From positions 2,976,001-3,040,000 of the forward strand of contig NZ_CP101751.1 in NCBI RefSeq assembly GCF_024496085.1: a stretch of 64,000 nucleotides of DNA. Reading direction: 5' to 3'. The first letter of the stretch is position 1. Each line of letters begins with the position of its first letter. This document shows, piece after piece, positions 1 through 64,000 of the stretch. Source of the stretch: Flavobacterium cerinum. Lineage in GTDB: Bacteria; Bacteroidota; Bacteroidia; Flavobacteriales; Flavobacteriaceae. The notes below the pieces were generated by a model, which searched no databases, had not been told where the DNA came from, and saw only the letters and a list, made by a program, of their open reading frames with translations. The position numbers and the translations under genes were made by a program.

Positions 1-1440
1 TATTTTTACCTTGACAAATACACTACTACTAAAGATCAGATTTATAATGAGGAGCGTATCAGCGAGGTAAAAAAGGCCGGAAGCCAAATTGAACTGGACG
101 AATATAAAAGGCTGGTAACGCGAATTGAAAACGAAAAACAGCTTCAAGCCAGAAGTTTACAACAGTCCCGTATTATTGTGGTATTATTTATTATCACCCT
201 GCTATTTTTATTGCTATTTCTTTTCTCTTTATACAAGAACAACGAAATCCGGAAAAAGATCAATAATGAGCTTAAAATTGCGAATAAGCAATTAAAAGAC
301 GCTAAAGATCAGGCCGAGGAAGTTTCGCAACTTAAATCACAGTTTATATCTACTATTAGCCACGAATTGCGGACTCCCCTATACGGTGTTGTCGGAATTA
401 CGGATATTATTACCGATGAACACAAAGAACTTTCAGAAAGCTCTTATCTGAAATCGTTGAAGTTTTCAGCTAAATACCTGTTGTCTTTAGTTAATGATAT
501 TTTACAGGTTTATAAAATTGACGAGAATAAGATCAAACTTGAAAATTCAGCTTTTAATATCATCGAAGATTTACACCAGGTTACAGATAGTCTGATGTTT
601 TTGGCCGAAAAAAATAAAAACCGACTCATACTGGAAGTTGACGAGGACATTCCAACATTGTTAATCGGTGATCGTGTACGTTTATCGCAGATTTTTATGA
701 ATCTGATCGGTAATGCTTTAAAATTCACACAAAAAGGACGGGTTAAAATTACCGCTCAAATTGAAAAAGTGGAAGGAACGGTTTTCTATATCAGATTTGA
801 AGTGATCGATAACGGTATCGGTATTGCCGAAGAAGATCAGGAAAAGGTGTTTGAAAAATTCGTTCAGATCGAACGTAAAGAAGACGATTATCAAGGAACC
901 GGATTAGGCCTTCCGATTGTAAAACAGCTTGTAAACCTTTTTAACGGAGAAATCACGATTAAGAGTAAAGAAAACGTGGGTACAACCATGACGGTCATTA
1001 TCGGATTTGATTCTGATCCGGAGGAAATTAAAAAGTACACAGATAATCTCGAAGTCGAATATTTACTGGAAAACAATTATCGTGTTTTAGTGGTCGAAGA
1101 CAATAAAATCAACCAGATTGTAACCAAAAAGATTCTGGATGATAATAATTTTACCAATGTTATTGTCGACAATGGTTTTGATGCTCTTGATTTATTACAA
1201 AAAGAGACTTTTGACATTGTGCTGATGGATATAAACATGCCGGCTATCAACGGTTTTGAAACCACCAAACGTATTCGCGAACAAGGCAATATGATCCCGG
1301 TAATCGCTTTAACCGCTTTCGACAAACAGGAGATATCCGAACAAGTATATGCTGCTTCGATGAACGGTATTATTATCAAACCGTTTGAACCGAAACAGCT
1401 TTGTAAAATGATTGTCAATCTTTGCGAAAACAAAGTTTAA
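1..1440 (+). CDS. Hybrid sensor histidine kinase/response regulator (5' partial)
   Basis: The frame is open from base 1, so the true N-terminus lies outside the window. A transmembrane helix lies at about bases 172-232 and is followed by a charged, probably coiled-coil linker. Next come a HisKA domain with H-box SHELRTP (phospho-acceptor His codon at 361), a HATPase_c domain with an N-box (MNLIGNALKF) and G-boxes (DNGIGI, GTGLGLPIV), and a C-terminal receiver domain with LMDINMP (Asp codon at 1228) and the conserved Lys in IIIKPF. It should autophosphorylate on His and pass the phosphate to its own receiver. No output domain follows. It sits 84 bp upstream of a separate OmpR-type pair, so whether it belongs to that circuit is unknown. 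The sensory part cannot be seen. The family call is secure. Confidence 0.93.
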   Translation, partial: YFYLDKYTTTKDQIYNEERISEVKKAGSQIELDEYKRLVTRIENEKQLQARSLQQSRIIVVLFIITLLFLLLFLFSLYKNNEIRKKINNELKIANKQLKDAKDQAEEVSQLKSQFISTISHELRTPLYGVVGITDIITDEHKELSESSYLKSLKFSAKYLLSLVNDILQVYKIDENKIKLENSAFNIIEDLHQVTDSLMFLAEKNKNRLILEVDEDIPTLLIGDRVRLSQIFMNLIGNALKFTQKGRVKITAQIEKVEGTVFYIRFEVIDNGIGIAEEDQEKVFEKFVQIERKEDDYQGTGLGLPIVKQLVNLFNGEITIKSKENVGTTMTVIIGFDSDPEEIKKYTDNLEVEYLLENNYRVLVVEDNKINQIVTKKILDDNNFTNVIVDNGFDALDLLQKETFDIVLMDINMPAINGFETTKRIREQGNMIPVIALTAFDKQEISEQVYAASMNGIIIKPFEPKQLCKMIVNLCENKV

Positions 1441-1524
1441 GCCGATTATTCCGAAAGCATTATTTTCTAAAATCACATAACTTTCCTACTTTTACTATTC
1501 TGTTATATAATAGCCTCTCTTCAA

Positions 1525-2205
1525 ATGATTAAAACACTGCTCCTGGAAGACGATTTAGTACTCTCAAAAGAAATCAGTGACTTCTTAAAAACAAAAGACA
1601 TTGAGTGTGATTGCGTATTCGATGGTGAAGTCTTTTTCCGACAAATTCGTTCCGAGCAATACAATATCTATTTATTGGATATCAACGTACCGAAAATCAA
1701 CGGATTGGATGTTTGCAGCACTATCCGGGAAACCGATCCGACAACCCCTATTCTGATGATCAGTGCATATGGTGATCTTAACGATAAAATGGACGCCTTT
1801 AAGTTGGGAGCCGATGATTATCTGGTTAAACCTTTTCACCTTGAAGAATTACTGATACGCGTTTTAGCACTTCTAAGACGCAGTACAACTCCGCAAAATG
1901 AAGAAAAACTGATTACCATCGACGATCTTGAAATAGCGCCGAATTCCATGACGGTAAAACGTGCCGGTACAACAATCGAACTAACGCAAAAAGAATATCA
2001 GTTATTACTCTTATTGGCTAAAGCGAAAGGAAGAACACTATCCAAACAAACAATATCAGAGCAAATATGGGACGCTCACTTTGATACAAATCTGAATACT
2101 ATTGAGGTGTACATTAACTTTCTGAGAAAAAAAATCGATAAGAATTACGAAAACAAACTGATACATACGCGTCCGGGTTTCGGGTATTATCTAAAAGACG
2201 AATAA
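1525..2205 (+). CDS. OmpR/PhoB-family response regulator
   Basis: 226 residues, normal for the family. The N-terminal receiver has the acidic pair ED at 8-10, phospho-acceptor Asp52 (LLDINVPKING) and Lys102 (LVKPFH). The C-terminal winged-helix DNA-binding domain spans about residues 130-225 and ends with RPGFGYYL. The partner kinase starts two bases after the stop, so the two form one transcription unit. The next genes are a CzcCBA-type efflux operon whose promoter carries TTTTAAGG-like direct repeats about one helical turn apart, the arrangement OmpR-family regulators bind. I infer that this protein controls the efflux operon in response to metal. The ligand cannot be read from sequence. 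Confidence 0.93.
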   Translation: MIKTLLLEDDLVLSKEISDFLKTKDIECDCVFDGEVFFRQIRSEQYNIYLLDINVPKINGLDVCSTIRETDPTTPILMISAYGDLNDKMDAFKLGADDYLVKPFHLEELLIRVLALLRRSTTPQNEEKLITIDDLEIAPNSMTVKRAGTTIELTQKEYQLLLLLAKAKGRTLSKQTISEQIWDAHFDTNLNTIEVYINFLRKKIDKNYENKLIHTRPGFGYYLKDE

Positions 2206-2206
2206 G

Positions 2207-3568
2207 ATGACTTTAAAGAGACGTATAGCTGTAAATGTCAGTATTGCCTTTTCTGTGATTTACGGAATATCAGCTATATTCATCTATATTTCATTTTCGA
2301 CTTTCCGTAAGGAAGAATTTATGGAAAGGTTGGAAGAAAAAGCGTTAACCACTACTAAACTATTACTTGAAGTAAAAGACGTAGATACTCAGATTTTAAA
2401 GCTTATAGATCGAAATACAATTAATAAGTTATACAACGAAAAAACACTTATTTTCGACAGTAACTATAAGTTAATTTACAGTAGTATCGATGATGCTTCC
2501 GTTAAATGGGACGTCAACTTTCTTCAAAAAATCAAAAAGCACAAAAGGGTTTATACGATCGAAAAAGAGAAAGATGTACTGGGCGTTTTTCATATTTACA
2601 ACAATACGGATTATTATATCATAATTGCGGCCGAGGACAAATCCGGTATGAGTAAACTGGAATTCTTATACCAGATCTTGATTCTGTCTTTTATCCTCGG
2701 AACTACATTGGTATGGCTTACCACCTATTTTCTGATCCGGAAATTATTGGAACCGCTGGATAATTTCCAAAAAATTATTACCAGTATTTCAATCAACAAA
2801 TTAAATACACAGGTAATTGAATCCTCTAAGTCAGACGAAATCAGTTTATTAGCCAAAGCTTTCAACCAGATGTTACTTCGTATCGAACGCTCCTATCTGG
2901 CGCAGAAAGAATTTACGTCGAATGCATCGCATGAACTGCGAACACCTATCAGTAGGTTAACGTTACAATTGGAAAATCTGATTCAGCAAGGAGGTCATAG
3001 CGAACACACCTTGAATTACCTGAACAATATGAGCAAAGATGTGAATCAGATTTCTGATTTGATCAATTCACTTCTACTCTTGGCACAAATCAACGCATCC
3101 AGTTTCGGATCGACCTTCCAACAAGTACGTGTCGATGAGATTATCTTTCAGGTTTATGAAAAAACGATTAAGAATTTCCCTGATTTTCAAATGAATTTTG
3201 AAATCGGAACCACAGAATCGGATCTGGAAGTCAAAGGAATAACATCCTTACTTGAAATTGTTTTCGCCAATCTTTTTAAAAATGCTTATTTGTATTCATA
3301 CGATCGCAAGATCAATGTGATCATAGAAGATAGTGCTCAGCATGACATCCAAATTAAATTGATCAATAAAGGTGAAAAACTTTCACCGGAAGAAGAAAAT
3401 AAAATTTTCAATTCTTTTGTTCGCGGTACTAAAAATCAAAAAATTCAGGGTTCCGGATTGGGTTTACGTATTGCCAAACGCATTCTCGATCTGCATAAGG
3501 CAAAATTAGCGTATCATTATGATGATGCTGCGGAACAACACGAATTCATTATTATTTTTCCTTCCTAA
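2207..3568 (+). CDS. Two-component sensor histidine kinase (metal-sensing candidate)
   Basis: 453 residues. TM helix 1 is at about residues 9-31, a periplasmic sensor loop at about 32-152, TM helix 2 at about 153-176, then a HAMP region. HisKA follows with H-box ASHELRTP (His242), then HATPase_c ending in a GSGLGLRIAKRI G-box. The N-box is NLFKNAYLYS. The periplasmic loop is short and has no obvious Cys/His cluster. It starts immediately after the response regulator stop (spacing one base), which indicates translational coupling. Cognate pairing with the upstream regulator is strongly implied. Control of the downstream RND efflux genes is inferred from position and from the promoter repeats. 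Confidence 0.92.
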   Translation: MTLKRRIAVNVSIAFSVIYGISAIFIYISFSTFRKEEFMERLEEKALTTTKLLLEVKDVDTQILKLIDRNTINKLYNEKTLIFDSNYKLIYSSIDDASVKWDVNFLQKIKKHKRVYTIEKEKDVLGVFHIYNNTDYYIIIAAEDKSGMSKLEFLYQILILSFILGTTLVWLTTYFLIRKLLEPLDNFQKIITSISINKLNTQVIESSKSDEISLLAKAFNQMLLRIERSYLAQKEFTSNASHELRTPISRLTLQLENLIQQGGHSEHTLNYLNNMSKDVNQISDLINSLLLLAQINASSFGSTFQQVRVDEIIFQVYEKTIKNFPDFQMNFEIGTTESDLEVKGITSLLEIVFANLFKNAYLYSYDRKINVIIEDSAQHDIQIKLINKGEKLSPEEENKIFNSFVRGTKNQKIQGSGLGLRIAKRILDLHKAKLAYHYDDAAEQHEFIIIFPS

Positions 3569-3594
3569 AATCCGTAAAAAGAACCTTAAAATCA

Positions 3595-3637
3595 TTTTTA
3601 AGTTTTTTTTAAGGTCGGCTTTAAGGCGCTTTTAAGG
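3595..3637 (+). promoter_or_regulatory. Phased TTTTAAGG direct repeats, candidate response-regulator operator
   Basis: Four head-to-tail copies of TTTTAAGG-like half sites have their AAG cores at 3600, 3611, 3623 and 3634, a spacing of 11, 12 and 11 bp. An inverted copy (CCTTAAAA) lies just upstream at about 3584. Direct repeats at about 11 bp are the typical operator layout for OmpR/PhoB-family regulators, and such a regulator is encoded two genes upstream. The array ends 10 bp before the putative -7 element. Confidence 0.7.
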
Positions 3638-3647
3638 TTACTGCCAA

Positions 3648-3655
3648 CATCTTTG
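3648..3655 (+). promoter_or_regulatory. Putative -7 promoter element of the efflux operon
   Basis: CATCTTTG matches 7 of 8 positions of the Bacteroidota -7 consensus TAnnTTTG. It lies 23 bp before the efflux ATG at 3679 and just downstream of the direct repeats. No good -33 TTG is visible, which would suit an activator-dependent promoter. Confidence 0.5.
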
Positions 3656-3678
3656 TAAAGAATTAAATTCTTTTATAG

Positions 3679-4923
3679 ATGAAAATAACGCCATTTATAC
3701 TATCACTTCTGTTTTTTCAGCTCACGTTTTCACAAAAAAACGTTACACTGAAAGAGTGTGAAGATGCCATGCAAAAAAACAATTTCCAATTATTAGCTGA
3801 GCAATACAATATCTCAGCTGCACAAGCTGCCGTAATCCAGGCTAAAATTTGGGATCATCCTAATCTGTCATTGGCTTTTAACGCCATAAATCCGGATGAA
3901 AAACGGTATTTTGATGTAGGCAAAAACGGTCAGAAAGCAGTCGCCGTAGATCAACTTATTCATATTGGCGGAAAGAAACGTAACGAAATTAAATTGGCTA
4001 AATCCAATGTGGCGTTAGCAGAACTGCAATTTGAAGAATTAATGCAGAATCTGAAACACGAATTACGCCAAAGCTTCTACGCTATCTTTTTCGATCAGCG
4101 AAAAATTGCCAGTATCGAATCGCAAACCACGCAAATTGAAAATCTTTTACAATCTTATGAAGTACAGGCCGATAAAGGAAATGTTCCGTTAAAGGATGTA
4201 GTACGTTTGCAATCGCTATTATTAAATCTTAAAAACGATCGGATTGCCATTCAGAAAGAGATCACCGAAAACAAACAAAATCTGAATATTTTAACCGGAA
4301 TCGACGAAGAATTAAGTCCGATGGCCGATGAGAATGAGTTGATTCTAAACTTTAATAGTCCGAAATACAACGAAGGAGAATTGTTTAACATCGCCAAAGA
4401 AAAAAATCCGGACTATCTAACAGCTATGAAACAGGTTGAAAATCAGGAATTGGCCGTTAAGCTACAAAAATCGTTATCCGTCCCGGATATCACTGCCGGA
4501 CTTGCTTACGATCAGGTTGGCGGCGCCTTTAAAAATGAAGTCAACTTTACATTGGGAATTCCGCTTCCGCTCTGGAACCGCAATAAAGGAAACATTAAAA
4601 TTGCTGAAGCCGAATTAAGTCAGTCAAAAGTAAATAAAGATCAAAAAACATTAGAACTGAAAAGTCAGGTAAACAGTGCTTTATCGATTTGGAAAGAGCA
4701 AAAAAAGCAATACACTTCCCTATCCAAAAGTATCAACGAAAACCTGGACGCTGTGTATCAGGGCGTATTGAAGAACTTCCAACGTCGTAATATTTCGCTA
4801 CTGGAATTTACCGATTTTATGGAAAGCTATAATCAAAGTACGCTACAACTGAATGAAATGCGAAAACAACTGATCCTATCCGGAGAACAAATCAATCACA
4901 TCACCAATACAACCATCTTCTAA
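3679..4923 (+). CDS. TolC-family outer membrane efflux protein (CzcC-like)
   Basis: 414 residues with an N-terminal signal peptide (about residues 1-18, cleavage near TFSQ). Two repeated long-helix regions typical of outer membrane efflux proteins cover the rest, with the usual internal duplication of coiled-coil segments (about 90-200 and 290-400). It is the first gene of a three-gene operon with the adaptor (starts 2 bp after this stop) and the RND pump. It should form the trimeric outer membrane channel of the tripartite exporter. The CzcC name is by operon context; the sequence itself shows only the family. Confidence 0.88.
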   Translation: MKITPFILSLLFFQLTFSQKNVTLKECEDAMQKNNFQLLAEQYNISAAQAAVIQAKIWDHPNLSLAFNAINPDEKRYFDVGKNGQKAVAVDQLIHIGGKKRNEIKLAKSNVALAELQFEELMQNLKHELRQSFYAIFFDQRKIASIESQTTQIENLLQSYEVQADKGNVPLKDVVRLQSLLLNLKNDRIAIQKEITENKQNLNILTGIDEELSPMADENELILNFNSPKYNEGELFNIAKEKNPDYLTAMKQVENQELAVKLQKSLSVPDITAGLAYDQVGGAFKNEVNFTLGIPLPLWNRNKGNIKIAEAELSQSKVNKDQKTLELKSQVNSALSIWKEQKKQYTSLSKSINENLDAVYQGVLKNFQRRNISLLEFTDFMESYNQSTLQLNEMRKQLILSGEQINHITNTTIF

Positions 4924-4924
4924 T

Positions 4925-6007
4925 ATGAAATATCCAATAATAACCTGTCTGTCGCTATTGGCTTTAATTTCCTGCCAGGACAAAGAAAAAAAAGCGGAAA
5001 TAAAGGAAACTTTTGTGTTGAGTAATAAAATGTTACAAACCACTAAAACCGCTCCCGTAACATTAGAACCGCTGCGTAACGAACTGAATTATTACGGAAA
5101 AATCACAACCGATAACAACAAAACGATCGAGGTATTCCCGGTTGTTGGCGGTAGCGTTGCTAAGGTATATGTGGAATTGGGTGATTATGTCAAAAAGGGA
5201 CAATTATTAGCTACTATAAGAAGTACGGAAGTAGCTGATTTTGAAAAAGAACTGGACGATGCTAAAAACGATGTAATCGTAGCCAAAAACAACCTTAAAG
5301 TTGCTCAGGAATTATTCGAAGGAAAATTAAATGCGGAAAGAGATGTTCTGGAAGCCAAAAGTAATTATGACAAGGCTAAATCGCAATTACAGCGTATTCA
5401 GGAAACCTATAAAATTTACAATATCAAATCGGGTGCTATTTATGAAGTCCGTTCTCCGTTAAGCGGTTTTATCATTCAGAAGGACATCAACGAAAATATG
5501 TTACTGCGAAACGACCGAAGTGATAATATTTTTGATATCGCCGAAATAAACGATGTTTGGGCTATAGCCAATGTTACCGAAAGCGATATTAATCAGATCA
5601 AATTAGGCGAAAATGCCGCGGTTACCACATTGAGTTACCCGGATAAAGTTTTTAACGGTAAAGTGGATAAAATATTTAATATTATCGATCCGGATACGAA
5701 AGCAATGAAAGTGCTTATTAAACTGAACAATCCGGAATATGTATTAAAACCGGAAATGCGGGCTTCTATCAAAATTTCCTATATGGAGAGTGATAAAAAA
5801 ATGTTGGCTGTTCCGACATCCGCTGTCATCTTCGACAAAAGCAAAAATTTCGTAGTAATCTATAAAGACCGTAACAACATCGAAGCGCGTCAGGTTGAAG
5901 TTTTCCGCCAGGTTGGTGCTATCACTTATATTTCAAGCGGTATAAACGAAGGCGAAAAAGTAATGACACAAAACCAGTTGTTAGTATACGGTGCCCTAAA
6001 TGAATAG
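4925..6007 (+). CDS. RND efflux periplasmic adaptor lipoprotein (CzcB/CusB-like)
   Basis: 360 residues. The N-terminus ends in a lipobox (ALISC, Cys17), so it is probably anchored to the inner membrane. A biotinyl-lipoyl-like half domain (VFPVVGGSVAKVYVELGDYV) is followed by a helical hairpin at about residues 110-160, the second lipoyl half (VRSPLSGFIIQKDINEN), and beta-barrel and membrane-proximal domains. This is the membrane fusion protein order of the HlyD/CusB family. It lacks the extended His-rich metal-binding N-terminus of some CzcB proteins. The spacing to the pump gene is 2 bp. Confidence 0.9.
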   Translation: MKYPIITCLSLLALISCQDKEKKAEIKETFVLSNKMLQTTKTAPVTLEPLRNELNYYGKITTDNNKTIEVFPVVGGSVAKVYVELGDYVKKGQLLATIRSTEVADFEKELDDAKNDVIVAKNNLKVAQELFEGKLNAERDVLEAKSNYDKAKSQLQRIQETYKIYNIKSGAIYEVRSPLSGFIIQKDINENMLLRNDRSDNIFDIAEINDVWAIANVTESDINQIKLGENAAVTTLSYPDKVFNGKVDKIFNIIDPDTKAMKVLIKLNNPEYVLKPEMRASIKISYMESDKKMLAVPTSAVIFDKSKNFVVIYKDRNNIEARQVEVFRQVGAITYISSGINEGEKVMTQNQLLVYGALNE

Positions 6008-6009
6008 TT

Positions 6010-9000
6010 ATGAATAAATTTATCCGAAATATTATTGCTTTTTCCCTCAAGAATAAAGCATTCACGTTTTTTTGGGTTGGAATTCTGGCAATTTCAGGGT
6101 TTATCGCCTTTAAAAACATGCCGATCGAAGCCTTTCCCGATGTAACCAATACGCAAATTATTATTGTGACCGAATGGAACGGACGAAGTGCTGAAGAAAT
6201 TGAGCGTTTTGTGACCACGCCTATCGAGATTGCAATGAACTCCGTACAAAAAAAGACCAGTGTGCGAAGTATTACGATGTTTGGTTTGTCGGTGATTAAA
6301 ATTATTTTCGAAGATGATGTCGATGACTTTTTTGCCCGTCAGCAGGTCAATAACCAATTGCGTACCGTTTCTTTACCCGATGGCGTTGATCCGGACGTAC
6401 AGCCTCCTTATGGACCAACCGGTGAGGTTTTCCGTTATGTTTTAAAAAGTAAGGATCGGGATACACGTGATTTGTTAACCTATCAGAATTGGGTAATCGA
6501 CCGTCAGTTACGTGCTGTTCCGGGTGTGGCAGATGTAGTTGCCTTTGGCGGACAGGAAAAAACATATGAAATCAGTGTTGATCCGGGTCGTTTATCAAAA
6601 TACAATATTACCCCGTTGGAAGTATTCGATGCGGTTAATAAAAGTAACCTGAATGTAGGTGGTGACGTAATTGAAAAGAACGGACAGGCCTATGTAGTCC
6701 GTGGTGTAGGATTACTGAGTTCAATAGACGATATTCAGAATATTATCGTAGCCGATGCCGGAGGAAATCCGGTTCTGGTAAAAAATCTTGCCGATGTAGC
6801 AGAAAGCTCTTATCCTCGTGTCGGACAGGTCGGACTGGATAAAAACAATGATGTCGTTGAAGGAATTGTAGTGATGCGTAAAGGTGAAAATCCTAAAGAA
6901 GTTTTAACTGCAATTAAGGAAAAAGTCAACGAAATCAATGAAACGGTATTACCGAAAGACATCAAAATGGTGACTTTTTACGATCGTGACGACCTGATGA
7001 ACTTTACGACTGCCACAGTAATGCACAATCTTTTCGAAGGGATTATTTTCGTAACGGTAATTGTATTTCTATTTATGGCCGATTGGCGAACGACATTGAC
7101 CGTTGCTATCATTATACCGCTGTCCCTACTCTTCGCCTTCCTGTGTTTAAAACTGAAAGGAATGAGTGCCAATTTATTATCGTTAGGTGCAGTTGACTTC
7201 GGAATTATTATAGACGGAGCCGTTGTAATGGTCGAAGGAATCTTTGTGACACTCGATCACCTCGCTCATAAAAAGGGCATGAAAGCCTATAATAAGCTCG
7301 CCATCGGTAGTGTGATCAAAAAAACCGGAACGGAAATGGGGAAAGCTATTTTCTTTTCCAAATTAATTATCATTACAGCATTGATTCCGATTTTCTCCTT
7401 TCAGAAAGTCGAAGGAAAAATGTTTGCGCCACTTGCTTATACATTAGGTTTTGCCTTATTGGGTGCTTTAATTTTCACCTTAACATTGGTGCCGGTATTA
7501 TCCCATATCTTATTAAATAAAAACGTTAAAGAAAAAAATAATCCGTTTGTCAATTTCTGGAACAGAATCGTTGAAAAATCCTTTAATTTCACATTCAAAC
7601 ACAAACAAAAAACCCTTTTTGTCTCCATTGCTTTTATGGTTCTGACCTTTGGTTCTGCCAAATTCCTCGGAACGGAATTCTTGCCTCAGTTAAACGAAGG
7701 TGCCTTGTGGGTAACTGCCGAAATGCCAATTAGTACTTCTCTTCCGGAGAGTAATAAAATATCGGCCGAAATCCGTACCATATTGGGAAGTTTTCCGGAA
7801 GTGGAACAGGTACTTTCGCAAACCGGGCGTAGTAACGACGGAACAGATCCGAATGGTTTTGGTTTTGCACAGTTCCAGGTAGATTTGTATCCTAAAAAAG
7901 AATGGAAAAGATCGATTTCTCAGGAACAATTAATTGAGGAAATGGATGCTAAGCTAAAGCAAATTCAAGGAATTACCTACAATTATTCCCAACCGGTTAT
8001 TGACAACGTTGCAGAAGCCGTTGCCGGTTTTAAAGCATCAAATGCCGTAAAAATATATGGTGAAGATCTGAACAAACTGGATGATCTGGCTGCCAAAGTA
8101 TTAGCACAAATTAAAGACATCGACGGAATAAAGGATGTGGGTATTCTTCGAAATGTGGGACAACCGGAAGTCAGCGTGATTTTAGATCGTGAAAAAATGG
8201 CTGCTTACGGTGTTACATTGGCCGATGCTCAGGCTGTATTGGAAATGGCTTTCGGAGGAAAAACCGCGACTCAGAAATATGAAGGTGAAAAGAAATTCGA
8301 TGTCCGTGTTCGTTATACCAAAGAATATCGTAAAGATGAAAGCGATTTGGCTCAACTTAAAGTACCGACGATAGACGGAGTAAAAATTCCGTTAAAGGAG
8401 ATTGCTACTGTGAAAAAGGTAACCGGTCCGGCATTTATTTACCGTGACAATACCAAGCGTTTTATCGCTGTAAAATTTTCTGTTCGTGATCGTGACTTAG
8501 GTAGTACCATTGCAGAAGCACAAGCGGTTGTAAACAAAAATGTGGAATTACCAAACGGATATCATTTCGGGTGGACCGGTGAATTTGAAAACCAGGTTCG
8601 GGCTACACAACGTTTAAGTCAGGTAGTTCCGATCAGTTTAGTAGGTATTTTCGTCTTACTGTTTATCATGTTCGGTAATATAAAAGATTCGCTTTTGGTT
8701 CTGGCCAATGTACCGTTTGCTGTAATCGGCGGTATTATAGCCTTACACCTTACAGGCATTAATTTCGGAATATCAGCCGGTGTCGGATTCATTGCCTTAT
8801 TCGGGATTTGTATTCAGAACGGAGTCATTCTTATATCGGAGTTCCATAAGAATCTGAAGGAAAAAATGGATCTGAATACGTCCATTATGGAAGCTGTTAA
8901 AATCAGAACACGTCCTGTAGTAATGACCGCCTTAATGGCTTCAATCGGATTGTTACCCGCAGCGACTTCAACCGGAATCGGTTCGGAGTCACAAAAACCG

Positions 9001-9111
9001 CTGGCCATTGTTATCATCGGTGGACTAATTACTGCCACTGTATTAACATTACTGGTATTCCCAATTATTTTCTGGGTATTTAATCGTAAAAAGCATCAGC
9101 CAATCGACTGA
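6010..9111 (+). CDS. czcA: Heavy-metal efflux RND pump, CzcA-type
   Basis: 1033 residues, normal for HME-RND pumps. The N-terminus FKNMPIEAFPDVTNTQ is typical of the family. TM helix 4 carries the proton-relay signature DFGIIIDGAVVMVE (from about residue 396), which matches the DFGxxxDGA pattern of divalent-cation (Zn/Co/Cd/Ni) pumps rather than the AxGxxxxD pattern of Cu/Ag pumps. It should export metal across the envelope using proton motive force, together with the adaptor and outer membrane channel encoded just upstream. Exact metal specificity cannot be fixed from sequence. The operon ends in a hairpin terminator at 9160. Confidence 0.92.
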   Translation: MNKFIRNIIAFSLKNKAFTFFWVGILAISGFIAFKNMPIEAFPDVTNTQIIIVTEWNGRSAEEIERFVTTPIEIAMNSVQKKTSVRSITMFGLSVIKIIFEDDVDDFFARQQVNNQLRTVSLPDGVDPDVQPPYGPTGEVFRYVLKSKDRDTRDLLTYQNWVIDRQLRAVPGVADVVAFGGQEKTYEISVDPGRLSKYNITPLEVFDAVNKSNLNVGGDVIEKNGQAYVVRGVGLLSSIDDIQNIIVADAGGNPVLVKNLADVAESSYPRVGQVGLDKNNDVVEGIVVMRKGENPKEVLTAIKEKVNEINETVLPKDIKMVTFYDRDDLMNFTTATVMHNLFEGIIFVTVIVFLFMADWRTTLTVAIIIPLSLLFAFLCLKLKGMSANLLSLGAVDFGIIIDGAVVMVEGIFVTLDHLAHKKGMKAYNKLAIGSVIKKTGTEMGKAIFFSKLIIITALIPIFSFQKVEGKMFAPLAYTLGFALLGALIFTLTLVPVLSHILLNKNVKEKNNPFVNFWNRIVEKSFNFTFKHKQKTLFVSIAFMVLTFGSAKFLGTEFLPQLNEGALWVTAEMPISTSLPESNKISAEIRTILGSFPEVEQVLSQTGRSNDGTDPNGFGFAQFQVDLYPKKEWKRSISQEQLIEEMDAKLKQIQGITYNYSQPVIDNVAEAVAGFKASNAVKIYGEDLNKLDDLAAKVLAQIKDIDGIKDVGILRNVGQPEVSVILDREKMAAYGVTLADAQAVLEMAFGGKTATQKYEGEKKFDVRVRYTKEYRKDESDLAQLKVPTIDGVKIPLKEIATVKKVTGPAFIYRDNTKRFIAVKFSVRDRDLGSTIAEAQAVVNKNVELPNGYHFGWTGEFENQVRATQRLSQVVPISLVGIFVLLFIMFGNIKDSLLVLANVPFAVIGGIIALHLTGINFGISAGVGFIALFGICIQNGVILISEFHKNLKEKMDLNTSIMEAVKIRTRPVVMTALMASIGLLPAATSTGIGSESQKPLAIVIIGGLITATVLTLLVFPIIFWVFNRKKHQPID

Positions 9112-9159
9112 TTGTAAATAGCTTTTTATTTTTTATTTGTTATTTTGGTTATTTGGGAG

Positions 9160-9190
9160 AAGCCTCGTTGTTATAGCGGGGCTTTTCTTT
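9160..9190 (+). terminator. Rho-independent terminator after the efflux operon
   Basis: Stem AAGCCTCG (9160-9167) pairs with CGGGGCTT (9177-9184) with one G-U pair and a 9-nt loop, followed by TTCTTTTT. It overlaps the 3' end of the convergent thiD gene. Confidence 0.75.
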
Positions 9191-10010
9191 TTAACAATTG
9201 TTGTGGTGCAAAAAAATGATTTAACGGACCATTCCCCTTCCCTATAGCTACATCTGCTCCTTCTTTTATTGCCTCATGTACATACTGTTGCGCCAGATTT
9301 ACAGCATCCGGTATTTTTTTCCCCTGCGCCAAATAAGCCGCTATGGCCGATGATAAAGTACAACCGGAACCATGCCTATTATTTGTCTCTATTTTTTCGG
9401 AAGTATATTCCGCAATAATTCCTTTTTGATCGAATAAAATTGAGGTCAATTCTTTAGTCGGTAAATGTCCGCCTTTTAACAGGAGATGCTGACATCCTTT
9501 TTCCATGATCTTTGTCCCCAATAAACGCATTTCATCGACACTACCGATTGGTGCTCCGGTTAATACGGCTGCTTCATCTAAATTGGGTGTAATAATCGTT
9601 GATAAGGGAAATAATGTATTTACAATTTCATTTATGGTATCTTCTTTAATCAAGCGATGTCCGCTTGTGGCCACCATAACCGGATCAAATACGACCGGAA
9701 TTTCGGGATATTCTTGTAGCATTTCGGCTATAATCCGCACCAGCTCCAAACTATGTACCATTCCGATTTTAATGGCATCCGGGCGTATATCTTCCATTAT
9801 GGTTTGCAATTGCATTTGTACAATCTCCGTCGGAATCGTATGGATTGCTTTTACGCCACAGGTATTTTGAACCGGAAGTGCCGTTAATACCGATGTAGCA
9901 TAACATCCCAATGCACTAATTGTCTTGATATCGGCCTGAATTCCGGCTCCACCGCTACCGTCGAAACCTGCTATGGTTAATACTACCGGGTAAATATGTT
10001 CTTTTTTCAT
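9171..10010 (-). CDS. thiD: Bifunctional hydroxymethylpyrimidine kinase/phosphomethylpyrimidine kinase
   Basis: 279 residues, typical of ThiD. It phosphorylates HMP to HMP-P and then HMP-PP in the pyrimidine branch of thiamine diphosphate synthesis, in the cytoplasm. Visible ribokinase-fold motifs are the N-terminal TIAGFDGSGGAGIQADIKT, the substrate region around CYATSVLTALPVQNT, the VVFDPVMVATSG segment and the C-terminal anion-hole motif NRHGSGCTLSSAIAAYLA with its catalytic Cys. It is not accompanied by other thi genes here, and no TPP riboswitch is visible upstream, where the neighbouring sequence is an IS scar. Loss of an original upstream partner by insertion or deletion is possible. 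Confidence 0.95.
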   Translation of the reverse strand: MKKEHIYPVVLTIAGFDGSGGAGIQADIKTISALGCYATSVLTALPVQNTCGVKAIHTIPTEIVQMQLQTIMEDIRPDAIKIGMVHSLELVRIIAEMLQEYPEIPVVFDPVMVATSGHRLIKEDTINEIVNTLFPLSTIITPNLDEAAVLTGAPIGSVDEMRLLGTKIMEKGCQHLLLKGGHLPTKELTSILFDQKGIIAEYTSEKIETNNRHGSGCTLSSAIAAYLAQGKKIPDAVNLAQQYVHEAIKEGADVAIGKGNGPLNHFFAPQQLLKRKAPL

Positions 10011-10017
10011 GATTTTA

Positions 10018-10433
10018 CTATTGCTCCATTTTTTCGGAAATTTTCCCGAAACTGGATATTAGCATGGATACACAGCAAAAAGACTTGTCTCTGCTATGGG
10101 TTTCTGTAGCTTTTTTAAATAAATCAAACATCCATTGCCTTCTGCTTTCAGGTTCTGTTTGTATAGCTTCTAAAATATTTTTGCTTTTAAATTTTTTAAA
10201 ATCTCTTATCAGATCTGATAATTTGCCATCTTTCGATTGCACTATTAAATGAATGTGATTACTCATGATTACATAACCATACAATATCATTCCCTTTCTT
10301 TTATACAATAATCTAAAGAAGAAACTACGATATCTTTATAAACCCTTCTTGTGAAAACATCTATCCAATCTACTACCGTACAAGTAATAAAATGCGGTTT
10401 TTCCTGATCTTTTATAGTATAGCCTTCTTTCAT
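10018..10433 (-). pseudogene. Frameshifted, truncated REP-associated tyrosine transposase (RAYT/IS200-like)
   Basis: From the ATG at 10433 the reading gives MKEGYTIKDQEKPHFIT followed by VVDWIDVFTRRVYKDIV, the usual N-terminus of Bacteroidota RAYT (Tnp_Y1) proteins. That frame stops at about 10290. The HUH motif NHIHLIV and the following segment continue in a neighbouring frame, so one base has been lost, probably in the A/G run near 10295. Downstream the normal C-terminus is missing: the catalytic Tyr helix (usually near YIHQNPVRAG) does not occur, and the protein runs into unrelated sequence 8 bp from thiD. It is therefore inactive as a transposase. A REP-like hairpin lies just upstream at 10515. 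Confidence 0.82.
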
Positions 10434-10449
10434 TAAGTATTATTTTCTT

Positions 10450-10543
10450 CTCAAAGTTGGGAGACTCTCAGAAACGGGATAAATTTAAGAAAAATTGTTT
10501 AGGTTGATATTGCTCAAAGTCAGGAGACTTTGCGCAGCGGGCG
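10450..10543. repeat. REP-like hairpin and a degenerate second copy
   Basis: CAAAGTC-AGGA-GACTTTG at 10515-10532 is a perfect 7-bp stem with a 4-nt loop. A diverged direct copy, starting CTCAAAGTTGGGAGACT, lies at 10450-10480, and both are followed by a G-rich tail (gaaacggg / gcagcggg). Such short palindromes beside a RAYT gene are the expected substrate of that transposase family. Confidence 0.7.
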
Positions 10544-10755
10544 GATTTTATCTTTTTGGTTCCGTGCCCGTTTCTGTAATTCCCTGTGGCAGATTTTTGA
10601 TGCTTCTCATTATCCAAATGAGCGTCCAATTCTGCATCAAGCATATGCTCTACAGCCCTTTTATGCATTTCTTTGAAGAAAGAAGTTAAGTCTTCTCCAT
10701 TTTTAAAGGACTTGTAAAAATCCTTGTTGTTTAATAAGTCTTCTTTGTCGATCAT
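10468..10755 (-). pseudogene. N-terminal remnant of an IS256-family (mutator-type) transposase
   Basis: The first 68 or so residues read like the start of Bacteroidota IS256-family transposases: MIDKEDLLNNKDFYKSFKNG, then a Glu-Asp-Leu segment, KRAVEHMLDAELDAHLDNEK and NGHGTKKIK. Intact members are around 400 residues and carry a DDE domain. Here the homology ends at about 10550, and the frame runs on through the REP hairpin to a chance stop. The whole catalytic domain is gone. The upstream side still holds an element-like end and a large hairpin. Confidence 0.8.
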
Positions 10756-10777
10756 AACTATATAGGTTAAAAATAAT

Positions 10778-10844
10778 AAAAAGTTATTTCCGAAAATTAT
10801 TTTTGAGCTTTAGAGGGCTCAAAAATTTTTCAGAATAACTTTTT
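10778..10844 (-). repeat. Large imperfect inverted repeat in the IS leader
   Basis: Arms at about 10778-10808 and 10817-10844 pair over roughly 25 bp (AAAAAGTTATT... with ...AATAACTTTTT, and TTTTTGAGC with GCTCAAAAA) around the loop TTTAGAGG. It lies between the element end and the transposase start, where IS elements often carry structures that limit read-through from outside. Confidence 0.7.
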
Positions 10845-10872
10845 AACTTACACAGTTAGTGAGACACTACCA

Positions 10873-11571
10873 TTATTTTCTTCCTAATTTTTGCAAAACA
10901 TCCTCGTATTTTTTTTGATGGTACAACCAATCCTTATCCGGGAATAATAATGGAAGGGTTTTAACAGCTATGCGCATATCTTCTAAAACTTCATCCAGCC
11001 GAGGTATTTCTTTTACAATATCTATATAAAAATATTGCCACCCTTTAAAGCCGTAATTCTCAAACAACAACTCCATGTATTTGTGGTAGTCAAAATCAAG
11101 TTTTACATACCAATCTTTGTTGAAAAACGCAATTGGTGGCGGAAAATCGCCTTCTTGCTTTATAAAACACCCCCTCATATTGGCATCTACACCTCGAGGT
11201 AAGCGCTCAAACCATCCCAATTTCTGAGAATAATCACCATCGCCTTTTATGTTGACTGCATCCTTAAAATCATCTGACGGATGCATTAATGCATCTGTGA
11301 TGCCATTAAACACAAAACCCGCTCTTAACATAGTTTCATTTCTTAGCTGCAACAAACTATTCCAATTGACAAGAACAGCTAAATTAAAGTATTCCAAATC
11401 TTTGTCGGAAATTTTAATGTTTTCCTGCTCTAATTCTTTTTTTCTTCTTTCTAAAAATCTTTCGGAAGGTGGTTCGCAGTCATAATAATTAGTCTCGCTT
11501 AATTCGCCTAATTCAATATTTGGATTACTTCGTAAATCTTTTAGGCATTGCAGGTACTTATTTGTTATCAT
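10873..11571 (-). CDS. Hypothetical protein, 232 residues
   Basis: I do not recognise this family. It is soluble: no signal peptide or membrane segment. It is rich in aromatic and acidic residues, with a central segment PRGVDANMRGCFIK, then FFNKDWYVKLDFDYHKYMELLF and a C-terminal helical stretch. The size and aromatic-rich composition resemble orphan immunity or SUKH-type proteins of Bacteroidota, but no diagnostic motif was found, so this is only a suggestion. Its stop codon directly borders the end of the IS256 remnant, so the original 3' neighbourhood has been altered. It is followed upstream by a 375-bp gap without a gene. Confidence 0.6.
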   Translation of the reverse strand: MITNKYLQCLKDLRSNPNIELGELSETNYYDCEPPSERFLERRKKELEQENIKISDKDLEYFNLAVLVNWNSLLQLRNETMLRAGFVFNGITDALMHPSDDFKDAVNIKGDGDYSQKLGWFERLPRGVDANMRGCFIKQEGDFPPPIAFFNKDWYVKLDFDYHKYMELLFENYGFKGWQYFYIDIVKEIPRLDEVLEDMRIAVKTLPLLFPDKDWLYHQKKYEDVLQKLGRK

Positions 11572-11946
11572 TTAATTTCTAAATTACTTGTTGAAATAAA
11601 ATACAATACGAAAGGATTCGTGTGGCAGCGGTTCAAAGAGACTTGCTGTCTTGCTGTTTTTTAAGCTGATCATTATTAGATGCCACTAATAATAAAAAAT
11701 ATATTTACAGATAAAGTTCCGAGATTTAGTTGGTTATTTGTTACTTGTTCCATGAATTCCGGATATCCAGATAAAGGATAAGAATGTGACAAAATTACCG
11801 TTGAGGAGAATAGTAATCTTAAAAAGTCGAAATTATTTTCTCTTTCCAATTTATTTCATTCAAATTAAGTCCGAAATAACTGAATATTTTAGAATTTAAC
11901 AAATATTAAAACCAAAATTCCTTTGTTTCACTCTATATATACAGAA
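11572..11946. other. Gene-free AT-rich spacer
   Basis: 375 bp without a supported gene on either strand. A few GC-richer patches (for example around 11620-11645) may be relics of eroded sequence, but I see no recognisable gene, terminator or repeat. Confidence 0.5.
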
Positions 11947-12255
11947 TTACTTTTTTATGATCATGATCACTTCTCTAATTTGATTTGTACCGTTTTCAAT
12001 TCCGATTTTTACCGGTTTTTGTTCGCGATAACTCTTTGAAAGCTTATTTAAAAGTTGAGGGAAATTTTCCGTTTTTGAAGATAAATAAAAAACCTGTGCG
12101 CTAATACCAAGCGCGATTCTGTAGTTTTCGGCATTTTCTTCATCCTTATTTATAGCATTAACAACAATTTTATCATACCAGATAATACTTTTGGTAGACT
12201 TTGAGCAGGAAAAGCACAAGATTATTAACAGTAATATAAAAATTCTATTTTTCAT
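11947..12255 (-). CDS. Small lipoprotein resembling a stand-alone protein-glutaminase propeptide
   Basis: 102 residues. A signal peptide ends in a plausible lipobox (CFSC, Cys17), so a lipidated envelope protein is likely. The mature part matches the propeptides of the two protein-glutaminases next door. YRIALGISAQVF corresponds to LKITFKLHAQFF in one enzyme and YFKVSFILSHQLF in the other. A Glu/Lys-rich helix follows, and then PVKIGIENGTNQIREV corresponds to LNVYLKEGTNEIIKV and LRFLLRPQTNEIVKI. There is no catalytic domain after it. In the C. proteolyticum enzyme the propeptide blocks the active site until it is cleaved. A free copy could therefore act in trans as an inhibitor, self-protection factor or folding helper. 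The homology is read by eye; the role is inference. It lies 54 bp after a glutaminase gene, beyond a hairpin. Confidence 0.75.
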   Translation of the reverse strand: MKNRIFILLLIILCFSCSKSTKSIIWYDKIVVNAINKDEENAENYRIALGISAQVFYLSSKTENFPQLLNKLSKSYREQKPVKIGIENGTNQIREVIMIIKK

Positions 12256-12272
12256 TTTTCAAATATAAAAAA

Positions 12273-12297
12273 GAGATCCCTTTAAAAAAGGGATCTT
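12273..12297 (-). terminator. Hairpin between glutaminase 1 and the propeptide-like gene
   Basis: AGATCCC (12274-12280) pairs with GGGATCT (12290-12296) around an A/T loop, with a T-run on the minus-strand 3' side (TCTTTTTTAT). It could terminate or attenuate transcription, so the downstream small gene would be expressed at a lower level by read-through or from its own promoter. Confidence 0.7.
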
Positions 12298-12309
12298 TTA
12301 AAAAATCAG

Positions 12310-13371
12310 TTAAAAAGAACAAAAAGACACGTCCGGTGCGGGCGTAGGTGTACAATCTTTATATCTCATAAAAACATTTAGCACACAATCTGTATTTCGA
12401 TATTCATCATCATACATAAAGAGTTTTCCTTTCGGACCTCTGTAATATGTATCCCCGGAAGTATTCGCATATGAGACAATATTAGTTTCTCCACAGTTGG
12501 AATTGGTGCATGCCGCTCTCCAATCAGTTTCTGTAACAGGACCATCTTTAAATAACGAAGGGTCAATAATTCGTTTTTGGATTTCTCCTGAATCATCTTT
12601 ATAACTAACCAAAACAGCAACATGATAGCACCAATTTACACAACAGGCTTTATCAAGACTTTGTGCTCTTAAATTACCGTAGACAAATTGTTTCTCACAG
12701 TCATATCCATTCTCTGTTAAGATTTGCCTCATTTTATGCGCCCGGGCATAACAGCCATCAACAGGATAGCGAAACGGAATGCATTCTTGTGTAAATGAAT
12801 GAAATATCCAACAGGACTCATTTCTAATTCGTTCATACATTAGTTTCAATGTATTCAAATCCGGTAGTACAGTTTGTAAATTATTTGCTACTCCTACTCT
12901 TTTAGTCTTAAATCTTGCGTTGAAAGACTCTTGTTCAGCTGCAGAAACTTTGTCTACTTTTATAATCTCATTAGTTCCTTCCTTTAAATAAACATTCAGC
13001 ACCAAACCTTTAGACATCGCATTCTTTACTAATTCAAAATAGCCATTCGTTTCTTCCGTCAATACCATTGTAAAAAACTGAGCATGTAATTTAAATGTAA
13101 TTTTTAAATCATTTCCTACTTTGGTAACTTTAAGAACACTACCTTTAAAAGAAGGCTGTCCATTCCTTGCCGATTCCTGTGTCGGAAAATTCTTTTCTGA
13201 ATCGATATTTGAAAAAGAATCCGTGTTTGAACAGTCTGTAAATAAAACAGCCAACATTACTACTATAACTACTATTTTCAGATTAACAGCTTTATGATTT
13301 TGCTTTTTTCGTTTTAAATCAGGTATATTCTCTACACTAACTTGGCTTTGATATGATTTTATTTTTAACAT
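12310..13371 (-). CDS. Pro-protein-glutaminase (protein-glutamine deamidase), paralog 1
   Basis: 353 residues. The C-terminal ~185 residues closely match the secreted protein-glutaminase of Chryseobacterium proteolyticum (EC 3.5.1.44), which converts protein-bound Gln to Glu and releases ammonia. The visible triad is Cys207 in RYPVDGCYARAHKMR, His250 in CYHVAVLV and Asp270 in RIIDPSLF. Cys pairs and the C-terminal PTPAPDVSFC tail are conserved. Residues about 75-145 are the propeptide domain (KLHAQFF ... KEGTNEIIKV), which is probably removed by proteolysis near residue 163. The N-terminus is odd: 30 basic residues precede a single hydrophobic segment (31-46) ending in FTDC, a poor lipobox, so membrane anchoring or ordinary secretion are both possible. 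An upstream promoter element is shared with paralog 2. Confidence 0.92.
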   Translation of the reverse strand: MLKIKSYQSQVSVENIPDLKRKKQNHKAVNLKIVVIVVMLAVLFTDCSNTDSFSNIDSEKNFPTQESARNGQPSFKGSVLKVTKVGNDLKITFKLHAQFFTMVLTEETNGYFELVKNAMSKGLVLNVYLKEGTNEIIKVDKVSAAEQESFNARFKTKRVGVANNLQTVLPDLNTLKLMYERIRNESCWIFHSFTQECIPFRYPVDGCYARAHKMRQILTENGYDCEKQFVYGNLRAQSLDKACCVNWCYHVAVLVSYKDDSGEIQKRIIDPSLFKDGPVTETDWRAACTNSNCGETNIVSYANTSGDTYYRGPKGKLFMYDDEYRNTDCVLNVFMRYKDCTPTPAPDVSFCSF

Positions 13372-13445
13372 AAAAATACTTTCATTTTGTTTATAATTTA
13401 TTTGAGATTAAGGCCGAATCAGAAAAACCTTAACTTTTCATTTCC

Positions 13446-13484
13446 CAAATCTATTTGTATTAAATTATACACATTATGCATAAT
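13446..13484 (-). promoter_or_regulatory. Glutaminase 1 promoter with shared 28-bp block
   Basis: On the minus strand TAGATTTG (13446-13453) is an exact TAnnTTTG -7 element, about 75 bp before the start codon. Directly upstream, 13457-13484 holds a block starting GTATTAAATTAT (plus-strand reading) and ending in the perfect palindrome ATTATGCATAAT. It matches 24 of 28 bases of a block at the paralog promoter. The block covers the -33/spacer region, a good place for an operator. Confidence 0.72.
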
Positions 13485-13567
13485 CATTTCTTATTCTACT
13501 CTTAAGAAAATTAAATTTATTAATATTACTAATCCCTCTCATTATTAAACATTTACAACGCTTCACA

Positions 13568-13786
13568 ATGATTAGCAGGGCTCTTACTAAAATCAGATTA
13601 TCAAGACTTGAAAAGAATTATTCTCAAGAATATATAGCTTCAAGATTAAGCATATCTCAAAGTTATTATGGACGTATTGAAAACGGTAAAAAAGAAATTA
13701 CACTTAAATGTTTATTACAAATACTCGAAATTTTAGAAATAGATTTGGTTACTTTTTTTAGTCAGATTAAAGGTATATCACCTTAA
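13568..13786 (+). CDS. XRE-family helix-turn-helix regulator, 72 residues
   Basis: A single HTH_3 domain and nothing else. KNYSQEYIASRLSISQSYYG is the helix-turn-helix, followed by RIENGKKEITLKCLLQILEIL, the typical rest of a Cro/CI-type fold. It lies between two protein-glutaminase genes, divergent from paralog 1 and convergent with paralog 2. Both glutaminase promoters carry the same 28-bp block, so this regulator is the obvious candidate to bind it. The lack of a sensor domain suggests control by abundance or by a partner protein. Regulation of the glutaminases is inferred from position. Confidence 0.88.
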   Translation: MISRALTKIRLSRLEKNYSQEYIASRLSISQSYYGRIENGKKEITLKCLLQILEILEIDLVTFFSQIKGISP

Positions 13787-13863
13787 AACTATATATATAA
13801 CAATCTAATTTACAACGCCTTTTATTCAAAATATGGGTTCTTTTTAAAGGATAAGGTTTTCTT

Positions 13864-14826
13864 TCAGAATCCACAGTGCGATACATCCGGAGCCGGTGAA
13901 GGATAACATCCTACGAGGTTTTTAAATGTTTCCAATACACAATTTGTATTTTTATATTGCTCATCAAATAAATAATAATCACCGGCTTCATTTCGGTAAT
14001 ATACATTTCCAGGCACAGTCGAAAATGATGAAATATAGCTCGTTCCACAAGATGAAGCCGTACAAGCAGCTCTCCACATTTCTGCACTTATAGGAGCATC
14101 CTTGAATAACGATGGATCAATAATCAGTTTTTTGATTAAACCTCCCGTTGAATCTTGATATCTTATTTGTACAGCAACATGGTACCCCCATTCAACACAA
14201 CAATCTTTCACTTCATCTTTAGCTCTTAAATGACCATAAACAAACTGTTTTTCACAATAATAGTTATTACTCTCTATTATTTTCCGCATTTTATGCGCTC
14301 TTGCATAACAACCGTCAACCGGATATCGGAATGTAATACAGGTATCCGTTACAGTTAAATCTTCTGAACAGGATTCACTTTTGATTTTAGCAAACAATTG
14401 ATCTAAGGCTTCATTTCCAACTACAACTCCTATCTCTAAAGGAGGTAATGACAGCTCCGGATTTTTTTCAGGATGAAAAGAGTTAAAATAACTCGTATCA
14501 CTACCGGTAAGATTTTCAATCTTTACGATTTCATTTGTTTGAGGTCGTAACAAAAAACGTAAAGGTTCTTTTTCAGCTATTGCGTGTTCAATTTGATTGA
14601 TATAAGCCGAATTTTCAGCATTTTTTTTGATTTTAAAGAGCTGATGTGATAAAATAAATGAGACTTTAAAATAATCCCCATCATCTATTATTTTATCCGG
14701 AATATACCGATATATTATCCGACTTTCAAGATTAACAACCTGATCTTTTATCAAATCTTCTTTTCTATTGCAACCAATTACACTTAATAATAGCATTGCT
14801 AATACAACCACAATTTTTTTCTTCAT
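13864..14826 (-). CDS. Pro-protein-glutaminase lipoprotein, paralog 2
   Basis: 320 residues, with the same architecture as the other glutaminase. A clean lipoprotein signal (SVIGC, Cys19) is followed by NRKEDL; a Lys followed by two acidic residues just after the Cys resembles the surface-export signal of Bacteroidota lipoproteins. The propeptide domain is at about residues 50-108 (FILSHQLF ... RPQTNEIVKI). The catalytic domain has Cys173 (RYPVDGCYARAHKMR), His216 (WGYHVAVQI) and Asp237 (LIIDPSLF) and ends in PSPAPDVSHC. All triad residues are intact. It is probably a surface- or periplasm-tethered protein-glutamine deamidase. Its promoter shares a 28-bp block with paralog 1. No intact signal for type IX secretion is present. 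Confidence 0.93.
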   Translation of the reverse strand: MKKKIVVVLAMLLLSVIGCNRKEDLIKDQVVNLESRIIYRYIPDKIIDDGDYFKVSFILSHQLFKIKKNAENSAYINQIEHAIAEKEPLRFLLRPQTNEIVKIENLTGSDTSYFNSFHPEKNPELSLPPLEIGVVVGNEALDQLFAKIKSESCSEDLTVTDTCITFRYPVDGCYARAHKMRKIIESNNYYCEKQFVYGHLRAKDEVKDCCVEWGYHVAVQIRYQDSTGGLIKKLIIDPSLFKDAPISAEMWRAACTASSCGTSYISSFSTVPGNVYYRNEAGDYYLFDEQYKNTNCVLETFKNLVGCYPSPAPDVSHCGF

Positions 14827-14982
14827 AATTATTTAATTTATTGATATCCGTGTCCAGAAACAATCCTGCTTCCTAAACAGCTCTAAATCTTAAATACCTG
14901 AATTACTATTGGTTAAAAAAGTCCTTTTAATAAAACAAGAACTTTTGGTATCACTAAATTCTAATTACTTTACTCCATATCC

Positions 14983-15021
14983 TAAAACTAATAGTATTAA
15001 ATTATTCACTATATGTATAAT
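14983..15021 (-). promoter_or_regulatory. Glutaminase 2 promoter with shared 28-bp block
   Basis: 14994-15021 matches the glutaminase 1 block at 24 of 28 positions (GTATTAAATTAT, CAC, TATG and ATAAT are common). The following minus-strand TAGTTTTA (14983-14990) fits 7 of 8 positions of TAnnTTTG and has the same 3-bp offset from the block as at paralog 1. It lies about 157 bp before the start codon. Confidence 0.65.
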
Positions 15022-15042
15022 TTAGGATTCTATATGAAATAC

Positions 15043-15070
15043 AAAAGCTACTCCGTTGGGAATAGCTTTT
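15043..15070 (-). terminator. Hairpin terminator downstream of the 15107-15691 gene
   Basis: AAAAGCTA (15043-15050) pairs with TAGCTTTT (15063-15070) around a 12-nt loop. The minus-strand exit carries a short T-rich tract. Confidence 0.6.
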
Positions 15071-15106
15071 GGTTGATTTTTTACAGTATTTCAGTCAGAC
15101 TTGTCT

Positions 15107-15691
15107 TTATTTTGCCATAAAATCATTTGCCTCAAAAAATACAGTCCGGATTTCTTTTTCAAACTTCTTATAATCGAGGTCATCTGCATCCGGATTATTA
15201 AGGGATATAAACCGGATTATTCCGCCATCAACATTTTTATAAAAATCAAAAACCTGGAATTTTTCAAAAGTATAGCGGGATAAAAGCTGATCTTCCGTTT
15301 GCTTATAACTCACAGATGCATAGTTATCTTTTATATCTTCAATTGACATCCCTTTATAATAGAATCCAAAAATAGTAGCAAAAGTCGGCTGATTACTATA
15401 CATAAACAGAAATTGTTCTGTGTATTTTTTAGGATTCTTATAAAGCAGAATCTGCTTCATTTCCGAATTTTTAAAAAAGATGTATTCTTTATCCACCCTA
15501 TTGTATACATAATCACCATAGGTATAAAAATTCATTTTCTGCTTCCCTCCATCAAACGTCAATTGAAATTTATTAAACCGATCATTTTGGTCGGAGGCCA
15601 CTTTTTTTTGTCCGCCCTGATAATAATAATTGGCACATCCGGATAACAGGAATAAAAATGTGACATATAAAATTTTTAATAATCCTTTCAT
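15107..15691 (-). CDS. Lipoprotein of unknown function
   Basis: The start was placed at the ATG at 15691, giving 194 residues, because it is followed at once by a proper lipoprotein signal (MKGLLKILYVTFLFLLSGC). A longer frame from 15775 adds 28 residues without signal character. The mature part is rich in Tyr, Phe and Lys and begins ANYYYQGGQKK. No known domain was recognised. It is monocistronic, with a hairpin after the stop. Envelope location is clear; function is not. It lies upstream of the glutaminase 2 promoter, so a link is possible but unproven. Confidence 0.75.
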   Translation of the reverse strand: MKGLLKILYVTFLFLLSGCANYYYQGGQKKVASDQNDRFNKFQLTFDGGKQKMNFYTYGDYVYNRVDKEYIFFKNSEMKQILLYKNPKKYTEQFLFMYSNQPTFATIFGFYYKGMSIEDIKDNYASVSYKQTEDQLLSRYTFEKFQVFDFYKNVDGGIIRFISLNNPDADDLDYKKFEKEIRTVFFEANDFMAK

Positions 15692-15878
15692 AAGTTTTAT
15701 GATCAAGTAAAATGTAGCGGTAAAGCTACATAATTGTATCGATATTTTATTATTTTCATACATTACAAGTTTCAAAATTCTGCCAGTATAAAAAAAAGTT
15801 TATCTTTTCTTATGGCTTTTCACAATAAGATCTAGTGTTATTTCTCTTCTTTTAACCTTTCAAAAGCATTTAATTATT

Positions 15879-16277
15879 ATGGAAGAAAATAAAAAGGAAA
15901 AAAAGACCAACGAAAAAGTCTTTTACCGAGATCTAACAGTTAAGGTTACACAATTTCGCTACATAACTGATAATAAAACTTATGTGATAAAAAACATTTC
16001 ATTTGTTACAATTAATAAGATTATTGGATGTCGATTTTGTGCTAGGTTTGTAATAATTACAGGTTTTATCGCACTTTTTATCCCAAATGATTTTCAATTA
16101 ATTATTGGTGCAATTTTAATTGTCTTAGGTGTTATATGGCATATCTGTATCAAGGATTTATTTACTGTATGTATTGGAACAAATGGAGCAAGAATAAACA
16201 GCATTACTTCTAGCGATGAAAATTATATCAAAAAGATTGTTGATGCCGTAAACCAAGCGATTATTCATAGAGGTTAA
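15879..16277 (+). CDS. DUF6232-like small membrane protein
   Basis: 132 residues. The N-terminus has KVFYRDLTVKVTQFRYI and TYVIKNISFVTI, the beta-rich start typical of DUF6232 proteins. Two hydrophobic helices follow (about residues 55-72 and 75-93), then a short soluble tail with an IVDAVNQAI helix. Function is unknown for the family, which often accompanies phage-defence or toxin-type accessory loci. It is monocistronic, followed by a strong terminator. The family call is from memory of the pattern. Confidence 0.7.
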   Translation: MEENKKEKKTNEKVFYRDLTVKVTQFRYITDNKTYVIKNISFVTINKIIGCRFCARFVIITGFIALFIPNDFQLIIGAILIVLGVIWHICIKDLFTVCIGTNGARINSITSSDENYIKKIVDAVNQAIIHRG

Positions 16278-16334
16278 TTTTATAACAATGTGTAATTTTA
16301 CACTGAGATATTTTGCTACAATCAGGTAGCCATA

Positions 16335-16370
16335 AAAAAACTGCTTAGCGTTTTCTAAGCAGTTTTTTAT
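16335..16370 (+). terminator. Strong rho-independent terminator
   Basis: CTGCTTAG (16341-16348) pairs with CTAAGCAG (16355-16362) around CGTTTT, flanked by A7 and T6. It can serve both the 15879 gene and the convergent small gene at 16397. Confidence 0.85.
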
Positions 16371-16396
16371 AAAATATAGTAATCCTTTTCTTTATT

Positions 16397-16567
16397 TTAA
16401 AGCGGAAGTCTTTTTACCCTGCTTAATACTTTTTTAGCTGACTTAATTTTACCGGCAAATAGTTCCTGATCTTTAATAGAAGCGGCAACCAAAGCAAACT
16501 GCTCCTGTGCCGTAGCAGACATCGGAATGACATCAAAATGCTTTACTTTTAATTTTTGAGTTGTCAT
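16397..16567 (-). CDS. Small basic protein, 56 residues, partner of the DUF6934-like gene
   Basis: A short frame starting at the ATG at 16567: MTTQKLKVKHFDVIPMSATA, then a helical stretch and the very basic C-terminus KIKSAKKVLSRVKRLPL. There is no signal peptide. It begins 27 bp after the stop of the 179-residue gene upstream and ends just before a strong terminator, so the two form a compact two-gene unit. Codon use looks like neighbouring genes and the frame is uninterrupted, which supports a real gene. Function is unknown. The size and position would suit a toxin-antitoxin or regulator-type pair, but this is speculation. Confidence 0.65.
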   Translation of the reverse strand: MTTQKLKVKHFDVIPMSATAQEQFALVAASIKDQELFAGKIKSAKKVLSRVKRLPL

Positions 16568-16594
16568 AGTGTTAAAAATTAATGTATTACAAAG

Positions 16595-17134
16595 TTAACC
16601 GTTTTTCTTGTAAACCAAAATGCTTTCATAATGGTTATTAGGTAAATACCGGACAAATTCGTCCCTTTTACTTTCATATCCGAAAAAAATATAGTCCATA
16701 CTTAATTCTTCAAAATTTTTATCAATGTAATACCGGTATGTTTTAATTCTTCTTTGATAATTTTTACAATGCGCATTACATTTCTTTTTACAAGTGGGTA
16801 AACAACGTATAATAAATTCATCATGACTATCACTGCCACTGACAATTAAAACGGCTTCTTTATTTGCTTCAAAAAACAGCGGAACGGAGCTTAAAACAGT
16901 ATTGAATACTCTGTAAATATCTCCGTTATTACTATTTACATCATCTATTATTCTGTCTAAAGTTCCGTCGTAATCTCCGAAGCCAAAATTATAGACTATC
17001 TTGTTCCCCATAGAAGCTACTGGCGTATATTCTATTGCTTTGATTATTGTACTTTTCCCAACACTTTCAAAAAGGTATTGTACTTTTATTTCGCCTGCCG
17101 TTTGCTGGATTCCATATACTGATAAACCATTCAA
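16595..17134 (-). CDS. DUF6934-like protein
   Basis: 179 residues, soluble. The pattern YLFESVGKSTIIKAIEYTP, VYNFGFGDYDG, DDVNSNNGDIYRVFNTV and IVSGSDS follows the DUF6934 family, which is widespread and uncharacterised in Bacteroidota. Between these and the C-terminus lies an unusual Cys-rich patch (RCLPTCKKKCNAHCKNYQ) with four Cys and one His, suggesting a possible metal site that I do not recall in ordinary members. It is followed by a 56-residue basic gene in the same transcription unit. Function is unknown. Confidence 0.7.
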   Translation of the reverse strand: MNGLSVYGIQQTAGEIKVQYLFESVGKSTIIKAIEYTPVASMGNKIVYNFGFGDYDGTLDRIIDDVNSNNGDIYRVFNTVLSSVPLFFEANKEAVLIVSGSDSHDEFIIRCLPTCKKKCNAHCKNYQRRIKTYRYYIDKNFEELSMDYIFFGYESKRDEFVRYLPNNHYESILVYKKNG

Positions 17135-17234
17135 TTTTATTTTTTTTATTTAAATAAAATTACGTCTTTATCAGATGTTTTATCGCAAGCGCCAGAGCCA
17201 AAACAATACACATTTAACCCAATCAACACTCCAT

Positions 17235-17262
17235 AAAAAAGCCCCGCATGCGGGGCTTTTTA
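17235..17262 (-). terminator. Bidirectional terminator after proline dehydrogenase
   Basis: AAAAAGCCCCGC-ATGC-GGGGCTTTTT is a near-perfect palindrome with a T-run on both strands, immediately after the proline dehydrogenase stop. Confidence 0.88.
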
Positions 17263-18438
17263 TTAATTATCTTCTGTTTTTCGACGTTTTCTTTCGTTTT
17301 TCAAAAGTGTTAATTCTCTGCTGGTTTGTCCGGCAACCGAAGTATTTTCTTCTGCACGTCGGATTAAGTACGGCATAACATCACGTACCGGTCCGAACGG
17401 TAAATACTTCGATACGTTAAAATCATGAGCGGCTAAATTATAACTGATATTATCACTCATTCCGTATAGTTGTCCGAAAAACACTCTTGAATCATGTTTT
17501 GGAATATTGTGTTCTTCCATCAACTGCATCAAACGGTATGAGCTGTTTTCATTGTGTGTTCCGGCAAAAATCGCCATCATATCAATATTTTCAATCATAT
17601 ATTGAATAGCACTATCATAATTGATATCCGTAGCTTCTTTCGAAACACAAATCGGTGATTTATAACCTTTCTCTTCTGCCCGTTTGTTCTCTTTTTCCAT
17701 ATAAGCACCACGAACGATTTTCATTCCGATATGAAAACCTTCCGCTTTTGCTTCCGAATGTAGTTTTTTCAGGTAATCCAAACGATCCCAACGATACATT
17801 TGAAGTGTATTATAAATAATCGCTTTTTGCTTGTTGTATTTACGCATCATATCGGCTACCAAATCATCAGCAGCATCCTGCATCCAACTTTCTTCACCGT
17901 CAATTAATAAAGCGACATCTTTTTCGTAAGCCGTACGACAAACTTTTTCAAAACGAGCCACTACTCTGTCCCATTCCGTTTGTTCTTCCGGTGTTAATTG
18001 TTTTTTCTCACCCAGTTTTTCATATAAGAAAAAACGACCTAAACCGGTTGGCTTGAATACTGCAAAAGGGATTGCTTCTCTTTCTTTAGCAAATTCAATC
18101 GTTTTTAACGTCATCTCCAAAGCCGCATCAAACTGTGCTTCATCTTCTTTTCCTTCAACCGAATAATCTAAAACTGATGTTACCCCTTTGGTAAACATTT
18201 TATCTACTACTTTCAGACAGTCATCCTCACTAACGCCTCCACAAAAATGATCAAATACAGTGGCCCGTATTAATCCTTCTACCGGTAAATGTGCCTTTAA
18301 TGCAAAATTAGTCACCGCAGTTCCTATTTTCACCAAAGGTTCATTGTCAATCATTTTAAAAAGAAAATAAGCTCTGTCAAGCTCCGTATCGCTTTTTAGT
18401 GCAAAAGCAACCTGTGTGTTGTTAAATATTTTTTCCAT
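17263..18438 (-). CDS. Proline dehydrogenase
   Basis: 391 residues from the ATG at 18438. The upstream ATG at 18462 falls inside the -7 promoter element and is rejected. It is a monofunctional FAD-dependent TIM-barrel enzyme that oxidises proline to pyrroline-5-carboxylate and passes electrons to the quinone pool. Conserved motifs are VTSVLDYSVEGK, FAVFKPTGLGR, LLIDGEESWMQ, IYNTLQMYRWDRL, KIVRGAYMEKE, FAGTHNENS and the C-terminal YLIRRAEENTS, which binds substrate. It lacks the aldehyde dehydrogenase half of PutA, as usual for Bacteroidota. It is monocistronic and divergent from aroB. Confidence 0.95.
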   Translation of the reverse strand: MEKIFNNTQVAFALKSDTELDRAYFLFKMIDNEPLVKIGTAVTNFALKAHLPVEGLIRATVFDHFCGGVSEDDCLKVVDKMFTKGVTSVLDYSVEGKEDEAQFDAALEMTLKTIEFAKEREAIPFAVFKPTGLGRFFLYEKLGEKKQLTPEEQTEWDRVVARFEKVCRTAYEKDVALLIDGEESWMQDAADDLVADMMRKYNKQKAIIYNTLQMYRWDRLDYLKKLHSEAKAEGFHIGMKIVRGAYMEKENKRAEEKGYKSPICVSKEATDINYDSAIQYMIENIDMMAIFAGTHNENSSYRLMQLMEEHNIPKHDSRVFFGQLYGMSDNISYNLAAHDFNVSKYLPFGPVRDVMPYLIRRAEENTSVAGQTSRELTLLKNERKRRKTEDN

Positions 18439-18459
18439 TATGTATTGAAAATAGATATG

Positions 18460-18467
18460 CAAATATA
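18460..18467 (-). promoter_or_regulatory. -7 element for proline dehydrogenase
   Basis: TATATTTG on the minus strand is an exact TAnnTTTG match 22 bp before the chosen ATG; it decides the start at 18438. Confidence 0.65.
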
Positions 18468-18534
18468 ACTACAGTTTAAGAATATATCATAAAAAATCAC
18501 GATTTTTGCGGGTAGATTATCAATACTTCAAACG

Positions 18535-19602
18535 ATGCAAACAATTCAGGCTAACGGATATTCCATCTTTTTTAACGAAAACTGTTATACATATTTAAGT
18601 GAAACACTTCAATCGGATGTTTATTCTAAAATTTTTATCATAGTTGACAGTGAAACAGCTAATTACTGTTTGCCCGACTTTTTAGCCAATTTGGCCACGG
18701 AAGTCCCTATTGAAATCATTGAATTTGATGCCGGTGAGGTATTTAAAAACATCGAAACCTGTACCCAAATATGGCAGGCTTTGACCGAATTAGGCGCCGA
18801 TCGTAAAAGTATCATTATTAATGTAGGCGGCGGTGTTGTAACCGATCTTGGCGGATTTGTCGCTTGTACCTATAAAAGAGGAATTGATTTTATCAATGTA
18901 CCGACTACCCTTTTGGCTATGGTTGACGCTTCTGTAGGCGGTAAAAACGGTGTCGATCTCGGGAATCTTAAAAACCAGATCGGTGTTATTCAAAATCCGA
19001 AAGCGGTATTGGTCGATACTCATTATTTAGGAACACTTCCGCAAAATCAAATGCGATCCGGACTAGCCGAAATGCTAAAACACGGATTGATACAAGATTA
19101 TGACTATTGGAGACAATTTAGCGACCTTTCCAACCTTAATACAGATGACTTGAATGCGCTAATTCATCAATCAGTTATTATTAAGAATAATGTAGTAACA
19201 CAGGATCCTACCGAAAAAGGACTGCGTAAAGCGTTAAATTTCGGTCATACATTAGGACATGCCATTGAGAGCTATTGTCTCGAAAATGAAAATAAAACAA
19301 CTTTATTACATGGTGAAGCAATTGCAGCCGGCATGATTCTGGAAAGCTTTTTATCACTTAAAAAAGGATTTTTAACCGATGCCGAATATCACGAAATTAA
19401 ATATGTGATTACTGATATTTATCCTACGGTTTCTTTTACCGAAAATGACATTAACAGCATCATCGATTTACTGATTCACGATAAGAAAAATGAATTCGGA
19501 AAAGTGAAGTTTGTCCTTTTAAATGAAATCGGTGCGGTAAAAACAGATCAGGACATCGAAAACGGCCTGATTTTTAAGGCTTTTGAAGATTATAAAAACT
19601 AA
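18535..19602 (+). CDS. aroB: 3-dehydroquinate synthase
   Basis: 355 residues, normal length. It converts DAHP to 3-dehydroquinate in the shikimate pathway, using NAD and a divalent metal, in the cytoplasm. The NAD-binding segment is GGGVVTDLGGFVA, followed by FINVPTTLLAMVDASVGGKN. The metal ligands lie in GLAEMLKHGLI (Glu), NFGHTLGHAIE (His) and LLHGEAIAAGM (His). It starts about 97 bp from the divergent proline dehydrogenase start and stands alone, with arginine decarboxylase further downstream from its own promoter. Confidence 0.96.
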   Translation: MQTIQANGYSIFFNENCYTYLSETLQSDVYSKIFIIVDSETANYCLPDFLANLATEVPIEIIEFDAGEVFKNIETCTQIWQALTELGADRKSIIINVGGGVVTDLGGFVACTYKRGIDFINVPTTLLAMVDASVGGKNGVDLGNLKNQIGVIQNPKAVLVDTHYLGTLPQNQMRSGLAEMLKHGLIQDYDYWRQFSDLSNLNTDDLNALIHQSVIIKNNVVTQDPTEKGLRKALNFGHTLGHAIESYCLENENKTTLLHGEAIAAGMILESFLSLKKGFLTDAEYHEIKYVITDIYPTVSFTENDINSIIDLLIHDKKNEFGKVKFVLLNEIGAVKTDQDIENGLIFKAFEDYKN

Positions 19603-19647
19603 GATTTTTTTAATAAAAATTGTTTTTAAATACGAGGTATTATTTTT

Positions 19648-19655
19648 TACATTTG
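19648..19655 (+). promoter_or_regulatory. -7 element of the arginine decarboxylase promoter
   Basis: TACATTTG is an exact TAnnTTTG match, with TTG at 19620-19622 at a suitable -33 distance. It predicts a transcript start near 19661 and an untranslated leader of about 250 nt. Confidence 0.65.
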
Positions 19656-19661
19656 TCGCGA

Positions 19662-19910
19662 TGAAAAATAGTCAGAATCCCCACATTCCAAACTGCGGAA
19701 ACACGCGGAAAAACAGATCCTTGTCAAAAATGCAACGGATTGTTTTTTCGATTAAAAGTGTACGCAATTTTGACATTTTCCTTTTTACCAATCCGCTGCA
19801 TGAAAAATTGCAGATAATGTATGCTAATATTAGAGTTTGAAAATCGCGTTATACTAAGGAATACTTTTTAAAAGAATTTATTATTATAACCTATAAAGCG
19901 ATTTATCAAA
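19662..19910 (+). promoter_or_regulatory. Long, structured 5' leader of the arginine decarboxylase gene
   Basis: No convincing gene lies here. A 59-codon frame from 19661 is open but would be leaderless and unlike known proteins. Two strong pairings are visible. GTCAAAAATGC (19723-19733) pairs with GCAATTTTGAC (19764-19774), 10 of 11. TGCAACGGATTG (19731-19742) pairs with CAATCCGCTGCA (19789-19800), 11 of 12. Their 5' arms overlap by three bases, so the two stems partly exclude each other, as in attenuators and riboswitches. I do not recognise a known class. Confidence 0.5.
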
Positions 19911-21317
19911 ATGAACACAAAATATTACGACCTTATCAATCAAACTTTCTACTTCCCTCAGGAAGAGTTTACATTAAATAAAGACAACCTTCAGTTTCAC
20001 AATATCGATCTGATGAAACTGGTTGAACAATATGGTACACCGTTAAAGTTTACCTATTTACCTCAAATTTCCAACAATATCAATAAGGCTAAAGGATGGT
20101 TCCGTAAAGCCATGGAAAAACACAAATACGAAGGAAAGTACTACTATTGTTATTGTACCAAAAGTTCCCACTTCGAATTTGTAATGAACGAAGCGTTTAA
20201 AAACAATATCCATATCGAAACTTCTTCTGCTTTTGATGTGAATATTGTGGAGAACCTTATGGAACAAGGTAAAATCAATAAAAACACTTATGTTGTATGT
20301 AACGGTTTCAAACGTGAACAGTATATCGACAATATTGCACGTTTAATCAATAACGGACATACAAAAACAATCCCTGTAATCGACAACTTTGAAGAATTAG
20401 ATTTATTACAGGAAAAAATCAACGGGAAATTTAAAATCGGAATCCGTATTGCTGCTGAAGAAGAGCCGAAATTTGAGTTCTATACTTCCCGTTTAGGAAT
20501 CGGATACAAAAACATCGTACCGTTTTACAGAAAACAAATTCAGGAAAATAAGAATGTGGAGCTGAAAATGTTACACTTCTTTATCAATACCGGTATTCGC
20601 GACACGGCTTATTACTGGAATGAGCTTTTAAAATGTATGAAAGTATACATCGCCCTTAAAAAAGAATGTCCGACATTGGATAGTCTTAATATCGGCGGCG
20701 GTTTCCCGATTAAAAACTCATTGGCTTTCGAATATGATTATGAATACATGATCAGCGAAATCTTAAACCAGATTAAAATTGCCTGTGACGATGCTGATGT
20801 TCCGGTACCGCATATCTTTACCGAATTCGGTTCGTTTACTGTTGGTGAATCCGGTGGTGCTATCTATCAGGTTTTATACCAAAAACAACAAAATGACCGT
20901 GAAAAGTGGAATATGATCGATTCTTCTTTTATTACGACTTTACCGGATACCTGGGCAATCAACAAACGTTTTGTTATGATGGCCGTAAACCGTTGGAATG
21001 ATACCTATGAAAGAGTTCTTTTGGGAGGTTTAACATGTGATAGTGACGATTATTACAACTCGGAACAACACATGAATGCCGTTTACCTTCCGAAGTACAA
21101 TAAAGAAAAACCATTATATATCGGTTTCTTTAATACCGGTGCTTATCAGGAAACTATCGGTGGTTTCGGAGGATTACATCACTGTCTGATTCCGCAACCG
21201 AAACATATCCTTATTGATCGCGATGAAAACGGTATTGTTGCAACAGAAGTATTTTCGGAACAACAAACTGCCGATGAGGTTTTAAAGATCTTAGGTTACG
21301 AGAAAAAAGAAAAATAA
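19911..21317 (+). CDS. speA: Arginine decarboxylase (biosynthetic, alanine-racemase fold)
   Basis: 468 residues. A PLP enzyme of fold type III that decarboxylates arginine to agmatine, the first step of polyamine synthesis. The PLP-binding lysine is probably Lys84 in YCYCTKSSHFEFVM. Other family segments are NIHIETSSAFDVNIV, LNIGGGFPIKNS, the HIFTEFGSFTVGESG phosphate region and LLGGLTCDSDDYY near the C-terminus. It is shorter than the ~630-residue E. coli SpeA, as is typical for Bacteroidota forms. It is followed after 55 bp by a deoxyhypusine-synthase-like gene, so the two probably work together in polyamine metabolism. The expression leader is long and structured. Confidence 0.9.
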   Translation: MNTKYYDLINQTFYFPQEEFTLNKDNLQFHNIDLMKLVEQYGTPLKFTYLPQISNNINKAKGWFRKAMEKHKYEGKYYYCYCTKSSHFEFVMNEAFKNNIHIETSSAFDVNIVENLMEQGKINKNTYVVCNGFKREQYIDNIARLINNGHTKTIPVIDNFEELDLLQEKINGKFKIGIRIAAEEEPKFEFYTSRLGIGYKNIVPFYRKQIQENKNVELKMLHFFINTGIRDTAYYWNELLKCMKVYIALKKECPTLDSLNIGGGFPIKNSLAFEYDYEYMISEILNQIKIACDDADVPVPHIFTEFGSFTVGESGGAIYQVLYQKQQNDREKWNMIDSSFITTLPDTWAINKRFVMMAVNRWNDTYERVLLGGLTCDSDDYYNSEQHMNAVYLPKYNKEKPLYIGFFNTGAYQETIGGFGGLHHCLIPQPKHILIDRDENGIVATEVFSEQQTADEVLKILGYEKKEK

Positions 21318-21372
21318 ATTCAGTATGTTTGGCTTTCTATTAAAGCAAACAATAATTTTAAATAAGTAAGAA

Positions 21373-22344
21373 ATGAGTAAAGGACCAATCAGTCAGTTTA
21401 TTGAAAAGTATTATTTACATTTCAACTCTGCGACGGTAGTTGATGCGGCTAAAGCCTACGAAGCTCAATTACAGAACGGTGCAAAAATGATGGTGACATT
21501 AGCCGGAGCCATGAGTACAGCAGAATTAGGAAAGATTTTTGCTGAAATGATCCGTCAAGATAAAGTACAAATCATCTCCTGTACAGGTGCCAACCTGGAA
21601 GAAGATATCATGAACCTTGTTGCACACTCACACTATGAGCGTGTTCCCAACTATCGTGATCTGACACCACAGGAAGAATGGGATTTATTGGAAAGAGGTT
21701 TAAACCGAGTAACGGATACTTGTATTCCGGAACATGAAGCTTTCCGTCGTTTACAAAAACACATCCACAAAATCTGGAAAGATGCTGAAGATGCAGGTGA
21801 GCGTTATTTCCCACATGAATTTATGTATAAAATGTTACTTTCAGGATGTCTGGAGGAATATTACGAAATTGATTTAAAAGATAGCTGGATGTATGCAGCA
21901 GCAGAAAAAAACCTACCTATCGTAGTTCCGGGATGGGAAGATAGTACAATGGGTAACATTTTCGCTTCATACGTAATCAAAGGTGAGTTAAAAGCTACAA
22001 CTATGAAATCAGGTATTGAATACATGACTTTCCTAGCTGATTGGTATACTAAAAATAGTGATAAAGGAGTTGGATTCTTCCAAATCGGTGGTGGTATTGC
22101 AGGTGACTTCCCTATTTGTGTAGTTCCGATGTTATATCAGGATATGGAAATGCACGATGTGCCTTTCTGGAGTTATTTCTGTCAGATATCTGATTCTACT
22201 ACAAGTTACGGTTCGTATTCCGGTGCTGTTCCAAATGAAAAAATCACTTGGGGTAAATTGGATATCAACACACCAAAATTTGTAATTGAGTCGGATGCAA
22301 CTATTGTAGCACCACTTATTTTTGCTTATCTATTGGATATGTAA
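21373..22344 (+). CDS. Deoxyhypusine synthase family protein
   Basis: 323 residues of the DHS family. Visible motifs are MVTLAGAMSTAELGKI, ISCTGANLEEDI, GGGIAGDFPI and the C-terminal YSGAVPNEKITWGK, where Lys295 aligns with the lysine that forms the covalent intermediate in eukaryotic DHS. The NAD-site glycine and acidic residues look retained. Bacteria lack eIF5A, so the protein substrate of true DHS is absent. Related bacterial enzymes transfer the aminobutyl group of spermidine or putrescine to a small amine, making for example homospermidine. Its position just after arginine decarboxylase supports a polyamine role. The actual product cannot be told from sequence. Confidence 0.88.
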   Translation: MSKGPISQFIEKYYLHFNSATVVDAAKAYEAQLQNGAKMMVTLAGAMSTAELGKIFAEMIRQDKVQIISCTGANLEEDIMNLVAHSHYERVPNYRDLTPQEEWDLLERGLNRVTDTCIPEHEAFRRLQKHIHKIWKDAEDAGERYFPHEFMYKMLLSGCLEEYYEIDLKDSWMYAAAEKNLPIVVPGWEDSTMGNIFASYVIKGELKATTMKSGIEYMTFLADWYTKNSDKGVGFFQIGGGIAGDFPICVVPMLYQDMEMHDVPFWSYFCQISDSTTSYGSYSGAVPNEKITWGKLDINTPKFVIESDATIVAPLIFAYLLDM

Positions 22345-22441
22345 TTTTTAATGTTTACCCTAAAAAAAACAAGCTTTTTTATTTGAAAATAAGATTTAGG
22401 ATATTACATTTGAAACAACAACAAGCATTAAAAAACAACGA

Positions 22442-22885
22442 ATGAAAAGAGTAATTGTAGATTACGCTAAGTTAACTAATGAAATCTTAACTCTCTTAGT
22501 TGAGAAATTTCCGGACGGATATGATGATTCAGATGTCATCCGTTTTAAAAACGCTAAGAATGAAACAGTTGAAGCAGTTGAAGTACGAACTGAAGACACT
22601 ATTTACTTAGTAAAAGTGAGCACTAAACTTGCTGACAGAATTGAAAACTTTGATGATGATGACGAAGATATCTCAGGAGAAGACTCTTTAGATATCAAAG
22701 GACTTGACATTGAAGACGGTGAAGATGACGATGTTAAAAAAGCAAAAGCAGCTAAACCAAAAAAATCGAATGACGACGAAGAAGATGATGAAGATGATGA
22801 AGACGGTGACGATGATGATTATGATGACGACGATGAAGACCGTGATTATGACGAGGAAGATGATGATGAAGACGATGAAGAGTAA
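22442..22885 (+). CDS. Conserved Bacteroidota protein with a highly acidic tail
   Basis: 147 residues. The first 70 form a compact domain (MKRVIVDYAKLTNEILTLLV, then FPDGYDDSDVIRFKNAKNE). From about residue 75 the chain is almost only Asp/Glu, interrupted by a short basic patch (KKAKAAKPKKS), to a total of more than 50 acidic residues. Homologs in Flavobacteriia are often labelled DNA primase, for which I see no evidence. Acidic tails of this kind occur in DNA or RNA mimics and chaperones. The opposite-strand frame over the repeat-like GAT/GAC/GAA codons is a shadow. A terminator follows. Confidence 0.8.
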   Translation: MKRVIVDYAKLTNEILTLLVEKFPDGYDDSDVIRFKNAKNETVEAVEVRTEDTIYLVKVSTKLADRIENFDDDDEDISGEDSLDIKGLDIEDGEDDDVKKAKAAKPKKSNDDEEDDEDDEDGDDDDYDDDDEDRDYDEEDDDEDDEE

Positions 22886-22919
22886 CATTACAGTTACACA
22901 ATAAAAACCCATTATAAAG

Positions 22920-22950
22920 AATCCTGATTTGAAAAAGTCAGGATTTTTTA
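22920..22950 (+). terminator. Rho-independent terminator
   Basis: AATCCTGA (22920-22927) pairs with TCAGGATT (22938-22945), followed by a T-run. Confidence 0.85.
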
Positions 22951-23204
22951 TTTTCCCTTTTGTTAAATTCCTCCGCTGGCGCGAGCGCCAATAAAAAAGA
23001 GCAGAAAAGATAAATCCCACGAAAAAGATGGTGCTTATTTTACAGGCATTGCTACCGTATTTCGGATAGACCTTTTGAGATATAGACAGTGACATGGACA
23101 CGAGTGTGACGCTCGCACCTGAGGTATTTAAGCCAATACAATTAGATTGATTCGCCTATTTAGAAATTAAAAGATTCTGGTTTTATTTTATAAAGAAGTG
23201 TAAA
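22951..23204. repeat. Gene-free stretch with two GC-rich palindromes
   Basis: TGGCGC-GA-GCGCCA (22977-22990) and the related GGACACGAG (23096-23104) with CGAG...CTCG pairing to 23115 are far more GC-rich than the surroundings. Both contain GCG/CGAG/GCTCG strings, as if two parts of one mobile repeat had been separated. The 100 bp between them contains no readable gene. It is possibly an eroded REP-type or transposon remnant. Confidence 0.45.
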
Positions 23205-25232
23205 TTACAACAGACCGTTGTATTTGCGGATAAACCATTCTAAGGCAAGACTTACTATCAAGATGATCAATAGACCTTTCCAATCAATTAACGGCGACTG
23301 AGTAATCACAGCTTTTTGTACCGGAATATATTGTGGATTTTCAGCTAAAGCCTTTATTAGAGCATCAACCTGATTCGGATGATACATTTTTCCGTTAGTA
23401 TTAGCAGCCAATTGTGTTAATCGCGCTACATCCGGATTGACAAATTGTTTTTCAATTTCAAAATCCAGAACTTCAAAATTACCGCTATAAGAAGTTTTTG
23501 ATTCATTTTCTTTTACAACAAAGCTGTACTGCCCGGCCGCCAAACCATCAAGGTTTACTTTATACTCACTATTTCCTTTTAAGAAATCGTAATTCTTAAC
23601 AGCATTGGTCGCTTTATTTTTCACTTGTATCGTCAGACGCGCATTTTCATCAAACTCATAATTCTTATTAAAATACTGCGCCGTAATTTCGATTGTTTCA
23701 CCCGAATTATAAAAACTTTCATGCTGAACAACCAACGATTTTTTCAAGGCATTCGATGCCAGAAATTGTATCGTTTTATCAATAAAGATATCAAACTGTT
23801 CAAATGATTTTGTTTTCAAATGACTTTCAACACGCCATTTCCAAATATTTTCACCGAAAAGATAAGCACTCCTTTTTGCTCCGTTTTCAGCAAATACCAT
23901 TAGCGGATTACCGGATTTTATATTTCGGATTCTGGATTGTAGCAAAACATTGGCATTACCGGTAACCGTTATTGTTCCGAACGGATTTTGTAAAGGAGGC
24001 ATTTGCTCAAAGCCAATATTATCCAATGCAAAGGCATTAAATTGCGGATTAAAATCGGCTAAAAAATCTTCTTTCTGACTACCAACCCGAAACTGAACAG
24101 CTGACTGATATTGATTCAGTAAATTAAAATCGGTTTGTAATCCGGTGATAATCCAACTGTTTAACTGTGCGTTTTTATTTTGTTCCAACAGCTTTTTAAA
24201 GTCGGCATTGGGCTGATACAAAACCAACACATTGTAATCATTTAAATTGCTGATTTCATTAGGATTAACAATTGTTACTTTACGTTGTTGATTCGATTCA
24301 ACTGCCCGTTTTATAGCGCCTAAATCCGGATGATTTAACGAAGCAACTAAAGCAATTTCCGAACGCTGATCAATAACTTCAACCGCAAAGTTTTTGGTAT
24401 TATTGTATTTGTTTTTCTCGTTTTCTGCCGATGTGATTACAGCCTTATACGTTTGTACTCCTACTTTATCAGCATTTAATAATATCGAAACAGACTGCGC
24501 TTTTTTATTAGGTCCGAAGTTTACATTTTGCTTATAAACCGTTCCGTTTCCTTGCTGAATACTAAAAACAGCTGAAACATTTTTTGTTCCGCTATATTGT
24601 AAAAAAACTTCAACCGGGAATTTATTTTTCAGGAATGCATATTTATTCACATTCAACTGATTGATTTTCAAGTCTAAAAAGGTAGTAGTATCACCTAAAA
24701 TCAGCGGATAAACCGTTGTATTTTGCTGAAAACTAAAGACATAATCATTTCCTATCGTCTGATTTCCATCCGTTAACAATACAACCGGGTAATTCTGATT
24801 CCGATAAAATTGTTTTAAATTCTGAGCAACCAGATCAATATGCGTTTGCTTTCCGCTAAAATCCGGTTGTTTCCCTGTATTAAAACCGGCATCAAAAGAA
24901 TAAAGCTGAACATCATATTTTTCTTTTAAAGCACTATTGGTTGCTATTTTTTGAGAAAGAGTCAATGCCGGATTTTCCTGTTTTAATTCCTTTATAGACT
25001 GGGAATTATCTACAATGATCGGCAAAGGTGTTTTAATATCCTGATAGGTCTTTCGTGATATAACAGGATTGATCAGCAACACTAATATTGATAATATAGT
25101 CAGAAAACGTAAAAAAGTCAGAAACAGATAGATTTTCGATCTGTTTCCGACTTTATATAAGTATTGATAAAACGCTAAACCGAAAGCTATAACAGCGGCT
25201 AATATCAGCAATACAATCGTAGATACAGTCAT
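23205..25232 (-). CDS. Membrane-anchored von Willebrand factor A-like protein
   Basis: 675 residues. Two N-terminal hydrophobic helices (about 5-25 and 37-59) and one near the C-terminus (about 650-667) anchor a large periplasmic part. The A-domain starts at about residue 70 with a MIDAS-like DNSQS and continues to the second metal motif LLTDGNQT. The following region has Ig-like strands (Gln/Asn-rich) and a glutamine-amidotransferase-like stretch seen in related BatA-type proteins. The ATPase partner MoxR is not next door. Function is unknown; related genes lie with fabG in other Flavobacteriia. It starts 60 bp after fabG, so co-transcription is likely. Confidence 0.8.
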   Translation of the reverse strand: MTVSTIVLLILAAVIAFGLAFYQYLYKVGNRSKIYLFLTFLRFLTILSILVLLINPVISRKTYQDIKTPLPIIVDNSQSIKELKQENPALTLSQKIATNSALKEKYDVQLYSFDAGFNTGKQPDFSGKQTHIDLVAQNLKQFYRNQNYPVVLLTDGNQTIGNDYVFSFQQNTTVYPLILGDTTTFLDLKINQLNVNKYAFLKNKFPVEVFLQYSGTKNVSAVFSIQQGNGTVYKQNVNFGPNKKAQSVSILLNADKVGVQTYKAVITSAENEKNKYNNTKNFAVEVIDQRSEIALVASLNHPDLGAIKRAVESNQQRKVTIVNPNEISNLNDYNVLVLYQPNADFKKLLEQNKNAQLNSWIITGLQTDFNLLNQYQSAVQFRVGSQKEDFLADFNPQFNAFALDNIGFEQMPPLQNPFGTITVTGNANVLLQSRIRNIKSGNPLMVFAENGAKRSAYLFGENIWKWRVESHLKTKSFEQFDIFIDKTIQFLASNALKKSLVVQHESFYNSGETIEITAQYFNKNYEFDENARLTIQVKNKATNAVKNYDFLKGNSEYKVNLDGLAAGQYSFVVKENESKTSYSGNFEVLDFEIEKQFVNPDVARLTQLAANTNGKMYHPNQVDALIKALAENPQYIPVQKAVITQSPLIDWKGLLIILIVSLALEWFIRKYNGLL

Positions 25233-25292
25233 TATAATTTCAGTGTATTAATCTTTTAATTTTAAGCGCTTTACTATTATTTATCTAAATTA

Positions 25293-26039
25293 TTATGTTA
25301 ACATTCCTCCGTCAACATTCAACACCTGACCGGTTACATAAGCACTCATGTCTGATGCCAAGAAAACGCAAGCATTTGCTACATCTTCAGGAGATCCGCC
25401 TCTTTTCAACGGAATATTTTCGCGCCATCCTTTTACTACATCTTCATTCAGTTTTGCTGTCATTTCCGTTTCAATAAAGCCCGGAGCAATTACGTTACAA
25501 CGAATATTACGAGAACCTAATTCTAATGCAACAGATTTAGAAAAACCGATAACTCCCGCTTTTGAAGCCGCATAGTTTGTTTGACCTGCATTTCCTTTTA
25601 CTCCTACTACTGAACTCATGTTAATGATAGAACCGGCACGGTTTTTCAACATAATTCGCTGAACGGCTTTCGTCATATTAAAAACCGATTTTAAATTTAC
25701 GTCAATAACGCTGTCGAAATCTTCTTCCGAAATACGCATTAAAAGGTTATCTTTTGTTATTCCCGCATTATTGATCAGGATATCCACGTTTCCGAATTCT
25801 GCAATTACGTCATCAACCAATTTTTGCGCTTCATTAAAATCAGCTGCATTTGACTGATAGCCTTTTGCTTTTACGCCCAAAGCCGATAATTCGTTTTCCA
25901 AAGCTTTCGCTGCTTCGGCAGAAGCACTATAAGTAAAAGCTACATTAGCACCTTGTTTAGCAAATACTTCAGCAATTCCTCTTCCGATTCCTCTACTCGC
26001 TCCTGTGATGATTGCGGTTTTTCCTTCCAGTAATTTCAT
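25293..26039 (-). CDS. fabG: 3-oxoacyl-[acyl-carrier-protein] reductase
   Basis: 248 residues, classic short-chain dehydrogenase. It reduces beta-ketoacyl-ACP with NADPH in fatty acid elongation. The cofactor motif TGASRGIGRGIA begins at residue 12. The NNAG motif is at 90-93, and the catalytic Ser142 (or Ser143), Tyr156 and Lys160 (YAASK) are all present. The C-terminal VTGQVLNVDGGM is typical of FabG. It is first in a two-gene unit with the vWA protein, and its start lies 36 bp from a good -7 element. Confidence 0.93.
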   Translation of the reverse strand: MKLLEGKTAIITGASRGIGRGIAEVFAKQGANVAFTYSASAEAAKALENELSALGVKAKGYQSNAADFNEAQKLVDDVIAEFGNVDILINNAGITKDNLLMRISEEDFDSVIDVNLKSVFNMTKAVQRIMLKNRAGSIINMSSVVGVKGNAGQTNYAASKAGVIGFSKSVALELGSRNIRCNVIAPGFIETEMTAKLNEDVVKGWRENIPLKRGGSPEDVANACVFLASDMSAYVTGQVLNVDGGMLT

Positions 26040-26074
26040 ATTTAAGATTAAGTTTGTTTATTTGAAATAAGTAA

Positions 26075-26082
26075 CAAATATA
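26075..26082 (-). promoter_or_regulatory. -7 element for fabG
   Basis: TATATTTG on the minus strand matches TAnnTTTG exactly, 36 bp upstream of the fabG ATG. Confidence 0.55.
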
Positions 26083-26114
26083 ACAATTCGGTTTTTAATC
26101 CGTTCCTTATGTTG

Positions 26115-27437
26115 CTAAACTTTAAAGAATTTATTAGCTAATCGGTCCCAGAACCTACTGTAGATCGCAATCAGTGTAAACAGAAACAGAAATAATACAT
26201 ACCAGGCGTTTCCGATCAAATCCAAAAAGCCTAGTTTTCCTCCGGCAAAACTCAGCAATAGTAATACTTGTGCGCCATATGGTAATATTCCCTGAACTAC
26301 ACATGAAAAGATATCCAGTATTGTTGCTGTCTTACGGGAACTCAAATGATATTCATCGTTAATCTCTTTTGCAATGCTTCCGGTAATCACAATCGACACT
26401 GTATTATTGGCAATGGCCAGATTTACAAAACTAACCAACGCACCGATACCCAATTGCGCTGATCTTTTACTTTTAATCCGGGCTTTTACCGTACGCAACA
26501 CATAATGAATTCCTCCTGCCTGTTCTACCAATGCGGCCAATCCGCCGGTTAACATCGATAACAGAAAGATATCCGTCATACTAAGAAATCCGTCGTAAAT
26601 GATTTTTGTAAAATCAAGTAACGGAAAATCATTCCCCAGTAAACCAATAATTCCGGCAACTACAATTCCGGTCAAAAGCGTGACAAAAACATTCAATCCG
26701 GCTACAGCCAAAACAATCACCAATAGATAAGGTAAAAGACTAATCCATTCGTAATTCCCTTTTTCGATGACAACCGCTGTCGTTTCGCCGCTAAATCCGA
26801 AAAACAATAACACTAAAACGGTAATAATAGCTGCCGGCAAGGCAATAAACAGGTTTACTTTAAATTTATCTTTCATTTCACAACCTAATGACTGTGTTGC
26901 TGCGATCGTGGTATCGGAAATAATGGACAAGTTGTCTCCTAACATGGCACCACCTAATAATGATCCGCAAATTAAAGGTAATGAAGCTCCGCTTTTATCG
27001 GCCAGACTTACAGCAATTGGTCCTAATGCTACAATTGCTCCTACAGAAGTTCCGGTTGCTGTTGATAAAAATGAAGCAATCAGAAAGATGCCCAACGGAA
27101 AATATTCGGCATTAATATGATTAATTCCAAGATTCACGACTGATTCAACACCTCCCATTGCTTTGGTTACACTGGCAAAAGCACCGGCCAATAGATAAAT
27201 AAGACACATGGTCATAATTTTACTATCACCACAACCTTTAATCAGAGTATCCACTTTATCTGACACAGATGGTTTGAACAACAAAAATGCCGCGATAATA
27301 CCGGTTATAACGGCTACCGGTGACGGAAAGGCATAAAAGTCATCCAACAGGATACCGGCTCCTAAAAAAGTAATAATAAATACGAAGAACGGCAGTAAAG
27401 CCAAGGCACTGCCTTTTGTTTTTGATTTTTTCATCAT
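26115..27437 (-). CDS. NhaC-family transporter, probable methionine transporter (MetT-like)
   Basis: 440 residues with about 11 hydrophobic helices. Family motifs include ATGTSVGAIVALGPIAV, GGAMLGDNLSIISDTTIAA and the C-terminal ANNTVSIVITGSIAKEI. By fold it is a Na+/H+ antiporter of the NhaC superfamily. Its leader, however, carries a SAM-type riboswitch at 27528-27590. The NhaC superfamily includes MetT, a methionine transporter under SAM control in other bacteria. I therefore infer methionine uptake rather than sodium-proton exchange. Specificity is not proven by the protein sequence alone. It is monocistronic. Confidence 0.82.
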   Translation of the reverse strand: MMKKSKTKGSALALLPFFVFIITFLGAGILLDDFYAFPSPVAVITGIIAAFLLFKPSVSDKVDTLIKGCGDSKIMTMCLIYLLAGAFASVTKAMGGVESVVNLGINHINAEYFPLGIFLIASFLSTATGTSVGAIVALGPIAVSLADKSGASLPLICGSLLGGAMLGDNLSIISDTTIAATQSLGCEMKDKFKVNLFIALPAAIITVLVLLFFGFSGETTAVVIEKGNYEWISLLPYLLVIVLAVAGLNVFVTLLTGIVVAGIIGLLGNDFPLLDFTKIIYDGFLSMTDIFLLSMLTGGLAALVEQAGGIHYVLRTVKARIKSKRSAQLGIGALVSFVNLAIANNTVSIVITGSIAKEINDEYHLSSRKTATILDIFSCVVQGILPYGAQVLLLLSFAGGKLGFLDLIGNAWYVLFLFLFTLIAIYSRFWDRLANKFFKV

Positions 27438-27527
27438 CGATTGCTTAAAAAATTAAAGCTCACGTGACAAGCAAAACCGAACCAGAAAGTAAGTGTGTAA
27501 AAACAACATTTTTTCCAACAGGATTGG

Positions 27528-27590
27528 CTTATCGTTTTAGCACCTTGCTTGTTGTTGCAGGTTGCTATCTCTTATGAGATTCGTGATAAC
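27528..27590 (-). promoter_or_regulatory. Compact SAM-I-like riboswitch aptamer
   Basis: On the minus strand the RNA reads P1 UUAUC (27585-27589) pairing with GAUAA (27529-27533), then a short P2 AUCUC-AUAA-GAGAU, then P3 beginning UAGCAACCUGC and ending GCAAGGUGCUAAAA. AGCAACC/GGUGCU is the SAM-binding internal loop of the S-box family. The P2 kink-turn, the P2 pseudoknot and the P4 hairpin of canonical SAM-I are absent. It lies about 90 nt before the transporter ATG, so SAM probably represses this gene. Confidence 0.72.
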
Positions 27591-27726
27591 TGTGGCAAAT
27601 ATAGTTCTTTTTTTATTATTTTATCACTAAAATCAATCGGATCGTGATTTTTAATCATTCCGCAACCGTTTTAACAACTTTATACAGGAATTGACAGTAT
27701 ATTCATTTTTTAGTACTTTAGCTTCT

Positions 27727-28263
27727 ATGTCACCAATCGATCAACTTAACACGCTTCTTACTCAAAATCACCTTTGGGAAACTGAAACCGTTTACAAAAG
27801 GAATGCATATCTGATAACTAAAGGCAATCAGGATGCTTCCGTTTTTTTTATTGTTGACGGTAGTGTCCGGGTTTATACTATTGATAAAGAGGACGAAAAT
27901 ACGATACGATTTGGCTATAAAAACTCATTTGTCACCGCGATTGATTGTTTTTTTACGGATAATCCAACCCAATTTTACATTCAGGCTTTAAAAAAGACCA
28001 CTGTTAAAGTTATTTCTAAAAAGATATTACTTGATTTTATTCAAAGTGATAAGCAATTACTCCAATTATGGAATACCATTTTAGGTCAATTGATCATTCA
28101 ACAAATGGAACGGGAAAGGGATTTATTAATGACTTCTCCAGTTGATCGGTATAAAAGTGTTCTAAAACGCAGTCCACAGGTATTTCAGGAAATTCCGGAT
28201 AAATATATTGCATCTTATCTGCGAATGACAGCCGAGACATTGTCAAGAATTAAAAAATCTTGA
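27727..28263 (+). CDS. Crp/Fnr-family transcriptional regulator
   Basis: 178 residues from the ATG at 27727. An in-frame ATG at 27691 adds 12 residues and cannot be excluded, but the text between them looks like a short promoter/leader. The cyclic-nucleotide-binding-like domain (about residues 10-115) has VFFIVDGSVRVYT and the C-terminal helix-turn-helix has IPDKYIASYLRMTAETLSRI. The family usually senses small effectors; the cAMP-contact Arg/Ser motif is not preserved, so the ligand is unknown. It is a single gene, followed by a DinB protein. Confidence 0.88.
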   Translation: MSPIDQLNTLLTQNHLWETETVYKRNAYLITKGNQDASVFFIVDGSVRVYTIDKEDENTIRFGYKNSFVTAIDCFFTDNPTQFYIQALKKTTVKVISKKILLDFIQSDKQLLQLWNTILGQLIIQQMERERDLLMTSPVDRYKSVLKRSPQVFQEIPDKYIASYLRMTAETLSRIKKS

Positions 28264-28321
28264 TTCCGGTCAATTTTTTTGTGTCGGACAACCTCGAATT
28301 TTGCAGTAAATAATTCTAATT

Positions 28322-28858
28322 ATGGAAACCAAACAAATACTGGACGAGCTGACCCGAATAACTTTATACAATATTGAAGTGGCTAATTCTTTTAAAAACC
28401 TGGACTTACAAAAACTAAACCGGCGATCATCAACAACCAGTTGGAGTATCTTAGAATGCATTGAACATCTGAATCGATATGGTGATTTTTATATTCCGGA
28501 ATTAAATTATCGCATAACAAATGCCCGTTATACACAACCGACATTACAATACAAACCGGGTTTATTGGGCGGTTATTTTGCGAGAATGATGAAAGCTGAA
28601 AATCCGACTAAGATAAAATCTTTAAAAAACTATAATCCAATCGGTAGTCAACTGGATCATCAGGTGCTGACAATTTTCATTTCTCAACAGGAAGCTTTAC
28701 TTCTTTGCCTTGATAAAGCCCGTCATATCAATCTGATAAAAAACAAAACGGCTATTAGTATCAGTAAATTAATCCGTTTGCAATTGGGCGATACTTTTTC
28801 ATTCCTGATTTATCACAACGAACGTCATATCAAACAGGCGCTACGGGTTCATTCCTAA
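28322..28858 (+). CDS. DinB-family protein
   Basis: 178 residues, a four-helix bundle of the DinB/YfiT superfamily. The sequence SWSILECIEHLNRYGDFYIP carries the first metal-binding His in HLN. Near the C-terminus FLIYHNERHIKQALRV carries the second His pair (HNERH). These His residues bind a divalent metal in the family. Some members are thiol transferases or bacillithiol-dependent enzymes, but no role is known for this one. It lies 58 bp after a Crp/Fnr regulator on the same strand and may be co-expressed. A cluster of palindromes follows. Confidence 0.85.
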   Translation: METKQILDELTRITLYNIEVANSFKNLDLQKLNRRSSTTSWSILECIEHLNRYGDFYIPELNYRITNARYTQPTLQYKPGLLGGYFARMMKAENPTKIKSLKNYNPIGSQLDHQVLTIFISQQEALLLCLDKARHINLIKNKTAISISKLIRLQLGDTFSFLIYHNERHIKQALRVHS

Positions 28859-29002
28859 ACCTGACAGGTTTCGAAATCAATAAAGTTAACAGGTATATCA
28901 GCAATGCGAAATCAAAAACCTGACAGGTTTATTAGCAATCTAGTAAAGACCTGTCAGGTTTATGTAGGTTTATTAGCAATCTAGTAAAGGCCGTCAGGTT
29001 TA
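28857..29002. repeat. Cluster of ACCTGACAGGT palindromes with an internal duplication
   Basis: AAACCTGACAGGTTT occurs at 28857-28871 and 28916-28930, a variant ACCTGTCAGGT at 28949-28959, and a degenerate copy at 28990-29000. AGGTTTATTAGCAATCTAG is duplicated at 28926 and 28966. The palindromic units resemble REP-type intergenic repeats of Bacteroidota and lie between convergent genes. Confidence 0.75.
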
Positions 29003-29008
29003 ATAAAA

Positions 29009-29033
29009 AAAGCTGACTTTGTAAGGCAGCTTT
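29009..29033 (-). terminator. Terminator of sucD
   Basis: AAAGCTG (29009-29015) pairs with CAGCTTT (29027-29033), with A/T-rich flanks on the minus-strand exit. Confidence 0.7.
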
Positions 29034-29058
29034 AATATTTATGATGATTCGGAATTAA

Positions 29059-29931
29059 TTATCCTAATACTTCTTTTACTTTTTTACCGATTTCAGCAGG
29101 AGAATCAACTACGTGAATACCGTTTTCTCTCATGATACGTTTTTTAGCTTCAGCTGTATCATCAGCACCACCAACGATAGCACCGGCGTGTCCCATTGTT
29201 CTTCCTTTCGGAGCTGTTTCACCAGCGATAAATCCGATTACCGGTTTACGGTTACCGTCCGCTTTGATCCAACGTGCTGCATCAGCTTCTAATTGTCCGC
29301 CGATTTCACCGATCATGATGATACATTCTGTTTCAGGATCGTTCATTAATAATTCTACTGCTTCTTTAGTTGTTGTTCCGATGATCGGGTCACCACCAAT
29401 TCCAATAGCAGTTGTGATACCTAGACCTTGTTTTACAACCTGATCAGCTGCTTCATAAGTTAATGTACCTGATTTAGAAACGATACCAACAGTTCCTTTT
29501 TTGAAAACAAATCCTGGCATGATACCTACTTTAGCTTCACCCGGAGTGATAACTCCCGGACAGTTAGGCCCTACCAAACGACAGTCTCTGTGTTTAATAT
29601 AATCATAAGCTTTGATCATATCTGCAACCGGAATACCTTCAGTAATTGTAATAATTACTTTAATACCCGCATCAGCAGCTTCCATAATTGCATCCGCTGC
29701 AAAAGCCGGCGGAACGAAAATAATTGTTGTATCAGCACCGGCCTGGTCTACTGCATCTTTAACCGTGTTGAAAACCGGACGATCTAAATGCGTTGTACCT
29801 CCTTTACCCGGAGTAACACCACCTACAACATTACTTCCATATTCAATCATTTGTGTAGCATGGAATGTTCCTTCACTACCTGTAAATCCTTGAACAATTA
29901 TTTTAGAATCTTTATTTACTAAAACACTCAT
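29059..29931 (-). CDS. sucD: Succinyl-CoA synthetase alpha subunit
   Basis: 290 residues, standard. It binds CoA and carries the phosphohistidine in the ADP/GDP-forming succinate-CoA ligase of the TCA cycle. The CoA-binding Rossmann part has [18 protein letters not shown], and the phosphorylated His is His248 in [32 protein letters not shown] and the [11 protein letters not shown] loop are conserved. No sucC lies beside it, as is common in Flavobacteriia, where the subunits are separated. It is a single gene with its own terminator. Confidence 0.97.
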
Positions 29932-30040
29932 GATATTTTTTTTATATTATTTTTAAAAACTGTGTTGCAAAAATAGGGTTTTGAACGTAATCGAAGAAAG
30001 TTTTTTCAAACTTTTATCGGCTATTTTTTATTTTTTTCGT

Positions 30041-30400
30041 CTAACTCAACTGGCTCATCTGATAAACCTTATAAAGCCTGTTATCCTTTAGTTCACAGAT
30101 AACCATAAAATGGGCTAAAACGAGTTCTTCATTGGGATTTTCAATTGGCGATACATAATGGGTGTAATTCACTGATACCAGATGATTTTCTTCCAAAATA
30201 TGACTGATTTCAATCCTTGAAGCGATATACGATTTACTTAATTCTGTTGCCAGTTCCAGTAAATCCTGTTTATCAAGTTGTAAAAAACCTTTGGAACTAT
30301 GCCAGTTAAAGCTGATTTCATCATGCAAAAAATCTTCCATTAAAGTTTTATTTAAAGGACCATTCGATTGATAAAATGCTTTAACCAGTTCTTTACTCAT
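30041..30400 (-). CDS. NTF2-like (SnoaL-type) protein
   Basis: 119 residues. The pattern is a helix (LVKAFYQSNGPLNKTLMEDF) followed by a strand-rich half (HLVSVNYTHYVSPIEN, LVLAHFMVICELKDNRLYKV), the cone-shaped NTF2 fold used by many small enzymes and binding proteins. No catalytic residues can be assigned. It overlaps the upstream lpxD paralog by 8 bp, so it is the last gene of the lipid A/efp operon. A role there is unknown. Confidence 0.78.
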   Translation of the reverse strand: MSKELVKAFYQSNGPLNKTLMEDFLHDEISFNWHSSKGFLQLDKQDLLELATELSKSYIASRIEISHILEENHLVSVNYTHYVSPIENPNEELVLAHFMVICELKDNRLYKVYQMSQLS

Positions 30401-31331
30401 TTTTATTAATTTGTGTTAGAATTTGCGGTATTTTTTTCACATAAGCCAACTGTTTCAATTTTTCCCTTGACTCTTCAGCCGGATAACCGAAATAGACTTT
30501 TCCTCCTTCTAACGATTTTGAAACTCCGGATTGTGCCAATACGACTGCTTTTTCTCCAATCGTAATACCACTTGTTGTCCCAACTTGTCCCCAAAGTGTT
30601 ACTTCATCTTCAATAATCACACATCCGGCAATTCCGGTTTGTGCCGCTATAAGACATTTTTTACCGATTACGGTATCATGTCCGATATGCACCTGATTAT
30701 CAATTTTAGCACCTTCACGAATAGTCGTATCACCGGTAACCCCTCTGTCAATAGTGCACAAAGCACCGATTCCGACATTGCTCTCGATTACTACGCGACC
30801 GCAGGAAACCAACTGATCAAAACCTTCCGGACGTTTTTTATAGTAAAATGCATCAGCTCCTAAAATACTTCCGGCATGAATAATAACATTATCGCCGATA
30901 ACTGTGTCATCGTATAAAGTAACATTCGGATGAATCAGACAGTTTTTACCGATTACTACATTATTTCCGATAAAACAATTGGGTTGGATAATTGTTCCTT
31001 CACCAATAATTGCAGTATCTGAAATAGCAGCATTCGTTGCGCGAAACGGTTTAAAGTGACGGGATAATTTATTAAAATCACGGAACGGATCATCTGATAA
31101 TAGTAAAGCTTTCCCTTCCGGGCAATCGACTTCTTTATTAATCAGAACAATGGTTGCCGCCGATTGTAATGCTTTATCGTAGTATTTCGGGTGATCTACA
31201 AAAACAATATCACCCGGTTCAACTACATGGATCTCGTTCATTCCCAAAACCGGAAAATCGGCATCACCTATATATTTACAATCGATTATTGCAGCGATTT
31301 CACTTAAAGTATATGCTTTTGTAAACTTCAT
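30393..31331 (-). CDS. LpxD-like acyltransferase, second copy
   Basis: 312 residues from the ATG at 31331. A frame with 14 extra residues runs over the spacer after efp and is not chosen. The N-terminal uridine-binding domain (MKFTKAYTLSEIAAIIDCKY) is followed by left-handed beta-helix hexapeptide repeats. The catalytic His is in DNQVHIGHDTVIG, and YFGYPAEESREKLKQ ends the helix. It resembles UDP-3-O-acylglucosamine N-acyltransferase but differs from the second copy at 34201 by being shorter in the C-terminus. Paralogs of this kind are regular in Flavobacteriia, so the acyl or sugar substrate may differ. It is the fifth gene of the operon. Confidence 0.85.
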   Translation of the reverse strand: MKFTKAYTLSEIAAIIDCKYIGDADFPVLGMNEIHVVEPGDIVFVDHPKYYDKALQSAATIVLINKEVDCPEGKALLLSDDPFRDFNKLSRHFKPFRATNAAISDTAIIGEGTIIQPNCFIGNNVVIGKNCLIHPNVTLYDDTVIGDNVIIHAGSILGADAFYYKKRPEGFDQLVSCGRVVIESNVGIGALCTIDRGVTGDTTIREGAKIDNQVHIGHDTVIGKKCLIAAQTGIAGCVIIEDEVTLWGQVGTTSGITIGEKAVVLAQSGVSKSLEGGKVYFGYPAEESREKLKQLAYVKKIPQILTQINKNE

Positions 31332-31386
31332 AATAAGCTTAAGATAAAATTGGGCAATAAAACTATTGCCCAATGAAGATAAATTA

Positions 31387-31953
31387 TTATTCTTTTACTC
31401 GTTCCATATAGGATCCGGTAGCGGTATCAATTTTAATTTTGTCACCTTCGTTGATAAACAAAGGAACGTTAATAGAAGCACCCGTTTCTACTTTTGCCGG
31501 TTTAGTAGCATTTGTAGCGGTATTTCCTTTAACTCCCGGTTCTGCATAAGTTACTTCTAAAACAACAGAAGCCGGCATATCAACTGATAATGGCAAATCA
31601 GTTTCTGTATTGATCTGAACCATTACGTTTTCACCTTCTTTTAATAAATCCGGAGCATCCAGAATGTCTTTATTTAATGCGATTTGTTCATACGTTTCAA
31701 CATTCATAAAGTGAAAATCATTTCCTTCCGCATATAAAAACTGGAATTTATGTGTTTCTACCCGAACCACTTCAATTTTATGTCCTGCCGAAAATGTATT
31801 GTCCAATACTTTACCATTGGTTACACTTTTCAATTTCGTTCTTACAAATGCAGGTCCTTTTCCTGGTTTTACGTGTAAAAATTCAACAATTTTATAAATA
31901 TCATTATTGAACTTGATACATAGTCCGTTTCTAATATCAGCTGTACTCGCCAT
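31387..31953 (-). CDS. efp: Elongation factor P
   Basis: 188 residues, three beta-barrel domains. It binds stalled ribosomes between E and P sites and helps make bonds at polyproline runs. The tip loop FLHVKPGKGPAFVRT carries Lys32, the residue modified in other bacteria; the modifying genes are not seen here. It sits between lpxA and the second lpxD-like gene in the same operon. Domain III ends in TATGSYMERVKE. Length and motifs are fully typical. Confidence 0.96.
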   Translation of the reverse strand: MASTADIRNGLCIKFNNDIYKIVEFLHVKPGKGPAFVRTKLKSVTNGKVLDNTFSAGHKIEVVRVETHKFQFLYAEGNDFHFMNVETYEQIALNKDILDAPDLLKEGENVMVQINTETDLPLSVDMPASVVLEVTYAEPGVKGNTATNATKPAKVETGASINVPLFINEGDKIKIDTATGSYMERVKE

Positions 31954-31995
31954 TTTTATTTGTTTATTTTATTTAAAAATCTGTTTGCTTACTTA

Positions 31996-32781
31996 TTAAT
32001 ATATACCGGTATATCCTTTCATTACTCCTCTTGAGGAATTTCGGATAAACAGGATAATTTCATCGCGCTCCGGTGTTGCTTCCATTTCTGCTTCAATTAT
32101 ACTTAAAGCCTGAGTTGTATTGTAGTTTTTCTGATATAAAATTCTGTAAATATCCTGTATTTCTCTGATTTTTTCAGTTGAAAAACCTCTTCTTCTCAAT
32201 CCAACGGAATTAATTCCCACGTAAGATAACGGTTCTTTTGCCGCTTTTGTAAACGGAGGAACATCTTTACGCAACAGGGAACCTCCTGAAATCATAGCGT
32301 GCTCTCCGATATTGATAAACTGGTGAACAGCTGACAGACCTCCGATGATTGCAAAGTCGCCAACCGTTACGTGACCTCCTAAAAGTACACCGTTTACGAT
32401 AATTACATTATCTCCGATATGACAATCGTGAGCGATATGCGCTGCTGCCATGATCAGACAGTTTTTACCTATTTTAGTAACTCCGGATGCTACCGTACCT
32501 CTATTAATCGTAACACATTCTCGAACAGTAGTGTTATCTCCGATTAATGCTAAAGAGTCTTCACCTCCGAATTTTAAATCCTGAGGTACCGCAGAAATAA
32601 CGGATCCGGGGAAAATATTACAGTTTTTACCGATTCGGGCACCTTCCATAATGGTTACATTGGAACCTATCCAAGTCCCTTCCCCTATCTCAACATTATT
32701 ATGGATCGTTGTAAAAGGTTCAATCACCACATTTTTCGCAATCTTTGCGCCCGGGTGTACGTATGCTAAGGGTTGATTCAT
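31996..32781 (-). CDS. lpxA: UDP-N-acetylglucosamine acyltransferase
   Basis: 261 residues, a trimer-forming left-handed beta-helix. It transfers a hydroxyacyl chain to UDP-GlcNAc, the first step of lipid A synthesis. Hexapeptide repeats run over residues 5-180; the catalytic His is His118 in AAAHIAHDCHIG, and SAVPQDLKFGGE binds the nucleotide sugar. The C-terminal helical part (YVGINSVGLRRRGFS) is normal. It starts 11 bp after lpxC-fabZ, so the genes are tightly coupled. Confidence 0.97.
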   Translation of the reverse strand: MNQPLAYVHPGAKIAKNVVIEPFTTIHNNVEIGEGTWIGSNVTIMEGARIGKNCNIFPGSVISAVPQDLKFGGEDSLALIGDNTTVRECVTINRGTVASGVTKIGKNCLIMAAAHIAHDCHIGDNVIIVNGVLLGGHVTVGDFAIIGGLSAVHQFINIGEHAMISGGSLLRKDVPPFTKAAKEPLSYVGINSVGLRRRGFSTEKIREIQDIYRILYQKNYNTTQALSIIEAEMEATPERDEIILFIRNSSRGVMKGYTGIY

Positions 32782-32792
32782 ACTTTGCTTGT

Positions 32793-34181
32793 TTAGTTCT
32801 TTCTCACGATTTGCGCCATCAATTCGGCTTCAGTGACTAATTTACCATTCGAATAGGCACTTGCCTGCATATGGCAGATTCCTCTTCGAATTGGTGACAA
32901 CAGGTCTAATTTAAATACCAGAGTATCGCCCGGTAATACTTTATTTTTGAATTTTACATTATCAATTTTCATAAAGTAGGTCAGGTAATTCTCCGGATCC
33001 GGTACGGAACTCAAAATAAGAATACCTCCGGTTTGCGCCATCGCTTCCACGATTAATACGCCCGGCATTACTGGTGCTCCGGGAAAATGTCCTACGAAGA
33101 AATCTTCGTTCATGGTTACATTTTTCAATCCTACCACATGTGAATCCGACATTTCCAATATACGGTCTACCAACAAGAACGGCGGACGGTGTGGCAACAT
33201 CGACATAATCTTTGTTACATCCATTAACGGTTCTTTATGAAGATCATATACCGGAACCTGATTGCGTTGTTCTGTTTTTATAATTTTAGACATTTTTTTA
33301 GCGAATTGCGTGTTTACAAAGTGTCCCGGTTTGTTTGCGATAACTTTCCCTTTGATTCGGGTTCCGATTAAAGCCAAATCACCGATCACATCCAATAATT
33401 TGTGTCGTGCGGCTTCATTCGGGTAATGCAACGTCAGGTTATCTAAAATCCCGTTTGGTTTTACCGAGATTTTTTCTTTTCCGAACGCTACTTTTAATCG
33501 CTCCATTGTTTCTTGTGAGATCTCTTTATCTACATAAACAATAGCATTATTCAGGTCACCACCTTTAATCAATCCGTGTTCTAAAAGACTTTCCAGTTCG
33601 TGTAGAAAACTAAATGTTCTACAATCTGCAATTTCTGTTTTAAACTCATTGATTGATTTCATGGTTGCATTTTGCGTTCCTAAAACTTTAGTTCCGAAAT
33701 CAACCATTGTTGTTACCTGATACTCATCAGCCGGCATAACGATAATTTCGCTACCGGTTACTTCATCTGTATAAGAAATTACTTCTTTTACCACATATAC
33801 ATTTCGTTCTGCATTCTGCTCTTCAACACCTGCTTTTTCGATTGCTTCAACAAAATATTTGGATGAACCATCCATAATTGGCGGTTCTGACGCATCTAAT
33901 TCAATAATAACGTTATCGATATCACATCCTACCAATGCGGCCAATACGTGTTCTGACGTTTGAATTTTAACGCCTTTCTTTTCCAGATTGGTTCCTCTTT
34001 GCGTGTTTATAACATAGTTGGCATCCGCTTCAATGATCGGTTGTCCTTCTAAGTCTACACGTACAAAGGTGTAACCATTATTTACAGGGGCCGGCTTAAA
34101 GGTCATTGTAACTTCCTGACCGGTATGCAGTCCTACTCCTTTTAATGAAATTTCGTTCTTAATGGTTGTTTGCTTAACCAT
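32793..34181 (-). CDS. lpxC/fabZ: LpxC-FabZ fusion: UDP-3-O-acyl-GlcNAc deacetylase/hydroxyacyl-ACP dehydratase
   Basis: 462 residues, a fusion typical of Bacteroidota. The N-terminal ~310 residues are LpxC, the zinc-dependent committed step of lipid A: SLKGVGLHTGQEV at the start, a zinc-binding His in TSEHVLAALVG and the catalytic HKLLDVIGDLALIG. The C-terminal ~150 residues are FabZ with LPHRPPFLLVDRI and the active-site GHFPGAPVMPGVLIVEAMAQ (His and Glu). The fusion couples lipid A deacetylation to fatty acid synthesis from the same hydroxyacyl pool. It lies between lpxD and lpxA. Confidence 0.97.
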   Translation of the reverse strand: MVKQTTIKNEISLKGVGLHTGQEVTMTFKPAPVNNGYTFVRVDLEGQPIIEADANYVINTQRGTNLEKKGVKIQTSEHVLAALVGCDIDNVIIELDASEPPIMDGSSKYFVEAIEKAGVEEQNAERNVYVVKEVISYTDEVTGSEIIVMPADEYQVTTMVDFGTKVLGTQNATMKSINEFKTEIADCRTFSFLHELESLLEHGLIKGGDLNNAIVYVDKEISQETMERLKVAFGKEKISVKPNGILDNLTLHYPNEAARHKLLDVIGDLALIGTRIKGKVIANKPGHFVNTQFAKKMSKIIKTEQRNQVPVYDLHKEPLMDVTKIMSMLPHRPPFLLVDRILEMSDSHVVGLKNVTMNEDFFVGHFPGAPVMPGVLIVEAMAQTGGILILSSVPDPENYLTYFMKIDNVKFKNKVLPGDTLVFKLDLLSPIRRGICHMQASAYSNGKLVTEAELMAQIVRKN

Positions 34182-34200
34182 GGCTTATTTTGATTTTATT

Positions 34201-35223
34201 TTATTGCTGTTTCTCTTTTTTTATGTCTTCTATATCTTTTACAATCTTCGGTAAATTTTTAAAGATGACATACGATTTGCTATAGTCACTGTAATTAAAC
34301 GCCGGACTTCCCTGAATGGTTTCGGCATCTTTTACATTACGACCAACGCCGGACTGCGCCTGAATTTTAACGTTATTCCCGATTGTGATATGACCAACGA
34401 TACCAACTTGTCCGCCAATCATACAGTTTTTACCAATCTTGGTTGATCCCGCTACTCCGGTTTGTGATGCGATGACGGTATTCTCACCGATTTCCACATT
34501 ATGTGCAATCTGGATCTGATTATCCAGTTTTACTCCTTTTCTGATAATTGTTGAACCTAATGTGGCACGGTCGATTGTGGTACAAGCCCCGATATCTACA
34601 TTATCTTCAATTATAACGTTTCCGATTTGCGGTACTTTATTATAAACTCCTTCTTCATTGGGTACAAAACCAAAACCGTCAGAACCGATAATCGATCCGG
34701 AATGGATCACACACTTTTTACCGATTTCCGTTTCAGAATACACCCGTACACCGGCAAATAATATCGTATCGTCTCCGATTATTACATTATCACCGACAAA
34801 GCTATTCGGATATATTTTTACGTTATTACCTATTTTTACATTAGCTCCTATATAACAGAAGCTTCCCAGATACAGGTTTTCACCATACGTCACATTCTCA
34901 GCAATAACCGACGGTTGCTCAATTCCGGACTTCATCAGCTTCACCTGATTATAGTATTCCAATAATTTAGAAAATGATTTATAGGCATCTTCTACTTTAA
35001 TAAGTGTTGTAGAAAGTTCCTGTTCCGGCTCAAAAGTAGTATTAACGATTGTTATCGTTGCCTGAGTGGTATATATATGATTCAGATATTTCGGATTGGC
35101 CAAAAAAGTTAACGATCCCTCTGTACCTTCTTCTATTTTTGCTAATTTATAGACTTCGGCAGTGGGATTCCCAACAACTACTCCTTCTAAAATACCTGCA
35201 ATTTGTTCAGCTGTAAATTTCAT
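34201..35223 (-). CDS. lpxD: UDP-3-O-acylglucosamine N-acyltransferase
   Basis: 340 residues, normal. It adds the second acyl chain in lipid A synthesis. The N-terminal domain is [20 protein letters not shown], and about eleven hexapeptide turns follow with [20 protein letters not shown]. The catalytic His is in [19 protein letters not shown]. The C-terminal helix ends at [11 protein letters not shown]. It is the second gene of the operon after the HD hydrolase and probably the main LpxD of the cell, with 30393-31331 as a paralog. Confidence 0.96.
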
Positions 35224-35247
35224 CCCGACAAAAATATAAAATTTAAT

Positions 35248-36489
35248 TTAATCTAAACTTCCTAAAAGCACTTTTGGAAAACAGATATAATATTTGGTAA
35301 CCGGTTTAGACAGGGCTTTCAAGTTCATCTGATCGGATGCTTCCACAACATCTTCAACGGTTCTATCCTTTTTTAGGATACGAATCGGTTCCCCTGCTTT
35401 ATTGTAAGCCTGGTTTTTGATTTTCCCTTTAAAGACAAAATAATCGGCTTCTTTTTCCGTCATCGGATGTAAAGCCAACCACTTCTTTTTCAACACTTCC
35501 ACTTCCGAACTCTCTACTTTTTCTGACACCATTCGAATTTTAAGCAAGTCGCGGTTGATAATCATCTTACTTAAAGAAGACAATACAAAATCATCGTGAA
35601 ACTGCCAGGCTTTAATGGCACTCATAATGTCAAAATCGTCCAGTTGCGCAAACTTATCTAATATAGTATTATCAAAATTTTCCAGTGTTATTTTATGTAT
35701 CATAAAAAACTGCAACGGTTTGCTACATTCCGGCACCTGATCTTTTTGAGCGAGTTCTTTTGCTCTTTTTAAAATCTTGGTCAGAATCAGTTCCGCAACG
35801 ACACTGGTCTTATGCAAATAAGCCTGCCAATACATCAATCGGCGGGCGCCTAAAAATTTCTCTACAGAATAAATCCCCTTTTCTTCGATTACCAAGAGAT
35901 CATTTTCTACATTCATCATCTGGATCAGTCGTTCGGAATTAATATTTCCTTCGGCTACTCCGCTATAAAAACTATCCCTTTTCAAATAATCCAAGCGATC
36001 CATGTCCAACTGACTCGAAATCAACTGCAACATAAACTGACGGTGATAATCTCCTTTAAACACCTGAATTGCCAAACTTAGTTTTCCTTCAAATTCTTCA
36101 TTCAGACGATTCATAAACAACATTGAAATCTCCTCATGATGCACATCTTCCACAATACTGTGTTCCATCGCATGAGAAAATGGCCCGTGTCCGATATCGT
36201 GCAATAAAATCGCAATATACAACGCCGTTTCTTCCTCTTCGGAAATTGCAACCCCTTTAAAGCGCAGTACCTGTACCGCTTTTTGCATGATATGCATACA
36301 GCCTAACGCATGATGAAAACGGGTATGATGCGCTCCGGGATAAACCAGGTAAGACATCCCCATCTGCGAAATGCGACGCAAACGCTGAAAATAAGGATGC
36401 TGAATCAGGTCGTAAATTAAAGTATTAGGAATGGTTATAAAACCATATATAGGATCATTCAGGATTTTAAGCTTATTGATTTGGCTCAC
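35248..36489 (-). CDS. HD-domain phosphohydrolase
   Basis: 413 residues from a GTG at 36489 (VSQINKLKILNDPIYGF). The longer frame back to 36618 has a poor N-terminus and crosses an exact -7 element, so GTG is preferred. The metal-binding HD motif is HHTRFHHALGCMHIM with ILLHDIGHGPFSHAME, and a later LDRLDYLKRDSFYSGVA. The pattern matches the dNTP triphosphohydrolase-like HD family (SAMHD1 relatives). The substrate is unknown. It is the first gene of the lpxD/lpxC-fabZ/lpxA/efp operon, a conserved order in Flavobacteriia. Confidence 0.9.
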   Translation of the reverse strand: MSQINKLKILNDPIYGFITIPNTLIYDLIQHPYFQRLRRISQMGMSYLVYPGAHHTRFHHALGCMHIMQKAVQVLRFKGVAISEEEETALYIAILLHDIGHGPFSHAMEHSIVEDVHHEEISMLFMNRLNEEFEGKLSLAIQVFKGDYHRQFMLQLISSQLDMDRLDYLKRDSFYSGVAEGNINSERLIQMMNVENDLLVIEEKGIYSVEKFLGARRLMYWQAYLHKTSVVAELILTKILKRAKELAQKDQVPECSKPLQFFMIHKITLENFDNTILDKFAQLDDFDIMSAIKAWQFHDDFVLSSLSKMIINRDLLKIRMVSEKVESSEVEVLKKKWLALHPMTEKEADYFVFKGKIKNQAYNKAGEPIRILKKDRTVEDVVEASDQMNLKALSKPVTKYYICFPKVLLGSLD

Positions 36490-36508
36490 ATTATTCAAAT
36501 TAGATAAA

Positions 36509-36516
36509 CAAATATA
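36509..36516 (-). promoter_or_regulatory. -7 element for the HD/lipid A operon
   Basis: TATATTTG (minus strand) is an exact TAnnTTTG match 20 bp upstream of the GTG start at 36489, so transcription would begin just before the codon. It argues against the longer reading frame. Confidence 0.6.
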
Positions 36517-36762
36517 AAATAAAAAACAGGAAATTATTTTCAAAATAAAGCATATTTCACAGCTGACCTCAAGTGTCCTAAAAAAAGCTGCCGGAATATT
36601 TTCACAAAAAAATCTCATTTTGAGAATAGAAAAGTTAATTAATCTACTTTTTGAATTGTTTTTTTTCTTTAAATTAGTAGGATAAATTCACATTTTAAGA
36701 AATAAAATGAATTAAACCGTTTTTTCAAGGATCATATTACCCACTTTAAAATTTTGTAGAAT

Positions 36763-37884
36763 ATGAAATATCCTATCCTTTTTGCCCTCACATTAACCTG
36801 CGTCAACACCTATTCACAGATTGGTATCGGAACTTCAAATCCGCAATCCAGTCTGGATATTAGTATTTCAAATAGTGTAACCCCAAGAAACACTGACGGA
36901 ATACTAATTCCGAGAGTTAATAATTTCCCGGCCTCATCCCCTACAGCAACCGGTCTATTAATCTACCTTGACGATACCGATAATAATGACCCGCAACCGG
37001 ATGGTTTTTATTTCTGGAATAAGACCCGATGGAATTATGTTTCCGGTTGGAATTATTACGGTAATGAAGCAACTTCACCTTCCACTTCTGCCATTGGCGT
37101 TGCGCTTAACGGCGATTATCTCGGCACAAAAGACAACACCGATTTTGTTGTCGGGACCAACAATCTCGAGCGTCTTCGGGTTACAGCAGCCGGAAATGTC
37201 GGAATAGGAAAAACCAACCCTACCAAACGACTGGAAGTAAACGCAAATAATGACTATATAAAATTTGAAAATCTTGCTACAAAAACTACTTCCACCAAAA
37301 CCTTTTTTATGGTTCGCGATGCGAATAACGAAGTCGGCTTATCCGAAGTTGAAAACGTAGCCGGTCAATTAATCCGAATCGGACTTAATACCGCTACATA
37401 TGACAATACAGAGAAAGCCATTCGGTTTAAAGATAATAATGATGCAACCGAAATGGGAAGCAGCAACTTTATCAATACTGTTACCGGAAGTTCTTTTACC
37501 GAAGGCGGCAATTCAGCAACCGACAAAGATTTTATCAATTTACCACCGGGCACCTACAAGATCACATTAAAAGCTTCTTACACCAACGGAAGCAGTGGTT
37601 TATTAAGTCTTTCTACAACTAACAACCTTAATTTCCGCTTTTATGTAAACGGCACCGAATATTCCCGACAATACTCCAACTTTAATGCCACCGGGCTATT
37701 AAGCCTTGGTATTGCTGCCGATTTAGTTAAAAACGATTGTATTTTCAATGATTTCGTTACTCTTACTGCCGCATCTACCCCATTATATTTTTCCGTTCAG
37801 AACGATGGAAGCATTCCTTATACGATTACCGGAAAATCCGGCACCTCGTATCGCTCCATTATTCTCATTGAACGCTTACGTTAA
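36763..37884 (+). CDS. Secreted beta-rich protein of unknown function
   Basis: 373 residues. A signal peptide of about 18 residues ends near TYSQ, followed by IGIGTSNPQSSLDI, a start common to many Bacteroidota surface or tail-fibre-like proteins with repeated GIGTxNP units (a second one, VGIGKTNPTKRLEV, lies at about 147). The C-terminal 150 residues are Ser/Thr/Asn-rich strands without a T9SS sorting domain. It is probably exported and may form trimers, but no function is known. It is a single gene with a strong terminator. Confidence 0.78.
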   Translation: MKYPILFALTLTCVNTYSQIGIGTSNPQSSLDISISNSVTPRNTDGILIPRVNNFPASSPTATGLLIYLDDTDNNDPQPDGFYFWNKTRWNYVSGWNYYGNEATSPSTSAIGVALNGDYLGTKDNTDFVVGTNNLERLRVTAAGNVGIGKTNPTKRLEVNANNDYIKFENLATKTTSTKTFFMVRDANNEVGLSEVENVAGQLIRIGLNTATYDNTEKAIRFKDNNDATEMGSSNFINTVTGSSFTEGGNSATDKDFINLPPGTYKITLKASYTNGSSGLLSLSTTNNLNFRFYVNGTEYSRQYSNFNATGLLSLGIAADLVKNDCIFNDFVTLTAASTPLYFSVQNDGSIPYTITGKSGTSYRSIILIERLR

Positions 37885-37904
37885 TCCGTACTCTCATTCT
37901 TTCT

Positions 37905-37942
37905 ATACCATTCCTTTAAGATAAAATGTAAAGGAATGGTAT
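37905..37942 (+). terminator. Strong terminator hairpin
   Basis: ATACCATTCCTTTA (37905-37918) pairs perfectly with TAAAGGAATGGTAT (37929-37942) around a 10-nt loop, then a T-rich exit. Confidence 0.85.
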
Positions 37943-38053
37943 TATTTTACATATTTTTCTTATAAAAAATCCCTCTTCGCGATTTTTAGTAAATAATTGT
38001 GAAAATTATGTTCCTAAAAACCAAAAAAGTAATTATTTTTGTTCTGTTGTAAA

Positions 38054-38074
38054 AATTACGGATAAACCGTAATT
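38054..38074. promoter_or_regulatory. Palindrome upstream of the S24-like regulator, candidate operator
   Basis: AATTACGG-ATAAA-CCGTAATT is a perfect 8-bp inverted repeat with a 5-bp spacer, 166 bp before the regulator ATG at 38240. Its dyad shape suits binding by a dimeric HTH protein, possibly the regulator itself. The rest of the 297-bp spacer from 37943 is AT-rich, without a gene. Confidence 0.45.
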
Positions 38075-38239
38075 GAAATTCAAAATTTATTATATAAGTA
38101 ACTAATTTCATTTTACAAACAATTCTAAAAAAACCGGCTTTGATTATAAAAAAGTTATTTAACAGACGATCATGGCATATTTTTTGACGAAAAAAGTTTA
38201 GGAACAGTTAATAAATTGATAATTATATAGAACCTGACA

Positions 38240-38878
38240 ATGCAAGAGGGAAACATACAAACCGCGAAAAGTATTTTAACGCGTGTTAAAAAGGTCTTTA
38301 AAATAAAAACTGATGCACAACTAGCCGAGTTACTGAATATTAAGCCGAACACCATCTCCAGTTGGAAAAAGCGTAATACACTCGATTATGAATCCATTAT
38401 CGCACAATGTAACAAAGCTAACATTGATCTGAATGAGATATTTCTAGGAAATGAGAACTTCAGCTTCAAGAAAAAAATTACACCGATTATTACGAAAGAA
38501 ATGCTTTTTCAGTATACTACCGGTGAGTTAAACCTTGAAAGAAGTGATATTCCTACGATCAATATCCCTTTTTTACAACAAAAACGCTCAATGGTATTTC
38601 AGGTAAATACTTCTGAAATGGAACCGGATATCAAAGAGAATACATTTGTAATTTGTGAAGAAGCCAGTGCTTTTGATATTGCCAGTAACTCATATGCTGT
38701 TATTATCAGCAAAGAAAAAGGGTTATATATGTCGAAAGTGGCACAAAATGAAACCGACGAATCAATTTTAAACTTAATATCCAGAAAAGAGTCCATCTTT
38801 TCCGGAAGAAACGAGATCAAGAAAGACAAAATAGATGAGATTTGGAAAATAAAAGGTGTTCTTGATATCTTTAATTAA
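38240..38878 (+). CDS. CI-type HTH regulator with a degenerate S24 peptidase domain
   Basis: 212 residues. The N-terminal phage-CI-type domain (FKIKTDAQLAELLNIKPNTI, then SSWKKRNTLDYESII) binds DNA. The C-terminal half follows the LexA/CI fold, but in the segment aligned with the self-cleavage motif (GDSMxP in active proteins) it reads TSEMEP, so the catalytic Ser appears replaced by Glu. Autocleavage would then be lost and the domain would serve for dimerisation or sensing. A Lys is present in the expected later strand (YMSKVAQ). It is a single gene with a terminator. The target is unknown; it might regulate itself through the upstream palindrome. Confidence 0.85.
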   Translation: MQEGNIQTAKSILTRVKKVFKIKTDAQLAELLNIKPNTISSWKKRNTLDYESIIAQCNKANIDLNEIFLGNENFSFKKKITPIITKEMLFQYTTGELNLERSDIPTINIPFLQQKRSMVFQVNTSEMEPDIKENTFVICEEASAFDIASNSYAVIISKEKGLYMSKVAQNETDESILNLISRKESIFSGRNEIKKDKIDEIWKIKGVLDIFN

Positions 38879-38879
38879 A

Positions 38880-38907
38880 AAAGGAGTTCCGCCTGGAACT
38901 CCTTTTT
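38880..38907 (+). terminator. Shared terminator between convergent genes
   Basis: AAAGGAGTTCC (38880-38890) pairs with GGAACTCCTTT (38895-38905) around GCCT, with a T-run on the plus strand and an A-run on the other side. Confidence 0.85.
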
Positions 38908-38925
38908 GTTTTTATCCGTTGTCTT

Positions 38926-40863
38926 TTATTTTTCGACAATAATAAAGTCGGAACGACGATTAACGGCATATTCTTCTTCCGTACATTTTACTCCGTTACG
39001 ACATTTGTTTTTCGGTCGGGTTTCCCCGTAACCTATAGCACTTAATATTCGTTCCGGATCAATTCCGTTTTCGATAATATAACGTTGTGTCGCTTTGGCA
39101 CGATTGTCAGACAATTTCAAATTATACGAATCCGTACCTCTCGAATCGGTATGCGACTCAATTTTGATTTTTACTTTCGGAAATGTTCGCATTACATAAA
39201 CCACACGATCCAATTCTGTAACGGCTTGCGGTGTAATATCCCATTTGTTGTAATCAAAATAAATAGGATTAATATCGATTTTTTCGTTTTTACCGTCTTT
39301 AACCGTAAAATCTTCCAGTTTGGCCAATTCGAAATCAACCGAAAGTTTTGCTTCATTTTTATTTGTTGCGACAACCGGTTTGTTCTGATTCGCAAATCCG
39401 TCTTTTGAAGCTTCAAATTTATAAGTCGCACCACACGGAATTGTAATCTGGTATTTTCCATCGTCTCCGGAAGTCGTTTCCATTTTAAAATCACCGAAAG
39501 AATCGTACACTTTTATCGCTGCACCGGCAATTGGCAATTTTGTTTTGGCATTTAAAACAACACCAGACACAAACTGATTACATTCCGCTTTTGACTTGGT
39601 AAAGAAATAAATATCGTCATCACCTTTACCGCCATCGCGATTGGATGAAAAATAACCGTATTTCATTTCCGGATCAACAATATAAGAGAAATCATCTTTA
39701 TTACTATTGATCGGTTCACCTAGATTTTTCGGTTCGTCAAAATCCAGTTTTCCGAAATGCTTACTTTCATAAACATCCAAACCACCTAAACCATAATGCC
39801 CGTCTGATGAAAAATACAGCATTCCCTTGTCGTAATACGGGAACATTTCACGTCCGATCGTATTGATTTTCGGTCCCAGATTTTGCGGTGTATTAATACT
39901 TCCGTCAGCAAAAACTTCCGCTACGTAAATATCCGTTTCTCCGTATCCTCCCGGCATATCCGACACAAAAAACAACCATTTCCCATCCGGGCTTAATGCC
40001 GGATGACCAACACTGTATTCATAGCTGTTAAAAAACATTTTTTCGATATTGATCACTTTTCCGTTTTCAATCGTACCGCGCATGATCTGGAAGTTATTTA
40101 CCCCTTCCTTATCATTTTTCAATTTGTTTTTATTCTTTTTGGTCGCATTTGTCGTAAAATAAATCGTTTTTAAATCCGGCGTAAACGTTAACGTTGCATC
40201 GTGATAATTGGAATTGATTTCCTCATAAAACGGTTTTTCATTAAACAAAGCACCGGTGGACGCATTTCGATCTGCTACATAAAAGGACAAAAAGGGCTGT
40301 TCGTTCCAGGAATAAAGCCTTTTGATCAACTTACCTCCTTTTTTACTGGACGAATATACCAGCTGATTCCCGTAGAACGTACATCCGAAATCGGAATAAG
40401 ACGTGTTAATTTCCAAAGGCATCACTTTATATAACGACGGCTTTTTTGACAAACTGTCATTATATTTCTGCTGGGCGTTAAAACTAGCAATCATATCCTG
40501 ATTTCCCTTTCCTTTCAGATACTCTTTGGTAATCTTATTCGCGTCTTCATAATCCCGAACGCCGCGTAATGCCTGCGTATAACGTAACATATAGACTTCA
40601 TTCAGATTTTGTCCCTGAACCGTATATAGTTTCTTATACCAGGTGAGCGCTTTTCGCATATCGTTCAGGTAATAATAGGTATCCCCGACGTTCATTAATG
40701 TTTGTATCGACGGATTCGGTTCTTTCTCCAGATATTCTTCATATGCTTTTGCTGCTTCGATATAGGACATTCCGTTAAACAGTTTGTCGGCATCCTTTAA
40801 TTTTTGCTGCGCATATGTAAAATGGATACAAAATAACAGGCTGAAAAATAGTATTTTCTTCAT
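38926..40863 (-). CDS. OmpA-family protein with TPR and PD40 repeats (T9SS-associated)
   Basis: 645 residues. A signal peptide (about 1-18, TYAQ) is followed by TPR-like helices (about 20-130), WD40-like PD40 beta-propeller blades (PALSPDGKWLFFVSDMPGG, GMLYFSSDGHYGLGG, YGYFSSNRDGGKGDDDIYFF), a carboxypeptidase-regulatory-like Ig domain (about 450-520) and a C-terminal OmpA peptidoglycan-binding domain (IYFDYNKWDITPQA ... IESHTDSRGTDSYNLKLSDN). This is the PorE-type layout. It is the last gene of the adhesin operon, 11 bp after PorP/SprF, so it probably anchors the surface adhesin or its translocation complex to the cell wall. Confidence 0.9.
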   Translation of the reverse strand: MKKILFFSLLFCIHFTYAQQKLKDADKLFNGMSYIEAAKAYEEYLEKEPNPSIQTLMNVGDTYYYLNDMRKALTWYKKLYTVQGQNLNEVYMLRYTQALRGVRDYEDANKITKEYLKGKGNQDMIASFNAQQKYNDSLSKKPSLYKVMPLEINTSYSDFGCTFYGNQLVYSSSKKGGKLIKRLYSWNEQPFLSFYVADRNASTGALFNEKPFYEEINSNYHDATLTFTPDLKTIYFTTNATKKNKNKLKNDKEGVNNFQIMRGTIENGKVINIEKMFFNSYEYSVGHPALSPDGKWLFFVSDMPGGYGETDIYVAEVFADGSINTPQNLGPKINTIGREMFPYYDKGMLYFSSDGHYGLGGLDVYESKHFGKLDFDEPKNLGEPINSNKDDFSYIVDPEMKYGYFSSNRDGGKGDDDIYFFTKSKAECNQFVSGVVLNAKTKLPIAGAAIKVYDSFGDFKMETTSGDDGKYQITIPCGATYKFEASKDGFANQNKPVVATNKNEAKLSVDFELAKLEDFTVKDGKNEKIDINPIYFDYNKWDITPQAVTELDRVVYVMRTFPKVKIKIESHTDSRGTDSYNLKLSDNRAKATQRYIIENGIDPERILSAIGYGETRPKNKCRNGVKCTEEEYAVNRRSDFIIVEK

Positions 40864-40874
40864 ATACTTCGGTA

Positions 40875-41804
40875 TTAGAAAAATCGAGGTGATTTAATTG
40901 CTGATGATTTTGGCGGCAGTTGGAAACGCAGAATAATTTCATGCGTACCATCGTTGTATTTATTCAACTTAGTAGTCGAATAATCGAATGCATAACCGAT
41001 AAAGAAATTATCCAGAAACTGCAATCCGGCCATCGCACTTACTGAGTCGTCCCAACGGTAGGATGCTCCCAGTGTCACTCTTTCCTGAATCAGGAAATTA
41101 GCGGAAAGATCGGCAGCCAACGGTGCTCCGCTAACTGCTTTTAACATCGCGGATGGTTTGAACTTCAGACCATCGGTCACATCAAACACATAACCCGCGA
41201 TAAGATAGTAATGTAGTTTATCTGCCATCACCGATTCCTGAATATCATCATAATAATCTTGTTTGATAAAATTCGGAACGGAACCGCCTACATACCATTT
41301 TTCACCGTAGAGATAGACACCGGCTCCGATTAACGGCATGATTTTATTCGATATATTATTATTTAACAACACATCATTACCGTCCAAATATCGCCCTTTA
41401 GACCAATCGACATTTAAAACCCGGGCTCCCGCTTTTAATCCGAAAGCCAGTTTTGTTTTATATCCGAAGTTAAGCGTGTACGAAAAATTACCCGAAGCTG
41501 ATGTTTCGGTAGAAGGACCGATTTTATCCGCAATTACGTTCAATCCCAAACCGATTTTATCGGATATCGGTGAATGAACTCCCAATGTTCCGGTTCTCGG
41601 TGCTCCTTCAATTCCTACCCATTGCGATCGTAGCAGTAAATTTGCTTCCAATACTCCGGGTGATCCTGTATATCCGGGATTAATTGTAATGGTATTATAC
41701 ATGTACTGCGTATATTCCGGATTTTGTTGTGCCTTTGCTTTTTGCGGTAGTAAAAATGCTCCTCCTAAAAAACATAAGGCCAGTAGTTTTATATTGATTC
41801 TCAT
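40875..41804 (-). CDS. PorP/SprF-family type IX secretion outer membrane protein
   Basis: 309 residues. A signal peptide is followed by QQNPEYTQYMYNTITINPGY, the family's signature start, then GSPGVLEANLLLRSQWVG, and an outer membrane beta-barrel of about 14 strands. In F. johnsoniae SprF is needed to put the type B cargo SprB on the surface. Here it follows the 2835-residue type B cargo by 48 bp, so it is most likely its dedicated partner. The C-terminal barrel ends in FDYSTTKLNKYNDGTHEI and the final ILRFQL strand. Confidence 0.93.
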   Translation of the reverse strand: MRINIKLLALCFLGGAFLLPQKAKAQQNPEYTQYMYNTITINPGYTGSPGVLEANLLLRSQWVGIEGAPRTGTLGVHSPISDKIGLGLNVIADKIGPSTETSASGNFSYTLNFGYKTKLAFGLKAGARVLNVDWSKGRYLDGNDVLLNNNISNKIMPLIGAGVYLYGEKWYVGGSVPNFIKQDYYDDIQESVMADKLHYYLIAGYVFDVTDGLKFKPSAMLKAVSGAPLAADLSANFLIQERVTLGASYRWDDSVSAMAGLQFLDNFFIGYAFDYSTTKLNKYNDGTHEIILRFQLPPKSSAIKSPRFF

Positions 41805-41852
41805 ATGTATACTATTTAAGTGATAAAAAACTTTGGAAAGGTTATATCATGA

Positions 41853-44800
41853 TTATCTCATGATATAAACCCATCCGGTTTTAACAGTACTTGAATTGTC
41901 TCCCGTATCAAAAACATAGTAATATGTTCCTGTTGGTAAAACGGTTCCGTCGAATGTTCCGTTTACATTTGAAATACCTTTCCAGTCGTTTTGGTAGTAT
42001 CGGGTTTTATAAACCAGATTACCGTAACGGTTGTATACTTCTAATGTATTGTTCGGAAAATGTTCTGCACATTTGATTGTGAATACATCATTCGCTCCGT
42101 CTTCATTTGGTGTAAACTCATTGTAAACCACTAAACATTTCGGTTCAACCGAAGCACTTGCGGTATTATTGTCTACATCAACATCTGTCGGTTCGGAACT
42201 CGCTATTGTTGCTGTATTTAAATAATCACCTGAGAATAATACTTTTACTGTAAGCTGTAACGTTGCTACTCCGTTTGCGTTTAGCGTCGGAATGGTCCAG
42301 ATACCGGTATTGTTATTATAAGTACCGTTAGAAACCACCATACTCACAAATCCGTAACCACTTGGAATCGCCTCGTTAACAATAATATTCTGGAACTGTG
42401 CCTGACCGGTATTGGTTACTGTAATCGTAAAGACTACGTTATCATCAATAAACGGAGTCGGATTATCTACAGTTTTGGTAATCGTAATATCAGAACAGTT
42501 GATCACATTCAGGTTCATTGCCGCAGAATTGCTTGTACTACATCCGTTTGCATCGCTATAGGACACATTAACTGTGTTTGCTCCTATCTGATTCCACAAT
42601 ACCGTTATAGTATTGTCGGTTGCAGTACCGCCATTCACAATTTGTCCGCCGCCGGTTACTACCCAAACATAGTTTGACATTCCGGTGTTGGTTGTATAGG
42701 TAACCTGATCCTGAATACAAGCTGTTGGCGAACCTCCGCTAATTGTTGCTTGTGTTCCATTAAAGAACTGTACTGTTACAGCCAAACGAACCGAACTTTC
42801 ACAACCTGTTGTCGGATCCACCAGCACACCATAATACGTCCCCGCTGTTAACGGTGTAGATGCTGCTATTGCCGTACCTCCGGTTGGCGTACTGTACCAG
42901 ATCACTCCCGTTTCATTTACCTGAATAGACGCTACAGTCGGATTTGCTGTTTGACAGAAATCCTGAGTGGTATCATTCGTTGTTGGCGTCGGTGCGTCAT
43001 TAACCTGTACTGCAACCGCTAAACGTACTGAACTTTCACAACCTGAAGCCGCATCCACTAAAACGCCGTAATACGTTCCGGTTACTAATGGTGTAGTTCC
43101 CGACACAACAGTACCTCCGGTTGGCGCATTATACCAGATCACTCCGGTTTCATTTACCTGAATAGACGCTACCGTCGGATTTGTTGATTTACAGAAGTCC
43201 TGAGTTGTATCATTTGTTGTTGGCGTCGGTGCATCGTTAACTTGTACCGAAACCGCTAAACGTACTGAACTTTCACAACCCGAAGCCGCATCAACCAATG
43301 CTCCGTAATACGTTGTTCCGCTTACTAATGGTGTTGTTGAAGTAACTACAGTTCCACCTGTTGGCGCATTGTACCAGATCACTCCGGTTTCATTTACCTG
43401 AATAGACGCTACCGTCGGATTTGTTGACTGACAAAAATCCTGAGTCGTATCATTTGTAGTTGGTGTCGGTGCATCATTAACCTGTACCGCAACCGCTAAA
43501 CGTACTGAACTTTCACAACCTGATGTCGCATCCACTAAAACACCGTAATACGTTCCGGTTACTAACGGTGTTGTTGAAGTAACAACTGTTCCGCCGGTTG
43601 GTGCATTGTACCAGATCACTCCGGTTTCATTTACCTGAATCGAAGCTACTGTCGGATTTGTGGACTGACAGAAATCCTGAGTCGTATCATTTGTAGTTGG
43701 TGTCGGTGCATCGTTAACTTGTACCGCAACCGCTAAACGTACTGAACTTTCACAACCTGATGTCGGATCCACTAAAACGCCGTAATACGTTCCGGTTACC
43801 AAAGGTGTTGTTGAAGTAACAACTGTTCCTCCGGTTGGTGCATTGTACCAGATCACTCCGGTTTCATTTACCTGAATCGAAGCTACTGTCGGATTTGTTG
43901 ACTGACAGAAATCCTGAGTCGTATCATTCGTAGTTGGCGTTGGTGCATCATTAATCTGAACAGCAACCGCTAAACGTACTGAACTTTCACAACCTGATGT
44001 CGCATCCACTAAAACACCGTAATACGTTCCGGTTACTAACGGTGTTGTTGAAGTAACAACTGTTCCGCCGGTTAGCGCATTGTACCAGATCACGCCGGTT
44101 TCATTTACCTGAATAGACGCTACCGTCGGATTTGTTGACTGACAAAAATCCTGAGTCGTATCATTTGTAGTTGGTGTCGGTGCATCATTAACCTGTACCG
44201 CAACCGCTAAACGTACTGAACTTTCACAACCTGATGTCGCATCCACTAAAACACCGTAATACGTTCCGGTTACTAACGGTGTTGTTGAAGTAACAACGGT
44301 GCCGCCGGTTGGCGCATTATACCAGATCACGCCGGTTTCATTTACCTGAATGGAAGCTACTGTCGGATTTGTTGACTGACAGAAATCCTGAGTCGTATCA
44401 TTTGTAGTTGGTGTCGGTGCATCGTTAACTTGTACCGCAACCGCTAAACGTACTGAACTTTCACAACCTGATATCGGATCCACTAAAACGCCGTAATACG
44501 TTCCGGTTACCAAAGGTGTTGTTGAAGTAACAACTGTTCCTCCGGTTGGTGCATTGTACCAGATCACTCCGGTTTCATTTACCTGAATCGAAGCTACTGT
44601 CGGATTTGTTGACTGACAGAAATCCTGAGTCGTATCATTCGTAGTTGGCGTTGGTGCATCATTAATCTGAACAGCAACCGCTAAACGTACTGAACTTTCA
44701 CAACCTGATGTCGCATCCACTAAAACACCGTAATACGTTCCGGTTACTAACGGTGTTGTTGAAGTAACAACTGTTCCGCCGGTTGGCGCATTATACCAGA

Positions 44801-47800
44801 TCACGCCGGTTTCATTTACCTGAATGGAAGCTACTGTCGGATTTGTTGACTGACAGAAATCCTGAGTTGTATCATTTGTAGTTGGTGTCGGTGCGTCATT
44901 AACCTGTACCGCTACCGCTAAACGAACCGAACTTTCACAACCGGATGTCGCATCCACTAAAACACCGTAATACGTTCCGGTTACTAATGGTGTCGTTGAA
45001 GCAACAACAGTTCCACCGGTTGGCGCATTATACCAGATCACGCCGGTTTCATTTACCTGAATGGAAGCTACTGTCGGATTTGTTGACTGACAGAAATCCT
45101 GAGTTGTATCATTTGTAGTTGGTGTCGGTGCGTCATTAACCTGTACCGCTACCGCTAAACGAACCGAACTTTCACAACCGGATGTCGCATCCACTAAAAC
45201 ACCGTAATACGTTCCGGTTACTAATGGTGTCGTTGAAGTAACAACGGTTCCGCCGGTTGGCGCATTATACCAGATCACTCCGGTTTCATTTACCTGAATA
45301 GACGCTACAGTCGGATTTGTGGACTGACAGAAATCCTGAGTCGTATCATTTGTTGTTGGCGTCGGTGCATCATTAATCTGTACCGCAACCGCTAAACGTA
45401 CTGAGCTTTCACAACCGGATGTCGCATCCACTAAAACACCGTAATACGTTCCGGTTACTAATGGTGTAGTTGAAGCAACTACAGTTCCACCGGTTGGTGC
45501 ATTGTACCAGATCACTCCGGTTTCATTTACCTGAATAGACGCTACAGTCGGATTTGTTGACTGACAGAAGTCCTGAGTCGTATCATTTGTAGTTGGTGTC
45601 GGTGCGTCATTAACCTGTACCGCAACCGCTAAACGTACTGAGCTTTCACAACCGGATGTCGCATCCACTAAAACACCGTAATACGTTCCGGTTACTAATG
45701 GTGTAGTTGAAGCAACTACAGTTCCACCGGTTGGTGCATTGTACCAGATCACTCCGGTTTCATTTACCTGAATAGACGCTACAGTCGGATTTGTGGACTG
45801 ACAGAAATCCTGAGTCGTATCATTTGTTGTTGGCGTCGGTGCATCATTAATCTGTACCGCAACCGCTAAACGTACTGAACTTTCACAACCGGAAGTCGCA
45901 TCCACTAAAACGCCGTAATACGTTCCGGTTACTAATGGTGTAGTTCCTGTTACAACAGTTCCTCCGGTTGGCGCATTGTACCAGATCACTCCGGTTTCAT
46001 TTACCTGAATAGACGCTACTGTCGGATTTGTTGACTGACAGAAATCCTGAGTCGTATCATTTGTTGTTGGCGTTGGTGCATCGTTAACCTGTACCGCAAC
46101 CGCTAAACGTACTGAACTTTCACAACCTGAAACGGCATCAACCAAAACTCCGTAATACGTTCCGGTTACTAATGGTGTAGTTCCTGTTACAACAGTTCCG
46201 CCGGTTGGTGCATTATACCAGATCACTCCGGTTTCATTTACCTGAATCGAAGCTACAGTCGGATTATTTACCACACAGAAGTCCTGAGTTGTATCATTCG
46301 TTGTTGGCGTTGGTGCATCGCTCATTCTTACAACAACATCCTGTAACGTTCCCGGAAGATTTTGACAAGTTGTTTCGCTTGTAACCGCTACATAATAAGT
46401 ATACGGACTATTTGTTGTCGTTAAGCCGCTAATCGTTAATGTTCCGTTTGCAGCAATACTGTACGTTACCCCGCTTACTGTTCCGTTTGTAATCGGTTGG
46501 GTGACATCATTTGTAAAATACCAGGTAAATACCGGATTTGTTAACGTTGTTGTAGGTTGAATCGTTACCGGAGCCGGATTAACCAAACAAGCCTGCACAT
46601 CGCTTACTGTAATATCGGTTGCTATAGATGAAGGCAATATTGTAAAAGTAACCGATCTTCTTTCAGCCGGTAAAGTGGCACAAAACTGATCGGAACTAAC
46701 ACCTACATAATACGTATAGGTTCCCGGTGCTAACCCTGTCAACGCTAATGTAGCTGTTGATTGTCCGCTTATTACAGTCTGATTGGTTCCGTCAAAACTA
46801 TACCAGTAATAAACCGGGTTTGTTACAGCCGGTGTACTGTTTAATTGTGCCGTTAATGAAACTGCTCCTGTCGGACTACAAATTGTAGTATTCGTTGCAG
46901 AATTAATTAAGATCCCGGTAACGGATGTTTGCGGTGAAGTCGGACGAACCGTTATCGTAATTGGTGTTCTGTCTAAAACTTCACATCCGCTTCTCACCGG
47001 TTGCAGGTAATACACATGGGTCCCCACAGCTAAACTATACGGAATCGTATAGGAAGTTCCGCTGGTTATCAGATTACCTCCGGTTTCTGCATCATACCAG
47101 TTAAAAGTTGTACAGTCAATCGGGGCAATACTGACCACATCGCCGTAACACACTTCAATAATACGATCACCACCGCTACCGACAACATCAACGGCAGCTT
47201 CTCTGGTTACCGAGTGAACTTGTAAACCATTTAATACACTGGCTACACCACCAAATCGGATACGAACGCGATCAAAAACCGGTGATTGTGCATTGGAAAT
47301 CAGCAATGCTTCCGTTCCTCCGTTTAACAATTGTAATGTCAGTAAGCTTCCGTTACCATCCAAAAGCGGCCCTACAGGGTTATTCCCCATATAACGCTGA
47401 ATGCTAAAACCAGCTATAAGTCCCAGATTTAATATCGTGCTCGGTCTGGAAATACGCACTTTAACAACATCGTTTTCCTGAGACGGTGATCTGAATTTTA
47501 CCGTTAACTCCGAAGCAGCAAGAACACCAACACCAGTAGTCATTGTTGCAAATGTTGCATGATTATTATCAACTGCATTCCAGGCATTGGTAACTCCAAC
47601 CGTACTGGTTAAAGCACCGATTCCTAAGTCAATATTACCATAGAATACATCTTCCACATCGCCCGGCTGACAAACTACCGGATCAGCAACTTTATGATAA
47701 TACGCTTCATAAATTCGGGCACTTTGCGCAACACTTAATACAGATCCGATTACAATACGAATACCGTCATACGCTTTTGGTCCTGTATTATTAGAAGGCA

Positions 47801-50360
47801 CAAATGTATATTCGAAATTATTTTCTCCCGGTAAAAGGTTTAGTAAAGTTCCCGATAATTGCTGTAAAGTTCCAATATCAATCGGGTTACCCAATCCGTC
47901 TCTTTTCGTTCCTATAATGGATACCGCTCCTAATAACGCTAAACCACTATATTCCGAACCTACTTTAACCGTTACCGGAGTTCCTGACGGAATTGTTGTA
48001 TTCCATTGTATATTTTGCCAGGTTGTTCCTATTCCTAATAGTCCCAATCCGGTTGTAATGGTCGAAAAAGTCTGTGGATTACGATCAATCGCTAATGTTC
48101 CGTTCATAACACCTCCGGTAATAATCGAACCGGAAGTCTGTGTATCGGCATAAACACGATCTAAAAATACCGGACAATTCGCCGGATCCACAACGTTTAC
48201 TGTAACAGAAAGGCTAACCGAACATAATCCGTTATTTGCAACAGCAGTAAAGGTATAATAACCGGCTGTAGTAAACGGACCGGCTACATTAGATGCTAAA
48301 GCAGTACCGCTCTGATTATACCAGGTTACTGTTCCATTTGAAGTCGATTGTAACGTAACCGAATCTCCCAGGTTAACCGTATATGTTGCTGGTGTTACTT
48401 GTAGTGTCGGTAACGGATTTACAGTTACCACTACAGGCAAACGATCTGATATACAAGCATCAGCCGGATTAAACGCTTCAATATAATAGGTTCCGCTTGT
48501 TGTAATATTTGCAGCTGCGGTAGCCGTAATCGGGTTGTTACTACTATCATAGAATGTATAGGTTGTTGCACCCGAAGTATCAAAATTAGTAATCGCATCT
48601 CTCAGGTTCACAAAACCACAACCCGAGATTATAGCCGATACCGTTAAAGGTGTCTTTACACCCAAACCAACCTGTACAGCAGCTAATGTATTTACTGCAT
48701 TCTCACAGGCACCATTCACTTCTACAGCGATATAATAATTCCGCGGTGTATTGCTAGCATTTAATCCGCTAATGGCTAGTGTTCCGAGAATATTATTTTT
48801 AACATAGGTAAGTCCCGGATGTCCTGAAAAACCATTCGTAATTTCCTCCGTTTTGTTCTGATCCGTATAATATTTAAAAACGCCACCTGTTAAACTCGTG
48901 GTCGGTTCTAAAAGAGCCACTCCCGCACAGGATGCATTTACATTCGCACTAATCGTAATATCCGACGCAATCGGAAGTGCGTTTACAGTTATCGTAACCG
49001 GAACTCTTTCTGACAATCTCGCACAACCGATTTGACGGCTAGCCACATAATAAGTAGTCGTAGCGGTTACCGTTGGTGAATACGTTTGATTGTATGCTGT
49101 TACTGCTACAGAAGCTCCTGTCAGACTATTAAACCAAACCAATTCATTTGTAGATGCTGTTGTCGCAGATAAAGCAACCGATTGACTACCACAGACAGCC
49201 ATATTAGCCGTTACTGCTGTAGGTTTAGCCGGTGATCGATAGACATCAAATATTTTAACCGTTTTGGTTACATTGAGTTGTACCAAAGACGAAATTGTTA
49301 CCCGAACCCGGTCAAAAGCTTGTCCCGGACTAAATGCAACATCTGTTTTTGCACCGGAACTGAGTAACCCGAGGAGATCGAGATTAACTAAAGATCCTAA
49401 TCCCGACGAATAGACGACACTTGTTCCTGATAAAGCTTCTATCTTAATTCCATCCGAAACACCCAGATTAAGCAAAGACGGATCGTCAAGTTGCAATACC
49501 AGATGAAACTGGTCGGTTGCTCCTGATGGTGTTTGAAAATACATGGTTTGACTAATGGTTCCAGCCACCGTCAATACACCCTGACTCACCTGAGAAAAAG
49601 TAGTATCACTATTATCTATTGCAAGATTCGGGTTACTTACTCCTGCTCCTCCTACTCCTAAAATATCAACTGTTCCTCCGGTACCGTCAAATGAAGTAGC
49701 AAAAGCCGGATTACAAATATCAGATCCTGAAAAATGGAACGCACTATAAACACGTAACGTATTAATGGTTCCCAGAAGCAACGTATTCGTGTAATCCTCA
49801 ATTTCAATACTATTATAAGCGACACTTGGTGTAATTGCGATATAATAAAATCCGTTAGCACCATATACAAGACGTGCATTTTCATTTGCAAAACCATTGA
49901 TAGATGAGGCAGTAAATACCGGTGTTGCATTTCCGGTTTCTTTAGCCCGAACCTCAAAATAGTGGTTTCCAAGCGCAATAGTTCCGGTCAGATTCGCCAA
50001 TGCTCCTCCCAAACCACCTCCTAAGAGTGTATTTAAAAGCGTTGCATCCGTTTGAATCCGCACATAAGTTGTAGTTCCTGCCGGTACAGTAGACGGGAAT
50101 CCCAATTCTATCCTACCGGTATACGAACCTAAGTTAATCGCAATACCTCCGTAGGATTCCAGTGTGGCATAATCGGTTGTACTAACCGAGACAGCATTAC
50201 CCGGCGCAGCTACATGGCTGTTGTTCCCGAGCAGTTGATTCGCATATATATAACTCACCTGGGCATGGGAGTTAGTATGAACGAAAAAGAAAAATGCCAA
50301 AAAGAGCAGATAGAGCCTTTTAAAACATTTTTTCAGGGTAAAATTCCAATTCATAAGCAA
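41853..50360 (-). CDS. Giant T9SS type B surface protein with fifteen 79-residue repeats (SprB-like)
   Basis: 2835 residues. An N-terminal signal peptide ends near NSHA. Two or more large beta-sandwich domains follow (about residues 40-330 and 720-1050), then several Ig-like (PKD/SprB-type) units with the motif YYLxxxRSGCEVLDRTPITIT. Fifteen almost identical 79-residue repeats, each starting NDAPTPTTNDTTQDFC and containing IWYNAPTGGT and SGCESSVRLAV, span 42780-46323. The end has a DUF11 domain (TVDNPTPFIDDNVVFTITV) and a gliding-motility-type sorting domain (NEFTPNEDGANDVFTIKC ... GTYYYVF). It should be exported by the type IX system. PorP/SprF and OmpA partners follow. An adhesin or motility role is inferred. 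Confidence 0.92.
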   Translation of the reverse strand: MLMNWNFTLKKCFKRLYLLFLAFFFFVHTNSHAQVSYIYANQLLGNNSHVAAPGNAVSVSTTDYATLESYGGIAINLGSYTGRIELGFPSTVPAGTTTYVRIQTDATLLNTLLGGGLGGALANLTGTIALGNHYFEVRAKETGNATPVFTASSINGFANENARLVYGANGFYYIAITPSVAYNSIEIEDYTNTLLLGTINTLRVYSAFHFSGSDICNPAFATSFDGTGGTVDILGVGGAGVSNPNLAIDNSDTTFSQVSQGVLTVAGTISQTMYFQTPSGATDQFHLVLQLDDPSLLNLGVSDGIKIEALSGTSVVYSSGLGSLVNLDLLGLLSSGAKTDVAFSPGQAFDRVRVTISSLVQLNVTKTVKIFDVYRSPAKPTAVTANMAVCGSQSVALSATTASTNELVWFNSLTGASVAVTAYNQTYSPTVTATTTYYVASRQIGCARLSERVPVTITVNALPIASDITISANVNASCAGVALLEPTTSLTGGVFKYYTDQNKTEEITNGFSGHPGLTYVKNNILGTLAISGLNASNTPRNYYIAVEVNGACENAVNTLAAVQVGLGVKTPLTVSAIISGCGFVNLRDAITNFDTSGATTYTFYDSSNNPITATAAANITTSGTYYIEAFNPADACISDRLPVVVTVNPLPTLQVTPATYTVNLGDSVTLQSTSNGTVTWYNQSGTALASNVAGPFTTAGYYTFTAVANNGLCSVSLSVTVNVVDPANCPVFLDRVYADTQTSGSIITGGVMNGTLAIDRNPQTFSTITTGLGLLGIGTTWQNIQWNTTIPSGTPVTVKVGSEYSGLALLGAVSIIGTKRDGLGNPIDIGTLQQLSGTLLNLLPGENNFEYTFVPSNNTGPKAYDGIRIVIGSVLSVAQSARIYEAYYHKVADPVVCQPGDVEDVFYGNIDLGIGALTSTVGVTNAWNAVDNNHATFATMTTGVGVLAASELTVKFRSPSQENDVVKVRISRPSTILNLGLIAGFSIQRYMGNNPVGPLLDGNGSLLTLQLLNGGTEALLISNAQSPVFDRVRIRFGGVASVLNGLQVHSVTREAAVDVVGSGGDRIIEVCYGDVVSIAPIDCTTFNWYDAETGGNLITSGTSYTIPYSLAVGTHVYYLQPVRSGCEVLDRTPITITVRPTSPQTSVTGILINSATNTTICSPTGAVSLTAQLNSTPAVTNPVYYWYSFDGTNQTVISGQSTATLALTGLAPGTYTYYVGVSSDQFCATLPAERRSVTFTILPSSIATDITVSDVQACLVNPAPVTIQPTTTLTNPVFTWYFTNDVTQPITNGTVSGVTYSIAANGTLTISGLTTTNSPYTYYVAVTSETTCQNLPGTLQDVVVRMSDAPTPTTNDTTQDFCVVNNPTVASIQVNETGVIWYNAPTGGTVVTGTTPLVTGTYYGVLVDAVSGCESSVRLAVAVQVNDAPTPTTNDTTQDFCQSTNPTVASIQVNETGVIWYNAPTGGTVVTGTTPLVTGTYYGVLVDATSGCESSVRLAVAVQINDAPTPTTNDTTQDFCQSTNPTVASIQVNETGVIWYNAPTGGTVVASTTPLVTGTYYGVLVDATSGCESSVRLAVAVQVNDAPTPTTNDTTQDFCQSTNPTVASIQVNETGVIWYNAPTGGTVVASTTPLVTGTYYGVLVDATSGCESSVRLAVAVQINDAPTPTTNDTTQDFCQSTNPTVASIQVNETGVIWYNAPTGGTVVTSTTPLVTGTYYGVLVDATSGCESSVRLAVAVQVNDAPTPTTNDTTQDFCQSTNPTVASIQVNETGVIWYNAPTGGTVVASTTPLVTGTYYGVLVDATSGCESSVRLAVAVQVNDAPTPTTNDTTQDFCQSTNPTVASIQVNETGVIWYNAPTGGTVVTSTTPLVTGTYYGVLVDATSGCESSVRLAVAVQINDAPTPTTNDTTQDFCQSTNPTVASIQVNETGVIWYNAPTGGTVVTSTTPLVTGTYYGVLVDPISGCESSVRLAVAVQVNDAPTPTTNDTTQDFCQSTNPTVASIQVNETGVIWYNAPTGGTVVTSTTPLVTGTYYGVLVDATSGCESSVRLAVAVQVNDAPTPTTNDTTQDFCQSTNPTVASIQVNETGVIWYNALTGGTVVTSTTPLVTGTYYGVLVDATSGCESSVRLAVAVQINDAPTPTTNDTTQDFCQSTNPTVASIQVNETGVIWYNAPTGGTVVTSTTPLVTGTYYGVLVDPTSGCESSVRLAVAVQVNDAPTPTTNDTTQDFCQSTNPTVASIQVNETGVIWYNAPTGGTVVTSTTPLVTGTYYGVLVDATSGCESSVRLAVAVQVNDAPTPTTNDTTQDFCQSTNPTVASIQVNETGVIWYNAPTGGTVVTSTTPLVSGTTYYGALVDAASGCESSVRLAVSVQVNDAPTPTTNDTTQDFCKSTNPTVASIQVNETGVIWYNAPTGGTVVSGTTPLVTGTYYGVLVDAASGCESSVRLAVAVQVNDAPTPTTNDTTQDFCQTANPTVASIQVNETGVIWYSTPTGGTAIAASTPLTAGTYYGVLVDPTTGCESSVRLAVTVQFFNGTQATISGGSPTACIQDQVTYTTNTGMSNYVWVVTGGGQIVNGGTATDNTITVLWNQIGANTVNVSYSDANGCSTSNSAAMNLNVINCSDITITKTVDNPTPFIDDNVVFTITVTNTGQAQFQNIIVNEAIPSGYGFVSMVVSNGTYNNNTGIWTIPTLNANGVATLQLTVKVLFSGDYLNTATIASSEPTDVDVDNNTASASVEPKCLVVYNEFTPNEDGANDVFTIKCAEHFPNNTLEVYNRYGNLVYKTRYYQNDWKGISNVNGTFDGTVLPTGTYYYVFDTGDNSSTVKTGWVYIMR
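42780..46323 (-). repeat. Fifteen tandem 237-bp repeats
   Basis: The unit is 237 bp (79 residues). The codons for TTQDFC recur every 236-240 bp from about 46280 down to about 42960, fifteen times. Units differ mainly at a few sites (VVTS/VVAS/VVTG and DAT/DPT/DPI/DAA). The last copy (C-terminal) is the most diverged, and the third from last is one residue longer. The high nucleotide identity implies recent expansion or gene conversion, and likely length variation between strains. Confidence 0.95.
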
Positions 50361-50983
50361 TAGTTTTAAATTAGGTTAATTCTACAGTATATACATAAGT
50401 AGCCTGACAGCTTATAAAGCTGCCGGAAAGCCTTTAATCTTACATTTATGCTGTTTTATCTAAGTGTTAAATCGAAACTTATTCAAACAAAATGGCGATT
50501 ACTATAATTTTGGGATTTTTGCTGTACCGGATCAACAGATCATTCTCAAAAGACCTCTTTTACCTCTAAAAAGATTCGATACAAATGATATTCTTTACTT
50601 CAATAAATATTATTTTTTAACACTATTTAAATCAAATTCTAAAAAGCATAAAAACATATTATGTGAACTTTTATTTTTACTTCCATAAAAGTATTACACA
50701 TTTTGAGAATACACAAGAAAAAATTAAATTTAAATACATAATGTTAAAAAAAGTCTTACATATTTCGGTAATTACCTGTAATATAATACAGTATAATTTT
50801 ACAAATCTTAAAAATAACCTACAAAAAATAAGTAAAATTACGATATCAACATATTCACAAAATGTGAACTTTGTTTGAAAATAATCAAAAAATGCCAAAA
50901 TGAAACAAAATGAGATATTTCTATATTTTTAAGAATACTACAACATCGCAGTTTAAAAGAAGTATTTTTATTATTTTAGCCCT
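50361..50983. promoter_or_regulatory. Divergent intergenic region with repeated TGTGAACTTT-like motifs
   Basis: 623 bp of very AT-rich DNA between divergent units. The short frames present have no signal of coding. ATGTGAACTTT occurs at 50661-50671 and again at 50862-50872 (inside CACAAAATGTGAACTTTG). An inverted relative, ATTACACATTTTGAGAATAC, lies at 50693-50712. The three sites could be operators for the adhesin operon or for the operon starting at 50984. Confidence 0.4.
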
Positions 50984-51742
50984 ATGATTAAAATCGCTAT
51001 TATCGGCTCTGGTAATGTAGCCCAACACCTGATTACTGTTTTCCAAAAAACAGCGACTGTAAAACTGGTACAGGTTTTTGCCCGAAAAAAAGAGACCCTT
51101 AGTACTCTTGTTCCGGAAGCCTTAGTTACTTCCGATCTTTCGGGACTAAAAGAAGCTGATTTATACATTATTGCCGTATCTGACGATGCTATTTCTGATA
51201 TCGCCGCACAACTAAATTTTACCAATAAATTAATAGTCCATACCTCAGGTAGTTCCGGTATGGAAGTTTTAGGTAATCAAAACAGAAAAGGTGTCTTTTA
51301 TCCGTTACAGACTTTTTCAAAAACCAAGGCAGTCGATTTTAAGACGGTTCCCTTATGTTTAGAATGCGAAAACGAAGCCGACTACCAATTATTAGAAGCG
51401 GTTGCTAATGCTATATCCGATAAAGTTTACCGCATCAGTTCCGAACAAAGACAAAGTCTTCATGTAGCAGCTGTATTTTCCTGTAATTTTGTAAACCACC
51501 TGTATCAGATAGGTGATGAAATTTGTCGGGAAAACAATATCCCTTTTGAAATCCTTTTTCCGTTAATTCAGGAAACCGCGGATAAAATAAAAACATTGTC
51601 TCCGCAAGCCGCTCAAACCGGACCGGCAATCCGTAGAGATCAAAAAACAATCGAAAGACATCTGGCCTTTTTAAAGGATAATCCGGAACGAACAGAAATA
51701 TATCAACTACTAACAGAATCCATACAAAAAAATAATGACTAA
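50984..51742 (+). CDS. Rossmann-fold/DUF2520 oxidoreductase-like protein
   Basis: 252 residues. The N-terminal NAD(P)-binding domain starts IKIAIIGSGNVAQHLITVF and continues with DLYIIAVSDDAISDIA. The C-terminal DUF2520 helical domain has HVAAVFSCNFVNHLYQIGDE and QTGPAIRRDQKTIERHLAFL. It is built like pyrroline-5-carboxylate or F420-dependent reductases, but the substrate is unknown. It is the first gene of a five-gene operon; the next gene overlaps its end by 8 bp. Confidence 0.9.
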   Translation: MIKIAIIGSGNVAQHLITVFQKTATVKLVQVFARKKETLSTLVPEALVTSDLSGLKEADLYIIAVSDDAISDIAAQLNFTNKLIVHTSGSSGMEVLGNQNRKGVFYPLQTFSKTKAVDFKTVPLCLECENEADYQLLEAVANAISDKVYRISSEQRQSLHVAAVFSCNFVNHLYQIGDEICRENNIPFEILFPLIQETADKIKTLSPQAAQTGPAIRRDQKTIERHLAFLKDNPERTEIYQLLTESIQKNND

Positions 51743-52262
51743 GAGTTACAAAGAATTAATGAACGACATCACTACTTTTATTTTTGATGTCGATGGCGTT
51801 TTAACTGATGGTACAATACATGTAACCCAAACCGGAGAAATGCTCCGTCATATGAATATCCGCGATGGTTATGCTATGAAGGCTGCCGTAGAAAACGGCT
51901 ATACGGTTTGTATTATTTCCGGCGGTAGTAATGAAGGAGTTCGAATCCGACTTCGTAATTTAGGAATAACCGATATTTATCTTGGCGTACCCAACAAAGT
52001 AGAAACATTTGACGAGTTTACCGATATTTATAAGATCAACCCGGAGCAAGTACTTTATATGGGGGACGATATTCCGGACTATCACGTTATGAAATTAGTA
52101 GGCCTGGCAACCTGTCCGCAGGATGCAGCACCGGAAATCAAAGAAATCTGCAACTATATCTCCCATAAAAACGGAGGTAAAGGTGCTGTTCGCGATGTGA
52201 TTGAACAGGTTATGAAAGTTCAGGGAAAATGGATGGAACATTTTGATGCTAAATACGATTAA
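51735..52262 (+). CDS. KdsC-like HAD phosphatase
   Basis: 175 residues. HAD motifs are FDVDGVLTDGTIHV (nucleophile Asp and general acid Asp), IISGGSNEGVRIR (motif II Ser, also substrate loop) and LYMGDDIPDYHVMK (metal acidic pair). The length and the absence of a cap match KdsC, which removes phosphate from 3-deoxy-manno-octulosonate-8-P in Kdo synthesis. Neighbouring genes do not include kdsA/B, so the substrate may be related rather than identical. It overlaps the preceding gene by 8 bp and lies 17 bp before the UbiA gene. Confidence 0.88.
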   Translation: MTKSYKELMNDITTFIFDVDGVLTDGTIHVTQTGEMLRHMNIRDGYAMKAAVENGYTVCIISGGSNEGVRIRLRNLGITDIYLGVPNKVETFDEFTDIYKINPEQVLYMGDDIPDYHVMKLVGLATCPQDAAPEIKEICNYISHKNGGKGAVRDVIEQVMKVQGKWMEHFDAKYD

Positions 52263-52279
52263 AATCGAAGTACTATAAT

Positions 52280-53206
52280 ATGATGCCTTTTTTAAAATTA
52301 ATTCGCTATCAGAATCTGGTAATGATTGCGCTGATGCAATTGTTATTTCACTATGGTTTTCTAAAACAGCAACCCGGATTAATTCCGGCTTTATCGGATT
52401 TTCAATATCTATTATTAATAATAGCCACTATCTGTATTGCAGCCGGTGGTTTTGTAATTAATAATATTATGGATCAGGAAACCGATCGGATTGCAAAACC
52501 GAATAATCTGGTTGTAGGGAAATTTATTTCGGAAGCAGCTGCGTACAATATCTATATCGGTTGCAACATTATTGGTGTCGGTATCGGGTTTTACTTGTCC
52601 AACTTAATCGGAAAAGCCGGTTTTTCAGCTTTGTTTATCATCATTGCCGCTACATTATATCTGTATGCAACCAGTTTAAAACAAAGCTTACTTATCGGAA
52701 ATATTATTGTCGCCTTATTGCTTTCCGTTAGCGTTATCATAATCGGTATCTTTGATTTATACCCGATAATTAATGAAACGAATCAGGCACAACTAAGTGT
52801 TTTATTTCGTATCCTACTTGATTACGCCGTTTTTGCATTTATGATCAATTTTATCCGAGAGCTTGTCAAAGACATTGAAGATATGGACGGCGATTATAAT
52901 GCCGGAATGAATACCTTACCTATTGCCATCGGAAAAGCCCGTGCCGCTAAAGTTGCTTTTGCACTGGCATTTATCCCGATTGCAAGTTTGCTTTATTACA
53001 TCAACCAAAATCTTTTAGGATTACAATTTGTCTTGTTTTATTTACTGCTTTTTGTAATCGGTCCGCTACTCTATTTTCTGATCAAGATTTGGGGAGCGAA
53101 AAACAAAGCAGAGTTTCACCATCTAAGTCTTGTCTTAAAACTCGTATTACTATTCGGAATTCTTTCTATTGGAGTGATTACTTTTAATATGCACTATCAT
53201 GCTTAA
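52280..53206 (+). CDS. UbiA-family prenyltransferase
   Basis: 308 residues with about 9 hydrophobic helices. The two Asp-rich motifs that bind prenyl diphosphate with Mg are NNIMDQETDRIAKPNN and DIEDMDGDYNAGMNTLP. Flavobacterial members are usually labelled geranylgeranylglycerol-phosphate geranylgeranyltransferase. The real acceptor in these bacteria is not established, so it could act on menaquinone, glycerol phosphate or another substrate. Inner membrane. It overlaps the maf gene by 8 bp. Confidence 0.87.
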   Translation: MMPFLKLIRYQNLVMIALMQLLFHYGFLKQQPGLIPALSDFQYLLLIIATICIAAGGFVINNIMDQETDRIAKPNNLVVGKFISEAAAYNIYIGCNIIGVGIGFYLSNLIGKAGFSALFIIIAATLYLYATSLKQSLLIGNIIVALLLSVSVIIIGIFDLYPIINETNQAQLSVLFRILLDYAVFAFMINFIRELVKDIEDMDGDYNAGMNTLPIAIGKARAAKVAFALAFIPIASLLYYINQNLLGLQFVLFYLLLFVIGPLLYFLIKIWGAKNKAEFHHLSLVLKLVLLFGILSIGVITFNMHYHA

Positions 53207-53786
53207 TACCCTTTTTAAAAATCATAATATCATTCTGGCGTCCGGTTCTCCCCGACGCCAGAATTTCTTTAAAGAACTGGATCTTGAATTTGAAATCCGC
53301 TTAAAGGACGTTGAAGAGATTTACCCGGATACTTTACAAGCTGAAGAAATCACGGATTTTCTGGCCGAATTAAAAGCGAATGCCTTTGCAGGTGAATTAA
53401 ATGACAATGATATTCTGGTGACCAGTGATACAATTGTATGGCATGAAGGTAAAGCTTTAGGAAAACCGAAAGATTATGACGATGCTTTTGAAACTTTGCG
53501 ATCATTATCCGGTAAAACACACGAAGTCATTACTTCAGTTTGCCTGACAAGTACGACCAAACGAGAGACATTTCACGAGTTTACCAAAGTCACTTTTAAC
53601 CCGCTACCGGACGAATATATCCGTTATTACCTGGATAACTATTCTCCTTTTGACAAAGCCGGCTCTTACGGTATCCAGGAATGGATCGGATTGGTTGCTA
53701 TTGCGAAAATTGAAGGTTCCTATAATAATGTTGTCGGACTTCCTGTAGATAAAGTCTTTCAACATTTGCTTATCTTTGTAGGATAA
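53199..53786 (+). CDS. maf: Maf-family nucleotide pyrophosphatase
   Basis: 195 residues. The N-terminal IILASGSPRRQNFFKEL is the family signature, with catalytic-site residues in TSDTIVWHEGKALGKPKD and YDKAGSYGIQ-type loop (here FDKAGSYGIQEW). It hydrolyses dTTP, UTP or modified nucleoside triphosphates to the monophosphate, a house-cleaning role. The dTTP/UTP subgroup is suggested by the GKPKD and GLPVDKV segments. It lies in an operon with the UbiA (8-bp overlap) and MscS genes. Confidence 0.93.
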   Translation: MLNTLFKNHNIILASGSPRRQNFFKELDLEFEIRLKDVEEIYPDTLQAEEITDFLAELKANAFAGELNDNDILVTSDTIVWHEGKALGKPKDYDDAFETLRSLSGKTHEVITSVCLTSTTKRETFHEFTKVTFNPLPDEYIRYYLDNYSPFDKAGSYGIQEWIGLVAIAKIEGSYNNVVGLPVDKVFQHLLIFVG

Positions 53787-53798
53787 AGCATTTCGATT

Positions 53799-54326
53799 AT
53801 GATAAGTAATGAGTATACCGCCCAGATCATCAGTTCAATAATTACGTTACTATTTTTTGCCGTTATCCGCTATCTGGCTACTAAAATTGTAAGACGGTTT
53901 ACCCAGCTTTCCCATACAATGGAGCGCCGTAGCAATCTGGTGATCAAATATATCAGTATCCTTATCGGTGCTTTAAGTGTCCTTTCCTTAACCGTTATAT
54001 GGGGTGTAAAAGCAGACGATATTTTATTGGTTATTTCTTCAATGTTTGCCGTGATCGGTGTAGCCATGTTTGCACAATGGTCAATTCTGAGTAATATTAC
54101 GGCCGGGATAATTCTGTTTTTTTCTTTTCCGTTTAAGATCGGTGATATTATCAAGATACATGACAAGGATTTCCCAATTGAAGCCGAAATTGAAGATATC
54201 ACTACTTTTCATGCTTTGCTAAAAACAAAAGACGGTGAAAGAATAACGTATCCGAATAACCTTCTACTTCAAAAAGCCATTTCCATTATTACGCATCATA
54301 TTGATGAAAAAGAATTTATGGACTAA
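53799..54326 (+). CDS. Short MscS-type mechanosensitive channel
   Basis: 175 residues. TM helices at about 10-28, 48-70 and 75-95 are followed by the pore-lining TM3 (FAVIGVAMFAQWSILSNITA) and the beta-domain (FPFKIGDIIKIHDKDFPIEA, then IEDITTFHALLKTKDG). It ends after ITYPNNLLLQKAIS with no C-terminal alpha/beta vestibule, so it is much shorter than E. coli MscS (286). It is probably complete, not truncated, since it lies in an intact operon and the next gene is well separated. It should relieve osmotic pressure at the inner membrane. Confidence 0.85.
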   Translation: MISNEYTAQIISSIITLLFFAVIRYLATKIVRRFTQLSHTMERRSNLVIKYISILIGALSVLSLTVIWGVKADDILLVISSMFAVIGVAMFAQWSILSNITAGIILFFSFPFKIGDIIKIHDKDFPIEAEIEDITTFHALLKTKDGERITYPNNLLLQKAISIITHHIDEKEFMD

Positions 54327-54478
54327 TTTTTTTTTAAATTACAAAACACTGAAAAACAGTATTTTATAAATTTTAAAACATTATATTTTTGCTTTCGATC
54401 CAAACTATTTTTTTTTGGCACAATACTTGGTTTTAGTTAAACAACCCAAATAAATTGTTTAATTAAAATTCGATTATC

Positions 54479-55135
54479 ATGAAAGCTATAAAAATAGTAA
54501 TGTTGGGAATCCTGTTATCCGTATCTGCTATGAATGCACAGGTTTCCGTTAATGTAAACATTGGAACACCACCGGCATGGGGTCCTGTAGGTTATACAGA
54601 TGTCCGTTATTATTATTTACCGGATATTGAAATGTATTACGACATTAATACGGCAATGTTTATTTATTTCAGTGACGGCGGTTGGGTTCGTACAGCCTAT
54701 TTACCAAGACGATACAGACATTATGATTTATACGGAGCTTATAAGGTTTGCTTACATGATTACGGACCGAATCCTTATCTTTACTATAAATCACACCGAA
54801 TAAAATATTACAGAGGATATCGAGGTCCCGCTCAGGTTACTTACTATCCGCGACCAAGAGATGTTGACTATCGTGAAGTGAAAGTAAACCATTCTAACCG
54901 GGATTACGAATACCGCGACCGAAAAGAGGTTCGAAAATACAACGATTACCGAATGGATTACCGAACTGCAGATAATCAAAATAACGGTAAAAGCTTTGAA
55001 AAGGCTGAAGACCGCGGTAACGGAAGAAATTATGATCGTGGTAATGATCGCGGAAACGGAAGAGGTTATGAAAGAGGAAACGATCACGGCGGACGAGGTA
55101 ACGACAACGGAAACGGCAGAGGTGGCCGACGATAA
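54479..55135 (+). CDS. Secreted Tyr/Arg-rich protein with a Gly-Arg-Asn tail
   Basis: 218 residues. The signal peptide ends near MNAQ. The first half holds many Tyr-rich motifs (DVRYYYLPDIEMYYDI), conserved in Flavobacteriia. The second half (from about residue 140) becomes strongly basic and then low complexity, with NGRNYDRGNDRGNGRGYERG-like runs (Gly, Arg, Asn, Asp). It is likely periplasmic or surface-located. The tail could bind nucleic acid or acidic polymer. No function is known. It is a single gene with a terminator at 55155. Confidence 0.78.
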   Translation: MKAIKIVMLGILLSVSAMNAQVSVNVNIGTPPAWGPVGYTDVRYYYLPDIEMYYDINTAMFIYFSDGGWVRTAYLPRRYRHYDLYGAYKVCLHDYGPNPYLYYKSHRIKYYRGYRGPAQVTYYPRPRDVDYREVKVNHSNRDYEYRDRKEVRKYNDYRMDYRTADNQNNGKSFEKAEDRGNGRNYDRGNDRGNGRGYERGNDHGGRGNDNGNGRGGRR

Positions 55136-55154
55136 TAAATCTAATAAAATCAAG

Positions 55155-55186
55155 GGCAAAGACAATTTTAACGTCTTTGCCTTTAT
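55155..55186 (+). terminator. Terminator after the 54479 gene
   Basis: GGCAAAGAC (55155-55163) pairs with GTCTTTGCC (55173-55181), followed by TTTATTTTT. Confidence 0.88.
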
Positions 55187-55236
55187 TTTTAACAGTTAGG
55201 TACACTATATTTGAAAAGCCAACCTTAAAACGAATT

Positions 55237-57735
55237 ATGACAAAAAAATTACCCTTATATTCTATATTATTTTTATTCTTATTTCAATCTACTTTTGCGC
55301 AGCAACCTAAAAAACCAACCGCTTCTGAAATTTACAATCAGATTGAAAAATTAAATTTTTTAGGCTCTGCACTTTATATTGCAGCGCATCCGGACGATGA
55401 AAATACACGTCTGATTTCATTTCTGGCCAACAATACCAAAGCCCGTACCGGATATTTATCACTTACCCGCGGTGACGGCGGACAAAATCTTATCGGAACC
55501 GAATTACGGGAACTTTTAGGCGTAATCCGTACACAGGAGCTGATCGAAGCCCGAAAAACCGATGGCGGCGAACAGTTTTTTTCACGCGCCAATGACTTCG
55601 GCTATTCGAAAGTCCCTACCGAAACACTGGAAATCTGGGATAAAGAAAAAGTAATGAGCGATATGGCCTGGATCATCCGTAATTTCCAGCCAGATATTAT
55701 CATCAATAGATTTGATCATCGTTCGCCGGGAACAACACATGGGCATCATACATCGTCAGCGATGCTTTCTCAGGACTTATTTACTTTGGCCAATGATCCT
55801 AATTTTGAACCTTCTCAATTAAAATTTGTAAAACCCTGGCAGCCGAAACGTTTATTTTTTAATGTTTCCTGGTGGTTTTTTGGCGGAAAAGACAAATTTG
55901 AAAAAGCCGATAAATCGAAATACGTTAACCTAAGAACCGGCGTCTACTACCCTTCACTTGGTAAATCAAATCAGGAAATTGCAGCATTAAGTCGGAGTAA
56001 GCATCAATCCCAGGGATTCGGTTCTACCGGAGTTCGCGGTGAGGATATGGAATACCTGGAATTAATCAAAGGATCATCAATTACAGATCAGCAGAATCTT
56101 TTTGAAGGTATTGACACATCCTGGAAGCGCGTAAAAGGCGGTGCTCAAATCGGCGAAACAATCGATTTTATTTTAAAATGTTTCGATTTTAAAAATCCGT
56201 CAGCTTCTGTATACGACCTGGTAAAAGTTTATCGTCAGATCGAAGAATTAGAAGATCCGCATTGGAAAAAAATAAAACTGGAGGAAGTCAAAAATATTAT
56301 TGCGAACTGTTCCGGTCTTTATATTGAAGCCGTGGCCGAAGAACAATCGGTTACACCCGGTGGTACTCTTAAAGTAAAATGGGAAGCGATTAACCGAAGC
56401 CCGGTTGAAATGAAATTACTGACTTTACAAACCATCCCTCAAAATGAAACGCTGGAACAAAGTTATCCGTTAAAAAACAATCTGTTTGAAAGCGAAACCA
56501 TTACACTAAAAGTGCCGAAAGATGTCCCTTACACATCGCCGTATTGGCTCAATGAAAAAGGAACAACGGGTATGTATACGGTTAACGAACAACAAAAAAT
56601 CGGAATTCCGGATATTATCCGAAACCTTAAAATAACCTTTACTGTTTTAGTCGAAGGAACAGCTATTCCGTTTACCCGTGAAATTATCTTCAAATACAAC
56701 GATCCGGTAAAAGGAGAAGTGTACCGTCCTTTAGATATTGTACCGCAGGTTACAACCGAAATTCAGAATAAAGTACAATTATTTAAAGACCGGAAAAAGC
56801 AATCGGTTACGATGAAAGTAAAAGCCGGAAAAGATGATTGCAGCGGAACTTTACAATTAGAATTACCATCCGGATGGATTGTATCTCCGGAATATATCCC
56901 GTTTCAACTACACAAAAAAGGAAGCGAGAAAACAGTAACTTTCGAAGTTACACCACCGGATTATGCTACTGAAGCTACAGCAAAAGCTATTGCAACTATA
57001 GAAGGTGAACGTTTTGATCATCAACAGATTCTAATCGACTATCCGCATATTGCCTTACAACAGGTTTTATTGCCGGCTGAAGCCAAATTTACCAAAGCTG
57101 ACATTGAAACAAAAGGAAAGAATATTGCTTATATTATGGGTGCCGGTGATCAGGTTCCGCAAAGTCTGCAACAGATGGGTTATACCGTTACATTACTAAA
57201 ACCGGAAAAAATTACCAGTAGCCAACTGGAAAAATTTGATGCTGTAATTGTTGGAATCCGCGCTTATAATGTGGTAGAAGCTTTACAATTCAAACAGCCG
57301 CTTTTATTTGAATATGTGCGAAACGGCGGTACTATGATTGTACAATACAATACAACCGGTGCGCTTATCACACAAGATATCGCTCCCTATTCACTGGAAA
57401 TATCATCTGACCGGGTTACTGAGGAAGATGCAACTGTAACTTTCCTTGATCCTAAAAATAAGGTATTGAACTATCCGAATAAAATTACCCAAAATGATTT
57501 TAAAGGTTGGGTACAGGAACAAGGTTTATATTATCCGGATAAATGGGCCAATGAATTTACACCTGTATTACAAGCCAATGACAAAGGAGAAACACCTAAA
57601 AAAGGAGCTTTACTGGTCGCGCAATACGGAAAAGGATATTATATCTATACCGGATTAAGCTTTTTCAGGGAATTACCGGAAGGTGTTTCCGGTGCTTTCC
57701 GCTTAATGGCCAATTTAATTGCCGTTGGGAAATAA
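55237..57735 (+). CDS. PIG-L family deacetylase, 832 residues
   Basis: The start was placed at the ATG at 55237, because MTKKLPLYSILFLFLFQS, continuing to a TFAQ cleavage site, is a good signal peptide. A longer frame to 55177 overlaps the terminator. The N-terminal PIG-L domain has the zinc motif AAHPDDENTRLISF and RFDHRSPGTTHGHH with further His/Asp ligands, and SLTRGDGGQN. Beyond about residue 330 a long beta-rich C-terminal region (Ig-like, then a glutamine-amidotransferase-like domain IVGIRAYNVVEAL) extends the protein. Family members remove acetyl from GlcNAc-type sugars. The substrate is unknown. Exported, with a possible role in surface glycan modification. Confidence 0.88.
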   Translation: MTKKLPLYSILFLFLFQSTFAQQPKKPTASEIYNQIEKLNFLGSALYIAAHPDDENTRLISFLANNTKARTGYLSLTRGDGGQNLIGTELRELLGVIRTQELIEARKTDGGEQFFSRANDFGYSKVPTETLEIWDKEKVMSDMAWIIRNFQPDIIINRFDHRSPGTTHGHHTSSAMLSQDLFTLANDPNFEPSQLKFVKPWQPKRLFFNVSWWFFGGKDKFEKADKSKYVNLRTGVYYPSLGKSNQEIAALSRSKHQSQGFGSTGVRGEDMEYLELIKGSSITDQQNLFEGIDTSWKRVKGGAQIGETIDFILKCFDFKNPSASVYDLVKVYRQIEELEDPHWKKIKLEEVKNIIANCSGLYIEAVAEEQSVTPGGTLKVKWEAINRSPVEMKLLTLQTIPQNETLEQSYPLKNNLFESETITLKVPKDVPYTSPYWLNEKGTTGMYTVNEQQKIGIPDIIRNLKITFTVLVEGTAIPFTREIIFKYNDPVKGEVYRPLDIVPQVTTEIQNKVQLFKDRKKQSVTMKVKAGKDDCSGTLQLELPSGWIVSPEYIPFQLHKKGSEKTVTFEVTPPDYATEATAKAIATIEGERFDHQQILIDYPHIALQQVLLPAEAKFTKADIETKGKNIAYIMGAGDQVPQSLQQMGYTVTLLKPEKITSSQLEKFDAVIVGIRAYNVVEALQFKQPLLFEYVRNGGTMIVQYNTTGALITQDIAPYSLEISSDRVTEEDATVTFLDPKNKVLNYPNKITQNDFKGWVQEQGLYYPDKWANEFTPVLQANDKGETPKKGALLVAQYGKGYYIYTGLSFFRELPEGVSGAFRLMANLIAVGK

Positions 57736-57834
57736 GTTCTGAAAAGTTAATATTCAAAAAATAACACCTCTTTTTTGTATTTTCGAAAAGGGTTTCATTA
57801 ACCGGTCTTCGTATCGGTTTTAAAACATATCAAA

Positions 57835-57939
57835 ATGATTGACAAACCAACTTCCTGGAGAAAAAGCTATACGCTGGTATTGATCCTGAATGCTTTCTAT
57901 ATACTGTTGTTTTATTTCTTAATGCAAATGTTCACGTAA
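57835..57939 (+). CDS. 34-residue membrane peptide upstream of the symporter
   Basis: A short frame: MIDKPTSWRKSYTLVLILNA, then FYILLFYFLMQMFT. A basic N-terminus precedes a single hydrophobic helix that runs to the end. The stop is 3 bp before the symporter ATG, so translation is coupled. Small one-helix proteins directly before sodium:solute symporter genes are known in other bacteria (for example YhdT-PanF and YjcH-ActP), which supports a real gene. It might help insertion or regulation of the transporter. Confidence 0.72.
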   Translation: MIDKPTSWRKSYTLVLILNAFYILLFYFLMQMFT

Positions 57940-57942
57940 GCC

Positions 57943-59637
57943 ATGCAGAGTATCGACTGGATTGTATTATCGGTAACCTTATTATTTATTGTAATCTATG
58001 GTGCGTTAAAGACCAAAGGAAGTAAAAACGTTGAAGAATTTATCCTCGGAAATAACGAAACGCCCTGGTGGACTGTAGGTTTATCCGTTATGGCTACTCA
58101 GGCCAGTGCCATTACTTTTCTTTCTACTCCGGGTCAGGCGTATCACGACGGAATGGGATTTGTTCAGTTTTATTTCGGATTGCCTATTGCAATGGTGGTT
58201 ATCTGTATTACGTTTATTCCCATTTATCACCGTTTAAAGGTTTTTACGGCCTATGAATTTCTGGAACAGCGTTTTGATGTTAAAACCCGTTCGCTTGCCG
58301 CTCTGCTTTTCCTTTTCCAAAGAGGATTGGGTACCGGTCTTACCATTTATGCACCGGCTATTATCTTATCGTCTTTATTAGGCTGGAATCTGACATTGAT
58401 GAATATCATTATCGGAGTATTGATTATTGTCTATACGTTTTCAGGTGGTACAAAAGCTGTTAACGTAACGCAAAAGCAACAGATGTTTGTGATCATGACA
58501 GGAATGTTTATCACTTTTGTTCTTATTTTAAGTTATTTACCGGACGAGCTGAGTTTTAGCAACGCTTTAGGAATTGCCGGAGCCAACGGCAAAATGAATA
58601 TTGTCGATTTTTCATTTGATCCGGAAAAACGCTATACGTTCTGGAGCGGTATTACCGGTGGTTTTTTCCTGGCACTCTCCTATTTCGGAACTGATCAGTC
58701 GCAGGTGGGACGTTATCTGACCGGAAAATCAATCAAGGAAAGTCAGATGGGATTAATCATGAACGGTCTCTTAAAAGTACCGATGCAGTTTTTTATCTTA
58801 CTGACCGGTGTTATGGTTTTTGTATTTTTTCAGTTTCATTCGGCTCCTTTGCATTTTAATCCGAATAATATCAAAGTCATCAATCATTCCCCTTATAAGT
58901 CGGAGTATCATAAACTGGAACAACAACTAGATCAGGTACAGGAAGAGAAAAAGGAAATCAGTATGCTTTATGTAGGTCAGCTACAACAGGATTTCGACAA
59001 TCCGATTTTACAGCAAAAAATGGTTTCACTTTCCGGTAAAGAAAAAGATTTACGCGAACAGGCAAAAGATCTGATTACTAAAGCTGATCCTAAAACTGAA
59101 ACGAATGATAAAGATTATGTTTTTATCCACTTTATCCTGAACTATCTTCCGAAAGGGCTTATCGGACTCTTACTGGCCGTAATTTTATCCGCAGCAATGT
59201 CATCATCAGCATCCGGACTAAATGCACTGGCTTCTACAACAACAATCGATCTTTACAAACGAAATCTGAAAACCGAAAAAGACGAAAAACACTTTGTGAA
59301 TGCAACACAATTCTTTACGCTTTTATGGGGATTAATCGCGATCCTTTTTGCCTGTGTAGGAACTTTATTTGAAAACCTTATTCAATTGGTGAACATTGTC
59401 GGATCTATCTTCTACGGAACGGTGTTAGGTATCTTCCTGATTGCTTTCTATATTAAATACATTAAGGCCAAAGCGGTTTTTTGGGGTGCCACCTTTAGTC
59501 AGTTGCTCATTTTCTATATCTATTATCTGGATGTGGTAAGTTTTCTATGGCTCAATATCATCGGAGCCGTATTAACCATTATATTCGCCTCCCTGATCGA
59601 AACCTATTTACGTATGACACAAAAAGCAACCGTATAA
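57943..59637 (+). CDS. Sodium:solute symporter (SSS family) with a coiled-coil insert
   Basis: 564 residues, about 13 TM helices. The Na-binding region and SSS motifs are GTKAVNVTQKQQMFVIMTGM and SAAMSSSASGLNALASTT. An insert at about residues 304-395 (bases 58855-59130) is hydrophilic and helical, with LEQQLDQVQEEKKEISMLY and KEKDLREQAKDLI, i.e. coiled-coil-like. It probably lies on one membrane face between two helices and is not part of the core family. The substrate is unknown. It is coupled to a 34-residue membrane peptide and followed by a strong terminator. Confidence 0.88.
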   Translation: MQSIDWIVLSVTLLFIVIYGALKTKGSKNVEEFILGNNETPWWTVGLSVMATQASAITFLSTPGQAYHDGMGFVQFYFGLPIAMVVICITFIPIYHRLKVFTAYEFLEQRFDVKTRSLAALLFLFQRGLGTGLTIYAPAIILSSLLGWNLTLMNIIIGVLIIVYTFSGGTKAVNVTQKQQMFVIMTGMFITFVLILSYLPDELSFSNALGIAGANGKMNIVDFSFDPEKRYTFWSGITGGFFLALSYFGTDQSQVGRYLTGKSIKESQMGLIMNGLLKVPMQFFILLTGVMVFVFFQFHSAPLHFNPNNIKVINHSPYKSEYHKLEQQLDQVQEEKKEISMLYVGQLQQDFDNPILQQKMVSLSGKEKDLREQAKDLITKADPKTETNDKDYVFIHFILNYLPKGLIGLLLAVILSAAMSSSASGLNALASTTTIDLYKRNLKTEKDEKHFVNATQFFTLLWGLIAILFACVGTLFENLIQLVNIVGSIFYGTVLGIFLIAFYIKYIKAKAVFWGATFSQLLIFYIYYLDVVSFLWLNIIGAVLTIIFASLIETYLRMTQKATV

Positions 59638-59653
59638 TTTTTTACGAAATACG

Positions 59654-59686
59654 AAAAAGCCGCTCTTAACAGGAGCGGCTTTTTAT
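59654..59686 (+). terminator. Terminator after the symporter
   Basis: AAAAAGCCGCTC (59654-59665) pairs with GAGCGGCTTTTT (59673-59684), 7-nt loop, T-run. Confidence 0.9.
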
Positions 59687-59715
59687 TTGTTTTTCAGTAT
59701 CGTAACGGATTCAAA

Positions 59716-61218
59716 TTACGAACATTGGAACACCTGCGAGATCATTTGGTGTTTTTCCGAATAAAACAGATACAGTGTACCAAACATATTACTATGATCC
59801 AACTGCGCTACAAATTCCATTTTTTTTCCGTCAGGATCGCGTGGTGTTTCATTGCTTTGCACCCAATCCGGTTTGCCGAGCCTTAGCTTTCCTTCGGTCT
59901 TATTTTTCTTAACTTTTACTTCCTGTACAACGCGCTCAATGCCATTTTCGGTTTTAGTATCTATAAAATTAAAGATAACAGGATTAACATAGCCCAGACT
60001 CATAATCCTATCGGAAATTCTTTGCTGCTCAAAGTTGTCACACCAGAAATAACTTTCGTCCTTTACCATCATTATTGTCTGTTGCAAGGTATAGTGTCCT
60101 GAAAGGGTAAAATGATTTATACCATACCTATTTTCTTTTGTTACCTGTATCTCATGCCCCAGATGTTCAAAAGTATATTTGTGACCTCTTACTTCCGTGA
60201 TGACTTTCTTATCACTCTTTCCGATGTAATGTAAAAACCAGATGTCTTTTTCTTCAGGACAGCAAAAAGTATATTCGACAGTATCAGGTAGATCGGCTTC
60301 TTTATTGCCTTTGAAATTTATCTCTTCATACTTTTCAATTTTACAGGTATTTTCAAGGAAACTCGCATTCAGGCTATAGAAATGGTAAAATGCATATCCA
60401 AGTATAATTTTTCTTTGAATGTCAATGTAATTTCCCTCTTTCTTCCCCTTATTATACCTTCCCACTGTACTAAAATTCCAATCCGTTTCATCCTCATTAA
60501 ACTCTGTCGAAAATGGTATTTTACTGTAGGTAGCCCCAAGCTTCTTATCCGTTGCTACAAGTTGGTGTGGTGCCAATTCTTTTGATATCGTATATCCGCT
60601 ACTGGTCTTTTTATATACCAACTTTTCGGTCATCTTTATCTCACGTGCCGGTTGGTGCCTTGTAGTCCCTTTTAAAAAACCATCGGAATCATAATCGTAG
60701 GTATAGCGTTCCGAGTCAAGCCATTCTTCGTTCCCCAGAAAATATTGTATTGTTTTAGTCACCGGCATCGGTATTCCGTTAATGGTAGCATAACTGTATA
60801 CTACACGTCTGTTGGGCCTATATGAAAACGATCCGGTTTGTAGCAACAGACCTTCGTTATTATATCGGTCTACTTGCCAGTAATCCATCTCTTCAACCTT
60901 GTCCGCCGAAGTCTGCAAGTACTCACGCTTTATATCTGATTTATCATATTCTTCCACTTTCTTTAACTTAAGCGGGGCAAGTAGCTGATATTTGCCCTCT
61001 TCCAGTCGGAAGTCCATACGGCTTACATTTACATTCTGGAGCATAAAAGTGAAGGGCAATCCTTCCCATTTTTCGTCAACTATTCCACCGTCCAGTTTTA
61101 CTATCGGAATTAGCTTTTTATTGAATTCCTTTGCATCGATAAGACAATCTGTAAGTTTAGGAAAACCCTCTATTTTCGACTTCTGTTTTGAGTGAGAAAG
61201 TTTAAGTTTTTTTTTCAT
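59716..61218 (-). CDS. 500-residue protein with YD-like strands and a DUF1963-like C-terminus
   Basis: No signal peptide. The middle part reads like YD-type or antitoxin-like beta strands (RYTYDYDSDGFLKGTT, NTCKIEKYEEINFKG). The C-terminal 70 residues, GKLRLGKPDWVQSNETPRDP through MEFVAQLDHSNM and GTLYLFYSEKHQMI, match the ending of DUF1963 (YwqG-type) proteins. DUF1963 proteins are often found beside polymorphic toxins as immunity-like proteins. The adjacent SUKH-like gene at 61359 strengthens this reading, but no toxin gene is in the window. Function is unknown. Confidence 0.65.
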   Translation of the reverse strand: MKKKLKLSHSKQKSKIEGFPKLTDCLIDAKEFNKKLIPIVKLDGGIVDEKWEGLPFTFMLQNVNVSRMDFRLEEGKYQLLAPLKLKKVEEYDKSDIKREYLQTSADKVEEMDYWQVDRYNNEGLLLQTGSFSYRPNRRVVYSYATINGIPMPVTKTIQYFLGNEEWLDSERYTYDYDSDGFLKGTTRHQPAREIKMTEKLVYKKTSSGYTISKELAPHQLVATDKKLGATYSKIPFSTEFNEDETDWNFSTVGRYNKGKKEGNYIDIQRKIILGYAFYHFYSLNASFLENTCKIEKYEEINFKGNKEADLPDTVEYTFCCPEEKDIWFLHYIGKSDKKVITEVRGHKYTFEHLGHEIQVTKENRYGINHFTLSGHYTLQQTIMMVKDESYFWCDNFEQQRISDRIMSLGYVNPVIFNFIDTKTENGIERVVQEVKVKKNKTEGKLRLGKPDWVQSNETPRDPDGKKMEFVAQLDHSNMFGTLYLFYSEKHQMISQVFQCS

Positions 61219-61323
61219 TTATATCTACTTATCATATTATCAGCTTTACCTGTGTAACGCTTTTTTCATAGGAATATCCCTGATCGAATTTTTACGTAAA
61301 AATTCACTCCTGATTTTTATTAA

Positions 61324-61354
61324 AAATGCTGTCCTTTTTAAGAGGACAGCATTT
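61324..61354 (-). terminator. Terminator after the 61359 gene
   Basis: AAATGCTGTCCT (61324-61335) pairs perfectly with AGGACAGCATTT (61343-61354), 7-nt loop. Confidence 0.85.
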
Positions 61355-61358
61355 AGAA

Positions 61359-62339
61359 TTATTCTATTAGTAAACTTAAACGTTTTTTAAGCGACTCCGA
61401 CAATCCTTCCCTATGATTATCTTTGGCATATTCCTTTCCTTTTTCTTTATAGGTTAAAGCAATTACCGAATCAATGTCAGTAGGCTCGTTTTTTTGAAGT
61501 AATGCTACAAGACTACTGTAATTCTGGGTTTTCACCATTCTTTTCAGTTTAGAATGTGCTGCCTTTTTCTTTGAAAAATGCAATTCCTTAGAACGGCATT
61601 CCACCGAGAAGAACGTAGCAAGTGCATACTCCATATAAATAACGAAATCACACTCGTGTGGCGTTTCATACGAAGCACTGTGATCATCACCAAAAGCAAT
61701 TGTAGGATTACCGTTTTCAAGTATCATACAGGCATCATGGTAATAATTAAACCCGTCAATATAATGGAGTAAACCTCCATTGCTTTGTACATACTCGCCC
61801 AGATCCGTTTCCTGCGGATCACCAAGCAAATAAAAACCTTGTTGAGTTGCCAGACTTTCTGCCGGAAGGATTGAGATCCAACCTTCTTTAAAGTCGTCTT
61901 CATCTCGGGCTATTGGAATTTCTCCGTCAGGATCATCTATGATTTCAGCTTTCGGAAAAATAACCGAATGCCATGCTATATGAAGACCATTACTCCGTTT
62001 GTAAAATTCCCTAATATACGGATTAAAAGCAAAAGGAGCCTCCGGTGCCAAAGCATCATAATATTCGAAGTTATCCACCTGCGTTTCAAATACTTTTTCT
62101 TCAGCATAAGCTAACGCTTCCTCGGTCGCTCCGGGATATTTAATATAGTGAACCTGACTTACCAAATCGTGATTGCGCAATTCTTCAATCGCTTTTTCCA
62201 GTCGGTTAAAATAGCTTTCAGCCCATTCCCGGGCTTTTTTATTCCTCTTTTTGCTTGGTCGCTTTTTTGGAAGTATCGCTTTTTTAATTAAGTTCCAGAA
62301 ATAAGCAATATCGCGTCTTCGCCCAAAATGAGAAGCCAA
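61359..62339 (-). CDS. SUKH (SMI1/KNR4)-like protein with a TTG start
   Basis: 326 residues. The frame begins at a TTG (62339), three bases after the preceding stop, with no ATG in the early frame, so translation is likely coupled to the upstream gene. The SUKH-like core is FAFNPYIREFYKRSNGLHIAW with WISILPAESLATQQGFYLLG, then FGDDHSASYETPHECDF. SUKH proteins act as immunity proteins or housekeeping factors. The N-terminus is very basic (KKRPSKKRNKKAREWAES), suggesting nucleic acid or membrane contact. The neighbour is a 5-fold beta-flower protein. The partner toxin is not visible. Confidence 0.72.
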   Translation of the reverse strand: MASHFGRRRDIAYFWNLIKKAILPKKRPSKKRNKKAREWAESYFNRLEKAIEELRNHDLVSQVHYIKYPGATEEALAYAEEKVFETQVDNFEYYDALAPEAPFAFNPYIREFYKRSNGLHIAWHSVIFPKAEIIDDPDGEIPIARDEDDFKEGWISILPAESLATQQGFYLLGDPQETDLGEYVQSNGGLLHYIDGFNYYHDACMILENGNPTIAFGDDHSASYETPHECDFVIYMEYALATFFSVECRSKELHFSKKKAAHSKLKRMVKTQNYSSLVALLQKNEPTDIDSVIALTYKEKGKEYAKDNHREGLSESLKKRLSLLIE

Positions 62340-62342
62340 AAT

Positions 62343-62750
62343 TTAATATTTAAAGAAAAAGAATACTACCGCAGCCCATTCTTTTTTTACCCCTTTTGCA
62401 TATCCTAAAGTACCATGGCTACTGCCTTCTACCGTTCCGTCGCTTTTTACATAACCGATGGTTCCATGGCTACTATTCTCTACTGTACCGTCACTTTTTA
62501 CATAACCTACAGTACCATGGCTCTTGTTTTCGATAGTACCGTCACTCTTAATGTAACCGATAGTACCATGACTTTTGTTTTCAATAGTACCGTCGCTTTT
62601 AATGTAACCTATAGTACCACCGCTGCTGTTTTCAATAGTTCCGTTACTACTAATTCTGGCTATCGTACTACGACTGCTTGATTCGATGGTTTGTGCCTGG
62701 GTAAGTGTACCGCATAATGCTAAAGCTGCAACAAGTAATATTTTTTTCAT
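62343..62750 (-). CDS. 5-fold beta-flower protein
   Basis: 135 residues. The signal peptide MKKILLVAALALCGTLTQAQ is followed by about six near-identical 17-residue repeats of the type GTIGYIKSDGTIENKSH and the tail KGVKKEWAAVVFFFFKY. This matches the family called 5-fold beta-flower protein in Bacteroidota, where the repeats form a ring of beta blades. It is exported to the periplasm or surface. The role is unknown. A TTG-started SUKH-like gene follows at once, so the two are probably co-transcribed. Confidence 0.85.
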   Translation of the reverse strand: MKKILLVAALALCGTLTQAQTIESSSRSTIARISSNGTIENSSGGTIGYIKSDGTIENKSHGTIGYIKSDGTIENKSHGTVGYVKSDGTVENSSHGTIGYVKSDGTVEGSSHGTLGYAKGVKKEWAAVVFFFFKY

Positions 62751-63002
62751 AATGATATTGGTTAAATTTTTATTGGTTTATTAATAAAGTGATCCAAATA
62801 TAAAACAAAAAATAATCTCTGTATCGGGAAATTATCAAACGTAACGTTTTAGGATAAAAGCGTAGCCAAATTACAGTTATTCGTTTTTTGGCTGGCCAAT
62901 ATTGACTGATAACTGGCATCACTTTGTTTAAAAAAAAACACAACATAAATGACTCAAAAAGCATATTTTTACAACAATCATTATTAATATAAAGTATACT
63001 CC

Positions 63003-63767
63003 ATGAAGATTATCGATTTATCCAAGCCTATTCAATATAATAAAGAAGATCCCTGGTTTATGAAAGTCAGGATTAAACACAAGCTACATAAAAAATCAAA
63101 ATTACTAATTCGCTTTTTAGGTTTACCGTCCCGGCTTTTTCCGGAAAATTTTTCAGGATGGGCAGATGATACAATTCAATCGATGGGTGTTCACTCCACT
63201 ACCCATATCGATGCTCCGTGGCATTATGCACCAACCTGCGAAGGAAAACCCGCCAAAACAATTGATCAGGTTCCTTTGGAATGGTGCTACGGAAAAGGAA
63301 TTGTAATCGATATGAAACACAAAAAAGATTTTGATCCGATTACAAAAGCTGATATTCAAGATTTTTTAAGCCAACAAAAGCTAACAATTGAACCCGGAAT
63401 GATCGTTCTGATTAAAACGGGTCGGGATATTTATAACGGAACTAAAAAGTTTCATGAAATCGGAACCGGAATGAGTGCCGAAGCTACCCGATGGCTTATT
63501 GACCAAGGTATAAAAGTAATGGGAATCGATCAATGGGGGTGGGATTTACCGTTGCATTACTTGATTCAACAAGCCAAAAAACAAAATAATAAAGAATTGT
63601 TTTGGGAAGCTCATTTGGTTGGATATGAAAAAGAATACTGTCATATTGAACAGTTAGTCAATCTGGATGCACTACCCTATACCGGATTTGACATTGCTGT
63701 TTTCCCGCTGAAGATTGTCGGCGGATCGGCTGCTCCGGCTCGGGTGGTTGCTCTTTTTAAAGATTAA
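63003..63767 (+). CDS. Cyclase-family metal hydrolase (kynurenine formamidase-like)
   Basis: 254 residues. The metal-binding motif is GVHSTTHIDAPWHYA (HxxTHxDxPxH-type), a known signature of the cyclase/kynurenine formamidase superfamily. Further conserved parts are GKGIVIDMKHK, GMIVLIKTGR and the substrate-side GWDLPLHYLIQQ. The C-terminus GGSAAPARVVALFKD is normal. The family includes formamidases and isatin hydrolases; the exact substrate is not readable here. No tryptophan genes are nearby. Divergent from the beta-flower gene. Confidence 0.85.
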   Translation: MKIIDLSKPIQYNKEDPWFMKVRIKHKLHKKSKLLIRFLGLPSRLFPENFSGWADDTIQSMGVHSTTHIDAPWHYAPTCEGKPAKTIDQVPLEWCYGKGIVIDMKHKKDFDPITKADIQDFLSQQKLTIEPGMIVLIKTGRDIYNGTKKFHEIGTGMSAEATRWLIDQGIKVMGIDQWGWDLPLHYLIQQAKKQNNKELFWEAHLVGYEKEYCHIEQLVNLDALPYTGFDIAVFPLKIVGGSAAPARVVALFKD

Positions 63768-63782
63768 TCGCTAATAGCTAAA

Positions 63783-63820
63783 AAATAAAGGGCCGTCATT
63801 CAACTGACAGCCCTTTATTT
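63783..63820. terminator. Bidirectional terminator between convergent genes
   Basis: AATAAAGGGC pairs with GCCCTTTATT across an inner GTCA/TGAC stem (63784-63820), with A/T runs outside on both strands. Confidence 0.85.
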
Positions 63821-63823
63821 TAA

Positions 63824-64000
63824 TTATCGTTTCATACTAAAATGTCCTTTTACCACTCTTCCGTCCGGTAAGGTCAAAACATACCAATAATCGGTTGACG
63901 GTAACGGTTCCCTGTTATAAACACCGTCCCATCCGCCGGAAGCTTTCATTTGGTATAACATCTTTCCGTAACGGTCAAAAATAGTTACAATAGCATCTTT
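63824..64000 (-). CDS. C-terminal end of a T9SS type B cargo protein (partial)
   Basis: 58 residues are visible, from AIVTIFDRYGKMLYQMKASG through GWDGVYNREPLPSTDYWYVL to GRVVKGHFSMKR. This is the gliding-motility-type sorting domain (FDRYGK, WDGxYNxxPxPxxDYWY). The remainder of the gene lies beyond the right edge. Such C-termini direct export by the type IX secretion system and attachment to the surface. It is a second cargo in the window, besides the giant repeat protein. Confidence 0.9.
   Translation of the reverse strand, partial: KDAIVTIFDRYGKMLYQMKASGGWDGVYNREPLPSTDYWYVLTLPDGRVVKGHFSMKR

Follow-up and report, generated by a model that had tools for sequence, protein, structure and literature searches.

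Immunity proteins of secreted effector-immunity pairs can be periplasmic proteins or lipoproteins, and the inhibitors of MEROPS family I29 descend from cathepsin L-type propeptides. Three proteins of family I29 (CTLA-2alpha, crammer and BCPI) are presented as propeptide-like inhibitors of cysteine proteases in the accessible part of PMC4089206. The protein-glutaminase (PG) of C. proteolyticum (EC 3.5.1.44; PDB 2zk9, 3a54, 3a56) is a commercial enzyme, and the structure of its pro-form has been solved (PMC13139226, accessible part). The propeptide shields the active pocket of PG (PMC13298967, accessible part) and, once cleaved, has been suggested to stay with the mature enzyme (PMC13139226, same part), which makes inhibition in trans physically plausible. 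It need not inhibit fully, since the pro-PG of Bacteroides helcogenes was active with its propeptide, at a level about 17-fold below that of the cleaved form, according to the same text. No gene for a partner protein of PG was found in the accessible parts of PMC6132073, PMC9396377, PMC13139226 and PMC13298967, the last of which mentions a lipoprotein only for a display construct; no text on the propeptide or the active site was found in that of PMC8834458. We found no earlier description of a unit made of PG and a propeptide-like lipoprotein in the literature searched, most subscription papers being outside its scope and absence from print not being established.

The locus described here lies in the window, a stretch of 64,000 nucleotides of Flavobacterium cerinum DNA. 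Its minus strand carries two PG genes (PG2, then PG1) followed by the gene of a small lipoprotein, and the two PG genes flank, as had been described in an earlier note on this DNA, a gene for an XRE regulator, which lies on the plus strand. PG1 is separated from the lipoprotein gene by 54 nt, with a terminator-like hairpin. The lipoprotein resembles the I29 proteins in that these, too, are free-standing inhibitors named propeptide-like in the source cited above, as far as accessible; it differs from them in its relation to the OB-like propeptide of a bacterial deamidase, in its lipobox and in the pairing of its gene with the enzyme gene. The features are as follows.

11947..12255, minus strand: free-standing propeptide-like lipoprotein of 102 amino acids, candidate PG inhibitor, with a lipobox (Cys17) and a likeness to the propeptide in profile and structure
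12274..12296, minus strand: terminator-like hairpin with 10 pairs, a loop of 3 and a T-rich tail, in the gap that separates PG1 from the lipoprotein gene
12310..13371, minus strand: PG1, a pro-protein-glutaminase of 353 amino acids with intact Cys-His-Asp motifs, its mature part beginning near residue 165
13439..13484, no strand assigned: candidate operator, a block of 46 nt that precedes PG1 in the intergenic region shared with the divergent XRE gene
13568..13786, plus strand: small XRE/HTH_3 regulator of 72 amino acids, divergent from PG1, outside the conserved core
13864..14826, minus strand: PG2, a pro-protein-glutaminase of 320 amino acids with intact Cys-His-Asp motifs, its mature part beginning near residue 131
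14976..15021, no strand assigned: the 46-nt block again, here preceding PG2

Judged by their sequences, PG1 and PG2 are members of the protein-glutaminase family and are predicted to deamidate protein-bound glutamine. They scored 317.8 and 326.3 bits, respectively, with the NCBIfam model NF040782 (protein-glutamine glutaminase; curated cut-off, 250 bits), and 100.2 and 94.8 with Pfam PF18626 (cut-off, 25). Both aligned with the crystallised pro-PG (3a54/3a56) over the mature part and most of the propeptide, and both kept the motifs VDGCYARAHKM, YHVA and IIDPSLF, which contain the catalytic Cys, His and Asp (the latter in IIDPS). These three residues (C173, H216 and D237 in PG2 numbering) did not vary across 20 PGs. 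The two enzymes of the locus thus correspond, in their catalytic motifs and in having a propeptide of their own, to the enzyme of C. proteolyticum, and the earlier proposal of two paralogous PGs, each with its triad and propeptide, was borne out. In a tree of propeptides, PG1 paired with P0106 (98/94) and PG2 with P0006 (100/98), indicating that they are different paralogues; these two relatives probably occur together with a homologue of the lipoprotein (P0003) in at least one other genome, since the longest contigs of all three are equal in length (328,633). As known for the family, PG1 and PG2 would be exported as pro-enzymes and become fully active upon removal of the propeptide by a protease.

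Profile, fold and tree show that the lipoprotein is related to the PG propeptide domain and encoded by a gene of its own, which is old and, by its dN/dS, under selection. It matched positions 39-109 of NF040782, inside the propeptide, with an E value of 6.5e-6 and 25.6 bits, far under the whole-enzyme cut-off of 250. Comparison of the lipoprotein alignment with the PG propeptide alignment (hhalign) gave a probability of 95.9% (E 5.4e-9, 101 columns), and structure comparison indicated that the lipoprotein has the propeptide fold, the top score being obtained with the solved PG propeptide. The likeness that the earlier note had read from the letters therefore held in both profile and structure comparison. 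Neither the lipoprotein nor its profile had a significant match among PDB sequences, so that profiles or structure are needed to see the link. No PF18626 match, and hence no catalytic domain, was found by Pfam in the 102 residues, and no I29 model was among the Pfam matches up to E 1. Residues 50-57 (GISAQVFY) aligned with the pro-PG segment that holds Ala47, and the most conserved segments of the partner, as we call the lipoprotein and its homologues, were IGIENGTN, QVFYLSSK and GISAQVFY. In a tree rooted for drawing only, 21 free-standing sequences and 20 PG propeptides formed the two sides of one branch (support 100/99). The median dN/dS was 0.083 for the lipoprotein, every pair being below 1 (349 pairs with dS of 0.1-1, drawn from all pairs among 66 loci); within PG, it was 0.110 in the propeptide region (219 pairs) and 0.031 in the mature part (382 pairs).

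PG and the propeptide-like lipoprotein form a real, conserved two-gene unit. Among 173 genomes of a Chryseobacterium-like genus, 105 contained PG when searched with a PG query, and 103 were matched by the partner alignment, part of the first-look candidates being scored. A PG and a strong, unbroken partner were both present in 99 genomes (99/105 PG carriers), and in all 99 the partner was directly downstream of PG on the same strand, at a distance of 55-95 nt counting the stop codon (median, 72). Left out of this count are the second match of G524, which falls within a 335-aa frame at its PG, the weak matches of G532 and G497, the frameshifted match of G605, which is in two pieces, and that of G587, a relic interrupted by stops. 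PG was present without an intact partner in six genomes (G343, G535, G554, G587, G605 and G612), neither was found in 68, and a strong partner match without PG was found in 0 of the 173. The Fisher value for co-occurrence was 1.3e-41, relatedness of the genomes being ignored. Scanning genome contigs with two peptide patterns yielded 66 loci, 64 of them titled Chryseobacterium, one from a Weeksellaceae MAG and one from Flavobacterium supellecticarium. PG was directly upstream of the partner in 64 of these, the partner starting 53-80 nt after the stop codon except in L142 (4 nt, the script having taken an earlier start); L148 failed on the choice of start though there is one PG in the locus, and L084 was without PG. 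In L137, PG was identical to the crystallised pro-PG at 298 of 299 positions, and the partner lay 72 nt past its stop codon. The PG of L152, which has the same sequence as one named Elizabethkingia argentiflava, was followed by a 206-aa partner with an added Big_14 domain. A protein search for the partner gave 129 clusters; none of the 120 listed had a precomputed Pfam domain, and the names given were hypothetical or uncharacterized apart from one DUF4136 label.

PG and lipoprotein were thus found together in 99/105 PG-bearing genomes, in the Chryseobacterium loci, in the Weeksellaceae MAG and in L152, which upholds this part of the three-part set proposed earlier. The XRE gene does not belong to the conserved unit: there was no XRE match in the syntenic locus of F. 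supellecticarium, and inspection by eye of the ORF lists of L019, L030, L036, L085 and L152 showed no XRE-like ORF next to PG. A conserved three-gene unit of PG, XRE and lipoprotein is not supported by these loci.

The partner is dispensable in some strains, since it is missing in G343 (L030) and G612, a relic with stops in G587 and frameshifted in G605; the PGs of these four genomes resembled, by eye, those of L085 and L147, which keep the partner. No recognisable partner was found for more distant PGs (G963, G554, G535). In G410, G585 and G590, the PG frame was split and the partner intact. In F. supellecticarium, the partner was in the syntenic place and no PG was found in the genome (query PG2, E up to 0.001); this partner may be read either as a shield without the weapon or as a leftover. 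In a Flavobacterium sample of 398 (E 1e-6; part of the candidates scored, misses possible), the lipoprotein was found in the window's genome only. In a sample of 101, it was found in the window's genome, with one weak match elsewhere (E 6.6e-4), and PG likewise had this genome as its one clear carrier, next to three matches that were weak and partial. A scan of viral contigs with P0003 returned 0 loci, tblastn against plasmids gave no match, and no anti-phage model matched the PGs or the lipoprotein; nothing pointed to a mobile element or a defence element.

The gap between PG and partner in Chryseobacterium also contained a hairpin (mean z of -5.5 over 63 gaps against letter shuffles). In 19 gaps, which were hand-picked and for which the structure was read from the same alignment, a procedure that favours structure, 96.3% of the cells paired and changes on both sides were seen in 5 of 9 pairs. 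The covariation score was reached by 0/500 shuffles and the number of such pairs by 2/500, and sliding one strand broke the pairing. The hairpin of the window has another sequence than that of Chryseobacterium and is in the same place; the scanned region of the window contained 5 terminator-like sites versus 1.3 in shuffles.

The best-supported reading of these data, which we consider moderately probable, is that the lipoprotein is a free-standing PG inhibitor and the locus an enzyme-plus-inhibitor unit; that the lipoprotein serves for self-protection, as suggested earlier, is also what we infer to be the best reading of its role. The lipoprotein would most likely fold into the same OB-like cap as the PG propeptide, and its GIS-A-Q-V-F-Y segment would enter the active site of PG, either mature or cleaved too early, and block it in trans. 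Given the lipobox, it is probably lipid-anchored at its N-terminal Cys; it may, less surely, face the periplasm and there shield the producer's own envelope proteins. The hairpin would probably set the dose of inhibitor relative to enzyme.

Residue 47 of pro-PG presumably sits in the active site. Alignments and a PDB entry titled A47Q1 mutant of pro-PG place it within LTAQFY of the propeptide. This segment is retained in the partner as GIS-x-Q-x-FY. At the equivalent of position 47, the 120 clusters have Ala (69), Pro (36), Gln (14) or Leu (1), so that the partner is not a strict Ala pseudosubstrate. The PGs had Ala (67) or His (4) at position 47 in the 71 parsed by pattern (49/120 unparsed). 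A model of mature PG1 fused to the partner, with the intergenic gap as linker, had a pTM of 0.70 with unreadable domain placement, and neither supported nor refuted docking. Acidic residues at +2 to +7 after the lipobox Cys averaged 0.20 in the partner (66 proteins) and 1.22 in PG (59/66 loci parsed). In this phylum, lipoproteins are marked for export by acidic residues after the Cys (PMC5080379, accessible part), so that the partner may be oriented towards the periplasm and pro-PG may be a lipoprotein of the cell surface. The argument is weak, since most PGs have one acidic residue and the minimal Capnocytophaga signal has two.

The propeptide-like fold, the tight gene linkage and the lipobox would also fit a folding or export helper, i.e. 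a propeptide-like chaperone holding PG at the outer membrane until its release. We find this unlikely, as each PG has its own propeptide, some PGs have no partner at all, and F. supellecticarium has a partner with no PG found; moreover, Chryseobacterium and Bacteroides PGs have been made in B. subtilis or E. coli, with no partner gene named in the accessible parts of PMC13139226 and PMC13298967. It is quite improbable that the lipoprotein serves a purpose other than PG inhibition, such as glycan or ligand binding by an OB fold, and adjoins PG through operon history: the top structural score went to the solved PG propeptide, no strong partner match lacked PG in the 173 genomes, and the GIS-x-Q-x-FY segment is conserved.

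We also give little credence to a timing device or decoy substrate that would set the onset of PG activity rather than protect the producer. A Gln that PG might deamidate is found at the position-47 equivalent in 14/120 clusters, and the hairpin between the genes suggests dose control, but this position is Ala or Pro in 105/120 clusters and few acidic residues of the export signal follow the Cys. Were the lipoprotein a third PG in decay, left without its catalytic half, it would be clear why the protein is propeptide-like only and stands beside PG genes. Such an origin is next to impossible in view of the dN/dS (median 0.083 over 349 pairs, all below 1), the intact frame in 99/173 genomes and the grouping apart from the 20 propeptides (support 100/99); we rejected it for the family, and it could apply only to single broken copies such as those of G587 and G605.

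Returning to the inhibitor, a further step would be to regard the unit as an enzyme-immunity pair of bacteria whose immunity protein is derived from the propeptide of the enzyme itself, the envelope being shielded by this lipid-anchored relative of the propeptide, a proposal that we put forward as tentative and rather doubtful. The partner is genetically linked to PG, and the order of the genes (enzyme, then small envelope protein) and the orphan copy in F. supellecticarium recall effector-immunity pairs. Unlike in these, PG is made as a pro-form, and what is presumed to confer immunity is a relative of the propeptide that the enzyme itself carries. If the proposal is true, PG would pose a threat to the cell that makes it or to neighbouring cells, strains like F. 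supellecticarium would be immune bystanders and PG would be a weapon between bacteria. A conserved partner directly downstream of PG makes the role of PG in the bacterium testable. If the partner inhibits, this food enzyme would have a specific off-switch of natural origin, the tolerance of producers to PG would probably be explained, and bacteria would offer a clear example of a propeptide-related inhibitor.

The divergently encoded XRE protein probably targets the 46-nt blocks that precede the two PGs as candidate operators. Like the Controller (C) proteins of restriction-modification systems, in the accessible descriptions, it is a small HTH_3 protein with a divergent gene and a repeated upstream block; this likeness is generic to HTH_3, and other models match as well. 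The two blocks (13439-13484 and 14976-15021) are 80% identical, in agreement with the shared upstream block reported earlier, and a 28-nt pattern derived from both (4 free positions), allowing up to 3 mismatches, occurred at only these two sites in the 4.08-Mb genome, against 0 for the reversed control.

In genome G606, a tandem PG pair (locus L186, contig 9) had a single partner, the free-standing propeptide-like lipoprotein, in between:

49978-50922, first PG of the tandem
51007-51312, partner
51738-52661, second PG of the tandem

The Elizabethkingia-like partner (L152:848-1465) carried an additional C-terminal Big_14 (bacterial Ig-like) domain. A search with a PG query gave nine PG-like matches, several of them in succession, in genome G554 (loci L183, L184, and L190). 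Some of these, such as L184:4227-4916, covered chiefly the catalytic part, and the corresponding genes seem to lack a propeptide.

Alignment of 20 pro-PGs showed that a lipobox-like Cys near the N-terminus (C19 of the pro-PG P0005) was common to at least 90% of them. This suggests that pro-PG may itself be a lipoprotein, which would be set free by cleavage of the propeptide. The partner residue equivalent to position 47 of the propeptide (equivalents of partner residue 53) was Gln in 14 of the 120 partner clusters, and from this sequence feature some partners might be substrates of PG.

Two further genes adjoin the PG locus in the window:

15107-15775, lipoprotein-like gene
15879-16277, DUF6232 gene

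Relatives of both were found in the F. supellecticarium locus (L084), with no PG between them and the partner. Two short ORFs on the minus strand of the window (10468-10755 and 10018-10308) resembled, as judged by eye, truncated pieces of transposase.
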